Shown here: positions 1 to 64,000 of the stretch, piece by piece
Position numbering within the stretch: position 1 is the first letter of the stretch
How the letters are laid out: every line of letters begins with the position of its first letter
From: Alloactinosynnema sp. L-07
GTDB taxonomy: Bacteria > Actinomycetota > Actinomycetes > Mycobacteriales > Pseudonocardiaceae
Length of the DNA stretch: 64,000 nt
Assembly (NCBI RefSeq): GCF_900070365.1
Contig: NZ_LN850107.1
Span: 5,952,001 to 6,016,000, forward strand
Direction of reading: 5' to 3'
Made by a program: the position numbers and the translations under genes
The notes under the pieces: model-generated
Database searches by the model: none
Told to the model about the DNA's origin: nothing
What the model saw: only the letters and a program-made list of their open reading frames with translations

Positions 1-1
1 C

Positions 2-1501
2 GCGGCCGAGGTGGGCGCGACCGCGAGCCTGCCAGAGCTGGTCGGGCCCGCGGCCGAGGCCGTGCTGGCCGCCGAATCCGAGCCCGTGCAACGGGTCCGG
101 GTGCGGCTGGCGCTGCTCAAGCTGTCGGGGCAGGCGCTGTCGACCATGGACGAGACGCTGTCCGCCGCGCACAGCGAGGCCGGGGGCGACCCGGCCGCGC
201 TGGCCCACACCCACCTCTGGCGGGCGTGGTCGGCGGTCAGCGCCGGCACGCTGAGCGTCGCCGACACCGAGGCCGACCTGTCGGTTCGGCACGCCAGAGC
301 CGTCCGCGACCCGGTCACCGAATCGATGGCACTGGCCGTGCGGGCGCTGGCGGCCAGGGAACTGGGCCGCCCCGACGCGCGCGCCCTGCTCGACGACGGC
401 CTGGCCCTGGGTGTCCCGGCCGCCGACGGCCTGTGGCACCTGGGTCCCCGCTTCACCGCCGCCCGGTTCGCCACCTTCGACGACCGGCTCGGCGAGGCCA
501 GGGCCGAGTTGCTTGGCCTGTTGGCCGTGGTGGAACGCGGCGGCGCGGAGGAACTGCTCGCGGTGCTCCGCGCTCTGTCCGAAGTGGACGCACGGTTGGG
601 CCGCTGCCGCGAGGCGCTGGACTACGCCGACCGCGCGGTGCGGGTGGCGGCCGAGTTCGGGCTCAGCCCAGGGCCCGCGTGGTCGGCCCGCGCCGTCGCC
701 GAACTCGCGGGCGGCTCGCTGGCGGGCGCGCGGTCCTGCGCCGAGCGGGGGATCCGGGCCTGCCTGGAGGAGAACGACCTGTTCTACCTGCGCAAGCACC
801 TGCACCTGGTGGCCCAGGCCAGGCTCCGCGATGGCGACATCCAGGGTGGGGTCGACGCGCTGCGCCGGATCCAGGCCCAGGAATCGGCCTACGGCAGGCA
901 GGACCCGACATCCCAGCGCTGGCACGCCGACCTGGTCACCGGCCTGCTCGCGCTCGGCGAGATCGCCGCGGCCGACGAGCTGATCGGCACGGCTCGCGCC
1001 ACAACGGAGTGCGGCCCCGGCGTCACCGCGACCTACGACCGGGCGGAGGCGGCGCTGCGCGCGGCCACCGGGGAATCGGACCGGGCAATGGACCTCGTGC
1101 GGTCGGCGCGCGCGACCTTCCACGCGCTGGGCCAACCGATCGAGGAAGGCCATTGCCTGCTGGTGGAGGCCAAGGTCGAGCGCAGGCGCAGGCACTACAC
1201 CGCGGCCCGCGCGGCCGGGGACGCCGCCATCGAGCTGTTCACCACGGTCGGCGCCCACCCGTGGCTGGCCGAGGCGAACTCGCTGCTGGTCCGCCTCGGC
1301 GACGTCGGCGACACCGGCGGCACGCTGACCGCCTCGGAGGCGCGGGTCGCGGCGATGGTCGGCGAGGGCGCCTCCAACCAGGAGATCGCCGACCAGCTCT
1401 ATCTCAGCCGCAAGACCATCGAGGCCACCCTCACGCGGATCTACCGCAAGCTCGGAATCCGGTCCAGGACCCAGCTGATCAGGCACATCCACGCCGGCTG
1501 A
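2..1501 (+). CDS. LuxR-family transcriptional regulator, C-terminal part (5' end outside window)
   Basis: The reading frame is open to the left edge, so the start lies outside the window. The C-terminal 60 residues form a LuxR/GerE helix-turn-helix (LTASEARVAAMVGEG, then SNQEIADQLYLSRKTIEATL and a KLGIRSR helix). The roughly 430 residues before it are Ala/Leu/Arg-rich helical repeats like the TPR region of large LAL/MalT-type regulators, whose N-terminal ATPase domain would be outside the window. It probably acts as a DNA-binding activator. Its target is unknown; the secreted proteases start 168 bp downstream on the same strand and are an obvious candidate, but nothing here proves it. Confidence 0.85.
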   Translation, partial: AAEVGATASLPELVGPAAEAVLAAESEPVQRVRVRLALLKLSGQALSTMDETLSAAHSEAGGDPAALAHTHLWRAWSAVSAGTLSVADTEADLSVRHARAVRDPVTESMALAVRALAARELGRPDARALLDDGLALGVPAADGLWHLGPRFTAARFATFDDRLGEARAELLGLLAVVERGGAEELLAVLRALSEVDARLGRCREALDYADRAVRVAAEFGLSPGPAWSARAVAELAGGSLAGARSCAERGIRACLEENDLFYLRKHLHLVAQARLRDGDIQGGVDALRRIQAQESAYGRQDPTSQRWHADLVTGLLALGEIAAADELIGTARATTECGPGVTATYDRAEAALRAATGESDRAMDLVRSARATFHALGQPIEEGHCLLVEAKVERRRRHYTAARAAGDAAIELFTTVGAHPWLAEANSLLVRLGDVGDTGGTLTASEARVAAMVGEGASNQEIADQLYLSRKTIEATLTRIYRKLGIRSRTQLIRHIHAG

Positions 1502-1520
1502 CTGACAACTGTGAACCGCG

Positions 1521-1632
1521 CAAGGGATCTCCCGGCATCGTGCCCGCCGCACTCCGATCTAGCTTCTGCGGAGCGTGGGCCTGCCCTGGCGTGAGGGCGT
1601 CGTTTCGACAGGCCCGCCGAACCCTGCACACC
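1521..1632 (+). promoter_or_regulatory. Shared upstream motif pair of the protease genes, copy 1
   Basis: Two motifs precede this protease gene: a 19-base motif CAAGGGATCTCCCGGCATC at 1521-1539 and ACCCTGCACACC at 1621-1632. The same pair, 17/19 and 12/12 identical, precedes the second protease at 5502-5520 and 5607-5618 with nearly the same spacing (100 versus 105 bp), although the sequence between the motifs has diverged. Selective conservation suggests regulator sites or a promoter, but remnants of the gene duplication are also possible. Confidence 0.5.
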
Positions 1633-1669
1633 TGATCACCCGGTGGACCCCGGGTGAAAGGAGTTCGAC

Positions 1670-4600
1670 GTGAAAAGATCCATGTCGACCGCGCTACTGG
1701 CCGCCGCTGTCGCGGCCGGTGCGCTGGTCGTGTCTTTGCCCGCCGGAGCGGCACCCACGATTAGCGCGGCCCAGCAGGCGCAGGTCGCCGCGGCCGCCGC
1801 CGCCGACAACTTCGTGCGAGGCAACTCCCAGCGGTTCCTGACCAGCCAGCAGGACGAGGTCCAGCAGGTCAAGGTCGACAGCAGCGACAACGGGCTGCAG
1901 TACATCTCCTACGAGCGCAAGCACCGCGGCCTGCCGGTCGTCGGTGGCGACTTCGTCGTGGTCACCAACGCCAGTGCCAACGTGGTGAACTCGTCGGTCG
2001 CCCAGGAAACGGTGCTCGACGTCGCGGTGTCGCCGCGGATCACCGTCGAGGCCGCCCGCGCCACCGCCAAGCGCCACCTGCCCCACGTCGACAGCCAGCG
2101 GTCCTCGCGGCTCGTCGTCCTGGCCTGGGGCACGCCGAAGCTGGCGTGGGAGATCGTGATGGAAGGCCGCACGGCTTCCGCGCCGAGCGTGCTGCACGTC
2201 TTCGTCGACGCTCTCACCGGCTCCGTCATCGACGAGTACGACGAGGTCAAGGCGGGCACCGGCCGCGGCTACTACAACGGCGACGTCACCATCCAGACCT
2301 CGGGCTCCGGCTCCTCGTACACCATGACCGACACGACCCGCTCGGGCCTGAAGTGCGGTGGCCAGAACGGCTCCGCCTACACCGGCACCGACGACGCGTG
2401 GGGCAACGCGACCGGCACCGACCTCGAAACGGCCTGTGTCGACGCCATGTACGCCGCCCAGAAGGAATGGGACATGCTGTCGGCCTGGTTGGGCCGCAAC
2501 GGCTTCAACGGCCAGGGCGGCGCCTTCCCGGCGAGGGTCGGCCTTGCCCAGGTCAACGCGTTCTGGAACGGCAGCTACACCAACTACGGCCACAGCCAGG
2601 ACAACCAGCGCCAGGTCGTTCCGATCGACGTCGTCGCGCACGAGTACGGCCACGCGATCTTCCAGAACACCCCGGGTGGCGCGGGCTCCGGCAACGAGAA
2701 CGGCGGCCTCAACGAGTCCACCGGTGACATCTTCGGCGCCCTGACCGAGTTCTACGCCAACAACGCCAACGACCCGGGTGACTACCTGGTCGGCGAAGAG
2801 GTCAACCTCGTCGGCAACGGCCCGATCCGCAACATGTACAACCCGTCGGCGCTCAGCGACCCGAACTGCTACTCCTCGTCGATTCCCAACACCGAGGTGC
2901 ACGCGGCGGCCGGTCCGCAGAACCACTGGTTCTACCTGCTCGCCGAGGGCTCCGCGCCCGGTGGCGGCAAGCCGAACAGCCCGATCTGCACCGGCGGCCC
3001 CGCCTCCGTGACGGGTATCGGCATCCAGAACGCGGGCAAGATCTTCATGAACGGCCTGCTGTCGAAGACCTCCACCTGGAACCACGCCAAGGCCCGCGTC
3101 GCGACGCTCGCCGCGGCGAAGAACCTGTGGCCGAACGACTGCACCAACTTCAACGCCACCAAGAACGCGTGGCTCGCCGTCTCGGTGCCCGCGCAGGCGG
3201 GTGAGGCGACCTGCACCGGCACGCCGACCAACGACTTCTCCGTCTCGGCGTCGCCCACCTCCGGCACCATCCCGGCCGGTGGCGGCTCGGTGACCAGCAC
3301 CATCGGCACCACCACCACCTCGGGTTCGGCGCAGACGGTGAACCTGTCCGCCTCCGGCCTGCCCTCGGGCGTCACCGCGGCGTTCAACCCCACCTCGGTC
3401 ACCTCGGGCAGCTCGTCCACGCTGACGCTGACCTCCACCGCGGCAGCGGCGGCGGGCACCTACAACGTGACGATCACCGGCGCGGGCTCGGTCAGCCGCA
3501 CCACCACGTTCGCGCTGACCATCGGTCCGGGCGGCCCCGGCGGCTCCTGCGAGGGCAGCAACACCAACGCGCTGGCCATCCCGGACAACACCACGGTGGA
3601 AAGCTCCATCACCATCTCGGGCTGCTCGGGCAACGCCTCGGCGACCAGCACCATCCCGGTGGACATCAACCACACCTGGCGCGGTGACGTCGTCATCGAC
3701 CTCGTCGCCCCGGACGGCACCGCCTACCGGCTGAAGAACTCGTCGAGCAACGACAGCGCGGACAACATCAAGCAGACGTTCACCGCGAACCTGTCGAGCG
3801 AGGTCGCCAACGGCACCTGGAAGCTGCGCATCCAGGACGTCGCGACGAACGACACCGGCACCCTGAACAACTGGTCGCTCAAGGTCGGCGACGGCTCCAC
3901 CCCGGTCAACGACTTCTCCATCGCCACCTCGCCCACCTCGGGCAGCGTGCAGGCGGGCGCGTCGGCCACCACCACCGTTTCCACCACCACGACCAGCGGC
4001 AGCGCGCAGACGGTCAACCTCACCGCGTCGGGTCTGCCCGCCGGTGTGACCGCCTCGTTCAGCCCGACCTCGGTCACGTCGGGCAACTCGTCCACGCTGA
4101 CCCTGGCCACCACGGCCGCGGCCGCCGCGGGCAACTACAACGTGACGATCACCGGCACCGGCTCGGTCACCAAGACCGCGAACTACGCCCTGACCGTCAC
4201 CGGCACCACGCCGAACCCGGGTATCCCGGACATCGACATCGCCAAGGTGCAGGCGCACCTGAACGAGTTCGGCACCATCGCCGCCAACAACGGCGGCAAC
4301 CGCCGCTCGACCAGTGCGGGCTACCGCGCGTCGCTGGCGTACGTGAAGGGCAAGCTGCAGGCGGCTGGCTACACCGTCACCGAGCAGACCTGCACCTCCG
4401 GCTGCACCAGCGGCTCGGGCAACAACCTGATCGCCGAGTGGCCGCACGGCAACGCGAACACCGTCTACATGTTCGGCGCCCACCTCGACGGTGTCTCCGC
4501 CGGTCCGGGCATCAACGACAACGGCTCCGGCTCCGGCGCGCTACTGGAAGCGGCACTGGTGCTGGCCGAGAAGAACCCGACCATGACCAACCGGGTTCGC

Positions 4601-5431
4601 TTCGGCTGGTGGACCGACGAGGAGCAGGGCCTCAACGGCTCTGAGTTCTACGTCAACAACCTGCCGTCGACGGAGAAGGCGAAGATCAAGGCGTACTACA
4701 ACTTCGACATGGTCGGGTCGAAGAACGGCGGATACTTCATCAACAACATCAACTCCGCCGCCTCGGCCCCGATGAAGGCGTACTACGACTCGCTCAACAT
4801 CCAGCCTGAGGAGAACACCGAAGGCCAGGGTCGCTCGGACGACTACTCGTTCCAGCAGGGCGGCATCCCGACCTCGGGCTACGCCATGGGTGCCAGCGCG
4901 CGCAAGACCTCGGCGCAGGCAACCAAGTGGGGCGGCACCGCCAACGCCGCCTACGACGCCTGCTACCACGCGTCGTGCGACACCACCAGCAACATCAGCG
5001 CCACGCACCTCAACCGCGCGGCCGACGGCATCGCGTACACCATCTGGAAGCAGGCCGTCTCCGGTGGCACCCCGCCGCCGCCGCCGGGCTGCGCGGGCAC
5101 CAACACCAACGCGGTGAACATCCCGGACAACACCACGGTCGAGTCCGCCATCACCATCGCCAACTGCTCTTCGGCTCCCTCAGCCACGGCGACGGTCCCG
5201 GTGGACATCAACCACACGTGGCGTGGCGACGTGGTCATCGACCTGATCGCCCCGGACGGCAGCGCGTACCGGTTGAAGAACTCGTCGAGCAACGACAGCG
5301 CGGACAACGTCAAGCAGACGTTCACCGTCAACCTGTCTGGCGAGACCTCCAACGGCACCTGGAAGCTGCGGGTGCAGGACATCGCGACGAACGACACCGG
5401 TGTCATCAACAGCTGGTCGCTGAACCTCTAA
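1670..5431 (+). CDS. Secreted M4 metallopeptidase fused to an M28 aminopeptidase, with two P domains
   Basis: The gene encodes a 1253-residue exported protein. GTG 1670 is chosen because AAAGGAG lies 7 bp upstream and gives a clean signal peptide ending near PAGAA. Order: FTP-like propeptide (about 30-195), thermolysin-type M4 domain (about 200-515) with HEYGH at 324-328 and the NESTGD glutamate at 349, an Ig-like Ser/Thr-rich domain, a proprotein-convertase P domain (about 625-740), a second Ig-like domain, an M28 aminopeptidase domain (about 850-1140; [21 protein letters not shown] and ATHLN supply the expected zinc ligands), and a C-terminal P domain. One chain therefore carries an endopeptidase and an exopeptidase, probably for extracellular protein breakdown. 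The downstream paralogue lacks the M4 half. A hairpin terminator follows. Confidence 0.9.
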
Positions 5432-5448
5432 GCGACTGACTGATCGAC

Positions 5449-5490
5449 GCGACGCCGTCACCTCCACTCGGGGGTGGCGGCGTCGCCATT
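5449..5490 (+). terminator. Rho-independent-type hairpin after the M4-M28 protease gene
   Basis: The 14-bp arms GCGACGCCGTCACC (5449-5462) and GGTGGCGGCGTCGC (5473-5486) pair with a single G-T wobble and are followed by a short T-containing stretch. The hairpin starts 18 bases after the stop codon. Confidence 0.75.
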
Positions 5491-5501
5491 TGCCCAGACG
5501 T

Positions 5502-5618
5502 CAAGGGTTCTCCCTGCATCCTCCTCAGGATTTCGGCGCTTAGCCTCGCGATCGTCGTCCGGCTTCGACGTGAGGGCCGTCAGTGGAGTCGGTCGGCTGT
5601 CCCTGCACCCTGCACACC
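5502..5618 (+). promoter_or_regulatory. Shared upstream motif pair of the protease genes, copy 2
   Basis: CAAGGGTTCTCCCTGCATC (5502-5520) and ACCCTGCACACC (5607-5618) repeat the pair found upstream of the first protease, in the same order and at nearly the same spacing. The ribosome binding site GGAAGGAG follows at 5631-5638. Confidence 0.5.
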
Positions 5619-5645
5619 CGTAGTCCGGGTGGAAGGAGTCATGAC

Positions 5646-7610
5646 GTGAGAACAGTCATGTCGACCGCCTTATTGGCAACAGCTCTGACCTGCGCGGGCC
5701 TGGTCGCCGCCCTGCCCGCCACCGCGGCGGCGGGCTGCACCGGCACCAACACGACGCCGGTCGCCCTGCCCGACAACACCACGGTCGAGTCCTCGATCGT
5801 CATCTCCGGCTGCGCTGGCAACGCCTCGGCGACCAGCTCGATCCCGGTGGACATCAACCACACCTGGCGCGGTGACGTCGTCATCGATCTCGTCGCGCCG
5901 GATGGCACCGCGTACCGGCTGAAGAACTCGTCGGCCAACGACAGCGCGGACAACGTCAAGCAGACGTTCACCGCGAACCTGTCGAGCGAGGTCGCCGACG
6001 GCACGTGGAAGCTGCGGGTCCAGGACGTCGCGGCGCAGGACACCGGCACGCTCAACAACTGGGGTCTGACCCTGGGCACCGGCACCCCCGCCAACGACTT
6101 CTCCATCGCCACGTCGCCCACCTCGGGCAGCGTGCAGGCTGGGTCGTCGACCACGACCACGGTCTCGACCACGACCACCAGCGGCAGCGCGCAGACGGTC
6201 AACCTCACCGCCTCGGGCCTGCCCGCGGGTGCGACAGCGACCTTCAGCCCGACCTCGGTCACCTCGGGCGCGTCCTCGACGCTGACCCTGGCGACCTCGG
6301 CGAGCACGCCCGCGGGGACGTACCCCGTGACGATCACCGGCACCGGCTCGGTCACCAAGACCGCGTCGTACTCGCTGACGGTGACCAGCGGCACGCCGAC
6401 CCCGGGTGTGCCGGACATCGACATCGCCAAGGTGCAGGCGCACCTGAACGAGTTCGGCACCATCGCCTCCAACAACGGGGGCAACCGTCGCTCGACCAGT
6501 GCGGGCTACCGCGCGTCGGTGGCGTACGTGAAGGGCAAGCTGCAGGCGGCTGGCTACACGGTCTCGGAGCAGACCTGCACCTCGGGCTGCACCTCCGGTT
6601 CGGGCAACAACCTGATCGCCGAGTGGCCGCACGGTGACGCGAACACCGTCTACATGTTCGGCGCCCACCTCGACGGTGTCTCGGCTGGTCCGGGCATCAA
6701 CGACAACGCCACCGGCTCCAGCGGTCTGCTGGAGGCCGCGCTGGTGCTGGCCGAGAAGAACCCGACCATGGTCAACCGGGTTCGGTTCGGCTGGTGGACC
6801 GACGAGGAGCAGGGCCTCAACGGCTCTGAGTTCTACGTCAACAGCCTGTCATCGGCCGAGCGCACCAAGATCAAGGCCTACTACAACTTCGACATGATCG
6901 GGTCGAAGAACGGCGGATACTTCATCAACAACATCAACTCCGCCGCCTCGGCCCCGATGAAGGCGTACTACGACTCGCTCAACATCCAGCCTGAGGAGAA
7001 CACCGAGGGCCAGGGTCGCTCGGACGACTACTCGTTCCAGCAGGGCGGCATCCCGACGTCGGGCTATGCCATGGGTGCCAGTGCGCGCAAGACCTCGGCG
7101 CAGGCAACCAAGTGGGGCGGCACGGCGAACGCGGCCTACGACGGCTGCTACCACCAGTCGTGCGACAACACCGGCAACGTCAGCGCCACGCACCTCAACC
7201 GCGCGGCCGACGGCATCGCCTACACGATCTGGAAGCGGGCGGTCGACGTCACGCCGCCGAACCCGGGCTGCACGGCGTCCTCGAACACGGTCGTCAACAT
7301 CCCGGACAACTCGTCGGCGGTGGAGAGCCCGGTCACCATCTCGGGCTGCACGGCCACCCCGTCGGCCACCGCGCAGATCGCGGTCAACATCACCCACACC
7401 TTCCGCGGTGACGTGGTGATCGACCTCGTCGCGCCGGACGGCACGGCCTACCGGCTGAAGAACTCGTCCAACGACAGCGCCGACAACATCAACACGACCT
7501 ACTCGGCGAACCTGTCCAGCGAGACGGCGAACGGCACCTGGAAACTCCGGGTCCAGGACGTCGCCGCGCAGGACACCGGTCGGATCAACAGCTGGTCACT
7601 GACCCTGTGA
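5646..7610 (+). CDS. Secreted M28 aminopeptidase with N- and C-terminal P domains
   Basis: The gene encodes a 654-residue paralogue of the preceding protein without the M4 half. GTG 5646 is preferred over an in-frame GTG at 5583 because GGAAGGAG lies 7 bp upstream and the resulting signal peptide ([14 protein letters not shown]...) matches that of the first protease. Order: signal peptide, P domain (about 30-130), Ig-like domain starting [13 protein letters not shown]28 domain (about 245-535, same zinc-ligand motifs as its neighbour) and a C-terminal P domain. The M28 regions of the two proteins are nearly identical over long stretches, also at DNA level, which points to recent duplication or gene conversion. 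It probably trims peptides released by the upstream enzyme. Confidence 0.9.
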
Positions 7611-7616
7611 CGTGCG

Positions 7617-7647
7617 GGGGCGCCGTCACCGCCGGTGACGGCGCCCC
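7617..7647 (+). terminator. Perfect 14-bp hairpin between convergent protease and ferritin genes
   Basis: GGGGCGCCGTCACC (7617-7630), a 3-base loop and GGTGACGGCGCCCC (7634-7647) pair perfectly. The hairpin lies 6 bp after the aminopeptidase stop and 5 bp from the ferritin stop, so it can serve both directions. Confidence 0.8.
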
Positions 7648-7651
7648 ACCC

Positions 7652-8185
7652 TCAGCTGACCCGGCCACCCGCGGCCCGCGGCGCCAGCGGGTCGTCGCCC
7701 GAGGTGCCGACGTGCTCGCGGGCCAGGTAGTTCTCGATGTCGAACAGGTTGCCCTTGGCCCGCTTGACGACGTTGAGCAGCGTCGACATCTGCGAGACCT
7801 CCTCGACCTGCTCCTTGAGGAACCACTGCATGAACTGCTCGCCCTTGTAGTCGTCCTCGTCGCGGGCGACCTTGGCCAGCGCGATGACGTCGTCGGTGAC
7901 CTGCCGCTCCTGATCGAGGGCGAGTGCGATCAACTCCGCCGCCTCGGTGAAGTCGTTGCGCACCGCGTCGATCCCCGGCACGCTCACCTCGACATCGTTG
8001 TCGAGCAGGTACTGGATGATCATCATCGCGTGATTGCGCTCCTCGAGCGCCTGGCGGTAGAAGTGCTTCGCCAACTGCGGCAGATCCTGCCCGTCGAACC
8101 ACACCGCCAACGCCACATACTGCTGCGACGCGGTGAACTCGTTGCGGATCTGATCCTGCAGAAGCTTGTCGAACCGGGAAGTCAT
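7652..8185 (-). CDS. bfrB: Ferritin, BfrB-like
   Basis: This 177-residue four-helix ferritin resembles mycobacterial BfrB: NEFTASQQYVALAVWF, LAKHFYRQALEERNHAMM and EQFMQWFLKEQVEEV carry the ferroxidase-centre Glu and His residues. It stores iron as a ferric core in the cytoplasm. ATG 8185 fits the family start better than the in-frame upstream extension to 8269, which is Arg/Gly-rich and unlike ferritins. The repeat arm beginning 58 bp upstream may have displaced or rebuilt its promoter region. No iron box is visible in front of it. Confidence 0.92.
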   Translation of the reverse strand: MTSRFDKLLQDQIRNEFTASQQYVALAVWFDGQDLPQLAKHFYRQALEERNHAMMIIQYLLDNDVEVSVPGIDAVRNDFTEAAELIALALDQERQVTDDVIALAKVARDEDDYKGEQFMQWFLKEQVEEVSQMSTLLNVVKRAKGNLFDIENYLAREHVGTSGDDPLAPRAAGGRVS

Positions 8186-8242
8186 GCCGGCGACGATACG
8201 CCCGCCCTCCCCGACGCGCCCGTTCCACAGCGCCCCTGACCT

Positions 8243-8376
8243 ACCGAAGATCACCTGATCCAGCGACACGCGGTACGGGGTGCGGTCGGGTAGTGTGAGG
8301 GACAGCCGAGGCCGCTAGGCCGAGGAAGTGAACCCGGGCAGGACTCGTCGGACGGCGAGAGCCTGGGTTTTGCGCT
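8243..8376 (+). repeat. Left arm of a ~134-bp imperfect inverted repeat
   Basis: Read on the plus strand, this arm matches the reverse complement of 10031-10163. The longest uninterrupted block runs from the GGTCGGGTAGTGTGAGGGAC segment through AAGTGAACCCGGGCAGGAC with one mismatch. The arms enclose about 1.65 kb holding the palindromic element and the IS. A short open frame starting GTGAACCCGGGCAGG occurs in both arms but diverges outside them, so I do not call a gene. The stretch 8377-8487 between this arm and the palindrome shows nothing recognisable. Confidence 0.8.
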
Positions 8377-8487
8377 ATCTGGGGACCACCTCACGCACGG
8401 CGCAGATCGCCGGTTCGACGCGCTTGCGCCTGCCGCACCCCAGTGCCACGCCACCGCGTCCGGCATCCAGAGAGCTTGCGGGGTGGC

Positions 8488-8622
8488 GCCTGTTTGGGTG
8501 GTTCGCCTTGATTTGGGGCCCCTCGAATGGGCCTGCGCGGGTCTAAAAGGTGGGCCAGGTGAAGCCCACCCGCGCCGAAAGTTTAGGCCCATTCACCCCA
8601 AATCAAGGCGAACCACCCAAAC
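8488..8622 (+). repeat. 139-bp palindromic element, copy 1 (last 4 bp displaced to 9898-9901 by the IS)
   Basis: The terminal arms begin GCCTGTTTGGGTGGTTCGCC and continue to TTGATTTGGGG; the right arm (from 8596) is the exact reverse complement. Inner pairs such as GAATGGGCCT/AGGCCCATTC extend the hairpin. The IS3 element sits inside the right arm: CCCAAAC, then the IS, then AACAGGC, with AAC duplicated. Removing the IS and one AAC gives 139 bp, exactly the size of the second copy at 50799-50937, which lies in the opposite orientation. There is no coding capacity. It behaves like a MITE or other dispersed palindromic repeat. Confidence 0.85.
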
Positions 8623-8663
8623 TGATCTGCCATGGGTTTTCCGGACGGTGGTTTAGGGGGGTT

Positions 8664-9542
8664 TCAGGCCGCTGGTTGTGTTGCGAGGTAGCGGTTGTGT
8701 GCTTCGTTGGGGGTGATGTATCCGAGGGTGGAGTGCAGGCGTGTGTGGTTGTAGAAGAGTTCGATGTAGGCGCTGATTGCTTGGTGGGCGTGGTGTCGGG
8801 TGGGGAAGTCGGCGTGGTGGACGAGTTCGTTTTTGAGTGCGGCGAAGAATGATTCGGCGAGTGCGTTGTCCCAGCAGACTCCGGTGCGGCCCATCGACGG
8901 TGTGATTCGGTGGCGGCGGAGGTGGGTGTGGAATTCGGTGGAAGTGTACTGGGTTCCGCGGTCGGAATGGAAGACGGCGGTGTCGGCGAGGCGGATATTG
9001 CGGGCCGCGGCGGTGATGGCGTCGCAGGCCAACGATGCCCTCAGGTGGTCGGCGGTGGCCCAACCGACCACTTTCCGTGTCGCGACATCGATGACGGTGG
9101 CCAGATAAAGCCATCCTTCACGGGTCGGGACATAGGTGATGTCACCGACCAGTTTGTAGCCAGGCGCGTCGGCGGTGAAGTCACGGTTGATCAGGTCGGG
9201 GACCTCGGCGGCGTTGCGGTCGGCGGCGATCCGTGGTCGTGGTCTGGGCCGGCGCGGCACCAGACCCAGCTCGCGCATCAGGGCACGGACCAGTTCGGCG
9301 CCCGCCGCGACACCCTGGCGGGCCAGGGCGGCGTGCACTCGACGGTAGCCGTAGGTTCGGCGTGACTCGGCGAAGATCCGGGTGATCCGCTCCTTGAGGG
9401 TCTCGCGGCGCTCGACGGTGGCGGACACGGGTTTGTTCCGCCATTCGTAGAACCCCGACCTCGATACTTCCATCCAGTCGCACATCGCGGTGACCGGGTA
9501 GTTGCCTTTTTCGCCGTCGATGAACTCGTAGGTCTCGGTCAC
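8664..9542 (-). CDS. IS3-family transposase OrfB (integrase catalytic domain)
   Basis: The product is 292 residues, with an HTH_21-like N-terminal part (RRTYGYRRVHAALARQG) and an rve/DDE core: GDITYV, HSDRGTQY and NALAESFFAALKNE supply the two Asp and the Glu. GTG 9542 overlaps the orfA stop as GTGA. The frame is also open upstream into orfA, so the protein may mainly be made as an OrfAB fusion by -1 frameshifting. It cuts and joins the IS ends. Confidence 0.93.
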   Translation of the reverse strand: MTETYEFIDGEKGNYPVTAMCDWMEVSRSGFYEWRNKPVSATVERRETLKERITRIFAESRRTYGYRRVHAALARQGVAAGAELVRALMRELGLVPRRPRPRPRIAADRNAAEVPDLINRDFTADAPGYKLVGDITYVPTREGWLYLATVIDVATRKVVGWATADHLRASLACDAITAAARNIRLADTAVFHSDRGTQYTSTEFHTHLRRHRITPSMGRTGVCWDNALAESFFAALKNELVHHADFPTRHHAHQAISAYIELFYNHTRLHSTLGYITPNEAHNRYLATQPAA

Positions 9543-9826
9543 CGATAGTCGCGGGCGAAGAAGGCGGCGGCTTTTCCCAGGAACTCGTTCTTCATCCGCA
9601 GTTCGGCGACTTCGCGTTCCAACTCCCGCAGCCGCACCCGCTCACAGTCGGTCAACGAGTCGACCGGCCGCGGATGGGCCTCATTGTGCTTCTCGACCCA
9701 ATTCCGCAGGGTCTGCTCCACCAAATCCAACTGGCGGGCCGCCGCCGCGACCGAAACACCGCCCTCCACGACCATCCTGACAGCCTCGGCCTTGAACTCA
9801 GGCGAGAAACGACGACGTGGACTCAT
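9539..9826 (-). CDS. IS3-family transposase OrfA (HTH protein)
   Basis: The product is 95 residues from ATG 9826, preceded by GGAG with a 7-bp gap. It has a transposase-8 helix-turn-helix (RRRFSPEFKAEAVRMV, then AAARQLDLVEQTLRNWV) and a leucine-zipper-like C-terminal coil (LRELEREVAELRMKNEFL) typical of OrfA. It binds the terminal repeats and takes part in OrfAB formation. An in-frame start at 9847 is less likely because the ribosome binding site sits at 9826. Confidence 0.9.
   Translation of the reverse strand: MSPRRRFSPEFKAEAVRMVVEGGVSVAAAARQLDLVEQTLRNWVEKHNEAHPRPVDSLTDCERVRLRELEREVAELRMKNEFLGKAAAFFARDYR
9572..9578 (-). other. Probable -1 ribosomal frameshift site (G GGA AAA) in the IS
   Basis: On the minus strand the orfA frame reads CTG GGA AAA GCC, giving the heptamer G GGA AAA of the X XXY YYZ class. 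orfB lies in the -1 frame, and that frame has no stop between this site and the orfB start, so slippage would produce an OrfAB fusion. Confidence 0.6.
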
Positions 9827-10030
9827 AAGAATTCTCCGTTCCGTCAAGCCCCAATTCTACTGGGGCCGGTGTCCGGAAAATCCATGGCACATCAAACAGG
9901 CCGTTCAGCTCGGCCTGTTGCGTTCGTGCTGGTGGGGCGTTCCTCGTTCGGGATGAGCGTCGGATTAGCGGATGGCGCTGGATTGGCGCATACGTCGGCA
10001 AGATGCGATGCGATCTGGCGGGCACTGAAC

Positions 10031-10163
10031 AGCGCGAAACCCGGGCGCCCGTCGTCCGGCGGGTCCTGCCCGGGTTCACTTCCTCGGCCTAGCGGCCTCA
10101 GCTGTCCCTCACACTACCCGACCGCCGCCGTACCATGCGTCACTGAATCAGATGATCTTCGGT
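10031..10163 (-). repeat. Right arm of the ~134-bp imperfect inverted repeat
   Basis: This is the reverse-complement partner of 8243-8376, differing by scattered substitutions and one single-base gap. It lies 60 bp past the end of arcA. The stretch 9902-10030 between it and the IS shows no gene or motif I recognise. Confidence 0.8.
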
Positions 10164-10223
10164 GAGTGAAGGAGCGCCCAAACCTGTTGGGCCGCCCTGA
10201 TTCCGGCGATCTTCGCCAACCTG

Positions 10224-11465
10224 CTAGATCGGGTCGCGTCGAACCGGACAAGACATGCAGCGCGGCCCGCCACGTCCAGTCCCCAGCTCCGACCCGCTGA
10301 TGCGCAGGACCTCAATACCCGCGTCCTCCAGCCGGGCGTTCGTCTCCACGTTCCGCTCGTATGCCACGACAACCCCAGGACCAACCGCCAACGTGTTGTT
10401 CCCGTCGTCCCACTGCTCCCGCTCCGCCGTCACCGGGTCCAGTCCGGTGTCGATCACCCGGAGCCGGTCGATCCCCATCGCGGGCGCAGCCGCTTCCAGG
10501 AACGGAATCGGCCCCTCGACCCGCACACCCTCGACCCCGTTGGGCTTCATCGTGTAAGCGACCAACGTGTCGCGGACCGCCGGGTACATGACCACGGCGT
10601 CCCGATCCACCATCGTGCACACCGTGTCCAGGTGCATCGTCGCGCGGTCCTGGGCGATGGGCACCGCGAGCACGGTGTGGGCCAGACCGTCGCGGAAAGC
10701 GGAGCGGGCCAAGGATTCCGCGCCCGCCGGGGTGGTGCGTTCGCCGACACCGATGGCGATGACGCCGGGGCCCAGCAGCAGGACGTCGCCGCCTTCGACG
10801 GGGGCCGAGTGGGCGCCGTAGGCGCGGCCGGCGGCGCGGAAGCGGGGGTGGTAGGCGTAGATCAGGTCCAGCAGCGCGGTCTCGCGGATGCGCGCGGGCA
10901 TCGACAGCGACGCGATGGCGACGCGGTCGCCGATCCAGACCGACGAGTCGCGGGTGAACATCAGGTTGGGCAGCGGGTCGACGACGAAGTCGTGCGGGTG
11001 GTGCATCTTGCGCACCAGGGAGGCGCCCTCGGCGGCGGGGAGCTCCTCGAAGGTCATGCCCGCCATGAGCACGTCGGCCAGGCCCTTGGCGTCCACAGTG
11101 GACAGGTAGCTGCCCAGGGACTCGGCCAGCTCGTTGCCCAGGCGGCGCCGGTCGACGGCGGTGGCAGCGGCGGCGGCGTGGGCGCGCTCGTCGGCCAGGG
11201 CTTCGACCAGGGTGTCCGACAGGCGCATGACCTCGACGCCGCGGCCGCCGAGGATGTCGGCGAAGGTGTCGTGCTCGTCCTGCGCGCGGTCGACCCACGG
11301 GATGCTGTCGAACAGCAGCTGGTCGTTGTTGCGCGGGGTGAGGCGCTTGAGTTCGTTGCCGGGCCGGTGCAGCAGCACCGTGCGCAGCGGGCCGACCTCG
11401 CTGTCCACGCGCGGCGCGGGGGGCGGCTGCTCGGCGTCGGGGACGTCGGGAATGTGGGCGGTCAC
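10224..11465 (-). CDS. arcA: Arginine deiminase
   Basis: The 413-residue enzyme hydrolyses arginine to citrulline and ammonia. The family motifs MFTRD (169-173), PVEGGD, MHLDT and [10 protein letters not shown] are present, with the catalytic cysteine at about 403. GTG 11465 gives the usual family length; the longer open frame to 11975 lies antisense to the next gene and is rejected. No arcB, arcC or antiporter gene is nearby, so this is an orphan arginine deiminase and citrulline must be used elsewhere. It is divergent from the DM13 gene. Confidence 0.93.
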
Positions 11466-11580
11466 GAATCGCAGCGTAACCACTCGGTAAGGAAAACGCT
11501 GTAGATGAGCGGGCATAATGGAGAAGAACGCCAGGGATCGCTGTCGCCGGATGGCAATCGTTAAGCGAAAGGCCAGTTTG

Positions 11581-12159
11581 ATGCGTAAGTTGTTGCGTCG
11601 GAAGGTGACCTGGGTGGCGCTTGCGATCGCGCTGGTGCTCCTGGCAGGCGGATTGTGGGCGTTCCAGCCATGGAAGCTGTTCACCCACAGCACGGTCGAC
11701 GAGGCCCTGCCCGCAGGCTTCCAGGTCGCGGCGACCTCGACGACCGCCGCCCCGACCACCACCGCCGCCGCCGACCCGACCGCGCCGACCCTGACTGCCC
11801 CGACCACGACGGTCGCGGGCCCCAAGGTGCTCGCCGAGGGCGCGTTCGTCAACGCCGAGCACAAGACCTCCGGCACCGCCCGCCTGCTCGAACAGAACGG
11901 CGCCCGCCTGCTGCGCCTGGAGGGCTTCTCCACCTCCGACGGCCCCGACGTGCACGTCTGGCTCAGCGCCACCAAGTCGGGCAGCGACTGGAAGGCCTAC
12001 GACGACGGCCACTTCGTCAAACTCGGCAAGCTCAAGGCCACCGACGGCAACCAGAACTACACCATCCCCGCCGACGCCGACCTCACCGGCATAAACAGCG
12101 TCGTCATCTGGTGCGACCGCTTCAATGTCGCCTTCGGCTCAGCACCCCTCAGCCTCTAG
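11581..12159 (+). CDS. Membrane-anchored DM13-domain protein
   Basis: The product is 192 residues from ATG 11581, with AAAGG 8 bp upstream. A basic N-terminus ([11 protein letters not shown]) and one hydrophobic segment (about 12-28) form a signal anchor; a Thr/Ala-rich linker (about 50-80) leads to a DM13 domain with the motifs [24 protein letters not shown] and [17 protein letters not shown]13 domains are proposed redox or electron-transfer modules with a conserved cysteine, here in VIWCDRF. It would face the outside of the membrane. Its stop overlaps the convergent ligD polymerase gene by 11 bp. Confidence 0.82.
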
Positions 12160-13063
12160 GCAGCCTCGGCCCCTTGGTCAACAGCACCTCGAACAGGTCG
12201 CCGTGGTCGTCGACCCGGTCAAGCACCTCGTCGGCGATGAATGTCAGGTCGTCCACCGAGCGGCACGCCGCGACCTCGTCCCACGTCACCGGGGTCGACA
12301 CAGTCGGGGCCGGCCGCGCGCGCAGCGAGTACGGCGCGATGGTGGTCTTGTTCGGGTTGTTCTGGCTCCAGTCGATGAACACCTTGTGCCGCCGCAGGTC
12401 CTTGGCCATGCGCGAGACCACCAGTCGCGGCAGTTCCGCCTCCAGTTGTTCGGCCAGCCGCTTGGCGTAGTCCGAGGTCTGCTCGGCCGACGTCGTGGTC
12501 ACCGCCGCGTAGAGCTGCATCCCCTTGGAGCCGCTCGTCTTGGCCACCGCCGTCAGCCCGTCGTCGGCCAGCACCTCGCGCAGCCGCAGCGCGACCTCGC
12601 AGCATTCGACGATCGTGGCGGGCTCGCCTGGGTCGAGGTCGAACACCAGCCGGTCGGGCCGCCGGGCCGCGCCGCGCGCGCCGATTGTCCATTGTGGAAC
12701 GTGCAGCTCCAGCCCGGCCAGGTTGGCCGCCCACACCAGGGAGGCCAGGTCGCCCAGCACCGCGAAGTCCAGGCTCTCCGCGCCGGTGCTGCTGCCCGGC
12801 GTCTCGATCGTCACCGTGCGGACCCACGACGGCGCGTGCCGCGAGGCGTTCTTCTCGAAGAAGCCCGCCTTGGTCACCCCGTCCGGGAACCGGCGGAACG
12901 TCATCGGCCGCTCGGCGAGGTGCGGTAGCAGCGCGGGCGCGATCCGGCTGTAGTAGTTGATCACTTCACCCTTGGTGAAGTCGGCACCGGGGTAGAATAC
13001 CTTGTCCAAATTGGACAGTTTGATCCGCCGACCCTCGACGGCCACCATCACATCATCGGCCAT
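12149..13063 (-). CDS. ligD: LigD polymerase-domain protein (NHEJ primase-polymerase)
   Basis: The 304-residue stand-alone LigD polymerase domain belongs to the archaeo-eukaryotic primase superfamily: KLSNLDKVFYPG, RPMTFRRFPDGV, GFFEKNASRHAPSW and the metal-binding DRLVFDLDPGE are visible. It fills or extends ends in bacterial non-homologous end joining. Its start overlaps the end of the ligase gene by 11 bp, so the two are translated together. No Ku gene is in the window. Confidence 0.93.
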   Translation of the reverse strand: MADDVMVAVEGRRIKLSNLDKVFYPGADFTKGEVINYYSRIAPALLPHLAERPMTFRRFPDGVTKAGFFEKNASRHAPSWVRTVTIETPGSSTGAESLDFAVLGDLASLVWAANLAGLELHVPQWTIGARGAARRPDRLVFDLDPGEPATIVECCEVALRLREVLADDGLTAVAKTSGSKGMQLYAAVTTTSAEQTSDYAKRLAEQLEAELPRLVVSRMAKDLRRHKVFIDWSQNNPNKTTIAPYSLRARPAPTVSTPVTWDEVAACRSVDDLTFIADEVLDRVDDHGDLFEVLLTKGPRLPRG

Positions 13064-14507
13064 CGGGACCCCGCTCCTCGACGTCCTCGGGCCGCTTGTC
13101 CGACCGCAGCCCGCGCCACGCCGGTGCGCGGAGCCGGTCGTCGTTGGTCCAGTCGCGGAAGACGACCTCGCCGACCAGGCTCGGCCGCACCCAGTGCGCG
13201 CCCTTGCCGCGCTCGCGCGGGATCTCGTTGTGGAACGGCGAGGACTTGCGCTCCAGCTTGCGCAGCTTGCCCATGATCGAGTCGAGCATCTGGTCGGTGA
13301 ACCCGGTGCCGACCTGCCCGACGTACTTCAGCCCGTCGGGCGTCGGCACGCCGAGCATGAGCGAGCCGAACACGTCGCCGCGCCTGCCCTCGCCCGGCCG
13401 CCAGCCGCCGATGATCACCTCGATGGCCCGCACCTCGGCGATCTTGAGCCACTCCGCGCTGCGCCTGCCGGGAAAGTACCGCGAGGTCAGCCGCTTGGCG
13501 ACAATCCCCTCCAGCGACTGGTCCCGCGCGGTCTCCAGCACCGCGGCGCCGTCGCCCGCGAAGCTCGGCGAGGTGTTCCAGTGCGTTCCGCGCAGTTCCA
13601 GCCCCTCGACCAGCTCGCGGCGGTCGCGGTAGGGCAGGGACACGCACGAGCGGCCGTCGAGGTGCAGGACGTCGAAGACGATGTAGGCCACCGGCACGTC
13701 GACGGCGAGCTTGCGCGCGATCCGGTCCTCGCTGACGTGCATGCGCTTCTGCAGCGCGGAGAACGACGGCTTGCCCTCATCGAAGGCGACGATCTCGCCG
13801 TCGAGCCACACCTCGGTGCTGCCCAGTTCCTCGCCGAGCGCGCGCAGTTCGGGGTAGCTGGTGGTGATGTCGTTGCCGACGCGGGAGAACAGCCGGACCC
13901 GGCCGCCCTCGACCCGCGCCAGCGCGCGCACCCCGTCCCACTTGAACTCGTAGGCCCAGAGTTCGTCGTCCTCGTCGGCGGGCAGCGAGCCCGCGGTCGC
14001 GAGCATCGGCAGCAGCGTCGTCGGCAGCGGCTCCCAACCGCCGCGCTGTGCGGGCTCCGAGCGGCGGACCATCCAGTCCTTCTCCGACTTGCCGCCGTGG
14101 AAGAACGTGTAGCGGCCCTGGACGCGCTCGCCGTGGAAGATCACCGCCACCTCGCGGTCGCTCCACTTCAGCGTCTCGTACCGGCCGCGGTCCCAGATGG
14201 TCATCTTCCCGCCGCCGTACTCGCCGTGCGGGATGTCGCCCTCGAAGGTGGCGTACTCCATCGGGTGGTCCTCGGTGTGCACCGCCAGGCGGATGTCGCC
14301 CTGGTCGGGCGGCAGGCCCTTGGGCACGGCCCAGGACACCAGCACCCCGTCGCGCTCCAGCCGCACATCCCAGTGCAGGCGGCTGGCGTGGTGCTCCTGG
14401 ATGACGAAGCTGTCGTTGTCGCCGTGCGGGAGCGCGTCGTCGTCGGGGATGGGCTCTGGCGTGCGCCGGGCGTCCCGCTTGCGGCGGTACTCGCCGAGTC
14501 CTGCCAT
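13053..14507 (-). CDS. ligD: LigD 3'-phosphoesterase and ATP-dependent DNA ligase
   Basis: The 484-residue protein has an N-terminal phosphoesterase domain (about 30-165: IQEHHASRLHWDVRLE and GDIPHGEYGGG hold the active-site His residues) and a C-terminal ATP-dependent ligase domain (about 185-484). The nucleotidyl lysine is in YEFKWDGVRAL, with later motifs WLDGEIV and EGIVAKR. It cleans and seals broken DNA ends. Together with the overlapping polymerase gene it forms a LigD split over two chains. ATG 14507 is used; the upstream extension in the track is antisense to the next gene's promoter. The start faces a palindromic operator about 60 bp away. Confidence 0.93.
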   Translation of the reverse strand: MAGLGEYRRKRDARRTPEPIPDDDALPHGDNDSFVIQEHHASRLHWDVRLERDGVLVSWAVPKGLPPDQGDIRLAVHTEDHPMEYATFEGDIPHGEYGGGKMTIWDRGRYETLKWSDREVAVIFHGERVQGRYTFFHGGKSEKDWMVRRSEPAQRGGWEPLPTTLLPMLATAGSLPADEDDELWAYEFKWDGVRALARVEGGRVRLFSRVGNDITTSYPELRALGEELGSTEVWLDGEIVAFDEGKPSFSALQKRMHVSEDRIARKLAVDVPVAYIVFDVLHLDGRSCVSLPYRDRRELVEGLELRGTHWNTSPSFAGDGAAVLETARDQSLEGIVAKRLTSRYFPGRRSAEWLKIAEVRAIEVIIGGWRPGEGRRGDVFGSLMLGVPTPDGLKYVGQVGTGFTDQMLDSIMGKLRKLERKSSPFHNEIPRERGKGAHWVRPSLVGEVVFRDWTNDDRLRAPAWRGLRSDKRPEDVEERGPDGR

Positions 14508-14552
14508 GTCACATTGGTACCGGCGCGGGCGGATCGATGCCACACCTGAGTA

Positions 14553-14589
14553 TTGAAACGATGTTACATAACAGTGTAATCTTGCCGGG
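14553..14589 (+). promoter_or_regulatory. Sigma-70-like promoter with overlapping palindrome; probable leaderless transcript
   Basis: TTGAAA (14553-14558), a 16-bp spacer and TGTAAT (14575-14580) form a promoter. The start codon GTG at 14589 is only 8 bases after the -10 box, so transcription would begin at or next to it. The palindrome TTACATAACAGTGTAA (14564-14579) spans the spacer and the -10 box and looks like a repressor site. It also lies in the divergent ligD control region. Confidence 0.55.
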
Positions 14590-15014
14590 TGAACACCTTC
14601 GCCCTCACCGACGCGAGTCGGGTCATCGCAGGCTTGATCTTGCTCACCATCGTCGGCATCGAGTTCGGCGGCTGGTATCTGATGCGGATCGTGCGCGGCA
14701 AGGAGAAGCTGACCGACTTCCAGCAGCGGTTCGCCCGCGCGGGCCACGCACACGCGGGCGTCCTGGTGACGCTGGCGCTGGTCTGTCTCGTCTTAGCTGA
14801 CGCCGCCGGGCTGACCGGCGCCCTGGGCTGGCTCGCCCGGATCGCTGTCCCGCTGGCCGCGCTGTTGATCTCCGGCGGCTTCTTCTTCTCCTCGATGGGC
14901 CGCGGCGAAGTCGTCCGGCCCAACAAGCTCATCGCGCTGATCTGGACCGGCGCGCTCTCGCTGGCGGTCGGCGTCGTGTCGATCGGGCTCGGGCTCCTTA
15001 CGGCAGCCAGCTGA
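14589..15014 (+). CDS. Small four-helix membrane protein of unknown function
   Basis: The 141-residue protein has about four hydrophobic helices (residues 10-32, 55-75, 80-100, 112-135) and a His-containing turn ARAGHAHAGVL. I do not recognise a characterised family. GTG 14589 appears leaderless from the promoter described. It is divergent from the LigD pair and overlaps the CPBP protease gene tail to tail by 17 bp. Confidence 0.75.
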   Translation: MNTFALTDASRVIAGLILLTIVGIEFGGWYLMRIVRGKEKLTDFQQRFARAGHAHAGVLVTLALVCLVLADAAGLTGALGWLARIAVPLAALLISGGFFFSSMGRGEVVRPNKLIALIWTGALSLAVGVVSIGLGLLTAAS

Positions 15015-15804
15015 CCTTCCCGCGCAGCAGCGAGTAGCCAACGAACGCGACGAAGTCGAGCAGGGTGTGGGCGATAACCAGCGGCCAGAGCCGGTTGGTC
15101 CGCTGCCAGACCCGGCCGAACACCAGGCCCATGACCACGTTGCCGATGAACCCACCGAAGCCCTGGTAGAGGTGGTACGAACCGCGCACGACCGCGGCGG
15201 TGACCAAGGACGTGTTCTCGCGGAAGCCGAGGTGGCGCAGCCTGCTGATCAGGTAGCCGACGACGAGCATCTCCTCGGCCCACGCGTTGCCCGCCGCCAG
15301 GATCGTCAGCGCGACCGGGCGCCACCAGGTGTCGTCCAGGGTGGATGGGGCCACGGCCAGGTTGACGCCGAGCGCGTGGGCGAGCAGGTAGAGCCCCAGC
15401 CCCGGCACGCCGATCAGCGCGGCCAGACCGACACCCGCGGCGGCGTCCTTGCCCAGTCGCGTCCGGTCCAGGCCGACCGCGGCCAGCCGCATGCCGGACC
15501 GGTAGAGCAGGTAGGCGCCGAGCGCGCCCCAGGCGATCAGCCGGACGGCACCCAGGAGCTGCTTGAACAGGTCGATCAGGTCGGCCTTGGCCTGCGGGAC
15601 GTTGATCGCGACGGTCTGGTCGGACAGCGCGACCGGTTGCAGCAGGGCGTCGACCAGCGACAGCAGGCTGCTCAGGCCGGACAGGCCCAGCGTCACCGCG
15701 AAGACGATGATCAGCTCGATCCAGACCATCCGCCGCTCGCGGGGGTCGGCGATCAGATCGTCGCCCGGTCGTTCCGGGGCCAGCCAGGCGCGCAGGTTGG
15801 GCAC
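14998..15804 (-). CDS. CPBP-family intramembrane metalloprotease (Abi/CAAX-like)
   Basis: The 268-residue membrane protein has about seven hydrophobic segments. The CPBP/ABI signature is complete: AWAEEMLVVGYL (Glu-Glu pair), RGSYHLYQG (His) and VIAHTLLDF (His). Family members process prenylated or hydrophobic substrates or protect against bacteriocins; the substrate here is unknown. It starts 9 bp after the DUF2470 gene and so is probably co-transcribed with it under the iron box. Confidence 0.88.
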   Translation of the reverse strand: MPNLRAWLAPERPGDDLIADPRERRMVWIELIIVFAVTLGLSGLSSLLSLVDALLQPVALSDQTVAINVPQAKADLIDLFKQLLGAVRLIAWGALGAYLLYRSGMRLAAVGLDRTRLGKDAAAGVGLAALIGVPGLGLYLLAHALGVNLAVAPSTLDDTWWRPVALTILAAGNAWAEEMLVVGYLISRLRHLGFRENTSLVTAAVVRGSYHLYQGFGGFIGNVVMGLVFGRVWQRTNRLWPLVIAHTLLDFVAFVGYSLLRGKVSWLP

Positions 15805-15813
15805 CCGCGCAAG

Positions 15814-16584
15814 CTACCTGGACGCGAGGAACGGGCAGCCGACCAGCCTGCGCAGCTCGGTGCCCAACTCGGCCGCCGTGCTCACCGGGCGGGAGAACGC
15901 CAGCCGGATGTCGTGGTCGGCGTCGATCGCCTCGACCCGCAGGCGCAGACCGAACCGGTCCAGCCCCAGCGGGCGCACGTGTCCGCCCCGCAACTCGGCG
16001 GGCAGGTGCCTGGCCAGGGCGCCGACGACGTCGGTGTGGGAGATCTCCAGGTGGCGCAGCCAGCCTGCCTCGTACTCGGCGAACGGGTCCGGCGTGGCGG
16101 CGGTGAACTCCCTGATCGCGACCGGGTGGGTGCTCTCGCCGTCGGCGAGGACCATGGTGGCCGGCTCCAGGCGCAGCAGCGCGCAGCCGTGGCCGACGTC
16201 GAGCAGTCGCGGGTCCGGGCGCTCCTCGGCGACCAGGACGGCCTGGGCCCTGGCCTCGTCGGCGCTGAGCGCGCGGAGCCAGCCGGTGATCCACAGCAGG
16301 CCGCGCACCGGCTCCCGCAGCGGCACGGGGGCCTGGTCGGCGAGTTCGACCATGGTCGCGACCTCGCCCCGCGGCGCCTGCCATGCCGCGCCGACCAGCG
16401 GGTGGTCGTCGCTCAGCACGACGCTGACGGTGCCGTCCGCGTGGACGTGGTGCAGAGCGGGGACGACACGGTCGGCGGCTGACGGGTCCTCACAGGCGGG
16501 CAGGAGGGTCACTCGGCCGCCGTTGGCCGCCATGGTGCGGGCGCGTTCGGCCGGGTGCGGTGCCGGGGGACGCTGACTGCTCAC
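15814..16584 (-). CDS. DUF2470-domain protein, probably iron- or heme-related
   Basis: The 256-residue protein has the DUF2470 pattern HADGTVSVVLSDDHPLVGAAW in its first half, followed by LLWITGWLRAL and LLDVGHGCALLRLEP. DUF2470 occurs as the C-terminal domain of HugZ-type heme-degrading proteins and as a stand-alone actinobacterial protein. GTG 16584 has GAGGAGGT 6 bp upstream, and a near-consensus iron box lies just beyond, so expression should rise in iron starvation. No separate heme oxygenase gene is near. The role in heme iron use is inferred. Confidence 0.78.
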   Translation of the reverse strand: MSSQRPPAPHPAERARTMAANGGRVTLLPACEDPSAADRVVPALHHVHADGTVSVVLSDDHPLVGAAWQAPRGEVATMVELADQAPVPLREPVRGLLWITGWLRALSADEARAQAVLVAEERPDPRLLDVGHGCALLRLEPATMVLADGESTHPVAIREFTAATPDPFAEYEAGWLRHLEISHTDVVGALARHLPAELRGGHVRPLGLDRFGLRLRVEAIDADHDIRLAFSRPVSTAAELGTELRRLVGCPFLASR

Positions 16585-16598
16585 GGATCGACCTCCTC

Positions 16599-16618
16599 AA
16601 GTTAGGCCACCCTAACTT
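16599..16618. promoter_or_regulatory. IdeR/DmdR-type iron box
   Basis: AAGTTAGGCCACCCTAACTT is a perfect 8-4-8 inverted repeat. Aligned with the 19-bp IdeR/DmdR consensus it matches about 15 positions, including TTAGGCNNNCCTAA. It lies 15 bp upstream of the DUF2470 start and next to its ribosome binding site, fitting Fe2+-dependent repression. Confidence 0.75.
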
Positions 16619-16719
16619 CTTGTGGCCCGTTGTGGGAAGCCACACAGCCGACATTCCACCACCGCATGTTTTCACCAGTGGCTACAGTCGCCCCCGATCA
16701 CCACCTGATCGGAGGACCG

Positions 16720-17772
16720 ATGAGCAAGCGCGAGGCTCCCGCACTGGAGCCCCCGACTGACATCCCGGCCGTCGCCGACCCGCATACGGCCGCTGCGTTG
16801 CGGGCCCTGCGGAACCCGTTGCTGGGCCTGCCCGCGCTCGCGATGGCGTTCGGCGTGCCCGCGATCTCGCTGGCGCTGGCGGGGGTGGGCTGGGTGCTCA
16901 TCGCGCTGCTGGGCATCGCCGCCGTGGCGTTCTTGCTGGCGGCCGTGCTCACGTTCGTGATGATCGGCGGGTGGGTCGGGCCCGCGGCCAAGCTGCTGCG
17001 CGCGGAGTCGTGGCGGGAGGCGAAGGTCAAGGTCTACCGGCCGGGACGCGGCCTGCCCAAGGTCAAGCTCGCCGTGCGCGACGGCGCGAAGACGATCAAC
17101 CTGGTGGCCAACGCGCTGCCGTGGCCCGCGCAGCAGGTGCTCGCCCGGACCGGGCGGATCTGGCTGGTCGGGCCGGACGAGCGGGGCTGGGCGGCGATCC
17201 GGTCGGCCGGGCTCGCGCTGCCGCTCGGTCAGGCGAAGGTGACTTCGGAGAACGTCTCCGGCGGCTACGAGGTCAACGTCGTGCAGGACGACCCGGTCCG
17301 GGTGCCGCTGGCGTCCTCGGACGCCGTGCTGGTCCACACGACCGCGACGCCGCGCAAGCGTTCGCGGACCGACGTGGTCCTGCCCGGCCTGCTGATGGTG
17401 TTCGCGCTGGTCATGGTCTTCGACCTGTTCGGCCGCGACCTGCGCGCCGACCAGACCCCGCTGGCCATCGGCGTCGTCGCGGGCACGCTCGCCATCGCCG
17501 GGCTGCTGGCGTGGCGCATCGCCAAGCTCCGCTACTGGGCGGCCATGGACAAGCTGCTCGCCGCCGGGCCGTGGACGTCCGTCCCGGTCACCCTCGACGG
17601 CGACACCCTGCGCGCGGGCGACAAGGCCGTGGCCCTGCGCCGGGGCGCCAAGGAACTGCGGGCGAACGCCGAGGCGACCGGACTGCTGTGGGTCGCCGGG
17701 CAGCCCAGCGGCAAGGTGGCCGTCGGGCTGCCTGGCTATCCGTTCCTCAGCGTCGCGGAGTTCAGCGACTAA
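16720..17772 (+). CDS. Membrane protein of unknown function, four hydrophobic segments
   Basis: The 350-residue protein starts at ATG 16720, which has GGAGG 4 bp upstream. Two helices near residues 35-85 and two near 220-265 flank a soluble region of mixed strands; a second soluble region ends the protein. I see no catalytic motif and do not recognise the family. The stop overlaps the convergent hmgA stop by 4 bp. Confidence 0.7.
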   Translation: MSKREAPALEPPTDIPAVADPHTAAALRALRNPLLGLPALAMAFGVPAISLALAGVGWVLIALLGIAAVAFLLAAVLTFVMIGGWVGPAAKLLRAESWREAKVKVYRPGRGLPKVKLAVRDGAKTINLVANALPWPAQQVLARTGRIWLVGPDERGWAAIRSAGLALPLGQAKVTSENVSGGYEVNVVQDDPVRVPLASSDAVLVHTTATPRKRSRTDVVLPGLLMVFALVMVFDLFGRDLRADQTPLAIGVVAGTLAIAGLLAWRIAKLRYWAAMDKLLAAGPWTSVPVTLDGDTLRAGDKAVALRRGAKELRANAEATGLLWVAGQPSGKVAVGLPGYPFLSVAEFSD

Positions 17773-18941
17773 CTCCAGTCGGGGCCGCGTTTGGCCCAGG
17801 ACCAGGCGTAGCGGGCGTCCTCGCTCTCCAGGCCCGCCTCGCCGAGTTCCAGCGGGCGGAAGGTGTCGACCATGACGGCGGTCTCGTCGAAGTAGTCCGC
17901 GCCGATCGACGCCTCCGCCGCGCCCGGCTGGGGGCCGTGGGTGAAGCCGCCGGGGTGCAGTGACAGCGAGCCGATCTCGATGCCAGAGCCCTTGCGCGCC
18001 TCGTAGTTGCCGCGCACGTAGAACATCAGCTCGTCGGAGTCGACGTTGGCGTGGTTGTAGGGCACCGGGATCGCCAGCGGGTGGTAGTCGACCTTGCGCG
18101 GCACGAACGAGCACACCACGAAGTTCGGGCCCTCGAAGGTCTGGTGGGCGGGCGGCGGCTGGTGGATCCGGCCGGTGATCGGCTCGAAGTCGCGGATGTT
18201 GAACACCCACGGGTAGAGGCAGCCGTCCCAGCCGACCACGTCGAACGGGTGGTTGGCGTAGGTGAACTTGGTCATGCCGCCGCGGTGGCGGACCAGGACC
18301 TCGACATCCTCGCCGTCGACCAGCATGGGCTCGGTCGGGCCGTGCTGGTCGCGCTCGCAGTAGGGCGCGTGCTCCAGGAACTGGCCCTTCTTCGACAGGT
18401 AGCGCTTGGGCGGGCCGATGTGGCCGCTCGCCTCGACGGTCAGCAGGCGCAGCTCGTCGTCCGGGACCACCCGGTAGGTGGTCGAGGTCGGGATGACCAG
18501 GTAGTCGCCGTCCTCGATCCGCAGGGCGCCGTAGATCGTCTCGACGGTGCCGGTGCCGCCCTGGCAGTAGAGCAGCTCGTCGCCGACGGCGTTGCGGTAG
18601 AGCGGGCTGGGTTCGGTGGCCACGACGAAGCCGATGACCACGTCGGCGTTGCCCATCAGGGTCCGCCTGGACGTCACCGCGTTCGCGCCGGACCACTTGA
18701 GGTCCTGCGAGCGGAAGGCGCGGGGCTTGAGCGGGTGGTTGGCCACCAGGGGACCGCGGAAGTCCGCGTAGACCTCGGCGTTGACGATCGCGGTCGGCAG
18801 GTGGCGGTGGTAGAGCAGCGCTGAATCCGACGAGAAGCCCTCGACGCCCATGAGCTCTTCGGCGTAGAGCTTTCCCTCCGGCGAGCGGAACTGGGTGTGC
18901 CGTTTTGGGGGGATTTCCCCGACTCGGCGATAGTGCGGCAT
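17769..18941 (-). CDS. hmgA: Homogentisate 1,2-dioxygenase
   Basis: The 390-residue cupin-fold Fe(II) enzyme opens the homogentisate ring to maleylacetoacetate in tyrosine and phenylalanine breakdown. Family landmarks are GDELLYCQGGTG, GDYLVIPTSTTYR, NIRDFEPITGRIHQPPPAHQ and LSLHPGGFTHGPQPG, including the His and Glu iron ligands. ATG 18941 has GGAGGA 6 bp upstream. It is divergent from the unknown gene-fahA-iclR operon, with a 59-bp shared control region holding a perfect palindrome. Confidence 0.95.
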   Translation of the reverse strand: MPHYRRVGEIPPKRHTQFRSPEGKLYAEELMGVEGFSSDSALLYHRHLPTAIVNAEVYADFRGPLVANHPLKPRAFRSQDLKWSGANAVTSRRTLMGNADVVIGFVVATEPSPLYRNAVGDELLYCQGGTGTVETIYGALRIEDGDYLVIPTSTTYRVVPDDELRLLTVEASGHIGPPKRYLSKKGQFLEHAPYCERDQHGPTEPMLVDGEDVEVLVRHRGGMTKFTYANHPFDVVGWDGCLYPWVFNIRDFEPITGRIHQPPPAHQTFEGPNFVVCSFVPRKVDYHPLAIPVPYNHANVDSDELMFYVRGNYEARKGSGIEIGSLSLHPGGFTHGPQPGAAEASIGADYFDETAVMVDTFRPLELGEAGLESEDARYAWSWAKRGPDWS

Positions 18942-18954
18942 TGCTCCTCCGGGC

Positions 18955-18969
18955 GTCCGCTGAGCGGAC
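18955..18969. promoter_or_regulatory. Perfect palindrome in the hmgA/fahA divergent control region
   Basis: GTCCGCTGAGCGGAC is a 7-1-7 perfect inverted repeat between the two divergent transcripts. It is a plausible site for the IclR regulator encoded at the end of the operon. A weaker pair ACAC/GTGT (18990-19004) reaches the downstream start codon. Confidence 0.5.
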
Positions 18970-19000
18970 ATCTTTGTTCAGTTGCCGATACACTACTAGC

Positions 19001-19876
19001 GTGTCAGCCGTGTCAAGCGCCGTTCCTCTCCCAGCGCCCGGTCCCCGAGGCATTCCGCCGCTGTTCGCGCGGCTCGTCGACGACGCCGCCCTGTTCCCAC
19101 CGGGCAACGCCGCCATGCCTGACGCGGTGCGCATGCACCTCGAAGGCCGCGACGGTGACTACGCGGGGGTGATGGGCGTCTTCCTCTGCCAGGCGTCCCG
19201 ACTCCCCGAGTTGATCACCGAGCTCATCAAGGCCAAGCCCGCCAAGCCGGTGGCGCTCTCGCTCGTGATCGACACCGGCCTCGGCGGCGTGCCGAAGGCC
19301 CTGTCGATCGTCGAGTCGCGAGCCGAGCTGCTGGCGTTGCGGATGGTCGAGATGCCCGCCCCCGCCGACGTCGACGACGTCTGGCTGGAGCGGGTCAACG
19401 AGTTCGTCCCGGAGGACGTCATCCGGGTGGTCGAGCCGCGCCGCGGCGGACCGGAATGGCTCGAAGGCATCCGCCGGGTGGTCGAGCACGGCTCCTGGCC
19501 CAAGATTCGCTGCGGCGGGCTCAGCCAGGAGCAGTTCCCCAGCGTCGACGAGATCGCCGACTTCCTGTCGGTCATCAGCGCGGGGGAGGCCTCGTTCAAG
19601 GCGACCGCGGGCCTGCACAACGCCGTACGGCACGTGGACACCGAGACCGGCTTCACCCACCACGGTTTCTTGAACCTGCTGGTGGCCACGGCCCGCCTGC
19701 TGTCGGGCGGCGACGTCCGCGAGGCGCTGTCGATCACCGATGGCGGTGCGCTGGCCGAGGAGGCCAAGGGCCTGACCGACCAGGCCGCGCACGCCGTCCG
19801 CGCGGTGTTCGGCTCATACGGATCGTGCTCGCTGTCCGAGCCGGTCGAGGACCTGGAAGGACTGGGACTGCTGTGA
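19001..19876 (+). CDS. Unknown protein of the homogentisate operon
   Basis: The 291-residue soluble protein starts at GTG 19001. Recognisable blocks are IPPLFARLVDDAALFPPGN near the N-terminus, then VIDTGLGGVPKAL, KIRCGGL, FKATAGLHNAVRH and HHGFLNLL. Alternating strand-helix spacing suggests a barrel-like fold, but I cannot name the family. It overlaps fahA by 4 bp (GTGA) and lies directly between the divergent hmgA and fahA, so a role in tyrosine degradation is likely. The cis-trans isomerisation between the two flanking enzymes has no other candidate in the cluster; that assignment is only a hypothesis. Confidence 0.8.
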   Translation: MSAVSSAVPLPAPGPRGIPPLFARLVDDAALFPPGNAAMPDAVRMHLEGRDGDYAGVMGVFLCQASRLPELITELIKAKPAKPVALSLVIDTGLGGVPKALSIVESRAELLALRMVEMPAPADVDDVWLERVNEFVPEDVIRVVEPRRGGPEWLEGIRRVVEHGSWPKIRCGGLSQEQFPSVDEIADFLSVISAGEASFKATAGLHNAVRHVDTETGFTHHGFLNLLVATARLLSGGDVREALSITDGGALAEEAKGLTDQAAHAVRAVFGSYGSCSLSEPVEDLEGLGLL

Positions 19877-21063
19877 CCAGCTGGATCGATGACCCGGCGT
19901 TCGCCGCCGACCACCCCTTCGGCCCCCAGACGCTGCCCTACGGCGTCATCGAGGGCCAGGGCGTCGCGGTGCGCGTCGGCGACCACGCGTTGCCGCTGCG
20001 GCCCATCTCGGGCGCCTTCGGCGACCTGGCCGACCTGGTTGCCGCCGACTCGCTGGACCCGCTGCTCGCCGCGGGCCGCCCGGCCTGGTCGGCGCTGCGC
20101 GCCCGGCTGACCGAACTGGTCACCGCGACGGCCGCCCCGGACGGCGCGGTGCTGCTGCCGCTGGCCGAGGTGCGCAACGTCCTGCCGTTCACCGTGGGCG
20201 ACTACGTCGACTTCTATTCGTCGCGCGACCACGCGGAGAACGTCGGCAAGATCTTCCGCCCCGACGGCGACGCCCTGTTCCCGAACTGGACCCACCTGCC
20301 GATCGGCTACCACGGCCGCGCGGGCACCGTCGTGGTGTCGGGGACCGACGTCGTGCGTCCGCACGGCCAGCGCAAGGGCCCGGCCGACCCGGCGCCGGTG
20401 TTCGGCCCGAGCATCCGGCTCGACATCGAGGCCGAGATCGGCTTCGTCTGCGGCGGTCCCGTGGCGGGCCAGGTGTCGACGTCGGCGGCCCCGGACCACA
20501 TCTTCGGCGTCGCGGTGGTCAACGACTGGTCCGCCCGCGACATCCAGGCCTGGGAGTACGTCCCGCTCGGCCCGTTCCTCGGCAAGTCCTTCGCCACCTC
20601 CATCGGCGCCTGGATCACCCCGCTGGAAGCGTTCGCCGCGGCCCGCGTCGACGTGCCGTCACCGGGCCACGCGCGGCTGGACTACCTGGTCGAAGACCAG
20701 TCCTGGGGCTTGGACCTGCGGCTGGAGGTCGAGTGGAACGGCACGGTCGTCTCGCGGCCACTGTTCGCGGGCATGGCCTACTCGTGCGCCCAGCAACTCG
20801 CCCACATGACCGTCAACGGAGCCACCGTGCGCCCCGGCGACCTGTTCGCGTCGGGGACAGTGTCCGGCCCGGAGAAGCACCAGCGCGGCTCCTTCCTGGA
20901 GCTGAGCTGGGGCGGCAAAGAGCTGATCACACTCGACGACGGCTCCGAGCGCACCTTCCTGGAGGACGGGGACACGGTGGCCATCTCGGCGACCGCGCCC
21001 GGCCCGGACGGCTCGGTCGTCGGGCTGTCGACGGTGGTCGGCACGATCGTGAAGGCGGCCTAG
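19873..21063 (+). CDS. fahA: Fumarylacetoacetase
   Basis: The 396-residue enzyme cleaves fumarylacetoacetate to fumarate and acetoacetate, the last step of homogentisate degradation. An N-terminal FAA domain is followed by the catalytic core: DFYSSRDHAENVG, PIGYHGRAGTVVVSG, DIEAEIGFVCGGP, VNDWSARDIQAWEYVPLGPF and SGTVSGPEKHQRGS include the metal-binding Asp and Glu residues and the catalytic His. GTG 19873 overlaps the previous stop. The long upstream extension is out of frame with the family. Confidence 0.95.
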   Translation: MTSWIDDPAFAADHPFGPQTLPYGVIEGQGVAVRVGDHALPLRPISGAFGDLADLVAADSLDPLLAAGRPAWSALRARLTELVTATAAPDGAVLLPLAEVRNVLPFTVGDYVDFYSSRDHAENVGKIFRPDGDALFPNWTHLPIGYHGRAGTVVVSGTDVVRPHGQRKGPADPAPVFGPSIRLDIEAEIGFVCGGPVAGQVSTSAAPDHIFGVAVVNDWSARDIQAWEYVPLGPFLGKSFATSIGAWITPLEAFAAARVDVPSPGHARLDYLVEDQSWGLDLRLEVEWNGTVVSRPLFAGMAYSCAQQLAHMTVNGATVRPGDLFASGTVSGPEKHQRGSFLELSWGGKELITLDDGSERTFLEDGDTVAISATAPGPDGSVVGLSTVVGTIVKAA

Positions 21064-21738
21064 GTGCCAGGCATCAGATCGGCGGGGCCGATCACCAGAC
21101 CGGCGGGCGCGGCGAAGGAGAGTTCGCTGACCCTCGACCGCGGCCTGGCGCTGCTGCAGGCCGTGGCCGACTCGGACACCGAGGCCCCGACGATCAGCGA
21201 CCTGGCCAACGCCATCGGCGCTTCGCGGGCTGCGGTGTACCGCCTGCTGGTCCCGTTGCAGGCGCGCGGTTTGGTCCGGCGTGAGGGTTCGCGGGTGCGG
21301 TTGGGCCTGGGGCTGCTGCAACTGGCCGCCAAGGTCGCGCCGCAACTGCGGATCGCCGCCCTGCCCGCGTTGCGGATGATCGCTGAGGAAGTCGGAGCCA
21401 CCGCCCACCTGACGGTGGCCGACGGCGACGAAGCCCAGGCGGTCGCGGTGGTCGAACCGTCGTGGACGGCGTATCACGTGGCATACCGGGTCGGCACCCG
21501 CCATGCGCTGCACAAGGGCGCGTCGGGCAAGGCGATCGGGCTGCGGTCGGATGAGCAAGGCTGGGTCGGCTCGACGGGCGAGTTGCAGGCGGGAGCTTTT
21601 GGTATCGCGGCACCGGTTTTGGGGGTCGCGGGCCTGCGGGCGAGTGTTGGCGTGGTGACCTTCGAGCCGTTGGACGGTTTGACGGTGGGCCCGAAAGTGA
21701 TCGCCGCCGCCGCCGCTGTGGCCGACGCGCTGCGCTGA
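21064..21738 (+). CDS. IclR-family transcriptional regulator
   Basis: The 224-residue regulator starts with GTG directly after the fahA stop. It has an N-terminal winged helix (SLTLDRGLALLQAVADSD, ISDLANAIGASRAAVYRLL, GLVRREGSRVRLG) and a C-terminal effector domain that is shorter than usual but keeps HKGASGKAIG. As the last gene of the operon it probably controls hmgA and fahA through the palindrome at 18955-18969, with a pathway intermediate as ligand. Confidence 0.88.
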   Translation: MPGIRSAGPITRPAGAAKESSLTLDRGLALLQAVADSDTEAPTISDLANAIGASRAAVYRLLVPLQARGLVRREGSRVRLGLGLLQLAAKVAPQLRIAALPALRMIAEEVGATAHLTVADGDEAQAVAVVEPSWTAYHVAYRVGTRHALHKGASGKAIGLRSDEQGWVGSTGELQAGAFGIAAPVLGVAGLRASVGVVTFEPLDGLTVGPKVIAAAAAVADALR

Positions 21739-21817
21739 GTTTCTCGGGTTGCAACGGCTCATGCGAAGGGGTGGATCACGCCCGTGACCGGCGCGCGCTG
21801 AGCCTGCTTTCCTTACT

Positions 21818-22721
21818 GTGTCAGGAATGGGAGAGCGATACCGCGCGGTGGCCCGAGAACTGGGCGTGATGTTGAAAGAACAACGCGAAGCGGCGGGCCT
21901 GACGTTGCTGCAACTCAGCGCGAAGCTCGGCTCGGCCGCGGCGACGCTGCACCGGATGGAGTCGGGTGCGCGTGCCGAGACGTCGGAGGTCGAGGTTGTT
22001 CACTACCTCGCGGCCTGCGGTGCGAGGCATGCGGACGTCCAGCGGGTCGCGGCGTTCTCGCGAGAGTCCAGCCATGATCGCGGGTATTGGCTCTCACAGA
22101 GCAGCAAGTGGGCAACTTGCGCTCGCTGGTCTTCCACGAGGCGACCGCGAACCGATCTGTGGCCCATGAACCAGAGGTCATTCCGGGTCTGCTGCAAACC
22201 GAGCCCTACTTCCGCGCGCTGTTCGCTGACTTCGGCATGTCGAGCGAAGAAATGGATGCGTTCGCCGCCGTGCGGATGGAACGGCAGCTGGTCATGTTCC
22301 GCAACAACCCTGCGAAGTTCACATTTTTGTGCACGAGCGTGCTTTGCGCATGGAGGTCGGTGACTACCGGATCATGACCGAGCAAATGCTGGCCATGATG
22401 TTCTTCGCCGACCAGTGGAACATCGGGATTCGGGTGATCCCGGCGGGCGCTCGTCACCGAGCATTGTTCGGCGGATCATTCCGGTATCTCGGCTATCCAA
22501 AGCACAAGAAATCGCTCGTCTACGTCGACGCCACAGTGGGAACATTGTTCCTTGAGGATCCCAAGTACGTCCAGCCTTTTCGAACCCTTCTGCCGAAGAT
22601 AGCGAACGTCTCGCTGGATGTGGGAGAATCCCGGGTGCTCATCGCCAAGCTGGCCGATGAGTACGACCGGGCGGAAGGCGGCTGGGATGACGCGTGGCGG
22701 GTGGCGCAAGAGCGGCTATAG
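21818..22721 (+). pseudogene. XRE-family regulator with DUF5753 domain, two frameshifts
   Basis: The N-terminal 90 residues form an XRE helix-turn-helix (LGVMLKEQREAAGLTLLQLS, then ATLHRMESG). The DUF5753 domain continues in two other frames: near 22088 the match passes to TEQQVGNLRSLVFHEATA...PEVIPGLLQTEPYF, and near 22325, at a run of five T, to VHERALRMEVGDYRIMTEQM up to the stop at 22721. One base missing at each point would restore a normal ~300-residue protein. Either the gene is dead or the assembly has two single-base errors. It pairs with the overlapping DUF397 gene. Base composition is visibly less GC-rich than in the flanks. Confidence 0.85.
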
Positions 22722-22863
22722 CAGCAATCCGAGCGGCGACTGCGTCGAAGTCCTGCTCAGCGCCCGCGCCGCGGCCGTCCGCGACTCCAAGAACGCGGAC
22801 GGCCCATCGCTCACACTCGCCGCAGGCACCTGGGCGGCCTTCGTTGCCTCTCTGACCTCGTAG
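22687..22863 (+). CDS. DUF397 protein
   Basis: The 58-residue protein starts at ATG 22687 and overlaps the end of the XRE gene by 35 bp in another frame. It has the full DUF397 pattern: WRKSGYSS, GDCVEVL, AVRDSKNADGPSLTL and WAAFVASL. DUF397 proteins are the usual small partners of XRE/DUF5753 regulators in actinobacteria and probably modulate them. It is the first intact gene before the radical SAM operon, 59 bp upstream of it. Confidence 0.88.
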   Translation: MTRGGWRKSGYSSNPSGDCVEVLLSARAAAVRDSKNADGPSLTLAAGTWAAFVASLTS

Positions 22864-22922
22864 ACAAGACTGCCGCTGGTTCGACACGCTCAATCCTGTT
22901 GTTCAGCCGAACTGGAGGATAA

Positions 22923-23819
22923 GTGAATCCGTCGTTCGTGTGGCTTGAGATCACCGGCAAATGCCAGTTGAGTTGTTCGCATTGCTATGCGGACTCCGGC
23001 CCGCAGGGCACCGACGGCGCAATGACACCAGACAACTGGGGCAGCGTCATCGACCAGGCCGTGGGCTTGGGTACCGAGATGGTGCAGTTCATCGGTGGCG
23101 AGCCCACCCTCCACCGCGCATTGCCCGACCTTGTCGGGCGTGCGTTGGGTCGCGGGCTGCAAGTCGAGGTGTTCAGTAACCTCGTGCATGTGCCCACGTC
23201 GCTATGGGAAGTCTTCACACAACCCGGTGTGAGCCTCGCGACGAGTTACTACGCCGACAGCGCCGATCAACACGAGTCCATCACCAAAGGACGCGGAAGC
23301 TACGGCCGGACGAAGGCGAATATCATCGAGGCTCTGCGGCGCTCAATTCCGCTGCGAGTCGGAGTGATCGACGTGCTAGATGGGCAGCGCGTCGAGCAAG
23401 CACGCGAAGAACTCGCAGCCCTCGGTGTCACAGGCGAGGTGCGCGTCGACCATCTGCGGCAGGTCGGCCGAGGTATCCGCAAGCAGCAACCGAGCCTAAG
23501 TCAACTCTGCGGACACTGCGCACAAGACAAGATCGCCGTGTCCGCGACCGGCGACGTGTGGCCGTGTGTGTTCTCCCGCTGGTTGCCTGTGGGCAACGTC
23601 CGACACGACGCTCTCGCCGACATACTCGCTGGACCGACGATGGTGACGACCACGGCCACCCTGCGCGAGCATTTCGGCGGCGACTCCCCGGACTTGGCCA
23701 AGCCCTGCGACCCTCAGTGCGGGCCGAACTGTAGCCCGGCGTGCAACCCGTCATGCTGGCCAACGGGCGCTGGACCCTGTGGCCCCAAGGGCGGATGTCA
23801 GCCCAACTACGACAAGTAG
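22923..23819 (+). CDS. Radical SAM/SPASM-type protein with Cys-x-Pro-x tail
   Basis: The 298-residue protein starts at GTG 22923 with GGAGG 4-5 bp upstream. The radical SAM cluster motif is C14-x3-C18-x2-C21 (CQLSCSHC), followed by the GGEPT motif for SAM binding. A shortened SPASM-like region, CGHCAQDKIAVSATGDVWPC, suggests auxiliary clusters as in peptide-modifying maturases. The last 37 residues are unusual: tetrads CDPQ, CGPN, CSPA, CNPS, then CWPT and CGPK, with seven Cys at 262, 266, 270, 274, 278, 286 and 292. The tail could bind metal or act as a built-in substrate; both are guesses. It forms an operon with the ATPase and kinase genes. Confidence 0.88.
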   Translation: MNPSFVWLEITGKCQLSCSHCYADSGPQGTDGAMTPDNWGSVIDQAVGLGTEMVQFIGGEPTLHRALPDLVGRALGRGLQVEVFSNLVHVPTSLWEVFTQPGVSLATSYYADSADQHESITKGRGSYGRTKANIIEALRRSIPLRVGVIDVLDGQRVEQAREELAALGVTGEVRVDHLRQVGRGIRKQQPSLSQLCGHCAQDKIAVSATGDVWPCVFSRWLPVGNVRHDALADILAGPTMVTTTATLREHFGGDSPDLAKPCDPQCGPNCSPACNPSCWPTGAGPCGPKGGCQPNYDK

Positions 23820-23829
23820 GAGCGAATGA

Positions 23830-24573
23830 GTGTTCGTCAGCCGCGCGTATGTCCCTGACGGGCTACGCCCCGACAATCTCCGGAGCTGGCCGTACACGGT
23901 TCCGGCGGTCGCCGGCGTCGTCGAACAAGGCATCGAGTTCACCCACCCGGTGACGTTTCTGGTCGGCGACAACGGTACAGGCAAGTCGACCCTTGTCGAG
24001 GCCATCGCCGAGGGGTTCAAGCTGGACGCGCGCGGCGGACGAGCAGCACGAAAGTCGGGCGACGCCAATCCCACCAAGACTCCGCTTGGTGAGGTGCTGC
24101 GGCTGGAGACCACCGCCAAGGGGGCGGGCATGTTGGCCGGTCCACGCTTGAAGAAGAAGGGCTTCTTCCTGCGTGCCGAAACCGCGTTCAGCATGACTGA
24201 GAACCTTGGCGGTGTTCCCGGTTACTGGGACGACAACACGGCCGAGATGAGCCACGGCGAGGGCTTTCTCGCCGTGTTCCGGTCGATGTTTCGCGACCCT
24301 GGCTTCTACGTGATGGACGAACCCGAGTCGGCGCTGTCGTTCACGGCCTGCCTGCACCTCGTCGCTCTGATGTACGACCTTGGGCAGTCAGGGGCACAGG
24401 TCGTGTGCGCGACGCACTCGCCGATCCTGGCCTCGACGCCGGGCGCTGACATCATCGAACTGGGCGAGCACGGACTGCGGCGCGTGAAATGGGCCGACCT
24501 TCAACTCGTTGATTCTTGGCGTCGATACCTGGAAAACCCCGGCGCCTACCTACGCCACCTCACCGCGCCATGA
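23830..24573 (+). CDS. AAA/ABC-type ATPase (AAA_21-like, single domain)
   Basis: The 247-residue protein starts at GTG 23830, 7 bp after AGGAG. It has Walker A GDNGTGKST (about 47-55), signature-like MSHGEGFL, Walker B FYVMDEPESALS and the switch His in CATHSPILAS. There is no nuclease or membrane domain, so it is a compact soluble ATPase like those of the OLD/RecF-like group. Such ATPases occur as partners in small accessory systems. It overlaps the next gene by 4 bp (ATGA). Its role beside the radical SAM protein is unknown. Confidence 0.88.
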   Translation: MFVSRAYVPDGLRPDNLRSWPYTVPAVAGVVEQGIEFTHPVTFLVGDNGTGKSTLVEAIAEGFKLDARGGRAARKSGDANPTKTPLGEVLRLETTAKGAGMLAGPRLKKKGFFLRAETAFSMTENLGGVPGYWDDNTAEMSHGEGFLAVFRSMFRDPGFYVMDEPESALSFTACLHLVALMYDLGQSGAQVVCATHSPILASTPGADIIELGEHGLRRVKWADLQLVDSWRRYLENPGAYLRHLTAP

Positions 24574-25418
24574 ACGGATATCTCGCGGCTGAACCGCAGA
24601 CCGATCCTGACGCGACGTTCCGCAACTTCCAGCGGCACAACGTCGGCCGAGCCGCAGACCATTTCGGTGTGACGGTGACAGGCACGCCGTCGTTCGGATG
24701 GCGGCTACGCACGATCGGCACGCCGGTCGACGGTCGACACGGCGCGTGCTGGTTGCGCGTGGTGTCCGAGGAACCACAGTGGGCGCAAGGCCACGCGTGG
24801 ACGGGCAACCTGGACGGGAACACCATCACGACAGTGCATAAGCCGCGAGTCCTCGACGTGTTCGAGTGGCCGGAACGTGACTGGCGCAATCAGCGTGCCG
24901 AACTGATGACCCTGATGCCGGGTGAGCCGTGCTCGTCGACCGATGTTCTGTGGACGCTCCCGAACGTTTCGGCCGCGTGGTGGCGCGACCTACGGCAATC
25001 CGTCGACACCCTCGCGGTAATTCCTACCGAGAGGACATACGCCGACCAAGTACGTGTGACCGACCGCATCCGTACGCGCTTCGGTGACACCGTCGACACC
25101 ACGGTCACCCACTGGGCGACAGCGCACAGCGACCTGCATTGGTCCAACCTGATGCGACCAGACTTCGGCATCCTCGACTGGGAACTGTGGGGAACCGCGC
25201 CGGAAGGGACCGATGCGGCGACCCTGCTGTGCCACAGCCTGCTGGTGCCAACCGTCGCCGAGCAGGTGCACGACCTGTTCGCCGACAGGCTCGACACCCC
25301 GTCGGGTCGTATCGCTCAGTTGAACGTTGCGGCCAGACTGCTCAACCGAATCGACGGCGGAGACTATCCCGACCTCGCCGAGCCTCTCCACCGACACGTG
25401 CGCACGCTGTTGATCTAA
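24570..25418 (+). CDS. Phosphotransferase-fold (APH-like) protein
   Basis: The 282-residue protein starts at ATG 24570 inside the ATPase stop. The kinase C-lobe is recognisable: HSDLHWSNLM gives the catalytic Asp and the Asn, and ILDWELWG gives the metal-binding Asp. The N-lobe is aberrant and I see no clear ATP-loop lysine. Family members phosphorylate small molecules or aminoglycosides, but within this operon a modification or accessory role is equally likely. It ends 4 bp into the convergent transporter gene. Confidence 0.82.
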   Translation: MNGYLAAEPQTDPDATFRNFQRHNVGRAADHFGVTVTGTPSFGWRLRTIGTPVDGRHGACWLRVVSEEPQWAQGHAWTGNLDGNTITTVHKPRVLDVFEWPERDWRNQRAELMTLMPGEPCSSTDVLWTLPNVSAAWWRDLRQSVDTLAVIPTERTYADQVRVTDRIRTRFGDTVDTTVTHWATAHSDLHWSNLMRPDFGILDWELWGTAPEGTDAATLLCHSLLVPTVAEQVHDLFADRLDTPSGRIAQLNVAARLLNRIDGGDYPDLAEPLHRHVRTLLI

Positions 25419-26014
25419 CCGAAGATCGCCGTGTAGGCGGCCAGGGCGGCGAACACCGCGAACACCACGCCCGCGACTCGCTGGATCAGGTGTGGCTTGA
25501 TCCGCTCGGCGATCTTCTTGCCCAGCAGGACCGCTATCCCCGCCACCGACACCAGCGCCGCCCACGCCCCCAACCCGACCCACACCGGCTCCGCGTAACG
25601 AGCGCTCAACCCCGCCGTCGCGATCTGTGAAGCGTCCCCCCATTCGGCGGCGAAGAGGACGCCGAAGGAGGTCAGGGCGGCGCGCCAGAAGGAGGTTGGG
25701 CCGTTGGGGCCAACCGTGGTTTCGGCGGAGTCCGAGTCGGTGGAGAAGCCTTCCCGAAGCAGCAATAGGGCGCCGATGGCGAACAGCACGGCCACGACGG
25801 CGGCGACCACCCGATCGGGTAACAAGGTCAGCACGCCGCCGAAGGTGGCGGCGATCACGCACTGGACGGCGAAGGCCGCGCTCACCCCGGCGAACACCGG
25901 CAGGGCGCGGTAGCGGGTGGTCAGGATCAGCGTCGCCACCAGGGTCTTGTCGGGCAACTCCACGACGAAGACCAGGGCGTACGCCGAGACGAAGGCGATC
26001 AGTGCGGTTCCCAC
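25415..26014 (-). CDS. TMEM165/GDT1 (UPF0016) family cation transporter
   Basis: The 199-residue protein has six hydrophobic helices and the two diagnostic repeats ELPDKT (first half) and EWGDAS (second half). Family members move Mn2+ or Ca2+ out of the cytoplasm, probably in exchange for protons. GTG 26014 is chosen because the first helix starts directly after it; an extension to 26080 is Pro/Arg-rich and unlikely. It is divergent from cydA. Confidence 0.88.
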   Translation of the reverse strand: MGTALIAFVSAYALVFVVELPDKTLVATLILTTRYRALPVFAGVSAAFAVQCVIAATFGGVLTLLPDRVVAAVVAVLFAIGALLLLREGFSTDSDSAETTVGPNGPTSFWRAALTSFGVLFAAEWGDASQIATAGLSARYAEPVWVGLGAWAALVSVAGIAVLLGKKIAERIKPHLIQRVAGVVFAVFAALAAYTAIFG

Positions 26015-26100
26015 GACCAACCCTAACCAGGACCTAGGTCCCGGGCAGGCGGGACCGGGGTGTCTGGCGGCCCGGGTCACACTGAAACAAGCTGATCAGC

Positions 26101-27561
26101 GTGGACGTACTCGACCTCGCGCGGTGGCAATTCGGGATCACCACCGTCTACCACTTCCTCATGGTCCCCCTCACGATCGGCCTGTCCGTACTGGTCGCCG
26201 GGATGCAGACGGCCTGGGTGCGCACGGGTAACGAGAAGTACCTGCGCATGACGAAGTTCTGGGGCAAGCTGCTGCTGATCAACTTCGCCATGGGCGTGGT
26301 CACCGGCATCGTCCAGGAGTTCCAGTTCGGGATGACCTGGAGCGAGTACTCCCGCTTCGTCGGCGACGTGTTCGGCGCCCCGTTGGCGATGGAGGGGCTG
26401 GTCGCGTTCTTCGTCGAGTCGACCTTCCTCGGCCTCTGGATCTTCGGCTGGGACCGACTGCCGCGTCGGATCCATCTGGGATGCGCCTGGGCGTTCAGCC
26501 TCGCGACCATCGCCTCGGCTTACTTCATCCTCGCGGCGAACTCGTGGATGCAGCACCCCGTCGGGGTCGAACTGGTCGACGGCCGACCCCGGCTGACCTC
26601 GATCTGGGCCGTGCTGGGCAACAACACCGCGCTGACCGCCGTGCCGCACACGGTCGCGGGCTGCTTCGCCGTCGCGGGGGCGTTCCTCGTCGGGATCGGG
26701 GCGTGGCACCTGTGGCGGAACCGGGGCGACCGGCCGGTGTGGCGGGCGTCGGTGAAGTTGGGCGCCTGGGTCGGGATGGTGGCGTTCGCGCTGCTCGCGG
26801 GCACCGGTGACCTCCAGGCGAAGCTGATGTTCGAGCAGCAGCCGATGAAGATGGCCGCCGCCGAGGCGCTGTGCCACACCGAGGCGCCCGCCAGTTTCTC
26901 GATCTTCGCGGTCGGTGACGTTGCCCGGCCGGACTGCGAGAACGTCAAGTCGATCACCGTGCCCGCGCTGCTGTCCTTCTTGGCGCACAGCGACCTCACC
27001 ACCGAGGTCCGTGGCATCAACCAGTTGGTCGCCGAGTACCAGGCCGAGTACGGCACCAACTACCCGGTCGACGAACGCCTCGGCGAACTGTCCGGCAAAC
27101 CCATCGACTACGTGCCGATGCTCCCGGTCACCTACTGGGGCTTCCGCCTGATGATCGGCTTCGGCGCGCTGTCGGCGCTGGTCGGCGCGGCCGTGCTCTG
27201 GTTGACGCGCAAGGGCAGGCTGCCGCGCGGGCGATGGTTCCCCCGGTTGGCACTGGCCGGGATCGTGCTGCCGTTCGCGGCCAACAGCGCGGGCTGGATC
27301 TTCACCGAGATGGGGCGGCAGCCGTTCGTCGTGGCGCCCAATCCGTCCGGTGTGGACGGTGTGTGGCTGTTCACCGCGCAAGGGGTGTCCGGACTGGCGG
27401 TGGGCGAGGTGCTGACATCGCTGATCGTGTTGACGCTGGTCTACGGCGCGCTCGCCGTGGTCGAGGTGTATCTGATCACCCGGTACGCGCGCGGCGGGGT
27501 GGCCGCGGTGATGCCCGAGAAGACCGACGAACCGGGCGACACGCTCGCGTTCGCGTACTGA
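26101..27561 (+). CDS. cydA: Cytochrome bd oxidase subunit I
   Basis: The 486-residue membrane protein forms, with CydB, the quinol oxidase that reduces O2 to water with high affinity. The heme-ligand His18 lies in TTVYHFLMVPL; GIVQEFQFGMTW, MEGLVAFFVESTFLG, NSWMQHPVG (His) and the quinol-loop region follow in order. The Q loop is short. GTG 26101 starts the four-gene set cydA-cydB-cydDC-histidine kinase. No Rex-type operator is visible in the 86-bp upstream gap. Confidence 0.95.
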   Translation: MDVLDLARWQFGITTVYHFLMVPLTIGLSVLVAGMQTAWVRTGNEKYLRMTKFWGKLLLINFAMGVVTGIVQEFQFGMTWSEYSRFVGDVFGAPLAMEGLVAFFVESTFLGLWIFGWDRLPRRIHLGCAWAFSLATIASAYFILAANSWMQHPVGVELVDGRPRLTSIWAVLGNNTALTAVPHTVAGCFAVAGAFLVGIGAWHLWRNRGDRPVWRASVKLGAWVGMVAFALLAGTGDLQAKLMFEQQPMKMAAAEALCHTEAPASFSIFAVGDVARPDCENVKSITVPALLSFLAHSDLTTEVRGINQLVAEYQAEYGTNYPVDERLGELSGKPIDYVPMLPVTYWGFRLMIGFGALSALVGAAVLWLTRKGRLPRGRWFPRLALAGIVLPFAANSAGWIFTEMGRQPFVVAPNPSGVDGVWLFTAQGVSGLAVGEVLTSLIVLTLVYGALAVVEVYLITRYARGGVAAVMPEKTDEPGDTLAFAY

Positions 27562-27571
27562 GGAGCGGGGA

Positions 27572-28579
27572 ATGGATCTCGCGGTCGTCTGGTTCTGTGT
27601 GATCACCTTGCTGTGGCTGGGCTATCTGTTCCTGGAGGGTTTCGACTTCGGTGTCGGCATGCTGCTGCCGATCCTGGCCAAGGACAACACCGAGCGACGC
27701 GTCATGATCAACACCATCGGGCCGGTGTGGGACGGCAACGAGGTCTGGGTGATCGTCGCGATCGGCGCCACCTTCGCCGCGTTCCCCGAGTGGTACGCCG
27801 CCCTGCTCAGCGGCGCGTACCTGCCGCTGCTGGTGGTCCTGGTCGGCCTGATCGGGCGCGGGGTCGCCTTCGAGTACCGCGGCAAGGTCGACTCCGACAC
27901 CTGGCGGCGACGCTGGGACCGGGTGATCGTCGCGGGTTCGTGGATCCCGGCGCTGGGCTTCGGGCTGCTCATCGCCACCACCGTCTTCGGGCTTCCCTTG
28001 GACGCCAACGGGAACCGGGTCGGCTCGGTGTTCGCCGCGGTCCGGTGGGAGACAGTGCTAGGCGCGCTCGCCGTGGCCGGGTTCGCGCTGGTGCACGGCG
28101 CGGTGTTCCTGTCGCTCAAGACCGACGGCGACATCCGGCTGCGGGCCCGGCGCCTCGCCGCGCGGATCGGCCCGTACGCGCTGCTGCCGCTGGGCGGGCT
28201 GCTCGTCTGGGCCCAGGTCGAGTCAGGCGCGGTGTGGACGTGGGTGGCCGTGGGGGTGGCGGTGATCGGCGCGACGCTGGCGTTCGAGCGGATCGAGCGC
28301 GGCCGCGAGGGTCAGGCGTTCGCGGCGCTGGCGGTGGTGATCGCCGCGTCGGTGGTCGCGCTGTTCGGGGCGCTGTACCCGAACGTCCTTCCCTCTACTT
28401 TGGACTCGGAGTTCTCGCTGACGGTCGCGGGCGCCGCGTCGAGCCCGTACACGCTGGGGGTGATGAGCTGGGTCGCGCTGTTCGGCACGCCCGCCGTGCT
28501 GGTCTACCAGGGGTGGACGTACTGGGTGTTCCGCAAGCGGGTCAGCGCCGCGCACATCCCGGCGGTGCACGCGCCATGA
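27572..28579 (+). CDS. cydB: Cytochrome bd oxidase subunit II
   Basis: The 335-residue protein has about eight membrane helices and a typical CydB start (WLGYLFLEGFDFGVGMLLP), then GPVWDGNEVWVIV and GRGVAFEYRGK. It supports assembly of the CydA hemes. ATG 27572 is preceded by GAGGAG, 10 bp after cydA. The stop overlaps the cydDC start as ATGA, so translation is coupled. Confidence 0.95.
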   Translation: MDLAVVWFCVITLLWLGYLFLEGFDFGVGMLLPILAKDNTERRVMINTIGPVWDGNEVWVIVAIGATFAAFPEWYAALLSGAYLPLLVVLVGLIGRGVAFEYRGKVDSDTWRRRWDRVIVAGSWIPALGFGLLIATTVFGLPLDANGNRVGSVFAAVRWETVLGALAVAGFALVHGAVFLSLKTDGDIRLRARRLAARIGPYALLPLGGLLVWAQVESGAVWTWVAVGVAVIGATLAFERIERGREGQAFAALAVVIAASVVALFGALYPNVLPSTLDSEFSLTVAGAASSPYTLGVMSWVALFGTPAVLVYQGWTYWVFRKRVSAAHIPAVHAP

Positions 28580-31500
28580 AGGCACTGCGGATCCTCTCGC
28601 CGTCGGCGCGGCGGGCCTTGGTCCTCTGTGGACTCCTCGCGGTCGCGTCCGCCTGCGCGTCCGTCGGGCAGGCGTGGGCGCTCGCCGCGGCCATCACCGG
28701 CCAGGCCGCGCTGGGCTGGCTCGCGCTCGCGGTGATCGCCTGCGGCCTGCTCACCTGGGCGACCCAGGTCGTGGCCGCCCGCGCGGCGGCCGGCGCCAAG
28801 GCCGAACTGCGCGCGGTCCTGCTCGACCGGACATTGCGCGCGGGCCCGGAGTGGATCACCGCGCGCGGCCCCGGCGAGCTGACCGCCCTGGCCACCAGGG
28901 GTCTCGACGCGCTCGACGCCTACTTCGGCACGTTCCTGCCCGCCTTGGTCGCCGCCGCGGTGACGCCGCTGGGGGTCGGCGCGGTGATCTTGTTCGTGGA
29001 CTGGCCGTCGGCGGTAGTCGTCGCGATGACCGTGCCGCTGATCCCGCTGTTCGCCATCCTCATCGGCCGCTACACCGAGGACCGGGTGGCGGGCGCGGCG
29101 GCGGCGAACGAGCGCCTGTCCGGGCACCTGCTGGAGCTGGTCCGAGTGCTGCCGGTGCTCGCCGCGTTCGGCCGGGCGCGTGCCCAGGCCGAGGCGGTCC
29201 GGCGCACGTCCGACGCACACCGCCGGGGCACGCTCGGGGTGTTGAGGGTGGCGTTCACGTCGGCGTTGGCGCTGGAGTTGATCGCGACGCTGTCGGTGGC
29301 GCTGGTCGCGGTGGTGATCGGCCTGCGGCTGGTGTCGGGGGACTTGTCGCTGGTGGTGGGCCTGTTCGTGCTGATCGTGGTGCCCGAGTGCTATCTGCCG
29401 CTGCGCGCGGCGGGCGCGGCGCACCACGCGGCGGCCGACGGGATGGAGGCCGTCCGGCGCGTGGCCGAGGTGCCGTTGACACCGCCCGCTGGGGGTCGGG
29501 CGGTGTCGGACTTCGCCGAACTGCGGATCGACGACCTGAGCGTGCGCAGGCGGGACGGGTTCGCGCCCGACGGGGTGTCGCTGGTCGTCAAACCCGGCGA
29601 GATCGTGCGGCTGGACTCGCCGAGCGGCAGCGGAAAGTCGACGCTGCTGGCGGTCCTGCTCGGCTTCGTGGCGCCGACGTCAGGGGACGTCCTGGTGGAC
29701 GGGGTGCCGCTAGGCGAATTGGACGTCGAGGCGTGGCGGGAGTTGGTGGCGTGGGTGCCGCAGCGGCCGACGTTCGCCGAGTCGGTGGTGGCTGACGAGG
29801 TCGGGGACCGCGCGCTGGCTCGGGACCTCGCCGCCGAGCACCTGCTCGACCGGCGGATCGATGACCTGTCGGCGGGCGAGCGGCAGCGGGTCGCCCTGCT
29901 GCGGGCGCTGGCTCGGCCGGGGGTGCGGCTGCTGCTGCTCGACGAACCCACCGCGCACCTGGACCCAGCCACCGCCGCCCAGGTGATGAGCGTGGTGCGC
30001 CGGGTGGCTGACAGCGGGGTCGCGGTCGTGCTCGCGACCCATCGCGGGGTCGACCCGGCTGTGTCGACCACCGACTCCGCGTCAGTTGTGGAGGTCGTCG
30101 CGGTGGCCGAGGGGAACGTTTCACCGCTGCGGACGCTGCTGACCCGCCGGACGCTGGCGGGCGCGGCGCTGGGGGCCGCCGCCGTGGTGTGCGGGATCGC
30201 CTTGACCGCGCTGTCGGCCTGGCTGATCGCGCGGGCGGCCCAGCAGCCGCCGATCCTGGCGCTGTCGGTGGCCGTCGTCGGGGTGCGGACGTTCGGGTTG
30301 GCGCGCGCGGGGCTGCGCTACGTGGAGCGGTTGGTCACCCACGACGCCGCGTTCCGGACCGCGACCGCGGCTCGGGTGCGGCTGTGGTCGGCCCTGGTGG
30401 CGCGGGGACCCGCCCGGCTGCCGAGGGGGGACGAGGGGCAGCGGCGGCTGGTCGACGACGTGGACCAGGTCCGCGATCTGACACCAAGGGTCCTGGTGCC
30501 GCCCGTGATCGTCTTCGCGGTCGTGGCGGCGGCGGTGGCGGTGCAGACGGCGATCCTGCCGGTCGCGGGTCTTGTCTTGGCGGCCGCGGTCGTCGTGGCC
30601 TGCGTGGGTGGGCCCGCGGTGACACTGGTCGCCGAGCGTCGGGCCACCGCCCGGCTGGCCGAGGGCAGGCGGGGCCTGGCCGCCCAGGTGCTGACCCTGC
30701 TCGACGGCGCCGCCGATCTCGTGGCGTTCGGGCGGGACAAGCGTTTGCGCACAGCCCTGACCAGGGTCGACGCGCGACTCACCGCGCGGGCCCGTGGACA
30801 GGCTTACGGCGCGGGCGCGGGGTCGGCGCTGATCACAGTGGCGCTCGGGCTGGCGTCCGCGGTCAGCTTGGGGCTCGCGGGCGGACTGCCCTCGGTGCTG
30901 GTGCCCGTGGTCGCCCTCGTGCCGCTGGCGTTGGCGGACGCCGTCCTGCTGCTGCCGCCCGCACTCAGCCACCTCGCCCCGCTCCGCGCCGCGCATCGAC
31001 GGACGACACTGCCCGTGGAGCCTCCGCGGCCGATCGCGGTCACGGCGGACGGCGGCTGTGGAGTCACGGGTGACGTCCGGTGGGGCGGGGCGGACCGGCC
31101 CGCCTTGCGCGGCGTCGACCTCGACCTTCCCGCGGGCGCAAGAGTCGCCGTGGTCGGCCCCTCCGGCTCCGGGAAGTCCACTTTGGTCGCCGCCCTGCTC
31201 GGCTTCCTCGAACCGGAGCGCGGCCACGCGAGCCGACCGCCGACGGTCGCCTGGTGCCCGCAGGACCCGATGCTCATCGCGAGCACGGTCCGGGAGAACC
31301 TGCGCCTGGCCGCCCCCGAGGCCACCGACGCGGACCTGGTCGCCGTGCTGCGAGAGGTCTGTCTTCCCGACCTGCTCGACGCCCAGGCCAAGACCCTGTC
31401 CGGCGGCGAGGCCCAGCGCGTGTCACTGGCCAGGGCGCTGCTCGCCGACGCAGACCTGCTTCTGCTCGACGAGCCGACCGCGCACCTCGACCGGGCCACC

Positions 31501-31638
31501 GCCGAGCGCGTCCTCGCGGTGATCCACCAGGTCAGGGGCACCGTCGTGCACGTCACCCACTTCCAGGCGGAAGCCGACATGGCCGACGTGGTGGTCGAGG
31601 TCGCCGATGGCCGCGTCCGTACCAGGGTGGCGGCATAG
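28576..31638 (+). CDS. cydDC: Fused CydD-CydC ABC transporter
   Basis: The 1020-residue protein joins both halves of the thiol/heme ABC transporter needed for cytochrome bd assembly. Half 1 has six-helix membrane and ATPase parts with Walker A SPSGSGKST, signature LSAGERQR and Walker B LLLLDEPTAHLD. Half 2 repeats this from about residue 520 with VGPSGSGKST, LSGGEAQR and LLLLDEPTAHLD. Fusion of cydD and cydC is known in actinobacteria. The longer open frame starting at 27613 is a shadow of cydB. Confidence 0.94.
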   Translation: MKALRILSPSARRALVLCGLLAVASACASVGQAWALAAAITGQAALGWLALAVIACGLLTWATQVVAARAAAGAKAELRAVLLDRTLRAGPEWITARGPGELTALATRGLDALDAYFGTFLPALVAAAVTPLGVGAVILFVDWPSAVVVAMTVPLIPLFAILIGRYTEDRVAGAAAANERLSGHLLELVRVLPVLAAFGRARAQAEAVRRTSDAHRRGTLGVLRVAFTSALALELIATLSVALVAVVIGLRLVSGDLSLVVGLFVLIVVPECYLPLRAAGAAHHAAADGMEAVRRVAEVPLTPPAGGRAVSDFAELRIDDLSVRRRDGFAPDGVSLVVKPGEIVRLDSPSGSGKSTLLAVLLGFVAPTSGDVLVDGVPLGELDVEAWRELVAWVPQRPTFAESVVADEVGDRALARDLAAEHLLDRRIDDLSAGERQRVALLRALARPGVRLLLLDEPTAHLDPATAAQVMSVVRRVADSGVAVVLATHRGVDPAVSTTDSASVVEVVAVAEGNVSPLRTLLTRRTLAGAALGAAAVVCGIALTALSAWLIARAAQQPPILALSVAVVGVRTFGLARAGLRYVERLVTHDAAFRTATAARVRLWSALVARGPARLPRGDEGQRRLVDDVDQVRDLTPRVLVPPVIVFAVVAAAVAVQTAILPVAGLVLAAAVVVACVGGPAVTLVAERRATARLAEGRRGLAAQVLTLLDGAADLVAFGRDKRLRTALTRVDARLTARARGQAYGAGAGSALITVALGLASAVSLGLAGGLPSVLVPVVALVPLALADAVLLLPPALSHLAPLRAAHRRTTLPVEPPRPIAVTADGGCGVTGDVRWGGADRPALRGVDLDLPAGARVAVVGPSGSGKSTLVAALLGFLEPERGHASRPPTVAWCPQDPMLIASTVRENLRLAAPEATDADLVAVLREVCLPDLLDAQAKTLSGGEAQRVSLARALLADADLLLLDEPTAHLDRATAERVLAVIHQVRGTVVHVTHFQAEADMADVVVEVADGRVRTRVAA

Positions 31639-31652
31639 AGTTGACCACAACC

Positions 31653-32768
31653 ATGGATCCCACCCTCGCCGCGCGCACGCTCACCGCGTCCACCGAGATC
31701 GCCACGGCGGCACTGTCCGGCGACGACCCGGAGGCGGTGCTCGATCTCGTCGTGCGCAGCGCCGCCGCACTGGCCGAGGCCGACCTCGGGCTCGTGATGG
31801 CGCGGGCCGCCGACGGCTCGCTGACCGTCGAGGCCGCGCACGGATCGCGTGAGCCCATCGGGCTCGTCTTGTCCTCCCGATCCTCAGCCGCGCGGGTCGC
31901 GCGGGCAGGCGTGCCGATCGTCGCCGACGACGTCACGACCGACCCTCGGACGGCCCCCTATGTGCCGCGTGAGCTGCGGGGATACGGCCCGTTCGCGGCG
32001 GCGCCGTTCGGCACGCGGGAACGCAGGCTCGGCGCGCTCACGGTCTACCGGCGCAAAGGCGGGCGGCCGTTCACCCCGGCCACCGTGGACGTCCTGACCG
32101 CGTTCGCCGCGCAGGCCGGGCTCGTGCTCGTCCTTGCCGAAGGCACCACCGCCCGCCAGCGCGTCGACCTCTACGAGGAGCGCGAGCGGATCGCCCGCGA
32201 CCTGCACGACGTGATCATCCAGCGCCTCTACGCCGCGGGCATGCAGCTCGACCTGCTCGCCCGCAGGCCCTCACGGAAGTTGGCCAAGGCCGACGCCACC
32301 CGGCTCGGCGACGCCGTCGACCAGCTCGATGCCGCCATCGCCGACGTCCGAGCCGTCGTGCGCACGCTGCGCCAGCCCGACCCGGAGCCGCCCACCGCGC
32401 TGACCGAGTCGGCGCGGGCCGAGGTCGAGACCGCGCGGGAGCTGCTCGGGTTCGCGCCGAGCTTCGAGATCACCGGCGACGTCGACGCCATCGCGCCCGC
32501 GGTCGCCGACCACACCCGCGCCGCCCTGCGCGAGGCGCTGTCCAACGTCGTGCGCCACGCCGGGGCGATGCGGGTGGCCGTGCACCTGCGCCGCGACGGC
32601 GACCGGCTGCGGCTGACCGTCGCCGACGACGGCTGCGGGATCCCCGAGGGCGTCAGCAAACGCGGCCTCAACAACCTGCGGGAGCGCGCCGAACAGGCCG
32701 GGGGACGCTGCGAGGTGCGATCCTCTCCCAGATCCGGCACCACTGTGACCTGGGAAGTGCCGGTCTAG
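31653..32768 (+). CDS. GAF-domain sensor histidine kinase (NarL/DevS class)
   Basis: The 371-residue soluble kinase has an N-terminal GAF domain (about 25-165), a HisKA_3 dimerisation helix with ERERIARDLHD (phospho-acceptor His near 185), and an HATPase domain with REALSNVVRHA and DDGCGIPEG. It resembles DevS/DosS with a single GAF domain; no heme-ligand His can be assigned with confidence. It begins 14 bp after cydDC, so it is probably co-expressed with cytochrome bd and senses redox or gas signals. Its likely partner is the response regulator at 33802-34419. A TTG at 31641 is an alternative start. Confidence 0.9.
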   Translation: MDPTLAARTLTASTEIATAALSGDDPEAVLDLVVRSAAALAEADLGLVMARAADGSLTVEAAHGSREPIGLVLSSRSSAARVARAGVPIVADDVTTDPRTAPYVPRELRGYGPFAAAPFGTRERRLGALTVYRRKGGRPFTPATVDVLTAFAAQAGLVLVLAEGTTARQRVDLYEERERIARDLHDVIIQRLYAAGMQLDLLARRPSRKLAKADATRLGDAVDQLDAAIADVRAVVRTLRQPDPEPPTALTESARAEVETARELLGFAPSFEITGDVDAIAPAVADHTRAALREALSNVVRHAGAMRVAVHLRRDGDRLRLTVADDGCGIPEGVSKRGLNNLRERAEQAGGRCEVRSSPRSGTTVTWEVPV

Positions 32769-33328
32769 GGCAAGACCAACTTGGCCACCGCGGCCACTCT
32801 GAACCGAAGCCGATCGACGTCGACCGGGGTCGTGCCGCGGGTGAGTTCGTCGACGACGAGCCCGTCGATGACCGCCATCAGCACTCGGCCGCGGTCGGCG
32901 TCGCGGGCCAGCGCGGTGGCCAGCGCGTGGAAGCCCGCCGCGAGTCGCTCGCTGACCGGCCCGGCCAGCCGCCTGCTCTGCGGGTCCAACATCAGCAGCA
33001 GCCGCGTCCGGCTGCGCGCGCGGCCGGGCCCGAGCCAGATCGCCAGGACCGCGGTGCACGCCTCGACGAGGGTCGCGAGTTCCATCTCTTGCAGTGGCTG
33101 TCCGTCGATCAGCCGCTCGATGTCGCCCCGGTCGAGCGCGGCGATGCGGTCGAGGATCGCCTCGATCAGGGCGGCCCGGGTCGGGAAGTGGTAGCTGCAT
33201 GTGCCCGACGGCAGCCCTGCCCGCTCCTCGACGGCGCGGTGGGTGAGGCCGCGCAGTCCGTCGTCCCCGACGACCTCGATGGCGGCGTCGGCCAGCAGGG
33301 TCTTGCGATCTGAGTCACGGGGGCTCAC
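32765..33328 (-). CDS. TetR-family transcriptional repressor
   Basis: The 187-residue protein has an N-terminal helix-turn-helix (DSDRKTLLADAAIEVVG, LTHRAVEERAGLPSGTCSYHFPTRAALIEA) and a typical helical ligand domain. GTG 33328 is used; the longer frame runs into the operator region. A 32-bp palindrome starts 10 bp upstream in the divergent gap, so it most likely represses itself and the small membrane protein gene. The stop overlaps the kinase stop by 4 bp. Confidence 0.9.
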   Translation of the reverse strand: MSPRDSDRKTLLADAAIEVVGDDGLRGLTHRAVEERAGLPSGTCSYHFPTRAALIEAILDRIAALDRGDIERLIDGQPLQEMELATLVEACTAVLAIWLGPGRARSRTRLLLMLDPQSRRLAGPVSERLAAGFHALATALARDADRGRVLMAVIDGLVVDELTRGTTPVDVDRLRFRVAAVAKLVLP

Positions 33329-33337
33329 CAGCCGGAT

Positions 33338-33369
33338 GCTACAGGTGTAGCGTCCACTACGTCTGTAGC
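33338..33369. promoter_or_regulatory. TetR-type operator palindrome
   Basis: The outer arms GCTACAG (33338-33344) and CTGTAGC (33363-33369) are perfect complements. Inner bases GTAG/CTAC continue the symmetry, giving about 13 of 15 pairs. The site lies between the divergent TetR and membrane protein genes. Confidence 0.7.
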
Positions 33370-33385
33370 AACGAAAGGAATGGCC

Positions 33386-33805
33386 ATGCAACTGTCTCTG
33401 TATCGCGTCGGCGCTTGGTGCTGGATCGTCACTGGCGTCGGCCATCTCATCGGCGAAGTCCTCCTGCGCCTGTCCCCGAGCCCTGAAGGCACCGCCGCGC
33501 ACGCGGCCATGGGGGAGCACTACTTCGAGCTGATGGGGACGCGCCGCAGCATCCAGCAGATGATGACGGGATTCGGCGTCGCGATGGGACTGGCGATCGC
33601 GCTGTCGGGCCTGCTGTTCCTGCTGGTCGCCCGGGTCGCTGCGGACGACAAGGCCCGCCCGGCGGGGTTCGTCGGGCTCGCGGTGTCGGCGGCCATGTTC
33701 ACGGTCGCGGTAACGCTGCTGCCGCCCCCGCCTATCGTCCTGTTCGCGCTGGCCAGCCTGGCTTTCGCCGCCGCGCTGATCGTCAAGCCCGCCCGAACGG
33801 CCTAG
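33386..33805 (+). CDS. Small membrane protein under TetR control
   Basis: The 139-residue protein has four hydrophobic segments (about 8-28, 58-82, 92-110, 114-132). ATG 33386 is preferred over ATG 33380 because AAAGGA lies at a better distance. The family is not recognised. Divergence from a TetR gene across a shared operator suggests induction by the TetR ligand. It overlaps the response regulator stop by 4 bp. Confidence 0.78.
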   Translation: MQLSLYRVGAWCWIVTGVGHLIGEVLLRLSPSPEGTAAHAAMGEHYFELMGTRRSIQQMMTGFGVAMGLAIALSGLLFLLVARVAADDKARPAGFVGLAVSAAMFTVAVTLLPPPPIVLFALASLAFAAALIVKPARTA

Positions 33806-34419
33806 GTCGCGCGCCGGGCCACCCAGGCGACCGCCTGGGTCCGGCGTTGCATCCCCAGCTTGGCCAACACGCTGGTGACGTAGTTCTTGACCGTCTTCTC
33901 CGCCAGGAACAGCCGCTCGGCGATCTCCCGGTTCGACAGGCCCTCGCCGACCAGCGCGAGCACCTCCCGCTCCCGCTCGGTCAGCCCGGCCAGGTCATCC
34001 GGCCGACGCATCCGGTCGAGGACCCGGGCCGTCGTCACCGGGTCAAGCAGCGACCGCCCCGCCGCCACCTCGCGCACGGCGGTCACCAGATCCTGGCCGC
34101 GCACCTGCTTGAGCAGATACCCCGCGGCTCCCGCCATGATCGCCTCCACCAGCGCCCGCTCGTCATCGAACGCCGTCAGGACCAGGCAGGCAGGCGGGGG
34201 TGTCAACGCCCGCAGCGACCGGCACAGGTCGACCCCGTTGCCGTCCGGCAGCCGCACGTCGACCACCGCCACGTCAGGCTCGTTGGTCGTCGCCCGGACC
34301 AGCGCCTCGGCGACCGACCCGGCCTCGGCGACCACCTCGACGCCGTCCTCGCCGTCGAGCAGGTCGCGCAGCCCGCGGCGGACCACCTCATGGTCATCCA
34401 CCAACAGGACCCGAATCAT
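33802..34419 (-). CDS. NarL/DevR-type response regulator
   Basis: The 205-residue protein has a receiver domain (LLVDDHEVVRRGL, phospho-Asp in VAVVDVRLPDGNG, Lys in YLLKQVRG) and a LuxR-type DNA-binding domain (LTEREREVLALVGEGLSNREIAERLFLAEKTVKNYV). The architecture matches DevR/DosR. The only cognate-looking kinase in the window is the GAF kinase 1 kb away on the other strand. It lies directly upstream of coaA in the same orientation, 3 bp apart. Confidence 0.9.
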   Translation of the reverse strand: MIRVLLVDDHEVVRRGLRDLLDGEDGVEVVAEAGSVAEALVRATTNEPDVAVVDVRLPDGNGVDLCRSLRALTPPPACLVLTAFDDERALVEAIMAGAAGYLLKQVRGQDLVTAVREVAAGRSLLDPVTTARVLDRMRRPDDLAGLTEREREVLALVGEGLSNREIAERLFLAEKTVKNYVTSVLAKLGMQRRTQAVAWVARRAT

Positions 34420-34422
34420 GGC

Positions 34423-35358
34423 TCAGAGCTTACGGAGTCGAACCCGACTGATCCGGTGATCGGAGCCCTTGCGCAGAACCAGGGTGGCCCGCGGCCTGGT
34501 CGGCAGGATGTTGTTGATCAGGTTCGGCTCGTTGGTCCGCTTCCACAGCCGCTCGCCCTCCTCCTGCGCCTGCTCGTCGGTGAGCGCGGCGTAGTGGTGG
34601 AAGTGCGAGGCAGGATCCGCGAAGGCGGTGCCGCGGAAGGCTAGGAAGCGGTCGATGTACCAGCGCTCGATGTCGTCGGGGTGGGCGTCGACGTAGATCG
34701 AGAAGTCGAACAGGTCCGACACCGCCAGCCGCGGGCCTGGCTGCAGGACGTTGAGGCCCTCCACGATCAGGATGTCCGGCCTGCGCACGACCTGTTCCTC
34801 GCCGGGCAGGATGTCGTAGGCCAGATGTGAGTAGACCGGGGCGCGGACCTCGTCGGCGCCCGCCTTGACCTCCGAGACGAACCGCAGCAGCGCGCGCCGG
34901 TCGTAGCTCTCCGGGAAGCCCTTGCGGCTCATCAGCCCGCGCCGGATCAGCTCGGCCTTGGGGAAAAGGAAGCCGTCGGTGGTTACCAGGTCGACCCGCG
35001 GATGGTCCGGCCAGCGGGCCAGCAGGGTGCGCAGCAGGCGCGCGGTGGTCGACTTGCCGACCGCGACGCTGCCCGCGATGCCGATCACGAACGGCACCTT
35101 GGTCGCCTCGTGCGCGTCCTCGCCCAGGAACGCCGTGGTCGCCTCGTAGAGCCGCTGCCTGGCCTCGACCTGCAGCGAGATCAGCCGCGACAGGGGCAGA
35201 TAGACGTCGACGACCTCTTCCAGGTCGACCGGGTCACGCAGGCCGCGCAGCTCGACCAGTTCGGCGAGCGTCAGCGGCAGCGGGGTCGACTCCCGCAGCT
35301 GCCGCCACTGCTCGCGGCGGAGTTCGACGTACGGACTCAGCTCGCGCACCCGCGCCAT
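34423..35358 (-). CDS. coaA: Pantothenate kinase, type I
   Basis: The 311-residue kinase phosphorylates pantothenate, the first step of coenzyme A synthesis. The P-loop is [50 protein letters not shown] and [11 protein letters not shown] are typical of prokaryotic type I enzymes. ATG 35358 gives the usual length. The 155-bp gap upstream shows no clear motif. Confidence 0.95.
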
Positions 35359-35513
35359 GTCCGACTCCCTGCCGCCGGTGTGAGGACTTAGGCGACAAGG
35401 TAGGTGCTCTAGGGGGGTTTCCGCTGTGATGGATTACACCGTTCGAGGGATGGATCGTGTGGTGCACATGACGGCGAAGTGAACCCCGCACCTGTGGTAG
35501 GTGACGCTGCGGC

Positions 35514-36128
35514 TCAGGACTGGCCGAAGACCTCGTCCCAGGCCGCGGCGACCTGACGTGCGCAGACAGCGGGTTCGACGTGCCCTACGCCGGTGCCGAG
35601 GCCGGGCATCGCGATGGTCCGCACGGCCGCGCGGACCGGGGTGCCGTCGTCCAGGACGGCGTCGCGCCACAGCCGAAAGACAGCGCGCGCGGCGAGGAAC
35701 GGGTGGACCGTGTCGGGCGCCAGCACCGTCGACGGCTCGCGCATGGTCGGCGCGCTGATCAGCCATGCGGGCCGCGCGGCACCGGTCGGCACGATCAGCG
35801 CCTCGCCGACGGGCAACTCGCCGCCGTGATAGGCCAGCACGGCGCTGCGCACGCTCTGCTCGACGCTGGGGAAGGTCTCGGCGTAGACCGCGTCGATGCC
35901 GCCGCGCATCCAGCCGTAGGAGTTGGCGGGCGAGACCACCGCGTCCGCCCCACAGTCCACAGTGGAGCCTCGATGCACGCGCACCGTCGCTCGGTCGGAC
36001 GCCGCGGTGTCCCAGGCGGCGGCGAGCTGGTCGCTCACCGCGCACAGCACCAGGTCGAGCGCGCCGACGTCCGAACGCAGGTCGGTGGCCCTCCCCGTCT
36101 CCGAATCCGCGCTCACGCGTGCCAGCAT
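35514..36128 (-). CDS. Macro-domain protein
   Basis: The protein has 204 residues if ATG 36128 is used (an in-frame GTG lies at 36173). A macro domain is recognised from VHRGSTVDCGADAVVSPANS, GGIDAVYAETFP and AMPGLGTGVG, the pattern for ADP-ribose binding. It may remove ADP-ribose from proteins or nucleic acid or bind a related nucleotide. It is divergent from pheA. No ADP-ribosyltransferase gene is in view. Confidence 0.82.
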   Translation of the reverse strand: MLARVSADSETGRATDLRSDVGALDLVLCAVSDQLAAAWDTAASDRATVRVHRGSTVDCGADAVVSPANSYGWMRGGIDAVYAETFPSVEQSVRSAVLAYHGGELPVGEALIVPTGAARPAWLISAPTMREPSTVLAPDTVHPFLAARAVFRLWRDAVLDDGTPVRAAVRTIAMPGLGTGVGHVEPAVCARQVAAAWDEVFGQS

Positions 36129-36215
36129 GGCAGCACGATCGTCGCTGGGTAACCGCCATTTGGCATGTGCCACATCCGCTCATCAGGGCCTGCTCGTCCT
36201 GCGTACTGTGGGGCC

Positions 36216-37130
36216 GTGCCGAGAACCGCCTATTTCGGACCGCAGGGCACCTTCACCGAGCAGGCCGCCCGCGGTTTCGACGAGCGCGCCGAACTGGTCC
36301 CGCTGCCCACCATCCCCGAGGCCGTCGCCGCGCTGCGGTCCGGCGCCGTCGACTTCGCCTGCGTGCCCATCGAGAACTCCGTCGAGGGCGCGGTGTCGGC
36401 CACCATGGACACCCTCGCCGTGGCCGAACCCGTGGTCGCCGTCGGCGAGCACGTTCTGCCGATCCGTTTCTCCCTGCTCGTGCGCCCCGGCGTGGTGGCC
36501 GCCGACATCAAGACCGTCGCCAGCCACCCGCACGCGCTGGCCCAGGTGCGGACCTGGCTCGGCGCCAACCTGCCCGACGCCCGCCAGCTCGCCTCCACCT
36601 CGACCGCCGCCGCCGCGGTCGGCGTCCTCGACGGCGAGTTCGACGCCGCGATCACCGCGCCCGTGGCCGCGTCGCACTACCCGCTGACCGTCCTGGCGAG
36701 CGACATCGCCGACGAACCCGACGCGGTGACCCGGTTCCTGCTGCTCAGCCGCCCCGGCCAGGTCCCCGCGCGGACCGGCGCCGACCGCACGTCGGTGATC
36801 GTCATCGTGGCCCACCGTCCCGGCGAGCTGGCCGCGATGCTCACCGAGCTGGCCTTGCGCGGGATCAATCTCTCCCGCATCGAGTCGCGCCCGCTGCGCG
36901 CCCGCTTCGGCGAGTACCGCTTCTACCTGGACTTTGACGGCCACGTCAGCGAGGCGCGGGTCGGCGACGCGCTCGCCGCGCTGCACCGGCGCAGCCAGGA
37001 AGTCCGCTTCCTCGGCTCCTATCCGAAATCGGATGGCGCCGCGTCGGTCGCCGCACCGGGCACACTCGACAGCGACTATGACGCGTCCGCGGCGTGGATC
37101 GCCACGCTGCGCGGGAAGGAGCTCGGGTGA
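36216..37130 (+). CDS. pheA: Prephenate dehydratase
   Basis: The 304-residue enzyme converts prephenate to phenylpyruvate in phenylalanine synthesis. The catalytic domain begins YFGPQGTFTEQA and holds PIENSVEGAV and the TRF motif in DAVTRFLLL; the C-terminal ACT domain (GELAAMLTELALRGINLSRI, then ESRP) binds Phe for feedback control. GTG 36216 follows a TACTGT box by 6 bases, so the mRNA may be leaderless. The stop overlaps the next gene as GTGA. Confidence 0.94.
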   Translation: MPRTAYFGPQGTFTEQAARGFDERAELVPLPTIPEAVAALRSGAVDFACVPIENSVEGAVSATMDTLAVAEPVVAVGEHVLPIRFSLLVRPGVVAADIKTVASHPHALAQVRTWLGANLPDARQLASTSTAAAAVGVLDGEFDAAITAPVAASHYPLTVLASDIADEPDAVTRFLLLSRPGQVPARTGADRTSVIVIVAHRPGELAAMLTELALRGINLSRIESRPLRARFGEYRFYLDFDGHVSEARVGDALAALHRRSQEVRFLGSYPKSDGAASVAAPGTLDSDYDASAAWIATLRGKELG

Positions 37131-37804
37131 GCGAGCTTGCGAGCGAACCAATGTCACAGGGTTCAGAGTCGAGCGGTCGCCGAGCGGCCGTCGTGAGTTC
37201 CTTAAGGCTGATGCTTGTTAGACACGGTGAGACATCGGCCAACGTCAAGCATGTGCTCGACTCGCGGCCGCCGGGGCCGCCGCTCACCGAACTCGGCCGC
37301 AGGCAGGCCGAAGCCCTCGCCGACCGGCTCGCCCACGAGCCCATCGTCGCCATCTACGCCAGCACCGCCATCCGCACCCAAGAGACCGCCGCACCGCTGG
37401 CCAAGGCGCACGGGCTGCCGGTCGAGGTGCTCGACGGCGTGCACGAACTCCAGGTCGGCGACCTGGAGGGCCGCAGCGACGCCGACGCCCTGACCGAGTT
37501 CGGCAAGGTCTTCCTGCGCTGGACCGCGGGCGACCTCACCCCGGCGATGCCCGGCGGCGAGAGCGGCGAGCAGATCCTGGAGCGCTACCTCGCCGCGATC
37601 GACAAGATCCGTGCCGACCACCCGGACGGCCTGGTCGTCGTCGCCACGCACGGCGGGGTGATCCGGCTCGTCGCCGAGTTCATCGCCGACAACGTCGGGC
37701 CGCAGCTGGCCAACGCCGGGCTGATCCCCAACACCGGGCACGTGCTGCTGCAGGCCACCGAGCCCGGCTGGCACTGCGTCGAGTGGACCGGCGTCGAAAT
37801 CTAG
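37127..37804 (+). CDS. Histidine phosphatase (phosphoglycerate mutase-like)
   Basis: The protein has up to 225 residues. The catalytic core begins LMLVRHGETSAN (phospho-His in RHGE), with TQETAAPLA, HELQVGDLEGR and VVATHGGVIRLV (second His). GTG 37127 overlaps the pheA stop, but the first 20 residues have low similarity to the family and a GTG at 37193 is an alternative start. The pheA-phosphatase pairing matches the mycobacterial pair I recall as Rv3838c-Rv3837c. Substrate unknown. Confidence 0.88.
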   Translation: MSELASEPMSQGSESSGRRAAVVSSLRLMLVRHGETSANVKHVLDSRPPGPPLTELGRRQAEALADRLAHEPIVAIYASTAIRTQETAAPLAKAHGLPVEVLDGVHELQVGDLEGRSDADALTEFGKVFLRWTAGDLTPAMPGGESGEQILERYLAAIDKIRADHPDGLVVVATHGGVIRLVAEFIADNVGPQLANAGLIPNTGHVLLQATEPGWHCVEWTGVEI

Positions 37805-37928
37805 TCGCACCGAGGTAAATCGGGCGTGGATTGTCGGCCGGTCGGTCTAGGGTCCGAAAAGCAGGTGTCCCTGGTGGACGCCTCGACCTCGACTCGAAGC
37901 CAGAACAATCGATCTTGGAGAAATGCTG

Positions 37929-38936
37929 ATGCCCCCCTCCGCGTCCCGGGTCGCGGTCCGTGCGGAGGCGCTGGTGAAGACCTACGGGTCCACCCGCGCC
38001 CTCGACGGAGTCGACCTGGAGATCCCCTCGGGGACGGTGCTGGGCCTGCTCGGGCCCAACGGCGCAGGCAAGACAACCGCCGTGCGCATCCTGACCACCC
38101 TGCTCAAACCAGACTCCGGCCGCGCGTTCGTGGCCGGTCACGACGTGCTCGCCGACCCGGACGCGGTCCGCCGCTCGATAGGACTGTCCGGTCAGTACGC
38201 CGCCGTCGACGAGAACCTGACCGGCCACGAGAACCTGTACATGGTCGGCAGGCTCTACGGCATGACCAGGCCGGACGCCAAGGCCAGGGCCAAGGAGCTG
38301 ATCAGCCGGTTCCGGCTGGTCGAGGCGGGCGACCGGCCCGCGAAGACCTACTCCGGCGGTATGCGCCGCAGGCTCGACCTCGCGGGCGCGCTGGTCGCCG
38401 AACCGACGGTCGTCATCCTGGACGAGCCGACCACCGGCCTGGACCCGCGCGGCCGGATGGACACCTGGGAGGTCATCGGCGAGTTGGTCGCCGACGGCGC
38501 CACCGTCCTGCTCACCACCCAGTACCTCGAAGAGGCCGACCAGCTCGCCGACACGATCCTGGTGATCGACCACGGCAAGGTCATCGCCAAGGGCACCGCC
38601 GACCAGCTCAAGAACCGCATCGGCGGCGAGCGGCTGGAGGTCGTGGTCGGCGAGCAGGCCGAGGTGGAGAAGGCCAGGCAGATCCTGTTCTCCGTCGGCT
38701 CGGGCGAGCCCGCCGTCGACGAACACCAGCGGCGGGTGACGGTCAAGGTCGACACCGGCCCGAAGGCACTGGTGGAGGCGCTGCGCAGGCTCGACCAGGA
38801 GAGCGTCGCCGTGCTCGACGTCGCGCTGCACCGGCCGACCCTCGACGACGTGTTCCTCGCCCTGACCGGCCACTCGGCCGAGGACAAGCCCGCGGCCGAC
38901 GCCAAGGCCAAGCGCGGCACGAAGGGGGCTTCCTGA
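37929..38936 (+). CDS. DrrA-type ABC transporter ATP-binding protein
   Basis: The 335-residue protein has Walker A GLLGPNGAGKTTAVRIL, signature YSGGMRRRLDLAGAL, Walker B VVILDEPTTGLDPRGR and a long C-terminal domain ending in LDVALHRPTLDDVFLALTG, the hallmark of the daunorubicin-resistance DrrA family. ATG 37929 sits 8 bp after GGAG; an ATG 6 bp earlier is too close. With the next gene it forms an exporter for a drug or lipid, and the stop and start overlap (TGATG). Confidence 0.93.
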   Translation: MPPSASRVAVRAEALVKTYGSTRALDGVDLEIPSGTVLGLLGPNGAGKTTAVRILTTLLKPDSGRAFVAGHDVLADPDAVRRSIGLSGQYAAVDENLTGHENLYMVGRLYGMTRPDAKARAKELISRFRLVEAGDRPAKTYSGGMRRRLDLAGALVAEPTVVILDEPTTGLDPRGRMDTWEVIGELVADGATVLLTTQYLEEADQLADTILVIDHGKVIAKGTADQLKNRIGGERLEVVVGEQAEVEKARQILFSVGSGEPAVDEHQRRVTVKVDTGPKALVEALRRLDQESVAVLDVALHRPTLDDVFLALTGHSAEDKPAADAKAKRGTKGAS

Positions 38937-39745
38937 TGAGTGTGATCACCGCGAACGCCCGCGACAGCGGCGTGCTGACCTGGCGCAACCTGATGAACGT
39001 GCGCCGCCAGCCCGACCTGCTGCTCGGCGCGACCCTGCAGCCGATCATGTTCGTGCTGCTGTTCGCCTATGTCTTCGGCGGCAGCATCGGGCAGGACCCG
39101 GACGCCTACCGCGAGTTCCTGATGGGCGGCATCTTCGCCCAGACGGTCGCGTTCAACTCCGCGTACACCACCCTGGGCATGGCCGCCGACCTGGAGAAGG
39201 GCGTCATCGATCGGTTCCGGTCGCTGCCGATGTCTCGCGCCGCGGTGTTGCTGGGCCGCACCTTCTCCGACCTGGTGGTCAGCGCGATCGGCTTGATCGT
39301 CATGTCGGTCTGCGGCCTCATCGTGGGCTGGCGCATCCGCGGCAGCTTCGTCGACGCCGTCCTCGGCTTCGCGATCCTGCTGCTGTTCTCGTTCGCGATG
39401 TCGTGGATCGGCGCGTGGATCGGCATGTTGTCGGGCAACGTCCAGGTCGCGCAGAGCGCGGGCTTCATCTGGATGTTCCCCGTGTCATTCGTGTCATCGG
39501 CGTTCGTCTCGGCGGCGTCGATGCCGGGTCCGCTCAAGGTCGTCGCCGACTGGAACCCGGTCACCGCGGTCGCCGACGCGGCCCGCGAGCTGTTCGGCAA
39601 CCCGCGTCCGGGCATCCTGGAGGCCTCGCGGGACAGCTGGCCCGCGCAGCAGCCGGTGCTGTGGGCAGTGCTGTCGTGCGTGATCATCCTGGTGATCTTC
39701 ATGCCGGTCGCCGTGGCGAAGTACCGCAAGGTCGCGAGCAAGTAG
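38936..39745 (+). CDS. DrrB-type ABC-2 transporter permease
   Basis: The 269-residue protein has six membrane helices and the ABC-2 motifs LGATLQPIMFVLLFAYVFGG, EKGVIDRFRSLPMSR and DWNPVTAVADAARELFGNP. It pairs with the preceding ATPase as an exporter, possibly for antibiotics or cell-envelope lipids. No biosynthetic gene cluster is adjacent. It ends directly against the convergent MFS gene with no space between. Confidence 0.92.
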   Translation: MSVITANARDSGVLTWRNLMNVRRQPDLLLGATLQPIMFVLLFAYVFGGSIGQDPDAYREFLMGGIFAQTVAFNSAYTTLGMAADLEKGVIDRFRSLPMSRAAVLLGRTFSDLVVSAIGLIVMSVCGLIVGWRIRGSFVDAVLGFAILLLFSFAMSWIGAWIGMLSGNVQVAQSAGFIWMFPVSFVSSAFVSAASMPGPLKVVADWNPVTAVADAARELFGNPRPGILEASRDSWPAQQPVLWAVLSCVIILVIFMPVAVAKYRKVASK

Positions 39746-41014
39746 TCAGGCCCGGGCGGTCACCGTGTCGATCTCGGCACGGTGGCCGCTCAGCGCGAAC
39801 CACGCCCAGGCGGCCAGCGCCAGCTGCGCCGCCCCGGAGATCGCGAACACCGCTCTCGTCCCGAAGGACGCGGCGAGCAGACCGCCGAGCAGGGCACCGA
39901 CCGGGATCGCGCCCCACACCGCGGTGCGCCACACACCCAGGACCCGGCCGAACAGGTGGTCGGGCACCAGCGCGTGACGCAGGGTCCCGAGGATCACGTT
40001 GAGCACGACGACCGCCGCGGCGAACACGCCGAACAGCAGGCTCGCCGCCGCCGGGTCGGCCGCCGACGACATCGCCGCGAACGCCAGCCCGCAGGCCACC
40101 ACGGCCCCGGTGAACACTGTCCGCCGCGACAGCAGCTGGGTCAGCCGCGGCGCGAAGAGCGCCCCGATGATCCCGCCCGCGCCGCCGACCAGCGCGAACA
40201 CGCCGAACCCCGCCTCGGTCAGCCGGATGTCCTGCAGCGCGTAGAGCACCAGCAGCGCCTGGGCGAGCTCGGTGGCCAGGGCCATCGCGGCGGCGAAGAC
40301 GGCCAGCCGGAGCATCAGCGCGTTGCCGCGCAGCCAGCGCACGCCCTCGCCGATCTGCGTCCGCACCGAAGGCGCCGGACCGGTGACCGCGGGCCGGAAC
40401 CGGCCGCGGATGGCCACCAGCAGCACGGCGGCCACGACGAACCCGACTGAGTTCAACAGGAACGGCATCGCCGCGAACACCGCGAAGGTCAGGCTGCCCA
40501 GCGGCCCGCCGAGGAACGTCTGCCCGACGATCTCGACCGACTGGAGCTTTCCGTTGGCCGACTCCAGTCCGTCACGATCGACCACCGCCGGAACCAGCGC
40601 CTGCGCCGCGTTGTCCGCGACCGTCTCCACGGCCCCGAGCAGCAAGGCCGTCACGTAGAGCAACCACACTGACGCGGCGCCCGCCAGCACCACCAATCCG
40701 AGAACCCCGACGATCACCGCGCGTGACACATTGGCGAGCAGCATCGCCCTTCGCCGGTCCACCCGGTCGATCAACACCCCGCTGAGCGAGGCGAACAGCA
40801 GCCACGGCAGGAACGCGGTCGCGGACAACCCCGCGATCAGCACCGGGTCGCGGGTGAGGCTCGCGGCCAGCAGCGGAAAGGCGACCTTGCCGATCCCGTC
40901 GCCCAGATTCGACAGCCCGCTGGACCCGAGCAGCCATCGCAGGCGATTGTCCTTGGCCACCCCGTCGCCCCCCACCGGCACGATGGGTAATCGCGCCGAG
41001 CCCGTTCCCGCCAT
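39746..41014 (-). CDS. MFS transporter (MFS_3 / EntS-like exporter)
   Basis: The 422-residue protein has 12 predicted helices, with NLGDGIGKVAFPLLAASLT at the first helix, a GVLIDRVDRRRAML loop-2-like motif and a duplicated second half. The closest type is the MFS_3 group of drug and siderophore exporters. Substrate unknown. It starts at ATG 41014 and is not obviously part of an operon. Confidence 0.85.
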   Translation of the reverse strand: MAGTGSARLPIVPVGGDGVAKDNRLRWLLGSSGLSNLGDGIGKVAFPLLAASLTRDPVLIAGLSATAFLPWLLFASLSGVLIDRVDRRRAMLLANVSRAVIVGVLGLVVLAGAASVWLLYVTALLLGAVETVADNAAQALVPAVVDRDGLESANGKLQSVEIVGQTFLGGPLGSLTFAVFAAMPFLLNSVGFVVAAVLLVAIRGRFRPAVTGPAPSVRTQIGEGVRWLRGNALMLRLAVFAAAMALATELAQALLVLYALQDIRLTEAGFGVFALVGGAGGIIGALFAPRLTQLLSRRTVFTGAVVACGLAFAAMSSAADPAAASLLFGVFAAAVVVLNVILGTLRHALVPDHLFGRVLGVWRTAVWGAIPVGALLGGLLAASFGTRAVFAISGAAQLALAAWAWFALSGHRAEIDTVTARA

Positions 41015-41161
41015 GCCGAGGACGCTACTGAGGGTGTGCGCGCGATCACTAGCTCCGAACGGGCGTTGTCCCGGCTCAGCGGCACCACCACTCGTCCGCG
41101 CGCACCGAACCCGCTCGGTGAGTGACTGAGCGTAACTCGACGGGCGCCCACCCGCGACTTG

Positions 41162-41713
41162 TCAGCTACCGCAGGTGAGGTTCAGGTCGAGCCTGCCGCC
41201 GGGGGAGTCGCCGCCCGCCGGGCGGAACTTGGTGGCCACGGCGAGCTTGGACTTCTTCACGGTGTAGTCGCCGGGGAGCAGGTCGGCGCGCAGGTCCAGG
41301 CCCGCGTCGGTGACCCGCACGGTCGACTTGTCTGCGCCGAAGGACACCACGACGGTCGCCGCGCCCGGCGCGGACACCGTGACCGTGGAGCCGCAGTCGC
41401 CGGTCACCTCGGAGTTGATCTCACCAAGGCCGTCGATCACCAGCGACATGGTTCCCTTGGCCGGTCCGGACAGCGCCGCGGCCTGCCCGGCGACGGAGCC
41501 GGGGTCGACGGTCCCGGTGATCTCGGGCCGGGCCGTGGGCGGCGGCAGGGCGGTGGCCGCGTTCGGCACGCTGGTCAGCGCCGGGTTCGACGGCGGCGGC
41601 GGAACCGACGGCGACCCGGTCACGCTCGGGTCGCCCGCGTCGCCGTTGGGGGTGGTGCACCCACTCGCCGCCAGGATCACCCCGGCGGCGAGCAGACCGA
41701 GTCGAGCGATCAC
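41162..41713 (-). CDS. Secreted lipoprotein of unknown function
   Basis: The 183-residue protein starts at GTG 41713, overlapping the previous stop by 4 bp (GTGA). It has a short hydrophobic leader and the lipobox LAASGC (Cys19), then a Pro/Ser/Thr-rich linker (about 25-65) and a C-terminal beta-rich domain ending in a conserved-looking DLNLTCGS. It is coupled to the serine hydrolase upstream and so likely acts in the cell wall. Family not recognised. Confidence 0.75.
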   Translation of the reverse strand: MIARLGLLAAGVILAASGCTTPNGDAGDPSVTGSPSVPPPPSNPALTSVPNAATALPPPTARPEITGTVDPGSVAGQAAALSGPAKGTMSLVIDGLGEINSEVTGDCGSTVTVSAPGAATVVVSFGADKSTVRVTDAGLDLRADLLPGDYTVKKSKLAVATKFRPAGGDSPGGRLDLNLTCGS

Positions 41714-43194
41714 GGGACCGTCACCGTGCGGCAGCCGATCACGGTGTCGCCCGCGGCGATGCCGAGGTCGACGCCCCGCACGCACACCTGGTGGGTGCCC
41801 GGCGCGACGGAGCGGGTGTGGTCGAACCCGTGGTTGGTGCCGAACCGGCCGTAGCCGTTGGCAAGGTCCGGCCTGCTGACCCCAGCCCAGCCCATGTCGT
41901 AGGCGACGCCGTCGATGAGGACGTGGGCGGGCGACTGGTTCGGCGCCAGCTCGGATTCCAGCACCCAGCCGGTGATCCGGATCTTGCCCGCGCTCGGCGT
42001 CACCGTGTCGATCGCACCGAACGGCTTCTGCGGCACGTTGAGCGCCTTGCAGCCCAGCAGCGGGTTGGCGTCGCCGTAGCTGACGTTGATCGCGTACGCG
42101 CAGACGTTGTACTGCCCGCCGGGCAGCGGATAGGTCGCATCGAAGCCGTGCGCGGAGCCGTACGCCGGGAAGTGCTGGCCGATATCGGGCCGGTTGACCG
42201 CCGACGGGCCGAGGTCGAAGCCGCCCCCGCCGATGTAGAGGTGGGTCGTCACGGGACCGGTGGTGTCCGGGTCGATGACCCAGCCCTGGGACCGCAGCAC
42301 CATCTTCTCGGTGTCCACACCCGCGACGTCGAACGAGCCGAACGGGTTGTGCTCGGCGGGCCGGGGGATGCGGCCGGACGGGAACAGTTTCTGCACGACC
42401 CGGGTGACCGAGGTCTTGGTGTGCTCCCAGCCGGGCCCGGTGCCCTCCTGGCCGAGCGCGATCACGATGTAGCGCGCGTCGGCGCCGACGATGCCGGTGG
42501 AGTGGATCGTGCGCACGTTGTTCATGCAGCACATCCAGCCCTGCTTTACCCCGAGCACCCCCTCGCCCGGCAGCCCGTCCGGCAGGCCCATGCGCTGGTA
42601 GAAGCCGTCGGTGCCGTTGGCGGTGTAGCCGCGCAGCTGGGCGATGATGTAGTCGATCAGGAAGCTCGGCAGCCCGCCCGCGCCGCTGAGCATGCGCTGG
42701 TAGTAGAGCGTCAGGTCGAACGAGGTGACCTGGGTCAGCCCCCACCACGGCGCGCTCGCGGGCGGCTGGATCTCGTTGAGCCCGTAGCGCGCCTTGATGC
42801 GGTTGACGATCGCGGGACCGCCCTTGGTCGACCAGAAGCGGCTCGCCGCCGGGTCGTCCGACGACCGCAGCATGACGCTGAGCTGCTGCCAGTCGTAGTC
42901 GGAGAGGACGAACTCGCCACGCCACGCCCGGTAGAGGACGTCGTCGGCGATGAACAGCTTGACCAGCGACGCCGACCCGAACCGCGCGTGCGCCATGGAC
43001 CCGTTGTCGCGATACTCCCCGGTGACCCGGTCCATATAAGAGATGGCGACGGTGGTGTTGCGACCGGAAGCGTCGGACCAGGCCTCCTGCACCCGCTGAG
43101 CCATGTTCTCGTGGTGCGCTTCGGCGGGACCGACGACGACTAACGCGGCACCGAGCGCCACCACGGCGCTGACGATCTTCAGCCAGGTCTTCAC
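41710..43194 (-). CDS. Exported beta-lactamase-fold serine hydrolase with duplicated wall-type domain
   Basis: The 494-residue protein has a signal peptide to about residue 26 (GPAEA cleavage). The penicillin-binding fold is seen in SASLVKLFIADD (SxxK at Ser76-Lys79), SSDDPAA at the SDN position and HSTG at the KTG position. Two C-terminal repeats of about 100 residues follow, each with GWV, a HGFD/HGFDHT turn and a CxxxAxxxxxGD...GC pair. Such repeats occur on actinobacterial secreted hydrolases. GTG 43194 has GGGAGG 7 bp upstream. It may act as a peptidase or esterase on the wall; beta-lactam hydrolysis is possible but unproven. Confidence 0.82.
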   Translation of the reverse strand: MKTWLKIVSAVVALGAALVVVGPAEAHHENMAQRVQEAWSDASGRNTTVAISYMDRVTGEYRDNGSMAHARFGSASLVKLFIADDVLYRAWRGEFVLSDYDWQQLSVMLRSSDDPAASRFWSTKGGPAIVNRIKARYGLNEIQPPASAPWWGLTQVTSFDLTLYYQRMLSGAGGLPSFLIDYIIAQLRGYTANGTDGFYQRMGLPDGLPGEGVLGVKQGWMCCMNNVRTIHSTGIVGADARYIVIALGQEGTGPGWEHTKTSVTRVVQKLFPSGRIPRPAEHNPFGSFDVAGVDTEKMVLRSQGWVIDPDTTGPVTTHLYIGGGGFDLGPSAVNRPDIGQHFPAYGSAHGFDATYPLPGGQYNVCAYAINVSYGDANPLLGCKALNVPQKPFGAIDTVTPSAGKIRITGWVLESELAPNQSPAHVLIDGVAYDMGWAGVSRPDLANGYGRFGTNHGFDHTRSVAPGTHQVCVRGVDLGIAAGDTVIGCRTVTVP

Positions 43195-43303
43195 GATCTG
43201 CCTCCCCCAAGGACCCTGTGACGGTAGTGAGACTGGCATAGGTGTCGGCGGGCAGGAACCGCGACCCACGGATTAGTGGTTGTCCGCCTGCGAGACTGAC
43301 CAG

Positions 43304-43657
43304 GTGACGCTTGAGGAACTGGCCGAACGCCAGCGCGCTTTCATCTCCGCCCGAGACTGGGATCCCTTCCACACCCCGAAGAACTTGGTCATGGCGCTGA
43401 CGGGGGAGGTCGGCGAACTGACGGAACTGTTCCAGTGGCTCACCCCGGACCAGGCCGCCCGCGCGGGTCACGACCCTGAGCTGCGCCCCAAGGTCGCCGA
43501 CGAACTGGCCGACGTGCTGCTCTACCTGGTCCGCCTGGCCGACACGCTTGATGTCGACCTCATCGAGGCGGCCAACGCCAAGATCGACCGCAACGAACAC
43601 CGCTTCCCCGCCGCCGCGGGCCGCTCAGCCCTGCGCCGCGTCCCGAAGGAGCAATAG
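43304..43657 (+). CDS. MazG-like nucleotide pyrophosphohydrolase
   Basis: The 117-residue all-alpha pyrophosphatase of the MazG/RS21-C6 type has metal-binding motifs EVGELTELFQW and DELADVLLYLVRLAD. It hydrolyses non-canonical or surplus nucleoside triphosphates. GTG 43304 is chosen from the family length. Its last 21 bp and an internal segment recur 1.48 kb downstream as a degenerate copy (45095-45141), bracketing the AbiE-like module. Confidence 0.88.
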   Translation: MTLEELAERQRAFISARDWDPFHTPKNLVMALTGEVGELTELFQWLTPDQAARAGHDPELRPKVADELADVLLYLVRLADTLDVDLIEAANAKIDRNEHRFPAAAGRSALRRVPKEQ

Positions 43658-43661
43658 TCTC
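43641..43661 (+). repeat. Left direct repeat bracketing the AbiE-like module
   Basis: The 21 bp spanning the mazG stop codon, including AAGGAGCAATAGTCTC, recur at 45121-45141 with one mismatch. They border the 1.46-kb module between them like the ends of an inserted cassette. Confidence 0.65.
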
Positions 43662-43672
43662 CACCCGACGTG

Positions 43673-44307
43673 TCAGATCCTGTGTCCGTGGCGAAGAACG
43701 TCCCAAGCCAGTCGGGCGTCTTCTGTCCAAGCTCCGGCACCGGCCTGCCAGGCGGGATGGTTTGGTTCGTCCAACACAGAGACCTGCTCAAAGTGCCCTT
43801 CGGGAGAGCCGGGACCTAGTCGTGCCAGCACGTCGTCGGGATCGTCGATCAAAGACACAAGGAAGGTGATGTCGGTCAGGTGTCGCGATGTCACTGCTTC
43901 GGCGGGTCTGCTGCGTTGATGCGCCGCGTATGCGGCGCGTTTGAGGACCAAGGCACGCGGGAGATCGGGCACTGCGACGGCCGCCGTGCGGCCGTTCTGT
44001 GGGTGGATTCCGGTGGGCTGTCTGGGGCGACGCGGTAGCCGAGCCTGCTGCGAACGGCGACCGCGTCCTTCAACGCTGACGGCAGCACCTCGATGTTCAT
44101 TAGTACGTCGACGTCGCGGGTGACGCGGACGGGCTGGCGTCCGGCGGCGGCCCCGTGTAGGTACACCATGACCCCGCCGATCACGACGTGATCAGAGGGA
44201 AGACGCTCAGCAAGGGTGAACAGGCTGGGCCAGAGCGATTCATCGAGCACCGGTGGCAGTTCGGCGGCGCCGATCATGGGAACGTCCGGCCACCGATCGG
44301 TGGTCAT
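43673..44307 (-). pseudogene. AbiEii-like nucleotidyltransferase, frameshifted
   Basis: The N-terminal part (from ATG 44307) reads HVVIGGVMVYLHGAAAGR and RVTRDVDVLMNIEVLP, the nucleotidyltransferase pattern with the TRDVDV catalytic Asp pair. Near 44008 the frame breaks; the continuation NGRTAAVAVPDLPRALVLKR to the stop at 43673 is in another frame. One extra C in a CCC run would give a normal ~210-residue protein. The start overlaps the HTH gene by 4 bp, as in AbiEi/AbiEii (type IV toxin-antitoxin) pairs. Either the toxin is inactivated or the base is a sequencing error. Confidence 0.78.
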
Positions 44308-45032
44308 GAATGGCTCCCTGTTCGCGGCGTCAGCAGTTCTCGGGCCCCCAGCGTCCCACGATCATCTCCGTGGTCGAGCAGATCGGCGGCGGCCGCGGCC
44401 ACGAGGACTAGGCCCGTCCCGATGATGGTGTCCACCGCCAGGTCCGGCAGATCTGAGGGGAGAACCCGAAGAATTGTGTTGGGCTCGTCCGGTCGCCATC
44501 CGATTCCGCGCAGCCCGCGCAGCTGTTCATATGTCGCGGCCGTCAGGTAGAGCTCAAGCGTTCCAGTAGTCGGGACCACTAGCGGTGCGCCGTGTGCGAC
44601 AGCCGCCTCAGCGCCGCCTATGGCGACGCCGGGTAGTGCCCGCGCCCGTTGTTGGACTCCGGCGAGCATCCGTACTCGGTGGACCGCCGCTCGATTCACC
44701 AAGAGTCGTGGCCAGTGGTTCAGCGGGCGGAGTGCGTACTTGCGGGCACGGGTCAACTCCGAGGCAGCGACCCAGTTCGGTCGCGTTCCAGACGCCAGTG
44801 ACAGCACCGCCCAAGCGGTGCGTGATGACCACGGTCTGCCCGCCTGGGACGCCACCACCCGCACCCGCCGCGCCACTGACTCGGCACGGACCAAGACTTC
44901 TCGGCCCAGCTTGGTCGCATCGAGATCGCCTGCCGCCACGAGCTCACGGACACGCGAAGGGGACACGCCCAGCTCCCGCGCCGCGGCGGGCACCGACATC
45001 CATCCGCGAAGTTGCTCGTCCAGTCCAACCAC
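44304..45032 (-). CDS. HTH protein, probable AbiEi-like antitoxin
   Basis: The 242-residue protein has an N-terminal helix-turn-helix (WMSVPAAARELGVSPSRVRE, LGREVLVRAESVARR) followed by a mixed domain with IGGAEAAVAHG and LELYLTAATYEQL. It sits directly upstream of and overlaps the nucleotidyltransferase, the usual position of an AbiEi antitoxin. A perfect 11-bp-arm palindrome lies 20 bp upstream of its GTG start, fitting autoregulation. Family assignment rests mainly on this context. Confidence 0.7.
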   Translation of the reverse strand: MVGLDEQLRGWMSVPAAARELGVSPSRVRELVAAGDLDATKLGREVLVRAESVARRVRVVASQAGRPWSSRTAWAVLSLASGTRPNWVAASELTRARKYALRPLNHWPRLLVNRAAVHRVRMLAGVQQRARALPGVAIGGAEAAVAHGAPLVVPTTGTLELYLTAATYEQLRGLRGIGWRPDEPNTILRVLPSDLPDLAVDTIIGTGLVLVAAAAADLLDHGDDRGTLGARELLTPRTGSHS

Positions 45033-45051
45033 CTCTTATCTGGGCCTATAT

Positions 45052-45084
45052 ACACAATACCCTATTCCGTGGGGGGTATTGTGT
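45052..45084. promoter_or_regulatory. Operator palindrome between antitoxin-like and ATPase genes
   Basis: ACACAATACCC (45052-45062) and GGGTATTGTGT (45074-45084) are perfect complements, separated by 11 bp. The half-site GGGTATTGTG occurs again at 45180-45189 inside the 5' end of the divergent ATPase gene. The HTH protein next to it is the probable binder. Confidence 0.7.
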
Positions 45085-45094
45085 AAGCGACAGC

Positions 45095-45141
45095 GAGGTC
45101 GGCGACCTGACGGAGTTGTTTCCCAAAGGAGCAATAGTCTC
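45095..45141 (+). pseudogene. Degenerate mazG fragment, internally deleted
   Basis: GAGGTCGGCGACCTGACGGA (from 45095) matches mazG at 43406 and joins directly to the last 21 bp of mazG (45121-45141). About 210 bp of mazG are missing between them. It marks a former duplicate or the scar of an insertion. Confidence 0.65.
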
Positions 45142-45156
45142 AATTCTGATACTCTC

Positions 45157-46578
45157 ATGAGTGAGACTATCAAGAGTGAGGGTATTGTGAGCTTCGTCGG
45201 GCGGAAGCAGGAACTGGCCCAACTGGCGGCCGAATTGGCCGTGGTCGGCGAGTCGGGCCGCTGCCTGCTGCTCCGCGGCCGTCGTCGGGTCGGCAAGTCG
45301 AGGCTGGTCGAGGAGTTCATCGACCGTGCCGGGGTTCCTTCGGTCTTCTACTCGGCGTCCGGCGGACCGAGTGATCGCGAGCTGGCGCAGTTCGCCGACG
45401 AGGTGCTCGCCTCGGACCTGCCCAACCGGAGCTTGTTCGCCGATGTCGGGCTCCACTCGTGGGACGCGGCCCTCCGGCTGCTGGCTGAGGCGGTGCCCGC
45501 GACCGAGCCCAGCGTCGTCGTGATCGATGAGCTGCCCTACCTGGTGGTGGCGGATCCCGCGTTCGAAGGCACGTTGCAGCGGGTGTGGGACCGAGTGCTC
45601 TCGCGCAAACCGGTGCTGCTGATCCTGGTGGGTTCTGACCTGTCGATGATGGAGGCGCTGAACACCTACGGCAGGCCGTTCCACCAGCGTGGGACCCCGT
45701 TCGTGCTGTCCGCGCTCAACCCGGCCGAGGTCGGCGAGATGCTCCACCTCGATGCCGCGCCCGCGTTCGACGCCTACCTGGTGACCGGCGGTCTGCCGCT
45801 GGTGTGTGCGGAGTGGCCGCGCGGCGCGTCGGTTCGGGAGTTTCTCTCGCAGTCCCTCGGACGGCAGACTTCCGCGCTCACCATCTCCGGCGAACTGGCG
45901 TTGGCGGCCGAGTTCCCCCCGCAGGCCGACGCCCGACGGCTGATGTCGGCCATCGGGTCGGGGGAGCGGACGCGGGCGGCGATCAGCCGTGCGGTCGAGG
46001 CGCCGCAAGCGTCGGCGGACCGCGCGCTGAAGCTGCTGATCGAGAAGCGGGCCGTGGCCGCCGACCGGCCGTTGTCGACCAAGCCGTCGAAGGAGACGCG
46101 CTATCGCATCGCGGACCCCTACCTGCGGTTCTGGCTCCAGTTCATCGATCCGCACCGTGAGGAACTGGCACGTGGCCGCGGCGATCGGGTCCTCGATCGA
46201 CTCGACACCTCGTGGACGACTTGGCGGGGTCGGGCGATCGAGCCGGTCGTTCGCGAGGCGTTGGCCCGGTTGCTGCCCGGCACCGACCCGCTGGTCGTCG
46301 GTGGGTATTGGACCCGGTCCACCGACGTGGAGGTCGACCTCGTCGGCGCGGACCGCGGGCCGGTGGCCAAGCGCGTCGCCTTCGTCGGCTCGATCAAGTG
46401 GTTGGAGCGCCGCGCGTTCGATCATCGGGATCTCGCCGCGCTGATCGCCCACCGAGACCGGGTTCCCGGGACTGACGAGGACACGCCGTTGATCGTGGTC
46501 AGTCGTGCGGGCAATCGGGTGGACGACGCGGTGTCGCGGGTCTACGGGCCCGCCGACCTGCTCGCCGCCTGGGGATGA
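45157..46578 (+). CDS. Archaeal-type AAA ATPase with DUF234-like nuclease domain
   Basis: The 473-residue protein starts at ATG 45157. The P-loop is LLLRGRRRVGKSRLVEEFI (about 36-54); Walker B is SVVVIDELPYLV. The middle is a winged-helix region (RYRIADPYLRFWLQFI), and the C-terminal part VVGGYWTRSTDVEVDLVGAD resembles the PD-(D/E)XK-like DUF234 domain. Such ATPases are frequent in accessory and defence-associated loci, but their function is unsettled. It is divergent from the AbiEi-like gene and shares its half-site. A long open extension upstream is antisense to that gene. Confidence 0.87.
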   Translation: MSETIKSEGIVSFVGRKQELAQLAAELAVVGESGRCLLLRGRRRVGKSRLVEEFIDRAGVPSVFYSASGGPSDRELAQFADEVLASDLPNRSLFADVGLHSWDAALRLLAEAVPATEPSVVVIDELPYLVVADPAFEGTLQRVWDRVLSRKPVLLILVGSDLSMMEALNTYGRPFHQRGTPFVLSALNPAEVGEMLHLDAAPAFDAYLVTGGLPLVCAEWPRGASVREFLSQSLGRQTSALTISGELALAAEFPPQADARRLMSAIGSGERTRAAISRAVEAPQASADRALKLLIEKRAVAADRPLSTKPSKETRYRIADPYLRFWLQFIDPHREELARGRGDRVLDRLDTSWTTWRGRAIEPVVREALARLLPGTDPLVVGGYWTRSTDVEVDLVGADRGPVAKRVAFVGSIKWLERRAFDHRDLAALIAHRDRVPGTDEDTPLIVVSRAGNRVDDAVSRVYGPADLLAAWG

Positions 46579-46588
46579 CAGCTGGGTT

Positions 46589-46625
46589 GGCCGTATCCCG
46601 CGCCCCCTCGGCGCGGGATACGGCC
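46589..46625. terminator. Bidirectional hairpin terminator
   Basis: GGCCGTATCCCGCGCC (46589-46604), a 5-base loop and its perfect 16-bp complement (46610-46625) lie between the convergent ATPase and sigma factor genes. Confidence 0.8.
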
Positions 46626-46629
46626 GGTC

Positions 46630-47271
46630 TCAGGCGGCCGCCAGCTGCTTGCGCAGGCGGTTGAGGGCGCGGTGCTGGGCGACGCGGATGGCTTCGGCGG
46701 TGGTGCCGATGACGTCGGCGGTCTCCTGGGCGGACATGCCCATGACGATCCGCATGACCAGGATTTCGCGCTGGCGCTGGGTCAGGATGCGCAGCAGGTG
46801 GCCGGTCCGCTCGGCGAGTTCGTTGCGCAGGGTGATCTGTTCTGGGCCGTCCTCGATGCTCATGACGTCCGGGGCCTCCGCGGTCGGGTCTGACTTGTCG
46901 CGGGTGTTGGCGCGGTGTACGTCGGCGATCTTGTGGGCGGCGATGCCGTAGACGAACGACAGGAACGGGCGGCCGAGCTGCTGGTAGCTGGGCAGCGCGC
47001 GGAAGACCGCGACGCAGACCTCCTGGGCGACGTCGTCCGGGCTGCTGAACGAGCGGGGCAGCCTGCCCAGCTTCGCCCGGCAGTAGCGCACGACGAGTGG
47101 GCGCAAGAAGATCAACAGCTGTTCGGTCGCGCCTGCGTCACCGGCGATGGCGGCCGTGACCGCGTCATCGATGGTGTGACGCTCGACCGGGGCGACCGGC
47201 CGGGGCCGGACGGTCCGGAGTGAGGCTTCCAGTTCCGCGAGTTCGTCATCCAGCTCCACCGTGCACAACAT
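46630..47271 (-). CDS. shbA: Sigma-70 family factor, ShbA/SigD type
   Basis: The 213-residue protein has sigma region 2 (RAKLGRLPRSFSSPDDVAQE, VYGIAAHKIADVHR) and region 4 (LTQRQREILVMRIVMGMSAQ, ETADVIGTTAEAIRVAQHRA). It resembles Streptomyces ShbA, which drives transcription of the principal sigma factor, and mycobacterial SigD. ATG 47271 is used. No anti-sigma gene is adjacent. The symbol is a family-level suggestion. Confidence 0.87.
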   Translation of the reverse strand: MLCTVELDDELAELEASLRTVRPRPVAPVERHTIDDAVTAAIAGDAGATEQLLIFLRPLVVRYCRAKLGRLPRSFSSPDDVAQEVCVAVFRALPSYQQLGRPFLSFVYGIAAHKIADVHRANTRDKSDPTAEAPDVMSIEDGPEQITLRNELAERTGHLLRILTQRQREILVMRIVMGMSAQETADVIGTTAEAIRVAQHRALNRLRKQLAAA

Positions 47272-47402
47272 CGCGTCCTCCTGCGCCAGTGACCTACACC
47301 CCTAACAGAGCGAGGGGGGAGGCGCGAAATACACGTCGGAGGACTCTTTCTGACCGAATTCCGGCAAGTTTCGGCACTTCGTCGCGCACCGCTTTCAGTC
47401 GG

Positions 47403-47933
47403 TCACGCGGGGCTGTCCATCCGGTACAGATCGTAGGTCTTCATCAGCCTGATCACCTTCGCCGCGTACTCCGGGTCGGTGGCGTAGCGCTTGGCGACCT
47501 CGGTGATGAATGCGTCCGGGTCGGCGGCGAACGGCAGGGCGTCGGCGTAGTACGGGCTGGTGGTCAGGTGGCGGCCGTAGTCGCGGAACGAGTCCGTCAT
47601 CGACGCGTACACCCGAAAGATCGCCACGGCAGGGAGGCACTCGGGATCGCACTCGGTGGTCGGGTACTCGCGGCAGCCGATGGCGATGGGCCCGTGGCCG
47701 GAGGTCTTGCACTTGAAGCCGAAGTAGTTGCGGTCGTCCACGGCGAGCGCGCTGCGGCCCCACCCCGATTCCAGGATGGACTGTGCCGCGGCCACCGAGG
47801 CGGGGACGCCGAACTCCGCGGCGACGGCGCGGGCCGCGGGTTCGGCCAGCGCCAGGTACTGCTCGTCGGCGGACGCCGTCGGCGCCCAGAGCACGGTCAG
47901 TGCCAGGCAGAGCGTGACGATGGCTGCGCGCAT
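47403..47933 (-). CDS. Secreted glucosaminidase/FlgJ-like lysozyme-fold protein
   Basis: The 176-residue protein has a signal peptide (cleavage after APTASA, about 22). The glucosaminidase fold is indicated by SVAAAQSILESGWGRSALAV (catalytic Glu), NYFGFKCK, CREYPTTECD and FRVYASMTDSFRDYGRHL. It probably cuts peptidoglycan glycan strands during growth or division. Four Cys may form disulfides outside the cell. It stands alone, 131 bp from the sigma factor gene. Confidence 0.87.
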   Translation of the reverse strand: MRAAIVTLCLALTVLWAPTASADEQYLALAEPAARAVAAEFGVPASVAAAQSILESGWGRSALAVDDRNYFGFKCKTSGHGPIAIGCREYPTTECDPECLPAVAIFRVYASMTDSFRDYGRHLTTSPYYADALPFAADPDAFITEVAKRYATDPEYAAKVIRLMKTYDLYRMDSPA

Positions 47934-47995
47934 GAGGGGAGCGTCAGTGCCGATCGGCGGACCCGCAACCGGGCGTCACTCGGCCGAGTGACCCC

Positions 47996-48044
47996 TTGAC
48001 GCGGTCGGCGGATCATGCGTAACTGTTACTCGACGTAACAGTTA
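47996..48044 (+). promoter_or_regulatory. Promoter with overlapping TetR-type palindrome
   Basis: TTGACG (47996-48001), a 17-bp spacer and GTAACT form a promoter candidate. TAACTGTTAC (48020-48029) and GTAACAGTTA (48035-48044) are perfect 10-bp complements with a 5-bp spacer covering the -10 box. A repressor bound here would block the AurF-type gene. Confidence 0.65.
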
Positions 48045-48075
48045 ACCGGCAGCGGCGCCGAGAGGTGGACGACGG

Positions 48076-48972
48076 ATGTCTCGCGTACTCGAACCCAAGG
48101 ACTCCGAGCAGGTCGCCCGCAGGCTTCTGGACTCGTCAGCCCGCAATTCCTACGACCCGCTGCTCGACATCGACTGGGCCGCCGAGCCGGTGCCGGGCAA
48201 GGCGTACATGCCGCTGGAGCGGGTCTCGCTCTACGGCACCGACCTGTGGCGCGGGCTCAGCGAGGAACAGCGGGTCGAGCTGTCCAAGCACGAGATCGCC
48301 AGCATCGCCAGCGTCGGGCTCTGGTTCGAGATCATCCTGATGCAGCTGCTCGTCCGCCACGCCTACGACCTCGACCCGCGCAGCGCGCACGCGCAGTACG
48401 CGCTGACCGAGGTCGGCGACGAGACCCGGCACGTGATCATGTTCGCCAAGGCCGTCGAGCGCTTCGGCGTGCCTGCCTACGGGCCGCCCAAGATCGTCCA
48501 CGAGCTCGCCCGCGGCTACAAGGCGCTCGCCAGCGGGCCGTCGATGTTCGCCGCCGTACTGGTGGCCGAGGAGACCACTGACCGGCTGCAGCGGTCCATG
48601 GTGGACGACCCGGACATGCAGCCGCTGATCCGCATGGTCAACCGCATCCATGTCGTCGAGGAGGCCCGGCACGTGCGGTTCGCGCGCGAGGAGGTCGTCC
48701 GCTCGGCTCCCTTGCTCGGCCGGACCCGGCTGGAGGTCCACCGGACCCTGACCGCGCTGGTGTCCTACGCGGTGATCGACTCGCTGATCGATCCCAAGGT
48801 CTACCGGTCGGTGGGCATCGACCCGCGCCAGGGTCGCGCGGCGGCGCTGGCGAATCCGGAGTTCCACCAGACCCGGCGGTGGATGGCGGAGAAGGTGGTC
48901 GACTTCCTGACCGACGCGGGCATGATCGGCGGCCCGTCGAAGGCGATCCTGCGCCGGGCCCACCTGGTCTGA
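48076..48972 (+). CDS. AurF-type diiron oxygenase
   Basis: The 298-residue helical protein has two carboxylate/His sets typical of the AurF (p-aminobenzoate N-oxygenase) family: ALTEVGDETRHVIMFA and the pair VLVAEETTDR plus VVEEARHVRFAREEV. These bind two iron ions that activate O2, for amine oxidation or a related reaction. ATG 48076 follows a promoter with a TetR-like palindrome, yet no tetR gene is adjacent, so the controlling repressor must lie elsewhere. Substrate unknown. Confidence 0.88.
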   Translation: MSRVLEPKDSEQVARRLLDSSARNSYDPLLDIDWAAEPVPGKAYMPLERVSLYGTDLWRGLSEEQRVELSKHEIASIASVGLWFEIILMQLLVRHAYDLDPRSAHAQYALTEVGDETRHVIMFAKAVERFGVPAYGPPKIVHELARGYKALASGPSMFAAVLVAEETTDRLQRSMVDDPDMQPLIRMVNRIHVVEEARHVRFAREEVVRSAPLLGRTRLEVHRTLTALVSYAVIDSLIDPKVYRSVGIDPRQGRAAALANPEFHQTRRWMAEKVVDFLTDAGMIGGPSKAILRRAHLV

Positions 48973-49022
48973 TCACCACAATTCATTCGCCACCGGCCCT
49001 GGCGGAATCTAAGCTTCGAGAC

Positions 49023-50201
49023 ATGTCAGCTACCACGATTCCCGGCGGCAACGTCGACATTCGCCTGTGGGCCCGACCGGAAACGGTTGAGGCGCAGGCG
49101 ATGCGGCAGTTGCAGAATATCGCCGCGCTTCCGTGGGTGTTCAAGCACGTCGCCGTGATGCCTGATGTGCATTACGGAAAGGGCGCCACGGTCGGCTCGG
49201 TCATAGCAATGCGCGACGCTGTTTCGCCTGCCGCGGTGGGCGTCGACATCGGCTGCGGAATGACGGCCGTGCGCACGTCGCTCACCGCGAACGACCTGCC
49301 CGCTAGCCTGGCCAAGCTGCGCTCCAAGATCGAGGCCGCGGTTCCGGTCGGATTCGGCGCCCACAAGTCGGAGGCTTTCTCCGACCGCGACGCCAAGGAC
49401 TGGCCGACGTTCTGGAAGACGCTCGACGACCTGACCCCGGCGGTGAAGCGCAATCACGGCAAGGCACTTCAGCAAATGGGCACCCTCGGCGGCGGAAACC
49501 ATTTCATCGAGATCTGCGTGGACACCACCAAGCAGGTCTGGGTGATGCTGCACTCCGGTTCGCGCGGAATCGGCAACCTGTTGGCGCAGCACCACATCGA
49601 GGTCGCCCAGACCTTGGCGCACAACAAGAGCCTGCCCGACCGCGACCTCGCGGTGTTCCTCGCGGGCACCCCGCAGATGGCGGCCTACCGGCACGACCTG
49701 ACGTGGGCGCAGGACTACGCGCGCCGCAACCGCTCGGTCATGCTGCGCTTGGTGTGCGATGTGCTGCGCAAGGAGCTCTGGCAGATCAAGTTCGACGAGC
49801 CGATCTCCGTGCACCACAACTACGTCGCCGAGGAGACCCACTTCGGCGAGCAGGTCCTGGTCACCCGCAAGGGCGCGATCCGCGCGGGGCTGGGCGACCT
49901 CGGGATCATCCCCGGCTCGATGGGGACGGGTTCCTACATCGTGCGCGGCCTGGGCAACCCGGACAGCTTCGAGTCCGCGTCCCACGGCGCGGGCCGCCGG
50001 ATGTCGCGCAACAAGGCCAAGCAGCGCTACACCCGCGACGACCTGGCCGCCCAGACCAAGGGCGTCGAATGTCGCAAGGACTCGGGCGTGGTCGATGAGA
50101 TCCCGGCGGCGTACAAGGACATCGATGAGGTCCTGCGTGATCAGGCCGACCTGGTGGAGATCGTCGCCAAGCTCAAGCAGGTCATCTGCGTGAAAGGCTG
50201 A
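49023..50201 (+). CDS. rtcB: RtcB RNA ligase
   Basis: The 392-residue GTP/Mn2+-dependent RNA ligase joins 2',3'-cyclic phosphate (or 3'-phosphate) and 5'-OH ends. Motifs are MPDVHYGKGATVGSV, GVDIGCGMTAV (metal Cys), LGGGNHFIEI, LHSGSRGIG, HHNYV and ESASHGAGRRMSR (guanylylated His). ATG 49023 gives the standard bacterial length. No RtcA or Archease gene accompanies it. A long hairpin follows its stop. Confidence 0.94.
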   Translation: MSATTIPGGNVDIRLWARPETVEAQAMRQLQNIAALPWVFKHVAVMPDVHYGKGATVGSVIAMRDAVSPAAVGVDIGCGMTAVRTSLTANDLPASLAKLRSKIEAAVPVGFGAHKSEAFSDRDAKDWPTFWKTLDDLTPAVKRNHGKALQQMGTLGGGNHFIEICVDTTKQVWVMLHSGSRGIGNLLAQHHIEVAQTLAHNKSLPDRDLAVFLAGTPQMAAYRHDLTWAQDYARRNRSVMLRLVCDVLRKELWQIKFDEPISVHHNYVAEETHFGEQVLVTRKGAIRAGLGDLGIIPGSMGTGSYIVRGLGNPDSFESASHGAGRRMSRNKAKQRYTRDDLAAQTKGVECRKDSGVVDEIPAAYKDIDEVLRDQADLVEIVAKLKQVICVKG

Positions 50202-50214
50202 CGGCGCCGTAACG

Positions 50215-50265
50215 CCTCACCTCCGTCACCGACGTCAAGTACACAGTCGGTGACGCGAGGTGAGG
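50215..50265 (+). other. Long bipartite hairpin spanning the ribosome binding site of the next gene
   Basis: CCTCACCTC (50215-50223) pairs with GAGGTGAGG (50257-50265), and GTCACCGA (50225-50232) with TCGGTGAC (50247-50254). The GAGGTGAGG arm is the only Shine-Dalgarno-like sequence before ATG 50274, so the stem would hide it. It may end rtcB transcription or control translation of the next gene. Confidence 0.55.
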
Positions 50266-50273
50266 GGTGCCGC

Positions 50274-50771
50274 ATGAGCGAGAAGCACGTGGAGCTGGTT
50301 GTCCCGGAGGGCCCACTAGGGGAACCTGTTGCGGCCCTGAACAAGAAGCTCAACGCCGCAGCCGGAGCCATCGCGATGGCGGACGAGGGCGCAGCCAAAG
50401 TCCGCCTATGGTTCATGGTCGGCATCGCCGCAGCCACCGTCGTCGCCACCATTGGCCTGATCGTGGCGATCGCTGCGTCGGGCGGTATCGCGACTGTGCT
50501 CACCACCGGCGCGGTGGCGGTGACCGGGCTGGTCGTCGGTGGATTGATGAACCCGTTGCAGACGGTCGAACGAGACATCATCTTCCGGCGATGGTCCGAC
50601 ATGATCACCCACACCTATCTGGCACAAACCGCAGATCCCAACCTCCGGCCAAGTGATCTGACCGCAGTGGCAGAGGCCGCCAATGCCCGCTTCGCGGCGT
50701 TGGCCACCGCCTACGCAGCGACCGCGAACAAGTCCCTGGAAACAGTACAAATCGTCGCAAAGAAGGACTAA
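50274..50771 (+). CDS. Two-helix membrane protein of unknown function
   Basis: The 165-residue protein has a charged N-terminus (about 1-42), two hydrophobic segments (44-66 and 72-92) and a C-terminal helical region rich in Ala (AEAANARFAALATAYA). The arrangement resembles small TRADD-N-like or effector-type proteins, but I cannot assign a family. ATG 50274 lies just after a hairpin that covers its ribosome binding site. The palindromic repeat follows 27 bp downstream. Confidence 0.68.
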   Translation: MSEKHVELVVPEGPLGEPVAALNKKLNAAAGAIAMADEGAAKVRLWFMVGIAAATVVATIGLIVAIAASGGIATVLTTGAVAVTGLVVGGLMNPLQTVERDIIFRRWSDMITHTYLAQTADPNLRPSDLTAVAEAANARFAALATAYAATANKSLETVQIVAKKD

Positions 50772-50798
50772 CAGCAAACGCGACGGGCCAAGCAAACG

Positions 50799-50937
50799 GC
50801 CTGATTGGGTGGTTCGCCTTGATTTGGGGGAAATGGGCCTAAAATCGCGGTGCGGGTGAGGTTCCTTGAGCTCGCCTTTTGACCCGCACAGGCCCATTTC
50901 GAGGGGCCCCAAATCAAGGCGAACCACCCAATCAGGC
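50799..50937 (-). repeat. 139-bp palindromic element, copy 2 (intact)
   Basis: The ends GCCTGATTGGGTGGTTCGCC and the reverse complement at the right border form a perfect 31-bp terminal repeat reaching TTGATTTGGGG. Inner blocks (AAATGGGCCT/AGGCCCATTT) pair as well. Its right arm, read in reverse, matches the left arm of copy 1, so it lies in the opposite orientation. It sits between two convergent genes and codes for nothing. Confidence 0.88.
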
Positions 50938-50953
50938 GCGCAGCGCCAGAGCC

Positions 50954-51304
50954 CTAGCCCCAGCCCAACTCATGCAACCGATCGTCATCCACGCCGAAGT
51001 GATGGGCGATCTCGTGGACAACAGTGATGGCTACTTCCTCGACCACGTCTTCCTCGGTATCACAGATATCAAGGATGGCTTCGCGATAGATGAAGATCCG
51101 GTCAGGTAACTCACCGCCGTAGGCCGACGTACGTTCAGTGAGTGCGATGCCGTGATAGAGGCCAAGCAGCGTCGGATCATGCTCGTCCCGGGCCTCGACC
51201 AACACCACCACGTTATTCATCGCGGCGGCGAACTCCGAAGGGATCAAGTCGAGCGCATCCGTCACCAGCTCATCAAACCGCTGGCGAGACATCTCCACAG
51301 CCAC
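50954..51304 (-). CDS. Zincin-like metallopeptidase family protein
   Basis: The 116-residue protein has VVHEIAHHFGVDDDRLHELG, an HExxH motif with downstream Asp and His as in the Zincin_1 (DUF1025) family. RFDELVTDALDLIPSEF at the N-terminus is also typical. Substrate unknown. It starts 2 bp after the septum-formation gene. The pair matches the order I recall for mycobacterial Rv3836-Rv3835. An ATG at 51292 is an alternative start. Confidence 0.88.
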   Translation of the reverse strand: MAVEMSRQRFDELVTDALDLIPSEFAAAMNNVVVLVEARDEHDPTLLGLYHGIALTERTSAYGGELPDRIFIYREAILDICDTEEDVVEEVAITVVHEIAHHFGVDDDRLHELGWG

Positions 51305-51306
51305 CC

Positions 51307-52260
51307 TCAGCCACCAGTGGAAGTCGGCGGAGGCGGCGTAACACTCGGCTGAGCACCGCGAACACTGTTGGTGATCGGTGCGAGCCCAGTCCCGTCCGGC
51401 AACTTCGCCCCCACCTTGCAGTCGATCTTGCGAGACCCAGCGTCCCAGCTCTCGACCTTGAGCGTGTCCGGATAAGGCGTCAACTTCTTGGCCGCCAGGT
51501 CAGCACCGCCGGTATACGCCGTGGTGACCACCGCGCACAGCTCAATGGCCTTCTCGGTCTGCGCGTCGACCGTCGGATACCCCCCAGGGAACGCCGTGCC
51601 AAGGTCGACGTTGCCGACGATCTCAAACGCATGCGGGTTGGCGCAGTCGGTCGGGTCCCCGATCTCCTGGCCGACCAGTGCCAGGCACGTGCCCGGCTCA
51701 TGGATGTTGGACTGGTCCTGACGCGCCGCGGTCCCGGAGTGCGGCAGCAGCGCTCCCGACGGGGCGGCGCGCTGGACGCCGCAGCGGACCTTGCGGTCGC
51801 CGTCTGCCCACTGCTCCGCGGTCGGCTTGAGGGCGTTGACGGTGAACCTGCCGAACGGGTCGAGTTGGCCGCCCAGGTACGTCGCCGCGCCCGGGGTGCA
51901 TTTGGCGACCGCGAGTTCCTGCCAGCGGGCGGTGTCAGGGGCCGCCGCGTTCTCGCCGAACTCGGCGGAGATGTCGACGTTGCTGGTGACCTCGAACAGG
52001 TGCGGCTGGGCACAGTCGACCTTGCGCATGTCCGACCCGTCCGGCGGCGACCACTGCAGGCAGCTGCCGGTGGGCGAGTCGAACGCCTCCCGGCGCAGGT
52101 CCTCCGGTGAACCGGGGGTGGCCCGGCCCGCCTCGACCGGCCAGGAGAACAGGATGCTGGTGACCAGGGGCAGCAGGGCACCGACGAAGGCCCCGGCCAT
52201 CAGGAGCCGGGTTTTCGTCGTTCCGTCGTGTGACCGCAACCAGTCGCCGCTTTCAGACAT
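51307..52260 (-). CDS. Septum-formation family membrane protein
   Basis: The 317-residue protein has one membrane helix (about 20-42) and an extracytoplasmic region with two related septum-formation domains, seen in GSCLQWSPPDGSDMRKVDC...PHLFEV and GTCLALVGQEIGDPTDC...PHAFEIVG, each with paired Cys. The tail is Pro/Thr-rich. It is linked by name and context to cell division, but its biochemical role is unknown. It forms an operon with the zincin gene. Confidence 0.85.
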   Translation of the reverse strand: MSESGDWLRSHDGTTKTRLLMAGAFVGALLPLVTSILFSWPVEAGRATPGSPEDLRREAFDSPTGSCLQWSPPDGSDMRKVDCAQPHLFEVTSNVDISAEFGENAAAPDTARWQELAVAKCTPGAATYLGGQLDPFGRFTVNALKPTAEQWADGDRKVRCGVQRAAPSGALLPHSGTAARQDQSNIHEPGTCLALVGQEIGDPTDCANPHAFEIVGNVDLGTAFPGGYPTVDAQTEKAIELCAVVTTAYTGGADLAAKKLTPYPDTLKVESWDAGSRKIDCKVGAKLPDGTGLAPITNSVRGAQPSVTPPPPTSTGG

Positions 52261-52396
52261 CTACTCCATGATGCCGTGTCCCGGTCGGGCCCACGGCATG
52301 TGGGGACGCAACAAGCCCTGGACGTCAGGTTGCGATCGGGACAATCATCCGACGTGGCGGGGCTCTAATCGGTACTGTTCGCGCCGGGAGTGGTTC

Positions 52397-53041
52397 ATGA
52401 CTGACAAAGACTTTGGGGCCGACAAGCCCGCTGACAAGCCGGCAAGCCAGCCGACTGATGACGGCGCGACCACCGCGCTGCCGAAGTACGTGCCGGACAC
52501 GCCGGAGACCAAGCGCGGTTCCATTAGCTATCAGGAACCTGGAAAGACGGCGCCTCGGCAGCAGTCGCTGGCCGACCGGCGGGCCCGCGAGGTCGCCCAG
52601 CGCAAGGCGCGCGAGGCCGAGGAGGCCGCGTACGCCGAGGCCGAGCGCAAGCGCAAGCTGCGCAAACGCATCCTCATCGGCGCAGGCGTCACGGTGGGTG
52701 TGGTCGCGGTCGTCGCGGTCATCTACGCGGCGTCCACGCCCGACGAGGTCACCGCGCAGTGCACCGACACCAACGGCGTGATCGTCGACGACGACTTCTG
52801 TGACCAGAACTACGCCACCAGCCACGGCGGCTACCACAGCGGCGGGTTCATCTACATCGGCGGCAGCTCCTACCGCTACAACTACGGCGGCACCGGCGTG
52901 AAGGGCCAGACCGTCGCCGGTGGTTCCTACGTCGCGCCGTCGGACCGGACGCCGGTGAAGACCGCGTCCGGCAAGTCGGTGCAGCGCGGTGGGCTCGGCG
53001 TGGGCGGCAGCAGCAGTGGCGGGAAGAGCGGGGGCAGCTGA
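52397..53041 (+). CDS. DUF1190/YgiB-like membrane protein
   Basis: The 214-residue protein has a charged N-terminal part (about 1-95) with an Ala/Arg/Glu-rich coil before one membrane helix (about 97-115). Outside it has a short Cys pair region (CTDTNGVIVDDDFCDQN) and a Gly/Ser/Tyr-rich tail. The size, Cys pattern and position directly before a glutathionylspermidine-synthase-like gene match YgiB/YjfM (DUF1190) proteins, though similarity is weak. The next gene starts right after its stop. Confidence 0.65.
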   Translation: MTDKDFGADKPADKPASQPTDDGATTALPKYVPDTPETKRGSISYQEPGKTAPRQQSLADRRAREVAQRKAREAEEAAYAEAERKRKLRKRILIGAGVTVGVVAVVAVIYAASTPDEVTAQCTDTNGVIVDDDFCDQNYATSHGGYHSGGFIYIGGSSYRYNYGGTGVKGQTVAGGSYVAPSDRTPVKTASGKSVQRGGLGVGGSSSGGKSGGS

Positions 53042-54208
53042 GTGCGTCGCGAACGCTCGCAGCCCCGCCCGGACTGGCGTCAGAAGATCGAGTCCCAGGG
53101 GCTGGTCTTCGGCTCGCCCGCACGCTACGGCGGCGGCGCCCAGCGGCCCTACTGGGACGAGTCGGTGCACTACGTCTTCGGGCTCGACGACGTGCTTTCG
53201 ATCGAGGCCGACGTCGAACTGCTGCACTCGATGTGCCTGGACGCCGTCGACCACGTCGTGCTGACCGAGCGCTACCGCGACTTCGGCCTGCCCGAATGGG
53301 TGTGGCCGAAGATCGCCGAGTCGTGGCAGCGGCACGACCCGCACGTCTACGGCCGCTTCGACCTGCGCTACGACGGCTCCGGCCCGGCCAAGCTGCTGGA
53401 GTACAACGCCGACACCCCGACCTCACTGCTCGAGGCCGCGGTGGTGCAGTGGTACTGGAAGACCGAGGTCTTCCCCGAGGACGACCAGTGGAACTCCATC
53501 CACGAGAAGCTGGTGGAGCGCTGGATCGAGGTGGCCGACCGGCTGCCGTCCAAAGAGGTCCACTTCACCTGGTCGCAGGCCGATCCCAGCGGTGAGGACC
53601 ACATCACCACCGCCTACCTGCAGGAGACCGCCGCCGAGGCGGGCCTGGACACCGTCGGCCTGGCCATCGAGGAGATCGGCTGGGACGCCGAACTCGGCCG
53701 TTTCGTCGACCTCGCCGAGGTGTCGATGAAGTCGGTCATGAAGCTCTACCCGTGGGAATGGGTCGTCGACGAGGAGTTCGGCAAGCGGGTCGTCGAGTCG
53801 CTGCCGGGCACGCTGTGGGTCGAGCCGCTGTGGAAGATGCTGCTCTCCAACAAGGCGATTTTGGCGGTCCTGTGGGAGATGTACCCGGGCCACCCCAACC
53901 TGCTCCCGGCCTTCCTCGACGAGCCGAACATCCTCATGGAGTACGTCCGCAAGCCCAAGCTGGGCCGTGAGGGCGCCAACATCCAGATCGTCGCCCCCGG
54001 CTACGAGACCCAGACCGCCGGTGTGTACGGCCAGGAGGGCTTCGTCTTCCAGGCCTTCGACCCGTTGCCCGAGTTCGACGGCTACCGCCCGGCCCTTGGC
54101 GCGTGGGTCGTCGGCGACCACGCCGCGGGCCTCGGCATCCGCGAGACCGCCGGTCTGGTGACCGACGACGGCGCGGCGTTCGTCCCACACCGCATTCCCC
54201 AGGCATGA
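53042..54208 (+). CDS. Glutathionylspermidine-synthase-like ATP-grasp protein (YgiC/YjfC type)
   Basis: The 388-residue protein matches the C-terminal amide-ligase domain of glutathionylspermidine synthase: GRFDLRYDGSGPAKLLEYNADTPTSLLEA, VHFTWS, HPNLLPAF and YVRKPKLGREGANI are the usual nucleotide and metal motifs. Actinobacteria lack glutathionylspermidine, so it probably ligates an amine to a peptide or other acid. GTG 53042 directly follows the DUF1190-like gene, and DUF350 follows 31 bp later. Confidence 0.9.
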   Translation: MRRERSQPRPDWRQKIESQGLVFGSPARYGGGAQRPYWDESVHYVFGLDDVLSIEADVELLHSMCLDAVDHVVLTERYRDFGLPEWVWPKIAESWQRHDPHVYGRFDLRYDGSGPAKLLEYNADTPTSLLEAAVVQWYWKTEVFPEDDQWNSIHEKLVERWIEVADRLPSKEVHFTWSQADPSGEDHITTAYLQETAAEAGLDTVGLAIEEIGWDAELGRFVDLAEVSMKSVMKLYPWEWVVDEEFGKRVVESLPGTLWVEPLWKMLLSNKAILAVLWEMYPGHPNLLPAFLDEPNILMEYVRKPKLGREGANIQIVAPGYETQTAGVYGQEGFVFQAFDPLPEFDGYRPALGAWVVGDHAAGLGIRETAGLVTDDGAAFVPHRIPQA

Positions 54209-54239
54209 TTCCGCAGAACAGCACGACCATGGAGGACGC

Positions 54240-54707
54240 GTGACCAGTCACCTCGCCGCAACGACGCTGGCCCTGCCCGCCGGATTCGGCGCCGACCTCG
54301 GCAAGGGGATCGGCGCGATCGCCCTGTACGCGATCATCGGCCTGGTCCTGATGCTGATCGGCTTCTACGCCATCGACTGGACCACCCCGGGCAAGCTGTC
54401 GGAGCTGGTCCGCACCGGCAAGCCCAACGCGGTCATCGTGACCGCCTCCGGCATGCTGAGCATGGCGCTGATCATCGTCGTGGCGATCTTCTTCTCGGCG
54501 AGCGACCTGACCGCGGGCCTGATCACGTCGGTGGTCTACGGTCTGATCGGCATCATCGTTCAGGTGCTGGCCGTGCGGACGCTAGAGTGGGTGACGAAAC
54601 TGGACGTTGGTCGGACGATCGAGGCCGACGAGTTCGCCCCCGCCAGCGTCGTCGTCGCCGCCGTCCACATCGCACTCGGCTTGATCGTCGCAGTAGCAAT
54701 CTCTTAA
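54240..54707 (+). CDS. DUF350 membrane protein
   Basis: The 155-residue protein has four hydrophobic segments arranged as two similar pairs (IALYAIIGLVLMLIGFYAID and GLITSVVYGLIGIIVQVLAV), as in DUF350/YjfL proteins. Its function is unknown. It is the third member of the DUF1190-ATP-grasp-DUF350 set also seen in the E. coli yjf and ygi regions. Confidence 0.85.
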   Translation: MTSHLAATTLALPAGFGADLGKGIGAIALYAIIGLVLMLIGFYAIDWTTPGKLSELVRTGKPNAVIVTASGMLSMALIIVVAIFFSASDLTAGLITSVVYGLIGIIVQVLAVRTLEWVTKLDVGRTIEADEFAPASVVVAAVHIALGLIVAVAIS

Positions 54708-54757
54708 GGGCTATCTGAGTCGTCACGGGGTGTGGCGGGATATTAAGCTCACACCTC

Positions 54758-56020
54758 GTGATTGACCTCAAGGTTCTGCGCGAAGACCCGGAGACCGTGC
54801 GCGCCTCGCAGCGTGCCCGTGGTGAGGACCCGGCGGTGGTGGACAGTCTGTTGTCCGCCGACGAGCGGCGCAGGTCGACCATCTCCCGTGCCGACAACCT
54901 GCGCGCTGAGCAGAAGGTGTTCGGCAAGCAGGTGGGCAAGGCTCGGGGCGAAGAGCGTGAGGCGCTGTTGGTCAAGGGCAAGGAGATGGCCGCTGAGGTC
55001 AAGTCCGCCGAGGCCGAGCAGGGTGAGGCTGAGAAGGCGTTCGAGGAACTTCACCGGGCCCTGCCGAACCTTGTCCACCCGTCCGCCCCGGTCGGCGGCG
55101 AGGATGACTACACAGTCCTTGAGCATGTCGGTGAGCCTCGGGTGTTCGACTTCGAGCCGCTCGATCACCTTGACCTCGGCGTCCGCCTCGGTGCGCTCGA
55201 CATGGAGCGTGGGGCGAAGATCTCCGGGTCGCGCTTCTACTTCCTGACCGGGGTCGGGGCGCAGTTGCAGCTCGCCCTGCTGAACATGGCCGCCGCGCAG
55301 GCCGCCGCCGCCGGGTTCACGCTGATGATCACGCCAGTCCTCGTCCGGCCGGAGATCATGGCGGGGACCGGGTTCCTGGGTGCCCACGCGAGCGAGATCT
55401 ACCGGCTTCGGGACGACGATCTGTACCTGGTCGGGACGTCCGAGGTGGCGTTGGCGGGGTACCACGCCGACGAGATCATCGACCTGGGAAGCGGGCCCAA
55501 GCGGTACGCGGGGTGGTCGAGCTGTTTCCGGCGCGAGGCTGGGTCGTACGGCAAGGACACGCGCGGGATCATCCGGGTGCACCAGTTCGACAAGGTCGAG
55601 ATGTTCTCCTACTGCAAGCCGGAGGACGCCGAGGCCGAGCACGAGCGGCTGTTGGGCTGGGAGCGGGAGATGCTGGCCAAGATCGAGGTCCCGTACCGGA
55701 TCATCGACACCGCCACCGGCGATCTGGGGACCAGCGCCCACCGCAAGTTCGACTGTGAGGCGTGGATTCCCACCCAGCAGGCCTACCGCGAGCTGTCGTC
55801 CACCTCGAACTGCACCACGTTCCAGGCCAGGCGCCTCGGGGTGCGGTACCGCGATGAGAACAACAAGCCGCAGGTGGCCGCCACGCTCAATGGCACCCTG
55901 GCCACCACCCGCTGGATCGTGGCGATCCTGGAGAACCACCAGCAGGCCGACGGCTCGGTCGTCGTGCCGCAGGCGTTGCGGCCGTTCCTTGGGCGCGACG
56001 TGATCGAACCAGTGAGCTGA
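54758..56020 (+). CDS. serS: Seryl-tRNA synthetase
   Basis: The 420-residue class II synthetase charges tRNA-Ser. It has an N-terminal coiled-coil arm (about 30-100), motif 2 [32 protein letters not shown] and motif 3 [23 protein letters not shown] 54758 yields the standard start [12 protein letters not shown] strong terminator follows 3 bp after the stop. Its neighbourhood (zincin, septum-formation protein) recalls the mycobacterial locus. Confidence 0.96.
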
Positions 56021-56022
56021 CG

Positions 56023-56060
56023 CGAAATGAGGGGCACCCGGCTGGGTGCCCCTCATTTCG
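56023..56060. terminator. Hairpin terminator between serS and the wall protein gene
   Basis: CGAAATGAGGGGCACCC (56023-56039), a 4-base loop and a perfect 17-bp complement (56044-56060) followed by TTG. It can end both convergent transcripts. Confidence 0.85.
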
Positions 56061-56067
56061 TTGTCCG

Positions 56068-57429
56068 TCAGTCGCGCGCGGCGGACTTGCGGCGGGTGAA
56101 CCACAGGGCGCCGCCGCCCGCGGCGAGCAGGGCCGCGCCGAGGCCCAGGATCGGCATCGGGTTGGCGCCGGTCTCGGCGAGGTCGTCGGTCTTGGCGACC
56201 TTGGCGACCTTGGCCTGGGGCATCGCGGCCTGGACGACGCCCGCGGTGGTGGTCGTGGTCGCGGTCGGCTGGATCAGGCCGAGCTCGGCCTCGATGGCGG
56301 CGAACGGGACAGTCAGCACGTTGTTGGCCAGGTTGGTCTCACCGAAGATGCTGCGCTCGGCCTCGAGCTTGATCTCGGCGTTGCTGAACGCGCGCTCGAC
56401 CTTCACCTTGGCGCCGACGAACTCGACCAGACCCGGGTGGCGGCGCTCGGTGAAGTAGCCCGAGACCTTCTGGCCGTAGATGTGCGACTGCATGCCGCCG
56501 AACTTGTCCACGATCTTCAGGCCGTCGGGCAGGATCAGGTTGGCGCGCAGCTGCTCGGCGACGTTGCCCTCGGGGACCACACCGCCGACGATGGTGAACT
56601 CGTCGCCGACCTGGATGCTCAGGTTGGTGTTCGGGTCCTTCAGGTCGTAGGTCGTGCCGCCCCAAATGAGCAGCAGCTGCGTGGTGCGCACGTCCATCTT
56701 GCCCACCTGGTAGCCCGCGTCGAAGTTCTCGATCTTCTGGCCCGGGGTCAAGGTCAGCACGGCGGAGCGGCCGTTGACGAAGCTGAACTTGGAGTCGCCG
56801 CCCTCCTTGGTCCAACCCTGCTGCGGGCTCATCTGCAGGCGGTCGTTGGCGCCCACGTAGTACGTGCCCGCCTGGATGTCCTGGAAGCAGTAGGTGCCGT
56901 CGGGCTTGGTGTTCTCGTAGGTGTCGCGGCCGGTGGTCTCGTTGTGCAGGCCGAGGAAGTTGTCGCCGATCCGGGGCTCGTCGGCCTGGTGCTTGCCGTC
57001 GCCGTTCGCGTCGTTCCACGAGGTCCCGCAGATCGACGCGCCGCGCACGCCGAAGGTCACCGGCTCGGCCTGCTGGCCCGCGTTGAGGGTGATCTTCACC
57101 GTCGCCGCGGTGGTGGCGGCGAATCCGTTGTCGGAGTGGGTGACGTCGTAGGCGCCGAACGGGATGTTCTGGAACGCGTACTTGCCGTTGGCATCGGTCT
57201 CGGCGAAGAACTCACCCCCGGAGCCAGATGCTTTGACCACCGCGCCCGCACGCCCCCGCTCGCCGTCCTGGACGGCGCCGTCGCTGTTTCGGTCGAACCA
57301 CACCGAACCGCCGAAGGTGGTGGTCGGGGCGTCGGCGGCGGCCGTGCCGGTGAACAGCATCGGGCTGATCGCCGCGGCGATCATGGCGGCGGCGGTGGCG
57401 CGGCCCGCGAGCTTGGCGTTCTTCATCAT
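56068..57429 (-). CDS. Sortase-anchored SdrD B-type surface protein (LAETG)
   Basis: The 453-residue protein has a signal peptide to about residue 32 (TGTAAA). Two SdrD B-like/carboxypeptidase-regulatory-like beta repeats are seen in GSVWFDRNSDGAVQDGERG and CGTSWNDANGDGKHQADEPR, each with a DxNxDG calcium-type loop. A C-terminal domain and Thr-rich linker lead to LAETG, a hydrophobic helix and FTRRKSAARD, the class E sortase pattern. AGGGAG lies 7 bp before ATG 57429. It is likely displayed on the wall. No sortase gene is in the window. Confidence 0.87.
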   Translation of the reverse strand: MMKNAKLAGRATAAAMIAAAISPMLFTGTAAADAPTTTFGGSVWFDRNSDGAVQDGERGRAGAVVKASGSGGEFFAETDANGKYAFQNIPFGAYDVTHSDNGFAATTAATVKITLNAGQQAEPVTFGVRGASICGTSWNDANGDGKHQADEPRIGDNFLGLHNETTGRDTYENTKPDGTYCFQDIQAGTYYVGANDRLQMSPQQGWTKEGGDSKFSFVNGRSAVLTLTPGQKIENFDAGYQVGKMDVRTTQLLLIWGGTTYDLKDPNTNLSIQVGDEFTIVGGVVPEGNVAEQLRANLILPDGLKIVDKFGGMQSHIYGQKVSGYFTERRHPGLVEFVGAKVKVERAFSNAEIKLEAERSIFGETNLANNVLTVPFAAIEAELGLIQPTATTTTTAGVVQAAMPQAKVAKVAKTDDLAETGANPMPILGLGAALLAAGGGALWFTRRKSAARD

Positions 57430-57679
57430 TTCGGTTCTCCCTGTTCTCGCTGCTTTGTTCCGGTCATTCAGTAAGGCGTTCGGGGTGGGGTTCAGGTTGT
57501 TCTCCGTTATTCAAGAGAAATATTTCGCTGAATTCCCCGAAAATGCGCGCGACAAATAAGCCGCGAGGATTTCGCGGCCGTTGTCGACCAATTTCGGGAT
57601 TTCCCCAGTCAGAGCCTGTCCGCCGAGTACACGCCCGACCGGCGCGACCGGTTGCCGCCGTTATCGACCCGAGACGAAA
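57430..57679. other. Long leader/intergenic region
   Basis: This 250-bp stretch between the wall protein and the acyltransferase terminator contains an AT-richer patch (about 57505-57540) unlike the rest of the window. It probably holds the wall protein promoter, but no clean -35/-10 pair is evident, and I see no gene in it. Confidence 0.4.
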
Positions 57680-57712
57680 CAGGCCCGCGACGCCGGTGGC
57701 GTCGCGGGCCTG
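57680..57712 (-). terminator. Hairpin terminator of the acyltransferase operon
   Basis: CAGGCCCGCGACGCC (57680-57694), a 3-base loop and a perfect 15-bp complement (57698-57712) lie 18 bp past the acyltransferase stop on the minus strand. Confidence 0.78.
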
Positions 57713-57730
57713 GAGTGGTGTTCGAGCAGG

Positions 57731-58885
57731 TCAGGCGCTTGCTTGCACCGTCTCGCGAGGCTTGGCCTCTGTGACTTCGGGGGCGCGCTTGGCCGCGGAC
57801 CGCGTCCGCAACCAGCCCAGCAGCCGCCTGCCGACGCCGATCATCGGCTGCTCGACGGTCCGGTAGAGCACGTCGGCCATGACCAGTGAGACCAGCGCGA
57901 CCGCAGGCCACTGCAGATAAGGCCACGACTGCAGGTTCGGCACCGTGGCGATGACCGCGGTGCCCGCGATGCCCTGGATCAGGTACAGCGAATAGGACCG
58001 CTCCCCGATGAACACCATCGGCTTGCGGGTGAGCAGCCATTGCCCGACGCCGGGCCCGAGCAAAGTGGGGATCAGCAGCGCGGCGAAGAACCCGTAGGTC
58101 GGGATGATGATCAGATAGGTGTCGTTGAACGACACGACGCCGTCGCTCAGCCACAGGAACACCGGCTGCACGCTCAGGTGGATGCCGATGAACACCAGCA
58201 GCGCCACCGCCGACACCACCGGCTTGGTCAGCCAGGCCAGCATCGCGAAGCCACGCCGGTTGTGCAGCACGACGGCCATCAGCGCGCCGGTCACGATGGG
58301 CAGGTACTGCACGCCCATGCTGTCGTGGTTGTAGGTCGCCGGGATCAGCGTGAGGATCAGCACGGCGATGGTGGTCAGCGCCAAGCCCAGCCGCTTGGCG
58401 AAGGAGCCCGCGCACAGCACGAACGCCAGCAGCGGCCACAGCAGGTAGAACTTCTGCTCGACGCCGAGCGTCCACGCCTGCGCGAACGGCGCCACCGCCA
58501 CGTTGACGTACTCGCCCATGAACGTCAGGTAGTGGGTCATGTTCGCCGCCAAGCCGCTGGCGGTGTACTCGTGGCGCAGCCAGTGCGTGCCGACATAGAT
58601 GAACAGCACGACGAAGTAGACCGGCATGATCCGGAACGCGCGGCGGACATAGAAGTCCCGCAGCGACAACCGGCCGCGCTTGTCCTCCTCGCGCAGCGCG
58701 AGCGTGGTGATCAGGTAGCCGGAGAGCGCGAAGAAGACGTGCACCCCGATCCAGCCCGAGATCCACGCCCAGCTCGGACCACCGAAGTGGAAGGCCACGA
58801 CGATGAGCGCCGCGACCGCGCGTAAGCCGTCGAGCGCGGGAAAGCGGCGCATGGCCAAGTAGTCGTCATACGTCAGTGATCGCAC
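57731..58885 (-). CDS. Acyltransferase-3 family membrane protein (OafA-like)
   Basis: The 384-residue protein has about ten hydrophobic helices. The family start RFPALDGLRAVAALIVVAFHFGG holds the conserved His, followed by FFALSGYLITTLALREED, RRAFRIMPVYFV and FIGERSYSLYLIQG. Members O-acetylate or otherwise acylate cell-surface sugars or secreted products. GTG 58885 lies 10 bp after the oxidase gene, with GAGGGGA upstream, so the two share a transcript. The context is a sugar cluster. Confidence 0.9.
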   Translation of the reverse strand: MRSLTYDDYLAMRRFPALDGLRAVAALIVVAFHFGGPSWAWISGWIGVHVFFALSGYLITTLALREEDKRGRLSLRDFYVRRAFRIMPVYFVVLFIYVGTHWLRHEYTASGLAANMTHYLTFMGEYVNVAVAPFAQAWTLGVEQKFYLLWPLLAFVLCAGSFAKRLGLALTTIAVLILTLIPATYNHDSMGVQYLPIVTGALMAVVLHNRRGFAMLAWLTKPVVSAVALLVFIGIHLSVQPVFLWLSDGVVSFNDTYLIIIPTYGFFAALLIPTLLGPGVGQWLLTRKPMVFIGERSYSLYLIQGIAGTAVIATVPNLQSWPYLQWPAVALVSLVMADVLYRTVEQPMIGVGRRLLGWLRTRSAAKRAPEVTEAKPRETVQASA

Positions 58886-58895
58886 GTGGGTCCCC

Positions 58896-60077
58896 TCAGT
58901 CGACCTGGTCGGCGATGTACTTGCCGATCTCCAGCGCGCAGGTCGCGGCTGGGGACGGCGCGTTGAGCACGTGCACCTGGTTGGGTGCGCTCTCGATAAG
59001 GAAGTCCTGGACCATAGACCCGTCGGGCAGCAGCGCCTGCGCCCGCACCCCGGCGCCGGAGCGCACGATGTCGTCGGGGCCGACCGCGGGCACGAGCTTG
59101 GCCAGGCTGGCGGCGAACCGGCGCCGCGACAGCGAGCGGCGGACCTCGTCGAGGCCGATCGGATAGGCGTACTTGCGGGCCAGCTTCCACACACCGGGGA
59201 AACGGGCGGTCTCGGCGAGGTCCTTGGCCGAGAAGTCGCGCCAGCGGTAGCCCTCGCGGCGCAGCGCGAGCACGGCGTTGGGGCCCGCGTGCACGCTGCC
59301 GTCGAGCATCCGGGTCAGGTGCACGCCGAGGAACGGCAGCGACGCGTCCGGCACCGGGTAGATCAGGCCGCGGACCAGGTGGGCGCGCTCGGGCTTGAGC
59401 TCGTAGTACTCGCCGCGGAACGGAACGATCTTGGCCTTGGGGGTGAGCCCGGCCATCCGCGCGATCCGGTCGCTGTGCAGGCCCGCGCAGTTGACCAGCG
59501 CGTCGGCCCGGAGCACCTCGGTGCCGGTGGCGATCTCCACCCCGCCCATGCGCCCCGGCCGGATGCCCAGCGCGGGGGTGGACAGCCGCAGGTCGGCGCC
59601 CGCGTCGGTGAGTAGCCGCACCAGCGCGGCGCACACGGCGGGGAAGTCGATGATGCCGGTGCTCTCCACCCGCAGCGCCGACACGCAGGCCACCTCGGGC
59701 TCGTAGTCGCGCGCCTCGGCCTGGGAGATCAGCTTGGCGGGAACACCGTTGGCCTCGGCCCGCTCGGCCAGCACGCCCAGCGCGGGCAGCTCCGACTCGT
59801 CGGTGGCGACCACGAGCTTGCCGCACACCTCGACGGGCACGCCGTGCTCGCGGGCGAACTCGACGATCGAGCGGTTGCCCGCCACCGACATCTTCGCCTT
59901 GAACGAGCCGGGCGCGTAGTACAGGCCCGCGTGCACGACGTTCGAGTTGTGTCCGGTCTGGTGGCCCGCCCAGTGGGCTTCCTTCTCCAGCACGGTGACC
60001 CGGTGCCCACGACCCACCAGCTCGTGGGCCGTCGCGAGCCCGAGGATGCCGCCTCCGATAACCACGATGTGTCGCAC
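58896..60077 (-). CDS. lhgO: L-2-hydroxyglutarate oxidase-like FAD enzyme
   Basis: The 393-residue flavoprotein has the FAD dinucleotide site IVVIGGGILGLATAHELVGRG, GHQTGHNSNVVHAGLYYAPGS and LVNCAGLHSDRIARMAG, and follows the LhgO family order. It should oxidise L-2-hydroxyglutarate to 2-oxoglutarate, passing electrons to the membrane pool. Its position next to a sugar cluster is unusual but common for a housekeeping repair enzyme. GTG 60077 is chosen by family start; it is divergent from the aminotransferase operon across a 77-bp gap. Confidence 0.88.
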   Translation of the reverse strand: MRHIVVIGGGILGLATAHELVGRGHRVTVLEKEAHWAGHQTGHNSNVVHAGLYYAPGSFKAKMSVAGNRSIVEFAREHGVPVEVCGKLVVATDESELPALGVLAERAEANGVPAKLISQAEARDYEPEVACVSALRVESTGIIDFPAVCAALVRLLTDAGADLRLSTPALGIRPGRMGGVEIATGTEVLRADALVNCAGLHSDRIARMAGLTPKAKIVPFRGEYYELKPERAHLVRGLIYPVPDASLPFLGVHLTRMLDGSVHAGPNAVLALRREGYRWRDFSAKDLAETARFPGVWKLARKYAYPIGLDEVRRSLSRRRFAASLAKLVPAVGPDDIVRSGAGVRAQALLPDGSMVQDFLIESAPNQVHVLNAPSPAATCALEIGKYIADQVD

Positions 60078-60154
60078 GACCCAGGAGGGTACGGGGCGGC
60101 CAAATGTGACCTGAGCACCGCTATACACTCGCGACGGTCAAACTTGGGAGACGT

Positions 60155-61285
60155 ATGTCTGACATCATCGCCCTCGGCCAGCCCACCGTCGGCGACGAGG
60201 AGCTCGCCGCGGTCGCCGAGGTCTTCAAGTCCGGGTGGCTCTCCGGGGCGGGCCCCACCTGCGGGAAGTTCGAAAGCCGCTTCGCCGAGATCGCCGGGGC
60301 GGAGCACGTGCTGGCGGTCAACAACTGCGGCGCGGCCCTGCACCTGGCCCTCCAGGTCGCCGGGGTCAAGCCCGGTGACGAGGTCATCGTCGGCGACTAC
60401 ACCTTCCCCGCCACGGGGCATTCGGTGGTCTGGTCCGGCGCCACGCCGGTCTTCGCCGACATCCGCCCCGACATCTGGAGCGCCGACCCGGCCGCGGTCG
60501 AGGCGGCCATCACCCCGCGCACGACCGGCATCATCGCCGTCGACGTCTTCGGCCAGCCCGCCGACTACGACGAGCTGCGCGCCATCGCCGACAAGCACGG
60601 CCTGTTCCTCATCGAGGACGGCGCCTGCTCGGCGGGCGCGAGCTACAAGGGCCGTCCCGCGGGCGGCCTCGCCGACCTGACCACCTTCAGCTTCCACGGC
60701 CGCAAGGGCATCACCGCGGGCGAGGGCGGCGCGCTGACCACGAACAACGCCGAGTACGCCGCGCTGGCCCGCAAGATGCACACCTACGGCATCGCCCCCG
60801 CGATCACCCGCGAGGGCGCCAGCGACCTGCCGGTGCCCAGCTTCGACCTGGCGGGCTACAACTACCGCATGTCCGACGTGATGGCGGGCATCATGCTCGC
60901 CCAGCTCGACCGGCTGCCGACCCTGCTGGCCAACCGCGCGCGGGTCGCCAAGCTCTATGAGAGCCTGCTCGGCGACGTCGACGGCCTCACCCTGCCGGTC
61001 GCGCTCGACGACCGGGTGCACCCGTGGCAGTCCTACGTGGTCACCCTCGACCACGGCATCGACCGCGGCAAGGTCGCCAAGGGCCTGCGCGACCAGGGCG
61101 TGCAGTGCAACATCGGCACCTACGCCTCCCATCTGCAGCCGGTGTACGGCACCACCGCGGCCTGCCCGGTTTCGGCGGACCTGTTCACCCGCCACCTGGC
61201 CATCCCCATGCACGCCAACCTCACCGACGACGAGGTGGAACGGGTCGCATCGACCCTGCGCACCGTGCTCGCCGACGCCCGCTGA
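60155..61285 (+). CDS. DegT/DnrJ/EryC1/StrS-family sugar aminotransferase
   Basis: The 376-residue PLP enzyme uses an amino donor to convert a keto-sugar nucleotide to an aminosugar. VNNCGAALHLALQVAGV, DYTFPATGHSV, IEDGACSAGASYKGR and FSFHGRKGITAGEGGALTTN (Schiff-base Lys) are present. ATG 60155 has GGGAG 4 bp upstream. It is followed 26 bp later by a nucleotide-sugar epimerase and then an acetyltransferase, so the product is likely an N-acetylated aminosugar. Confidence 0.93.
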   Translation: MSDIIALGQPTVGDEELAAVAEVFKSGWLSGAGPTCGKFESRFAEIAGAEHVLAVNNCGAALHLALQVAGVKPGDEVIVGDYTFPATGHSVVWSGATPVFADIRPDIWSADPAAVEAAITPRTTGIIAVDVFGQPADYDELRAIADKHGLFLIEDGACSAGASYKGRPAGGLADLTTFSFHGRKGITAGEGGALTTNNAEYAALARKMHTYGIAPAITREGASDLPVPSFDLAGYNYRMSDVMAGIMLAQLDRLPTLLANRARVAKLYESLLGDVDGLTLPVALDDRVHPWQSYVVTLDHGIDRGKVAKGLRDQGVQCNIGTYASHLQPVYGTTAACPVSADLFTRHLAIPMHANLTDDEVERVASTLRTVLADAR

Positions 61286-61311
61286 CCCCGATCTCCAGGA
61301 GTTACCCAGCC

Positions 61312-62241
61312 ATGTCCCCCCGCACTGTTCTGGTCACCGGCGGCGCCGGCTTCATCGGCATGCACGTCGTCCCCATGCTGCTGGAGAAGGGCTACCACGT
61401 CCGGATCCTCGACAACATGTTCCGCGGCGACCGCGACAAGGTCGGCGAGCTGGTCGCCACCGGCAAGGTCGAGCTGATCGACCAGGACGTCCGCTACGGC
61501 GGCGCCGTGCACCAGGCGATGAAGGGCTGCGAGAGCGTCATCCACCTCGCCGCGGTGTCGATCAACAAGAGCGTCGCCGACCCGTTCGAGAGCGTCGACA
61601 TCAACATGGTCGGCAACCACAACGTCTTCGCCGCCGCGGCCGACCACGGCGTGCGCAGGCTCGTGTTCGCCTCATCGGCGTCGGTCTACGGCGACCCCAA
61701 GAAGCTGCCGATGCACGAGGACGACGAGCTCTCGCCGCTGACGCCGTACTGCATCGCCAAGCGCTCCGGCGAGGACCTGCTCGGCTTCTACCAGCGCACC
61801 AAGGGCCTGTCGTGGGTCGCGCTGCGCTTCTTCAACGTCTACGGCCCCGGCCAGAAGACCACCGCGTACTACACCTCGGTGATCAACCACTTCGTCAACC
61901 GCCTGCGCAACGGCCTGCCGCCGGTCATCGACGGCAAGGGCGAGCAGTCGATGGACTTCATCCACGTCCACGACATCGCCGCGTCGGTCGTGGCCGCCCT
62001 GGAGTCCGAGGGCGACAACGTGCCGGTCAACATCGGCACTGGCATCGACACCTCCATCGCCGACCTTGCCAAGATCCTCATCAACGCCGTCGGCGTCGAC
62101 GTCGAACCCCAGTTCAACCCGCGCGACGTGCTCGTCTCCCGCCGCGCCGCCGACATCACCAGGGCCAAGGAGGTCCTGGGCTGGGAGCCCACCATCACCG
62201 TCGAGGACGGCATGACCGACCTCATCCGAAACGGCGGCTGA
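61312..62241 (+). CDS. NAD-dependent nucleotide-sugar epimerase/dehydratase
   Basis: The 309-residue extended SDR protein has the NAD site TVLVTGGAGFIGMHV, substrate-site Ser and YxxxK in SSASVYGDPKK and YCIAKRSGEDLL, and ALRFFNVYGPGQ. It resembles UDP-glucose 4-epimerase-type enzymes. CAGGAG precedes ATG 61312. The stop overlaps the next start (TGATG), so translation is coupled in this sugar operon. Confidence 0.92.
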   Translation: MSPRTVLVTGGAGFIGMHVVPMLLEKGYHVRILDNMFRGDRDKVGELVATGKVELIDQDVRYGGAVHQAMKGCESVIHLAAVSINKSVADPFESVDINMVGNHNVFAAAADHGVRRLVFASSASVYGDPKKLPMHEDDELSPLTPYCIAKRSGEDLLGFYQRTKGLSWVALRFFNVYGPGQKTTAYYTSVINHFVNRLRNGLPPVIDGKGEQSMDFIHVHDIAASVVAALESEGDNVPVNIGTGIDTSIADLAKILINAVGVDVEPQFNPRDVLVSRRAADITRAKEVLGWEPTITVEDGMTDLIRNGG

Positions 62242-62864
62242 TGTTCTTCGACGACGAGCGCAGCAACCGGCTGCGTCCGCACATCCTGACCGAGCTCGTG
62301 GGTCAGTTCATGAACGACGCCGAACGGGCCAAGCTGTTCGGGTTGCCGGAGACCACCCGCATCCGCGAGCGGGCGAAGGTGATCAGCCCGAACAACCTGC
62401 GCATCGGCGAGTACTGCTGGATCGGCGAGGGTGCCGTCCTCGACGCCAGCGGCGGCATGGAGATCGGTGAGCACACCAGCATCGGTCTCAACTGCCTGAT
62501 CTTCACCCACTCCAGCTGGCTGGCGAACATGATGCTGGAGAACCACTCGGGCACCGACCTGATCGAGCGCAAGCCGGTGCGCATCGGCAAGGGCTGCTTC
62601 ATCGGCGGCAACAGCGTGATCATGCCGGGGGTGACCATCGGCGACTTCGCCACCGTCCAGCCGCTGTCGGTGGTGGCCAAGGACGTGCCGGAACGCTCGC
62701 TGGTCGCGGGCAACCCGGCCAGGGTGTTCCAGAAGTACGACGACGAGTACATCCAGGCCGAGGCCGAACGGGTCCGCGCCGACAACGCCCGCCGCCGCGA
62801 GGAAGCCGCCGCGCGGGGCGAGGACGTCGTGTGGGGCGCACCTCCCGGGGTCCTGCCGGAATGA
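62241..62864 (+). CDS. Hexapeptide-repeat acetyltransferase
   Basis: The 207-residue left-handed beta-helix enzyme shows repeats in LRIGEYCWIGEGAVLDASGG, EIGEHTSIGLNCLIFTHSSW and RIGKGCFIGGNSVIMPGVTI, with the catalytic His in IFTHSSW. It probably acetylates the aminosugar made by the preceding aminotransferase. The C-terminus is charged and helical. A terminator follows. Confidence 0.9.
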   Translation: MFFDDERSNRLRPHILTELVGQFMNDAERAKLFGLPETTRIRERAKVISPNNLRIGEYCWIGEGAVLDASGGMEIGEHTSIGLNCLIFTHSSWLANMMLENHSGTDLIERKPVRIGKGCFIGGNSVIMPGVTIGDFATVQPLSVVAKDVPERSLVAGNPARVFQKYDDEYIQAEAERVRADNARRREEAAARGEDVVWGAPPGVLPE

Positions 62865-62870
62865 CGCCGC

Positions 62871-62904
62871 CGAACTGCCCCCGAGGTCTCTCGGGGGCAG
62901 TTCG
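62871..62904. terminator. Hairpin terminator after the sugar operon
   Basis: CGAACTGCCCCCGAG (62871-62885), a 4-base loop and a perfect 15-bp complement (62890-62904). It serves both the sugar operon and the convergent gene. Confidence 0.82.
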
Positions 62905-62912
62905 TCATCCGC

Positions 62913-64000
62913 TCACACCAGCGGGCTCGACAGTCCCGCCGAGATCGCGTTGCGCAGGATCGTCGACGCCGCGCCGCTCGGGCCGAGTGCCCCGTTGAAG
63001 GTCATCGATCCGGTGGAGAACACCCAGCCGCCGTTGGGCTTGGTCTGGTGGATCATCTCCGCTTGGGAGTTCTGGCCGCGCGCGATGATCGTGGTGCCAG
63101 GCTGCGCGCCCGATGGGGTGTTGTCGACCTCCCAGCCCGCCGCGGTGAAGTTGTAGGCGGTCTCGCCGAAGGTGTCGCCGATCCCCAGGCCCGTGCCCGC
63201 CAGGAACGGATGGGTGGAGACCACCTCGTACGCGCCGAAGTCCATGAACGTGGTCTCGTCGTAGTCGACGCCGATCAGTTGGCTGGCGGGTTGGCCGAGT
63301 CCGGCGAAGAGCACATGCGCGCCGGTCGACGACCGGAACACGATCGAGTCGCCGCCCGGCTGCCAGGTGATGCGCTCGTAGATCGCGTTGCCGCCGGTGA
63401 CCACGACGTGGCCGCCGCCCGCCAGGTAGTCCCGCAGCGAGTCGCGCATCTTCTGCGACCAGTACTCCGGGTGGCTGCCCAGGACCAACACCTCGTACTG
63501 GGCCAGCCAGCTCGGGTCGTGGTCGAGGTCGCCGTCCTGGTAGCAGTCGAAGGTGAACCCTCGGTCGACCATCCAGCGCAGCAGCAGGAGATCGCTGTAG
63601 AACGTGTGGTTCATCCGCCCGCGTCCGGTGATCCACGTGCTGTTGCTCGGGCGCAGCGAGGCGACCACCCTGGCCACCCCGGCTTGGCCGACGGTCGCGT
63701 ACTGGCTGTGTCCGCCCCAGGTGTTGTAGGCGCTGTAGGTGTTCGTCGGAAGCATGACCGCGATCGGCGCGAGCGTGCCCGCGGGCCGGACCACGAACGG
63801 AATGTCGAACCGGGTGTGGCGCACGCCGTTGAGGAGGCCCCGCAGCCTGCACAGATAGACCCCCGACCGCCACGTGGTCGGGATGGTGAGAGTGAAGTCG
63901 GCCGCCCACGCGCAGCCGTTCGAGCGGTAACCGCCGGGGAGCAGTTGCAGCCTGCCGGGCCGGGTCACCGGGCCCCACACGGTGCCCTGGGATTGTCCGG
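62913..64000 (-). CDS. N,N-dimethylformamidase beta-like protein, 5' end outside window
   Basis: At least 355 residues are present and the frame stays open to the right edge, so the start is missing. The C-terminal domain of dimethylformamidase-beta-like proteins is recognised by MLPTNTYSAYNTWGG, FTFDCYQDGDLDHDP, VLVLGSHPEYWSQKMRDSL and HVVVTGGNAIYERI. These proteins are often secreted in actinomycetes and rarely tested; amide hydrolysis is only a family-based guess. GTG 63980 is an internal, not a true, start. Confidence 0.8.
   Translation of the reverse strand, partial: GQSQGTVWGPVTRPGRLQLLPGGYRSNGCAWAADFTLTIPTTWRSGVYLCRLRGLLNGVRHTRFDIPFVVRPAGTLAPIAVMLPTNTYSAYNTWGGHSQYATVGQAGVARVVASLRPSNSTWITGRGRMNHTFYSDLLLLRWMVDRGFTFDCYQDGDLDHDPSWLAQYEVLVLGSHPEYWSQKMRDSLRDYLAGGGHVVVTGGNAIYERITWQPGGDSIVFRSSTGAHVLFAGLGQPASQLIGVDYDETTFMDFGAYEVVSTHPFLAGTGLGIGDTFGETAYNFTAAGWEVDNTPSGAQPGTTIIARGQNSQAEMIHQTKPNGGWVFSTGSMTFNGALGPSGAASTILRNAISAGLSSPLV

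Follow-up and report, generated by a model that had tools for sequence, protein, structure and literature searches.

In borosins (OphMA-type), according to the account in PMC11285071, one polypeptide holds both the precursor and the enzyme that modifies it, and the precursor is cleaved after auto-modification. Our comparison with the literature found no case of a precursor joined to a radical SAM maturase among open-licence papers and the matches listed. The auxiliary-cluster motif of the radical SAM enzyme MoaA consists of three Cys. As presented in PMC6231123, the three-Cys cluster of MoaA leaves an open site, and SkfB and CteB also possess an auxiliary cluster with an open site. Here we analyze a genomic islet of Alloactinosynnema sp. 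L-07 in which a radical SAM protein ends in a Cys-rich extension that is probably its own substrate.

The islet lies in a 64,000-nucleotide stretch of DNA, referred to below as the window, and is organized as follows:

21064-21738: IclR, flank of the islet
21739..25414, strand not applicable: low-GC inserted islet between IclR and GDT1, delimited by GC content and sister-genome comparison
21818..22721, plus strand: XRE/DUF5753 regulator, broken, with HTH_31 in one frame and the DUF5753 halves in two others
22687..22863, plus strand: intact DUF397 protein, 58 aa (PF04149, 68.6 bits)
22923..23819, plus strand: radical SAM protein, 298 aa, a twitch/SPASM-type maturase with a C-terminal CxP tail, from domain matches and a fold model
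23830..24573, plus strand: AAA/ABC-type ATPase, putatively accessory, with Walker A GDNGTGKST and Walker B FYVMDEP (motifs identified by eye)
24570..25418, plus strand: APH-fold kinase, proposed to tailor the tail (model pLDDT 96; structure matches)
25125..25148, plus strand: kinase catalytic loop HSDLHWSN, from a 121-sequence alignment
Stop at 25415, minus strand: GDT1, the other flank of the islet

The initial annotation had described a radical SAM, AAA ATPase and APH operon in a region of lower GC, and our analysis bears this out: the operon occupies 22923-25418 within an islet of approximately 3.7 kb, and the GC content across 21739-25418 (0.638) is lower than in all 604 windows of the same size. 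In 10 of the 12 sister genomes that carry GDT1, IclR adjoins GDT1 directly, leaving an empty site; the islet is a horizontally acquired insertion. Its ends (21651-21900 versus 25331-25500) share no 10-base word in either direct or inverted orientation. The same annotation had placed the operon behind an XRE/DUF397 pair, which does not hold up as a conserved part of the module: of 61 radical SAM loci, only three, one of them that of the window, have such genes in the 3 kb upstream when the same strand is required, and 13 when either strand is allowed, and the XRE/DUF5753 gene of the islet is itself spread over three reading frames. Similar regulators, DUF5753 XRE with HATPase, are mentioned in PMC8939145 for actinobacterial graspetide systems.

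The radical SAM protein matches both PF04055 and PF13186 above cut-off, and we divide it into the following parts:

22962..22985, plus strand: CX3CX2C radical SAM cluster motif (C14, C18, C21), invariant in 132 aligned sequences
23508..23567, plus strand: CX2CX15C auxiliary-cluster motif (C196, C199, C215), invariant in 132 aligned sequences
23634..23705, plus strand: C-terminal helix (residues 238-252) in the AlphaFold model, followed by a linker that is variable in the conservation profile
23706..23816, plus strand: proposed fused precursor or core peptide, residues 262-298, with seven Cys, each in C-x-P, from sequence comparison and disordered in the model

Structure comparison of the AlphaFold model indicates a SkfB-like maturase fold, with SkfB, CteB, EpeE and SuiB as the closest solved folds. 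Residues 1-252 are filled by the predicted radical SAM/twitch fold and no RRE domain was found; the model leaves no room for one because a barrel strand already lies at residue 5 and SkfB aligns only from its residue 104 onward. In line with the earlier view that the locus is unlike known radical SAM peptide systems, the protein falls far below the cut-offs of named maturase families, none of which was reached among the 25 models listed of 55 matched: StsB scores best at 63.9 bits against 625, followed by SkfB at 43.4 against 300 and the mycofactocin MftC model at 41.1 against 265, and FxsB is absent from those 25.

The defining feature of the tail is that its cysteines sit in C-x-P. This applies to 1310 of 1344 tail cysteines across the family, where tails at loci were counted from the first CxP onward, a choice favoring the rule, and tails of proteins from the first Cys onward. 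In 34 divergent representatives the rule holds for 156 of 158 tail cysteines, compared to 19% in shuffled tails, and four other radical SAM proteins of the same genome have no CxP for 14 Cys in their C-terminal 150 residues. Exceptions are a Streptomyces plasmid copy (L115; three of six Cys) and L113 (six of eight). Tails contain between two and 12 Cys at spacings of mostly 4-10, some with repeated modules, and only Cys and Pro are invariant. The mean top-residue fraction is 0.71 in the enzyme, drops to 0.42 at residues 226-258 and rises again to 0.57 at residues 259-298, where pLDDT stays below 50 and the AlphaFold model leaves the tail disordered. Strong conservation of the tail among sequences closely related to the window sets it apart from many core peptides and counts against reading it as a precursor.

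The initial annotation had also stated that no precursor gene is visible. This stands for a standalone gene and needs revision in that the radical SAM protein itself probably supplies the precursor, as its CxP tail. A six-frame scan of 61 loci for at least three CxP within 40 residues, a threshold that misses two-CxP peptides (tails with only two CxP occur in seven loci), returned the radical SAM tails and scattered hits elsewhere that we judge to be chance occurrences in GC-rich frames. Apparent cases of tails severed from their enzyme are explained by in-frame stops (L005, L075 and L110) or by an intervening transposase gene (L089). Recoding of TGA, considered after several genome matches were flagged with one TGA, was likewise rejected: in the six loci compared (L083, L086, L088, L091, L094 and L095) the open frame already covers a tail before the stop, and we therefore take the TGA to be the natural gene end.

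Co-occurrence of the three genes had been proposed as a check, and they recur together well beyond the window: both APH and AAA lie close to the radical SAM gene in 16 of 61 loci, and APH in 22 of 61. With APH as the starting point, 1.5 kb flanks and uncurated partner flags, AAA is matched in 24 of 29 loci and radical SAM in 18. In relatives the kinase is replaced by a PIMT-like methyltransferase, and tail type follows the downstream gene, with multi-CxPxC tails accompanying the APH kinase and Asp-rich tails the methyltransferase, in a comparison whose partner profiles derive from the same loci, whose match counts are partly clade-bound and uncorrected for descent, and in which L005 is represented only by the part of its tail that follows the in-frame stop. 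Tail similarity tracks the partner enzyme rather than the radical SAM domain to which the tail is attached, and one natural chimera switches over near the enzyme/tail junction; tail and partner are thus exchanged as a unit, although their adjacency means that linkage alone could carry both together. No partner genes were scored in two proteobacterial plasmid copies, the Streptomyces plasmid copy L115 or a M. abscessus prophage copy, and no protease or exporter was recognized among the recurrent neighbor families listed, part of which are unannotated.

We consider a RiPP-like system in which the precursor is fused to its radical SAM maturase to be the best explanation, with a probability of about 0.68. 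Given the recurrence of the genes and the low scores against named maturase models, the earlier suggestion of an undescribed peptide modification system is the best-supported reading of this locus. In the pathway that we infer, from the tail as substrate through chemistry and step order to release and role, the radical SAM/twitch domain would modify the flexible CxP tail at residues 262-298 of its own chain or of a dimer partner, and the auxiliary Fe-S cluster at CX2CX15C would offer an open site to which the tail cysteines are presented. Every C-x-P unit would be oxidized or cross-linked; with Cys and Pro as the sole fixed residues of the tail, a Cys-derived thioether is our best guess at the chemistry. 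The APH-fold kinase, in which H186 and N193 are invariant and D188 nearly invariant across 121 sequences, would next act on the modified tail, phosphorylating its Ser/Thr or its C-terminal Tyr, and the AAA ATPase would be an accessory. The PIMTs of graspetide and lanthipeptide systems convert Asp, and in relatives the PIMT-like methyltransferase may take the place of the kinase and convert Asp between CxP units.

A rather improbable alternative is that the CxP tail belongs to the enzyme proper and binds metal, supplying auxiliary Fe-S ligands or forming a metallothionein-like extension, while some other peptide or a small molecule serves as the true substrate. The Cys content of the tail is high, it follows the last twitch helix, where SPASM/twitch enzymes place late cluster ligands in the account of PMC6231123, and the PF13186 match (residues 196-266) reaches its first cysteines; some tail Cys may accordingly ligate the auxiliary cluster. 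Against a ligand role for the tail as a whole, CX2CX15C supplies three invariant Cys without it, as in MoaA, while the tail is disordered in the model, varies from two to 12 Cys in number and is spaced mostly at 4-10 residues. Such a role also leaves unexplained the fixed Pro at +2, the repeated modules, the division into Asp-rich and multi-Cys types by partner, and the exchange of tails with the partner gene.

We regard as less probable still a defense or phage-conflict module, viperin-like or other, in which the radical SAM enzyme makes a small antiviral molecule with kinase and AAA partners and the tail is regulatory. The low-GC islet would fit such a module, as would weak pVip matches (46.5 bits) and the company that family members keep: 28 plasmid records, 20 viral contigs (among which L117 and L126 share their tails with L001 and L011 and appear to be duplicates), three loci in prophage-like surroundings with integrase, endolysin or tail genes nearby (L001, L003 and L011) and two M. 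abscessus prophage records. Apart from pVip, a search for a named defense system yielded only generic ATPase matches, and the NCBIfam viperin cut-off is missed at 38.5 against 180 bits. It is very unlikely that APH and AAA ride along in a mosaic island through loose linkage, the former for instance as a kinase of small molecules or drugs, and act apart from the radical SAM enzyme. The APH model does share its fold with drug kinases, five of 29 APH loci have neither AAA nor radical SAM within 1.5 kb, and AAA was not found near six of 22 APH loci; on the other side, the genes are tightly spaced here and co-occur in many genomes, and APH-type tails co-vary with APH.

If the fused-precursor reading is true, a group of actinobacterial radical SAM proteins contains RiPP precursors missed by genome mining, since mining looks for small genes beside the maturase. 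The principle of fusing enzyme and substrate, familiar from borosins, would extend to radical SAM chemistry, a single protein would serve as a test system for radical reactions directed at Cys/Pro, and the naturally exchanged tail cassettes would make the substrate question directly testable. In a phylum sample, four of 396 genomes are positive, the source genome included; the 2581 homologues of the radical SAM protein at E <= 0.001 set a ceiling on the size of this group, since other radical SAM enzymes will be among them. More tentatively, and with the odds against it, these radical SAM proteins, mainly actinobacterial with proteobacterial plasmid relatives, might form a new class that modifies itself: a single- or multi-core CxP substrate would be an exchangeable C-terminal cassette that evolves together with the kinase or PIMT encoded downstream, and prophages and plasmids might carry the system as a weapon or exclusion factor based on a peptide.

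Among the structural relatives, SkfB and CteB act on Cys-containing peptides, a likeness to the Cys-rich tail, whereas SkfB, CteB and SuiB combine an RRE with a separate precursor and the islet enzyme lacks the RRE and has a CxP motif in a substrate proposed to lie in cis. By fold match and catalytic residues the islet kinase is APH-like, as are the kinases of class V lanthipeptides and thioamitides (CaoK, LxmK and TvaE), and its model resembles the RiPP kinase complex LxmKY; class V lanthipeptides employ a HopA1-like lyase, which is absent from the islet proteins scanned, where a radical SAM maturase is found instead. The alternative partner is related to the PIMT of the actinobacterial graspetide system tgmABC (TIGR04188, 227 bits), and graspetides differ in using an ATP-grasp enzyme and a separate tgmA precursor, neither of which appeared in a domain scan of the islet proteins. 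Separately, we note that the radical SAM-PIMT locus L114 lies approximately 4 kb from a tgmABC cluster. The proposed likeness to borosins is in enzyme-substrate fusion, of which the fused tail is observed here and its role as substrate is what we infer; the catalytic domain of borosins is a backbone N-methyltransferase, whereas that of the islet protein is radical SAM/twitch and is joined by separate kinase or PIMT partners.

A DUF397 gene and an XRE/DUF5753 regulator gene precede the three genes of the system in the window:

22923-23819, plus strand, radical SAM (rSAM)/SPASM gene
23830-24573, plus strand, AAA/ABC-type ATPase gene (AAA)
24570-25418, plus strand, APH-fold kinase gene (APH)

In the rSAM protein, the last enzyme helix is followed by a variable linker and a Cys/Pro-rich tail (residues 262-298), which we propose to be a fused precursor. 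Of the 239 homologues listed, 224 entered the tail count (the other 15, which were not split by the pattern used, were dropped). Their tails have x-Pro after 1310 of 1344 cysteines, and their enzyme parts hold 10 C-x-P for 1444. Shuffling each tail gave 19% C-x-P, and the C-terminal 150 residues of four further rSAM proteins encoded in this genome gave none for 14 cysteines. Among 34 representatives at 60% enzyme identity, the motif occupies 156 of 158 tail cysteines, with 17 different residues possible at x. Tail cysteines number 2 to 12 across the 224 homologues, and modules are repeated in P0269, P0281, P0304 and P0321; on a viral contig (L130, 4992-6038), an rSAM ORF extending to the end of the retrieved stretch has a tail with two nearly equal Asp-type cores and an unlike spacer. 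The tails of P0199 and P0268 are 34% alike on enzymes that are 84% alike. Paraburkholderia and Rhizobium plasmid copies of 34-37% identity keep the C-x-P rule fully or mostly; counted from the first CxP on, it holds for all 4 cysteines of L112 and for 6 of the 8 in L113 (proteobacterial plasmid copies), and a Streptomyces plasmid copy (L115, 37% identity) has C-x-P at 3 of 6. At locus L089, a transposase-like gene separates the enzyme part from a tail-typical CxP stretch (about 740-2320 from the rSAM start).

Matches are patchy (own genome counted throughout): in the order, 8 of 249 genomes match at E <= 1e-40; in the class, 33 of 394 do so at 1e-30; and in a phylum sample, 4 of 396. APH as query matches 84 of 297 family genomes at 1e-40. 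Using profiles derived from the 61 rSAM loci themselves (60 fetched plus the window), we scored APH as the partner in 22, with AAA close by in 16 of these, a PIMT-like methyltransferase in 25 and a second kinase family in 4. No partner was scored in 10 loci, two of which (L004 and L014) stop at a contig edge and one of which (L071) holds a diverged methyltransferase under the scoring threshold (112 bits). The neighbourhood search proposed in the initial annotation showed co-occurrence from the APH side too, with an AAA match within 1.5 kb in 24 of 29 loci (the window's own excluded) and rSAM in 18; CxP stretches were flagged in 20 of the 29, the flag in L175 being a minus-strand match that looks like chance. 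In L099 (893-2110 from the rSAM start), a truncated methyltransferase remnant comes after the rSAM-APH locus and may be left over from an exchange of partners. On a Streptomyces plasmid (L114, 1-7958), about 4 kb separates an rSAM-PIMT locus from a tgmABC graspetide cluster.

Tail type varies with partner, in raw counts that ignore kinship among loci. APH tails have 5-11 cysteines and contain CxPxCxP in 21 of 22 cases; methyltransferase tails have 2-5 cysteines, with CxPxCxP in 5 of 23. The mean Asp fraction is 0.165 in methyltransferase versus 0.048 in APH tails, the motif D[DSGN][SNDGTA] occurs in 22 of 23 and 1 of 22, respectively, and Asp lies between the first two cysteines in 21 of 23 methyltransferase tails. 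Tyr directly follows the last CxP in all 16 APH+AAA tails but in none of the 6 APH-only or the 6 partnerless ones; it does so in 10 of 23 methyltransferase tails and in 1 of 4 second-kinase tails. With the enzyme controlled, tail similarity correlates with partner similarity (partial r 0.49 for 22 methyltransferase loci and 0.46 for 18 APH loci; 0 of 2000 permutations in each); with the partner controlled, tail and attached enzyme show no link in methyltransferase (0.11, 315 of 2000) or APH loci (-0.15, 1732 of 2000). Because tail and partner are adjacent, part of their match is due to linkage. The enzyme of L095 shares 66% identity with its counterpart in APH-partnered L093 and 50% with that of L094, yet it is L094 that L095 matches in its CxP tail (23 of 24 residues) and in its methyltransferase (84%); nucleotide similarity switches about 700-800 from the gene start, near the enzyme/tail junction. 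In L095, tail and partner have thus been exchanged under the enzyme. A shared substrate would predict a tail of just this kind, exchangeable yet kept with its tailoring gene.

We propose that the rSAM domain would modify C-x-P units in its own tail. Since Cys and Pro alone are fixed there, our guess at the chemistry, with low confidence in the detail, is either a thioether derived from Cys or an oxidation at Cys/Pro. The partner would act second, on the rSAM-modified tail, a kinase targeting Ser/Thr or the terminal Tyr and, in relatives, a methyltransferase targeting Asp between CxP units. No protease or exporter was recognised among the recurrent neighbour families listed.

The initial annotation had described a trio in a lower-GC islet behind an XRE/DUF397 pair. 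Its low GC is borne out (0.638 over 21739-25418, with 0 of 604 same-size windows within the 64 kb as low), and the trio and an intact DUF397 gene are present; the XRE/DUF5753 gene upstream of DUF397 (21818-22721) is split over three frames by two apparent frameshifts. A search of 15 further genomes of the genus found the flanking gene GDT1 in 12; 10 of these 12 have IclR beside it without an islet gene, and in the other two IclR is absent from the 1.5 kb fetched. Given the low GC and this adjacency, the cluster is an inserted segment about 3.7 kb long. The closest named proteins, from Actinokineospora (P0124), suggest that genus as a source. A second, diverged copy in the same genome (G000:C1:4377081-4380920; L017, within L031) comprises APH, a convergent AAA and an rSAM protein that has 11 tail cysteines and shares 59% identity with the first over residues 4-281. 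The genome also holds a third APH homologue, at G000:C1:5654023-5654799. Elsewhere, the system is found near integrase, endolysin or tail genes (L001, L003 and L011), in 28 plasmid records and on 20 viral contigs, among which L117 and L126 share their tails with L001 and L011. A M. abscessus prophage (two records, one examined) has integrase and lysis genes next to its copy; in the examined record, L110 (Mycobacterium abscessus prophage prophi68-1, 2071-2862), the CxP stretch is immediately preceded by an in-frame stop, and neither a kinase nor a methyltransferase scored as partner. Because copies occur in prophage-like settings, on plasmids and on viral contigs, the system fits a putative cargo useful to mobile elements.

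As precedents in known systems, CaoK phosphorylates its own precursor peptide (PMC9486802), most RiPP PIMTs require a cyclised precursor and borosins have precursor and enzyme fused (both PMC11285071), and graspetides are accompanied by TIGR04188 methyltransferases and DUF5753/HATPase regulators (PMC8939145). The methyltransferase partner in L079 scores 227 bits against TIGR04188, under the cut-off of 380. Searches of open-licence literature listed no fusion of a radical SAM maturase with its precursor. The proposed kind, a RiPP with an enzyme-precursor fusion, is a known one; the combination here of this enzyme, this motif and a partner that can be exchanged is, to our knowledge, undescribed.
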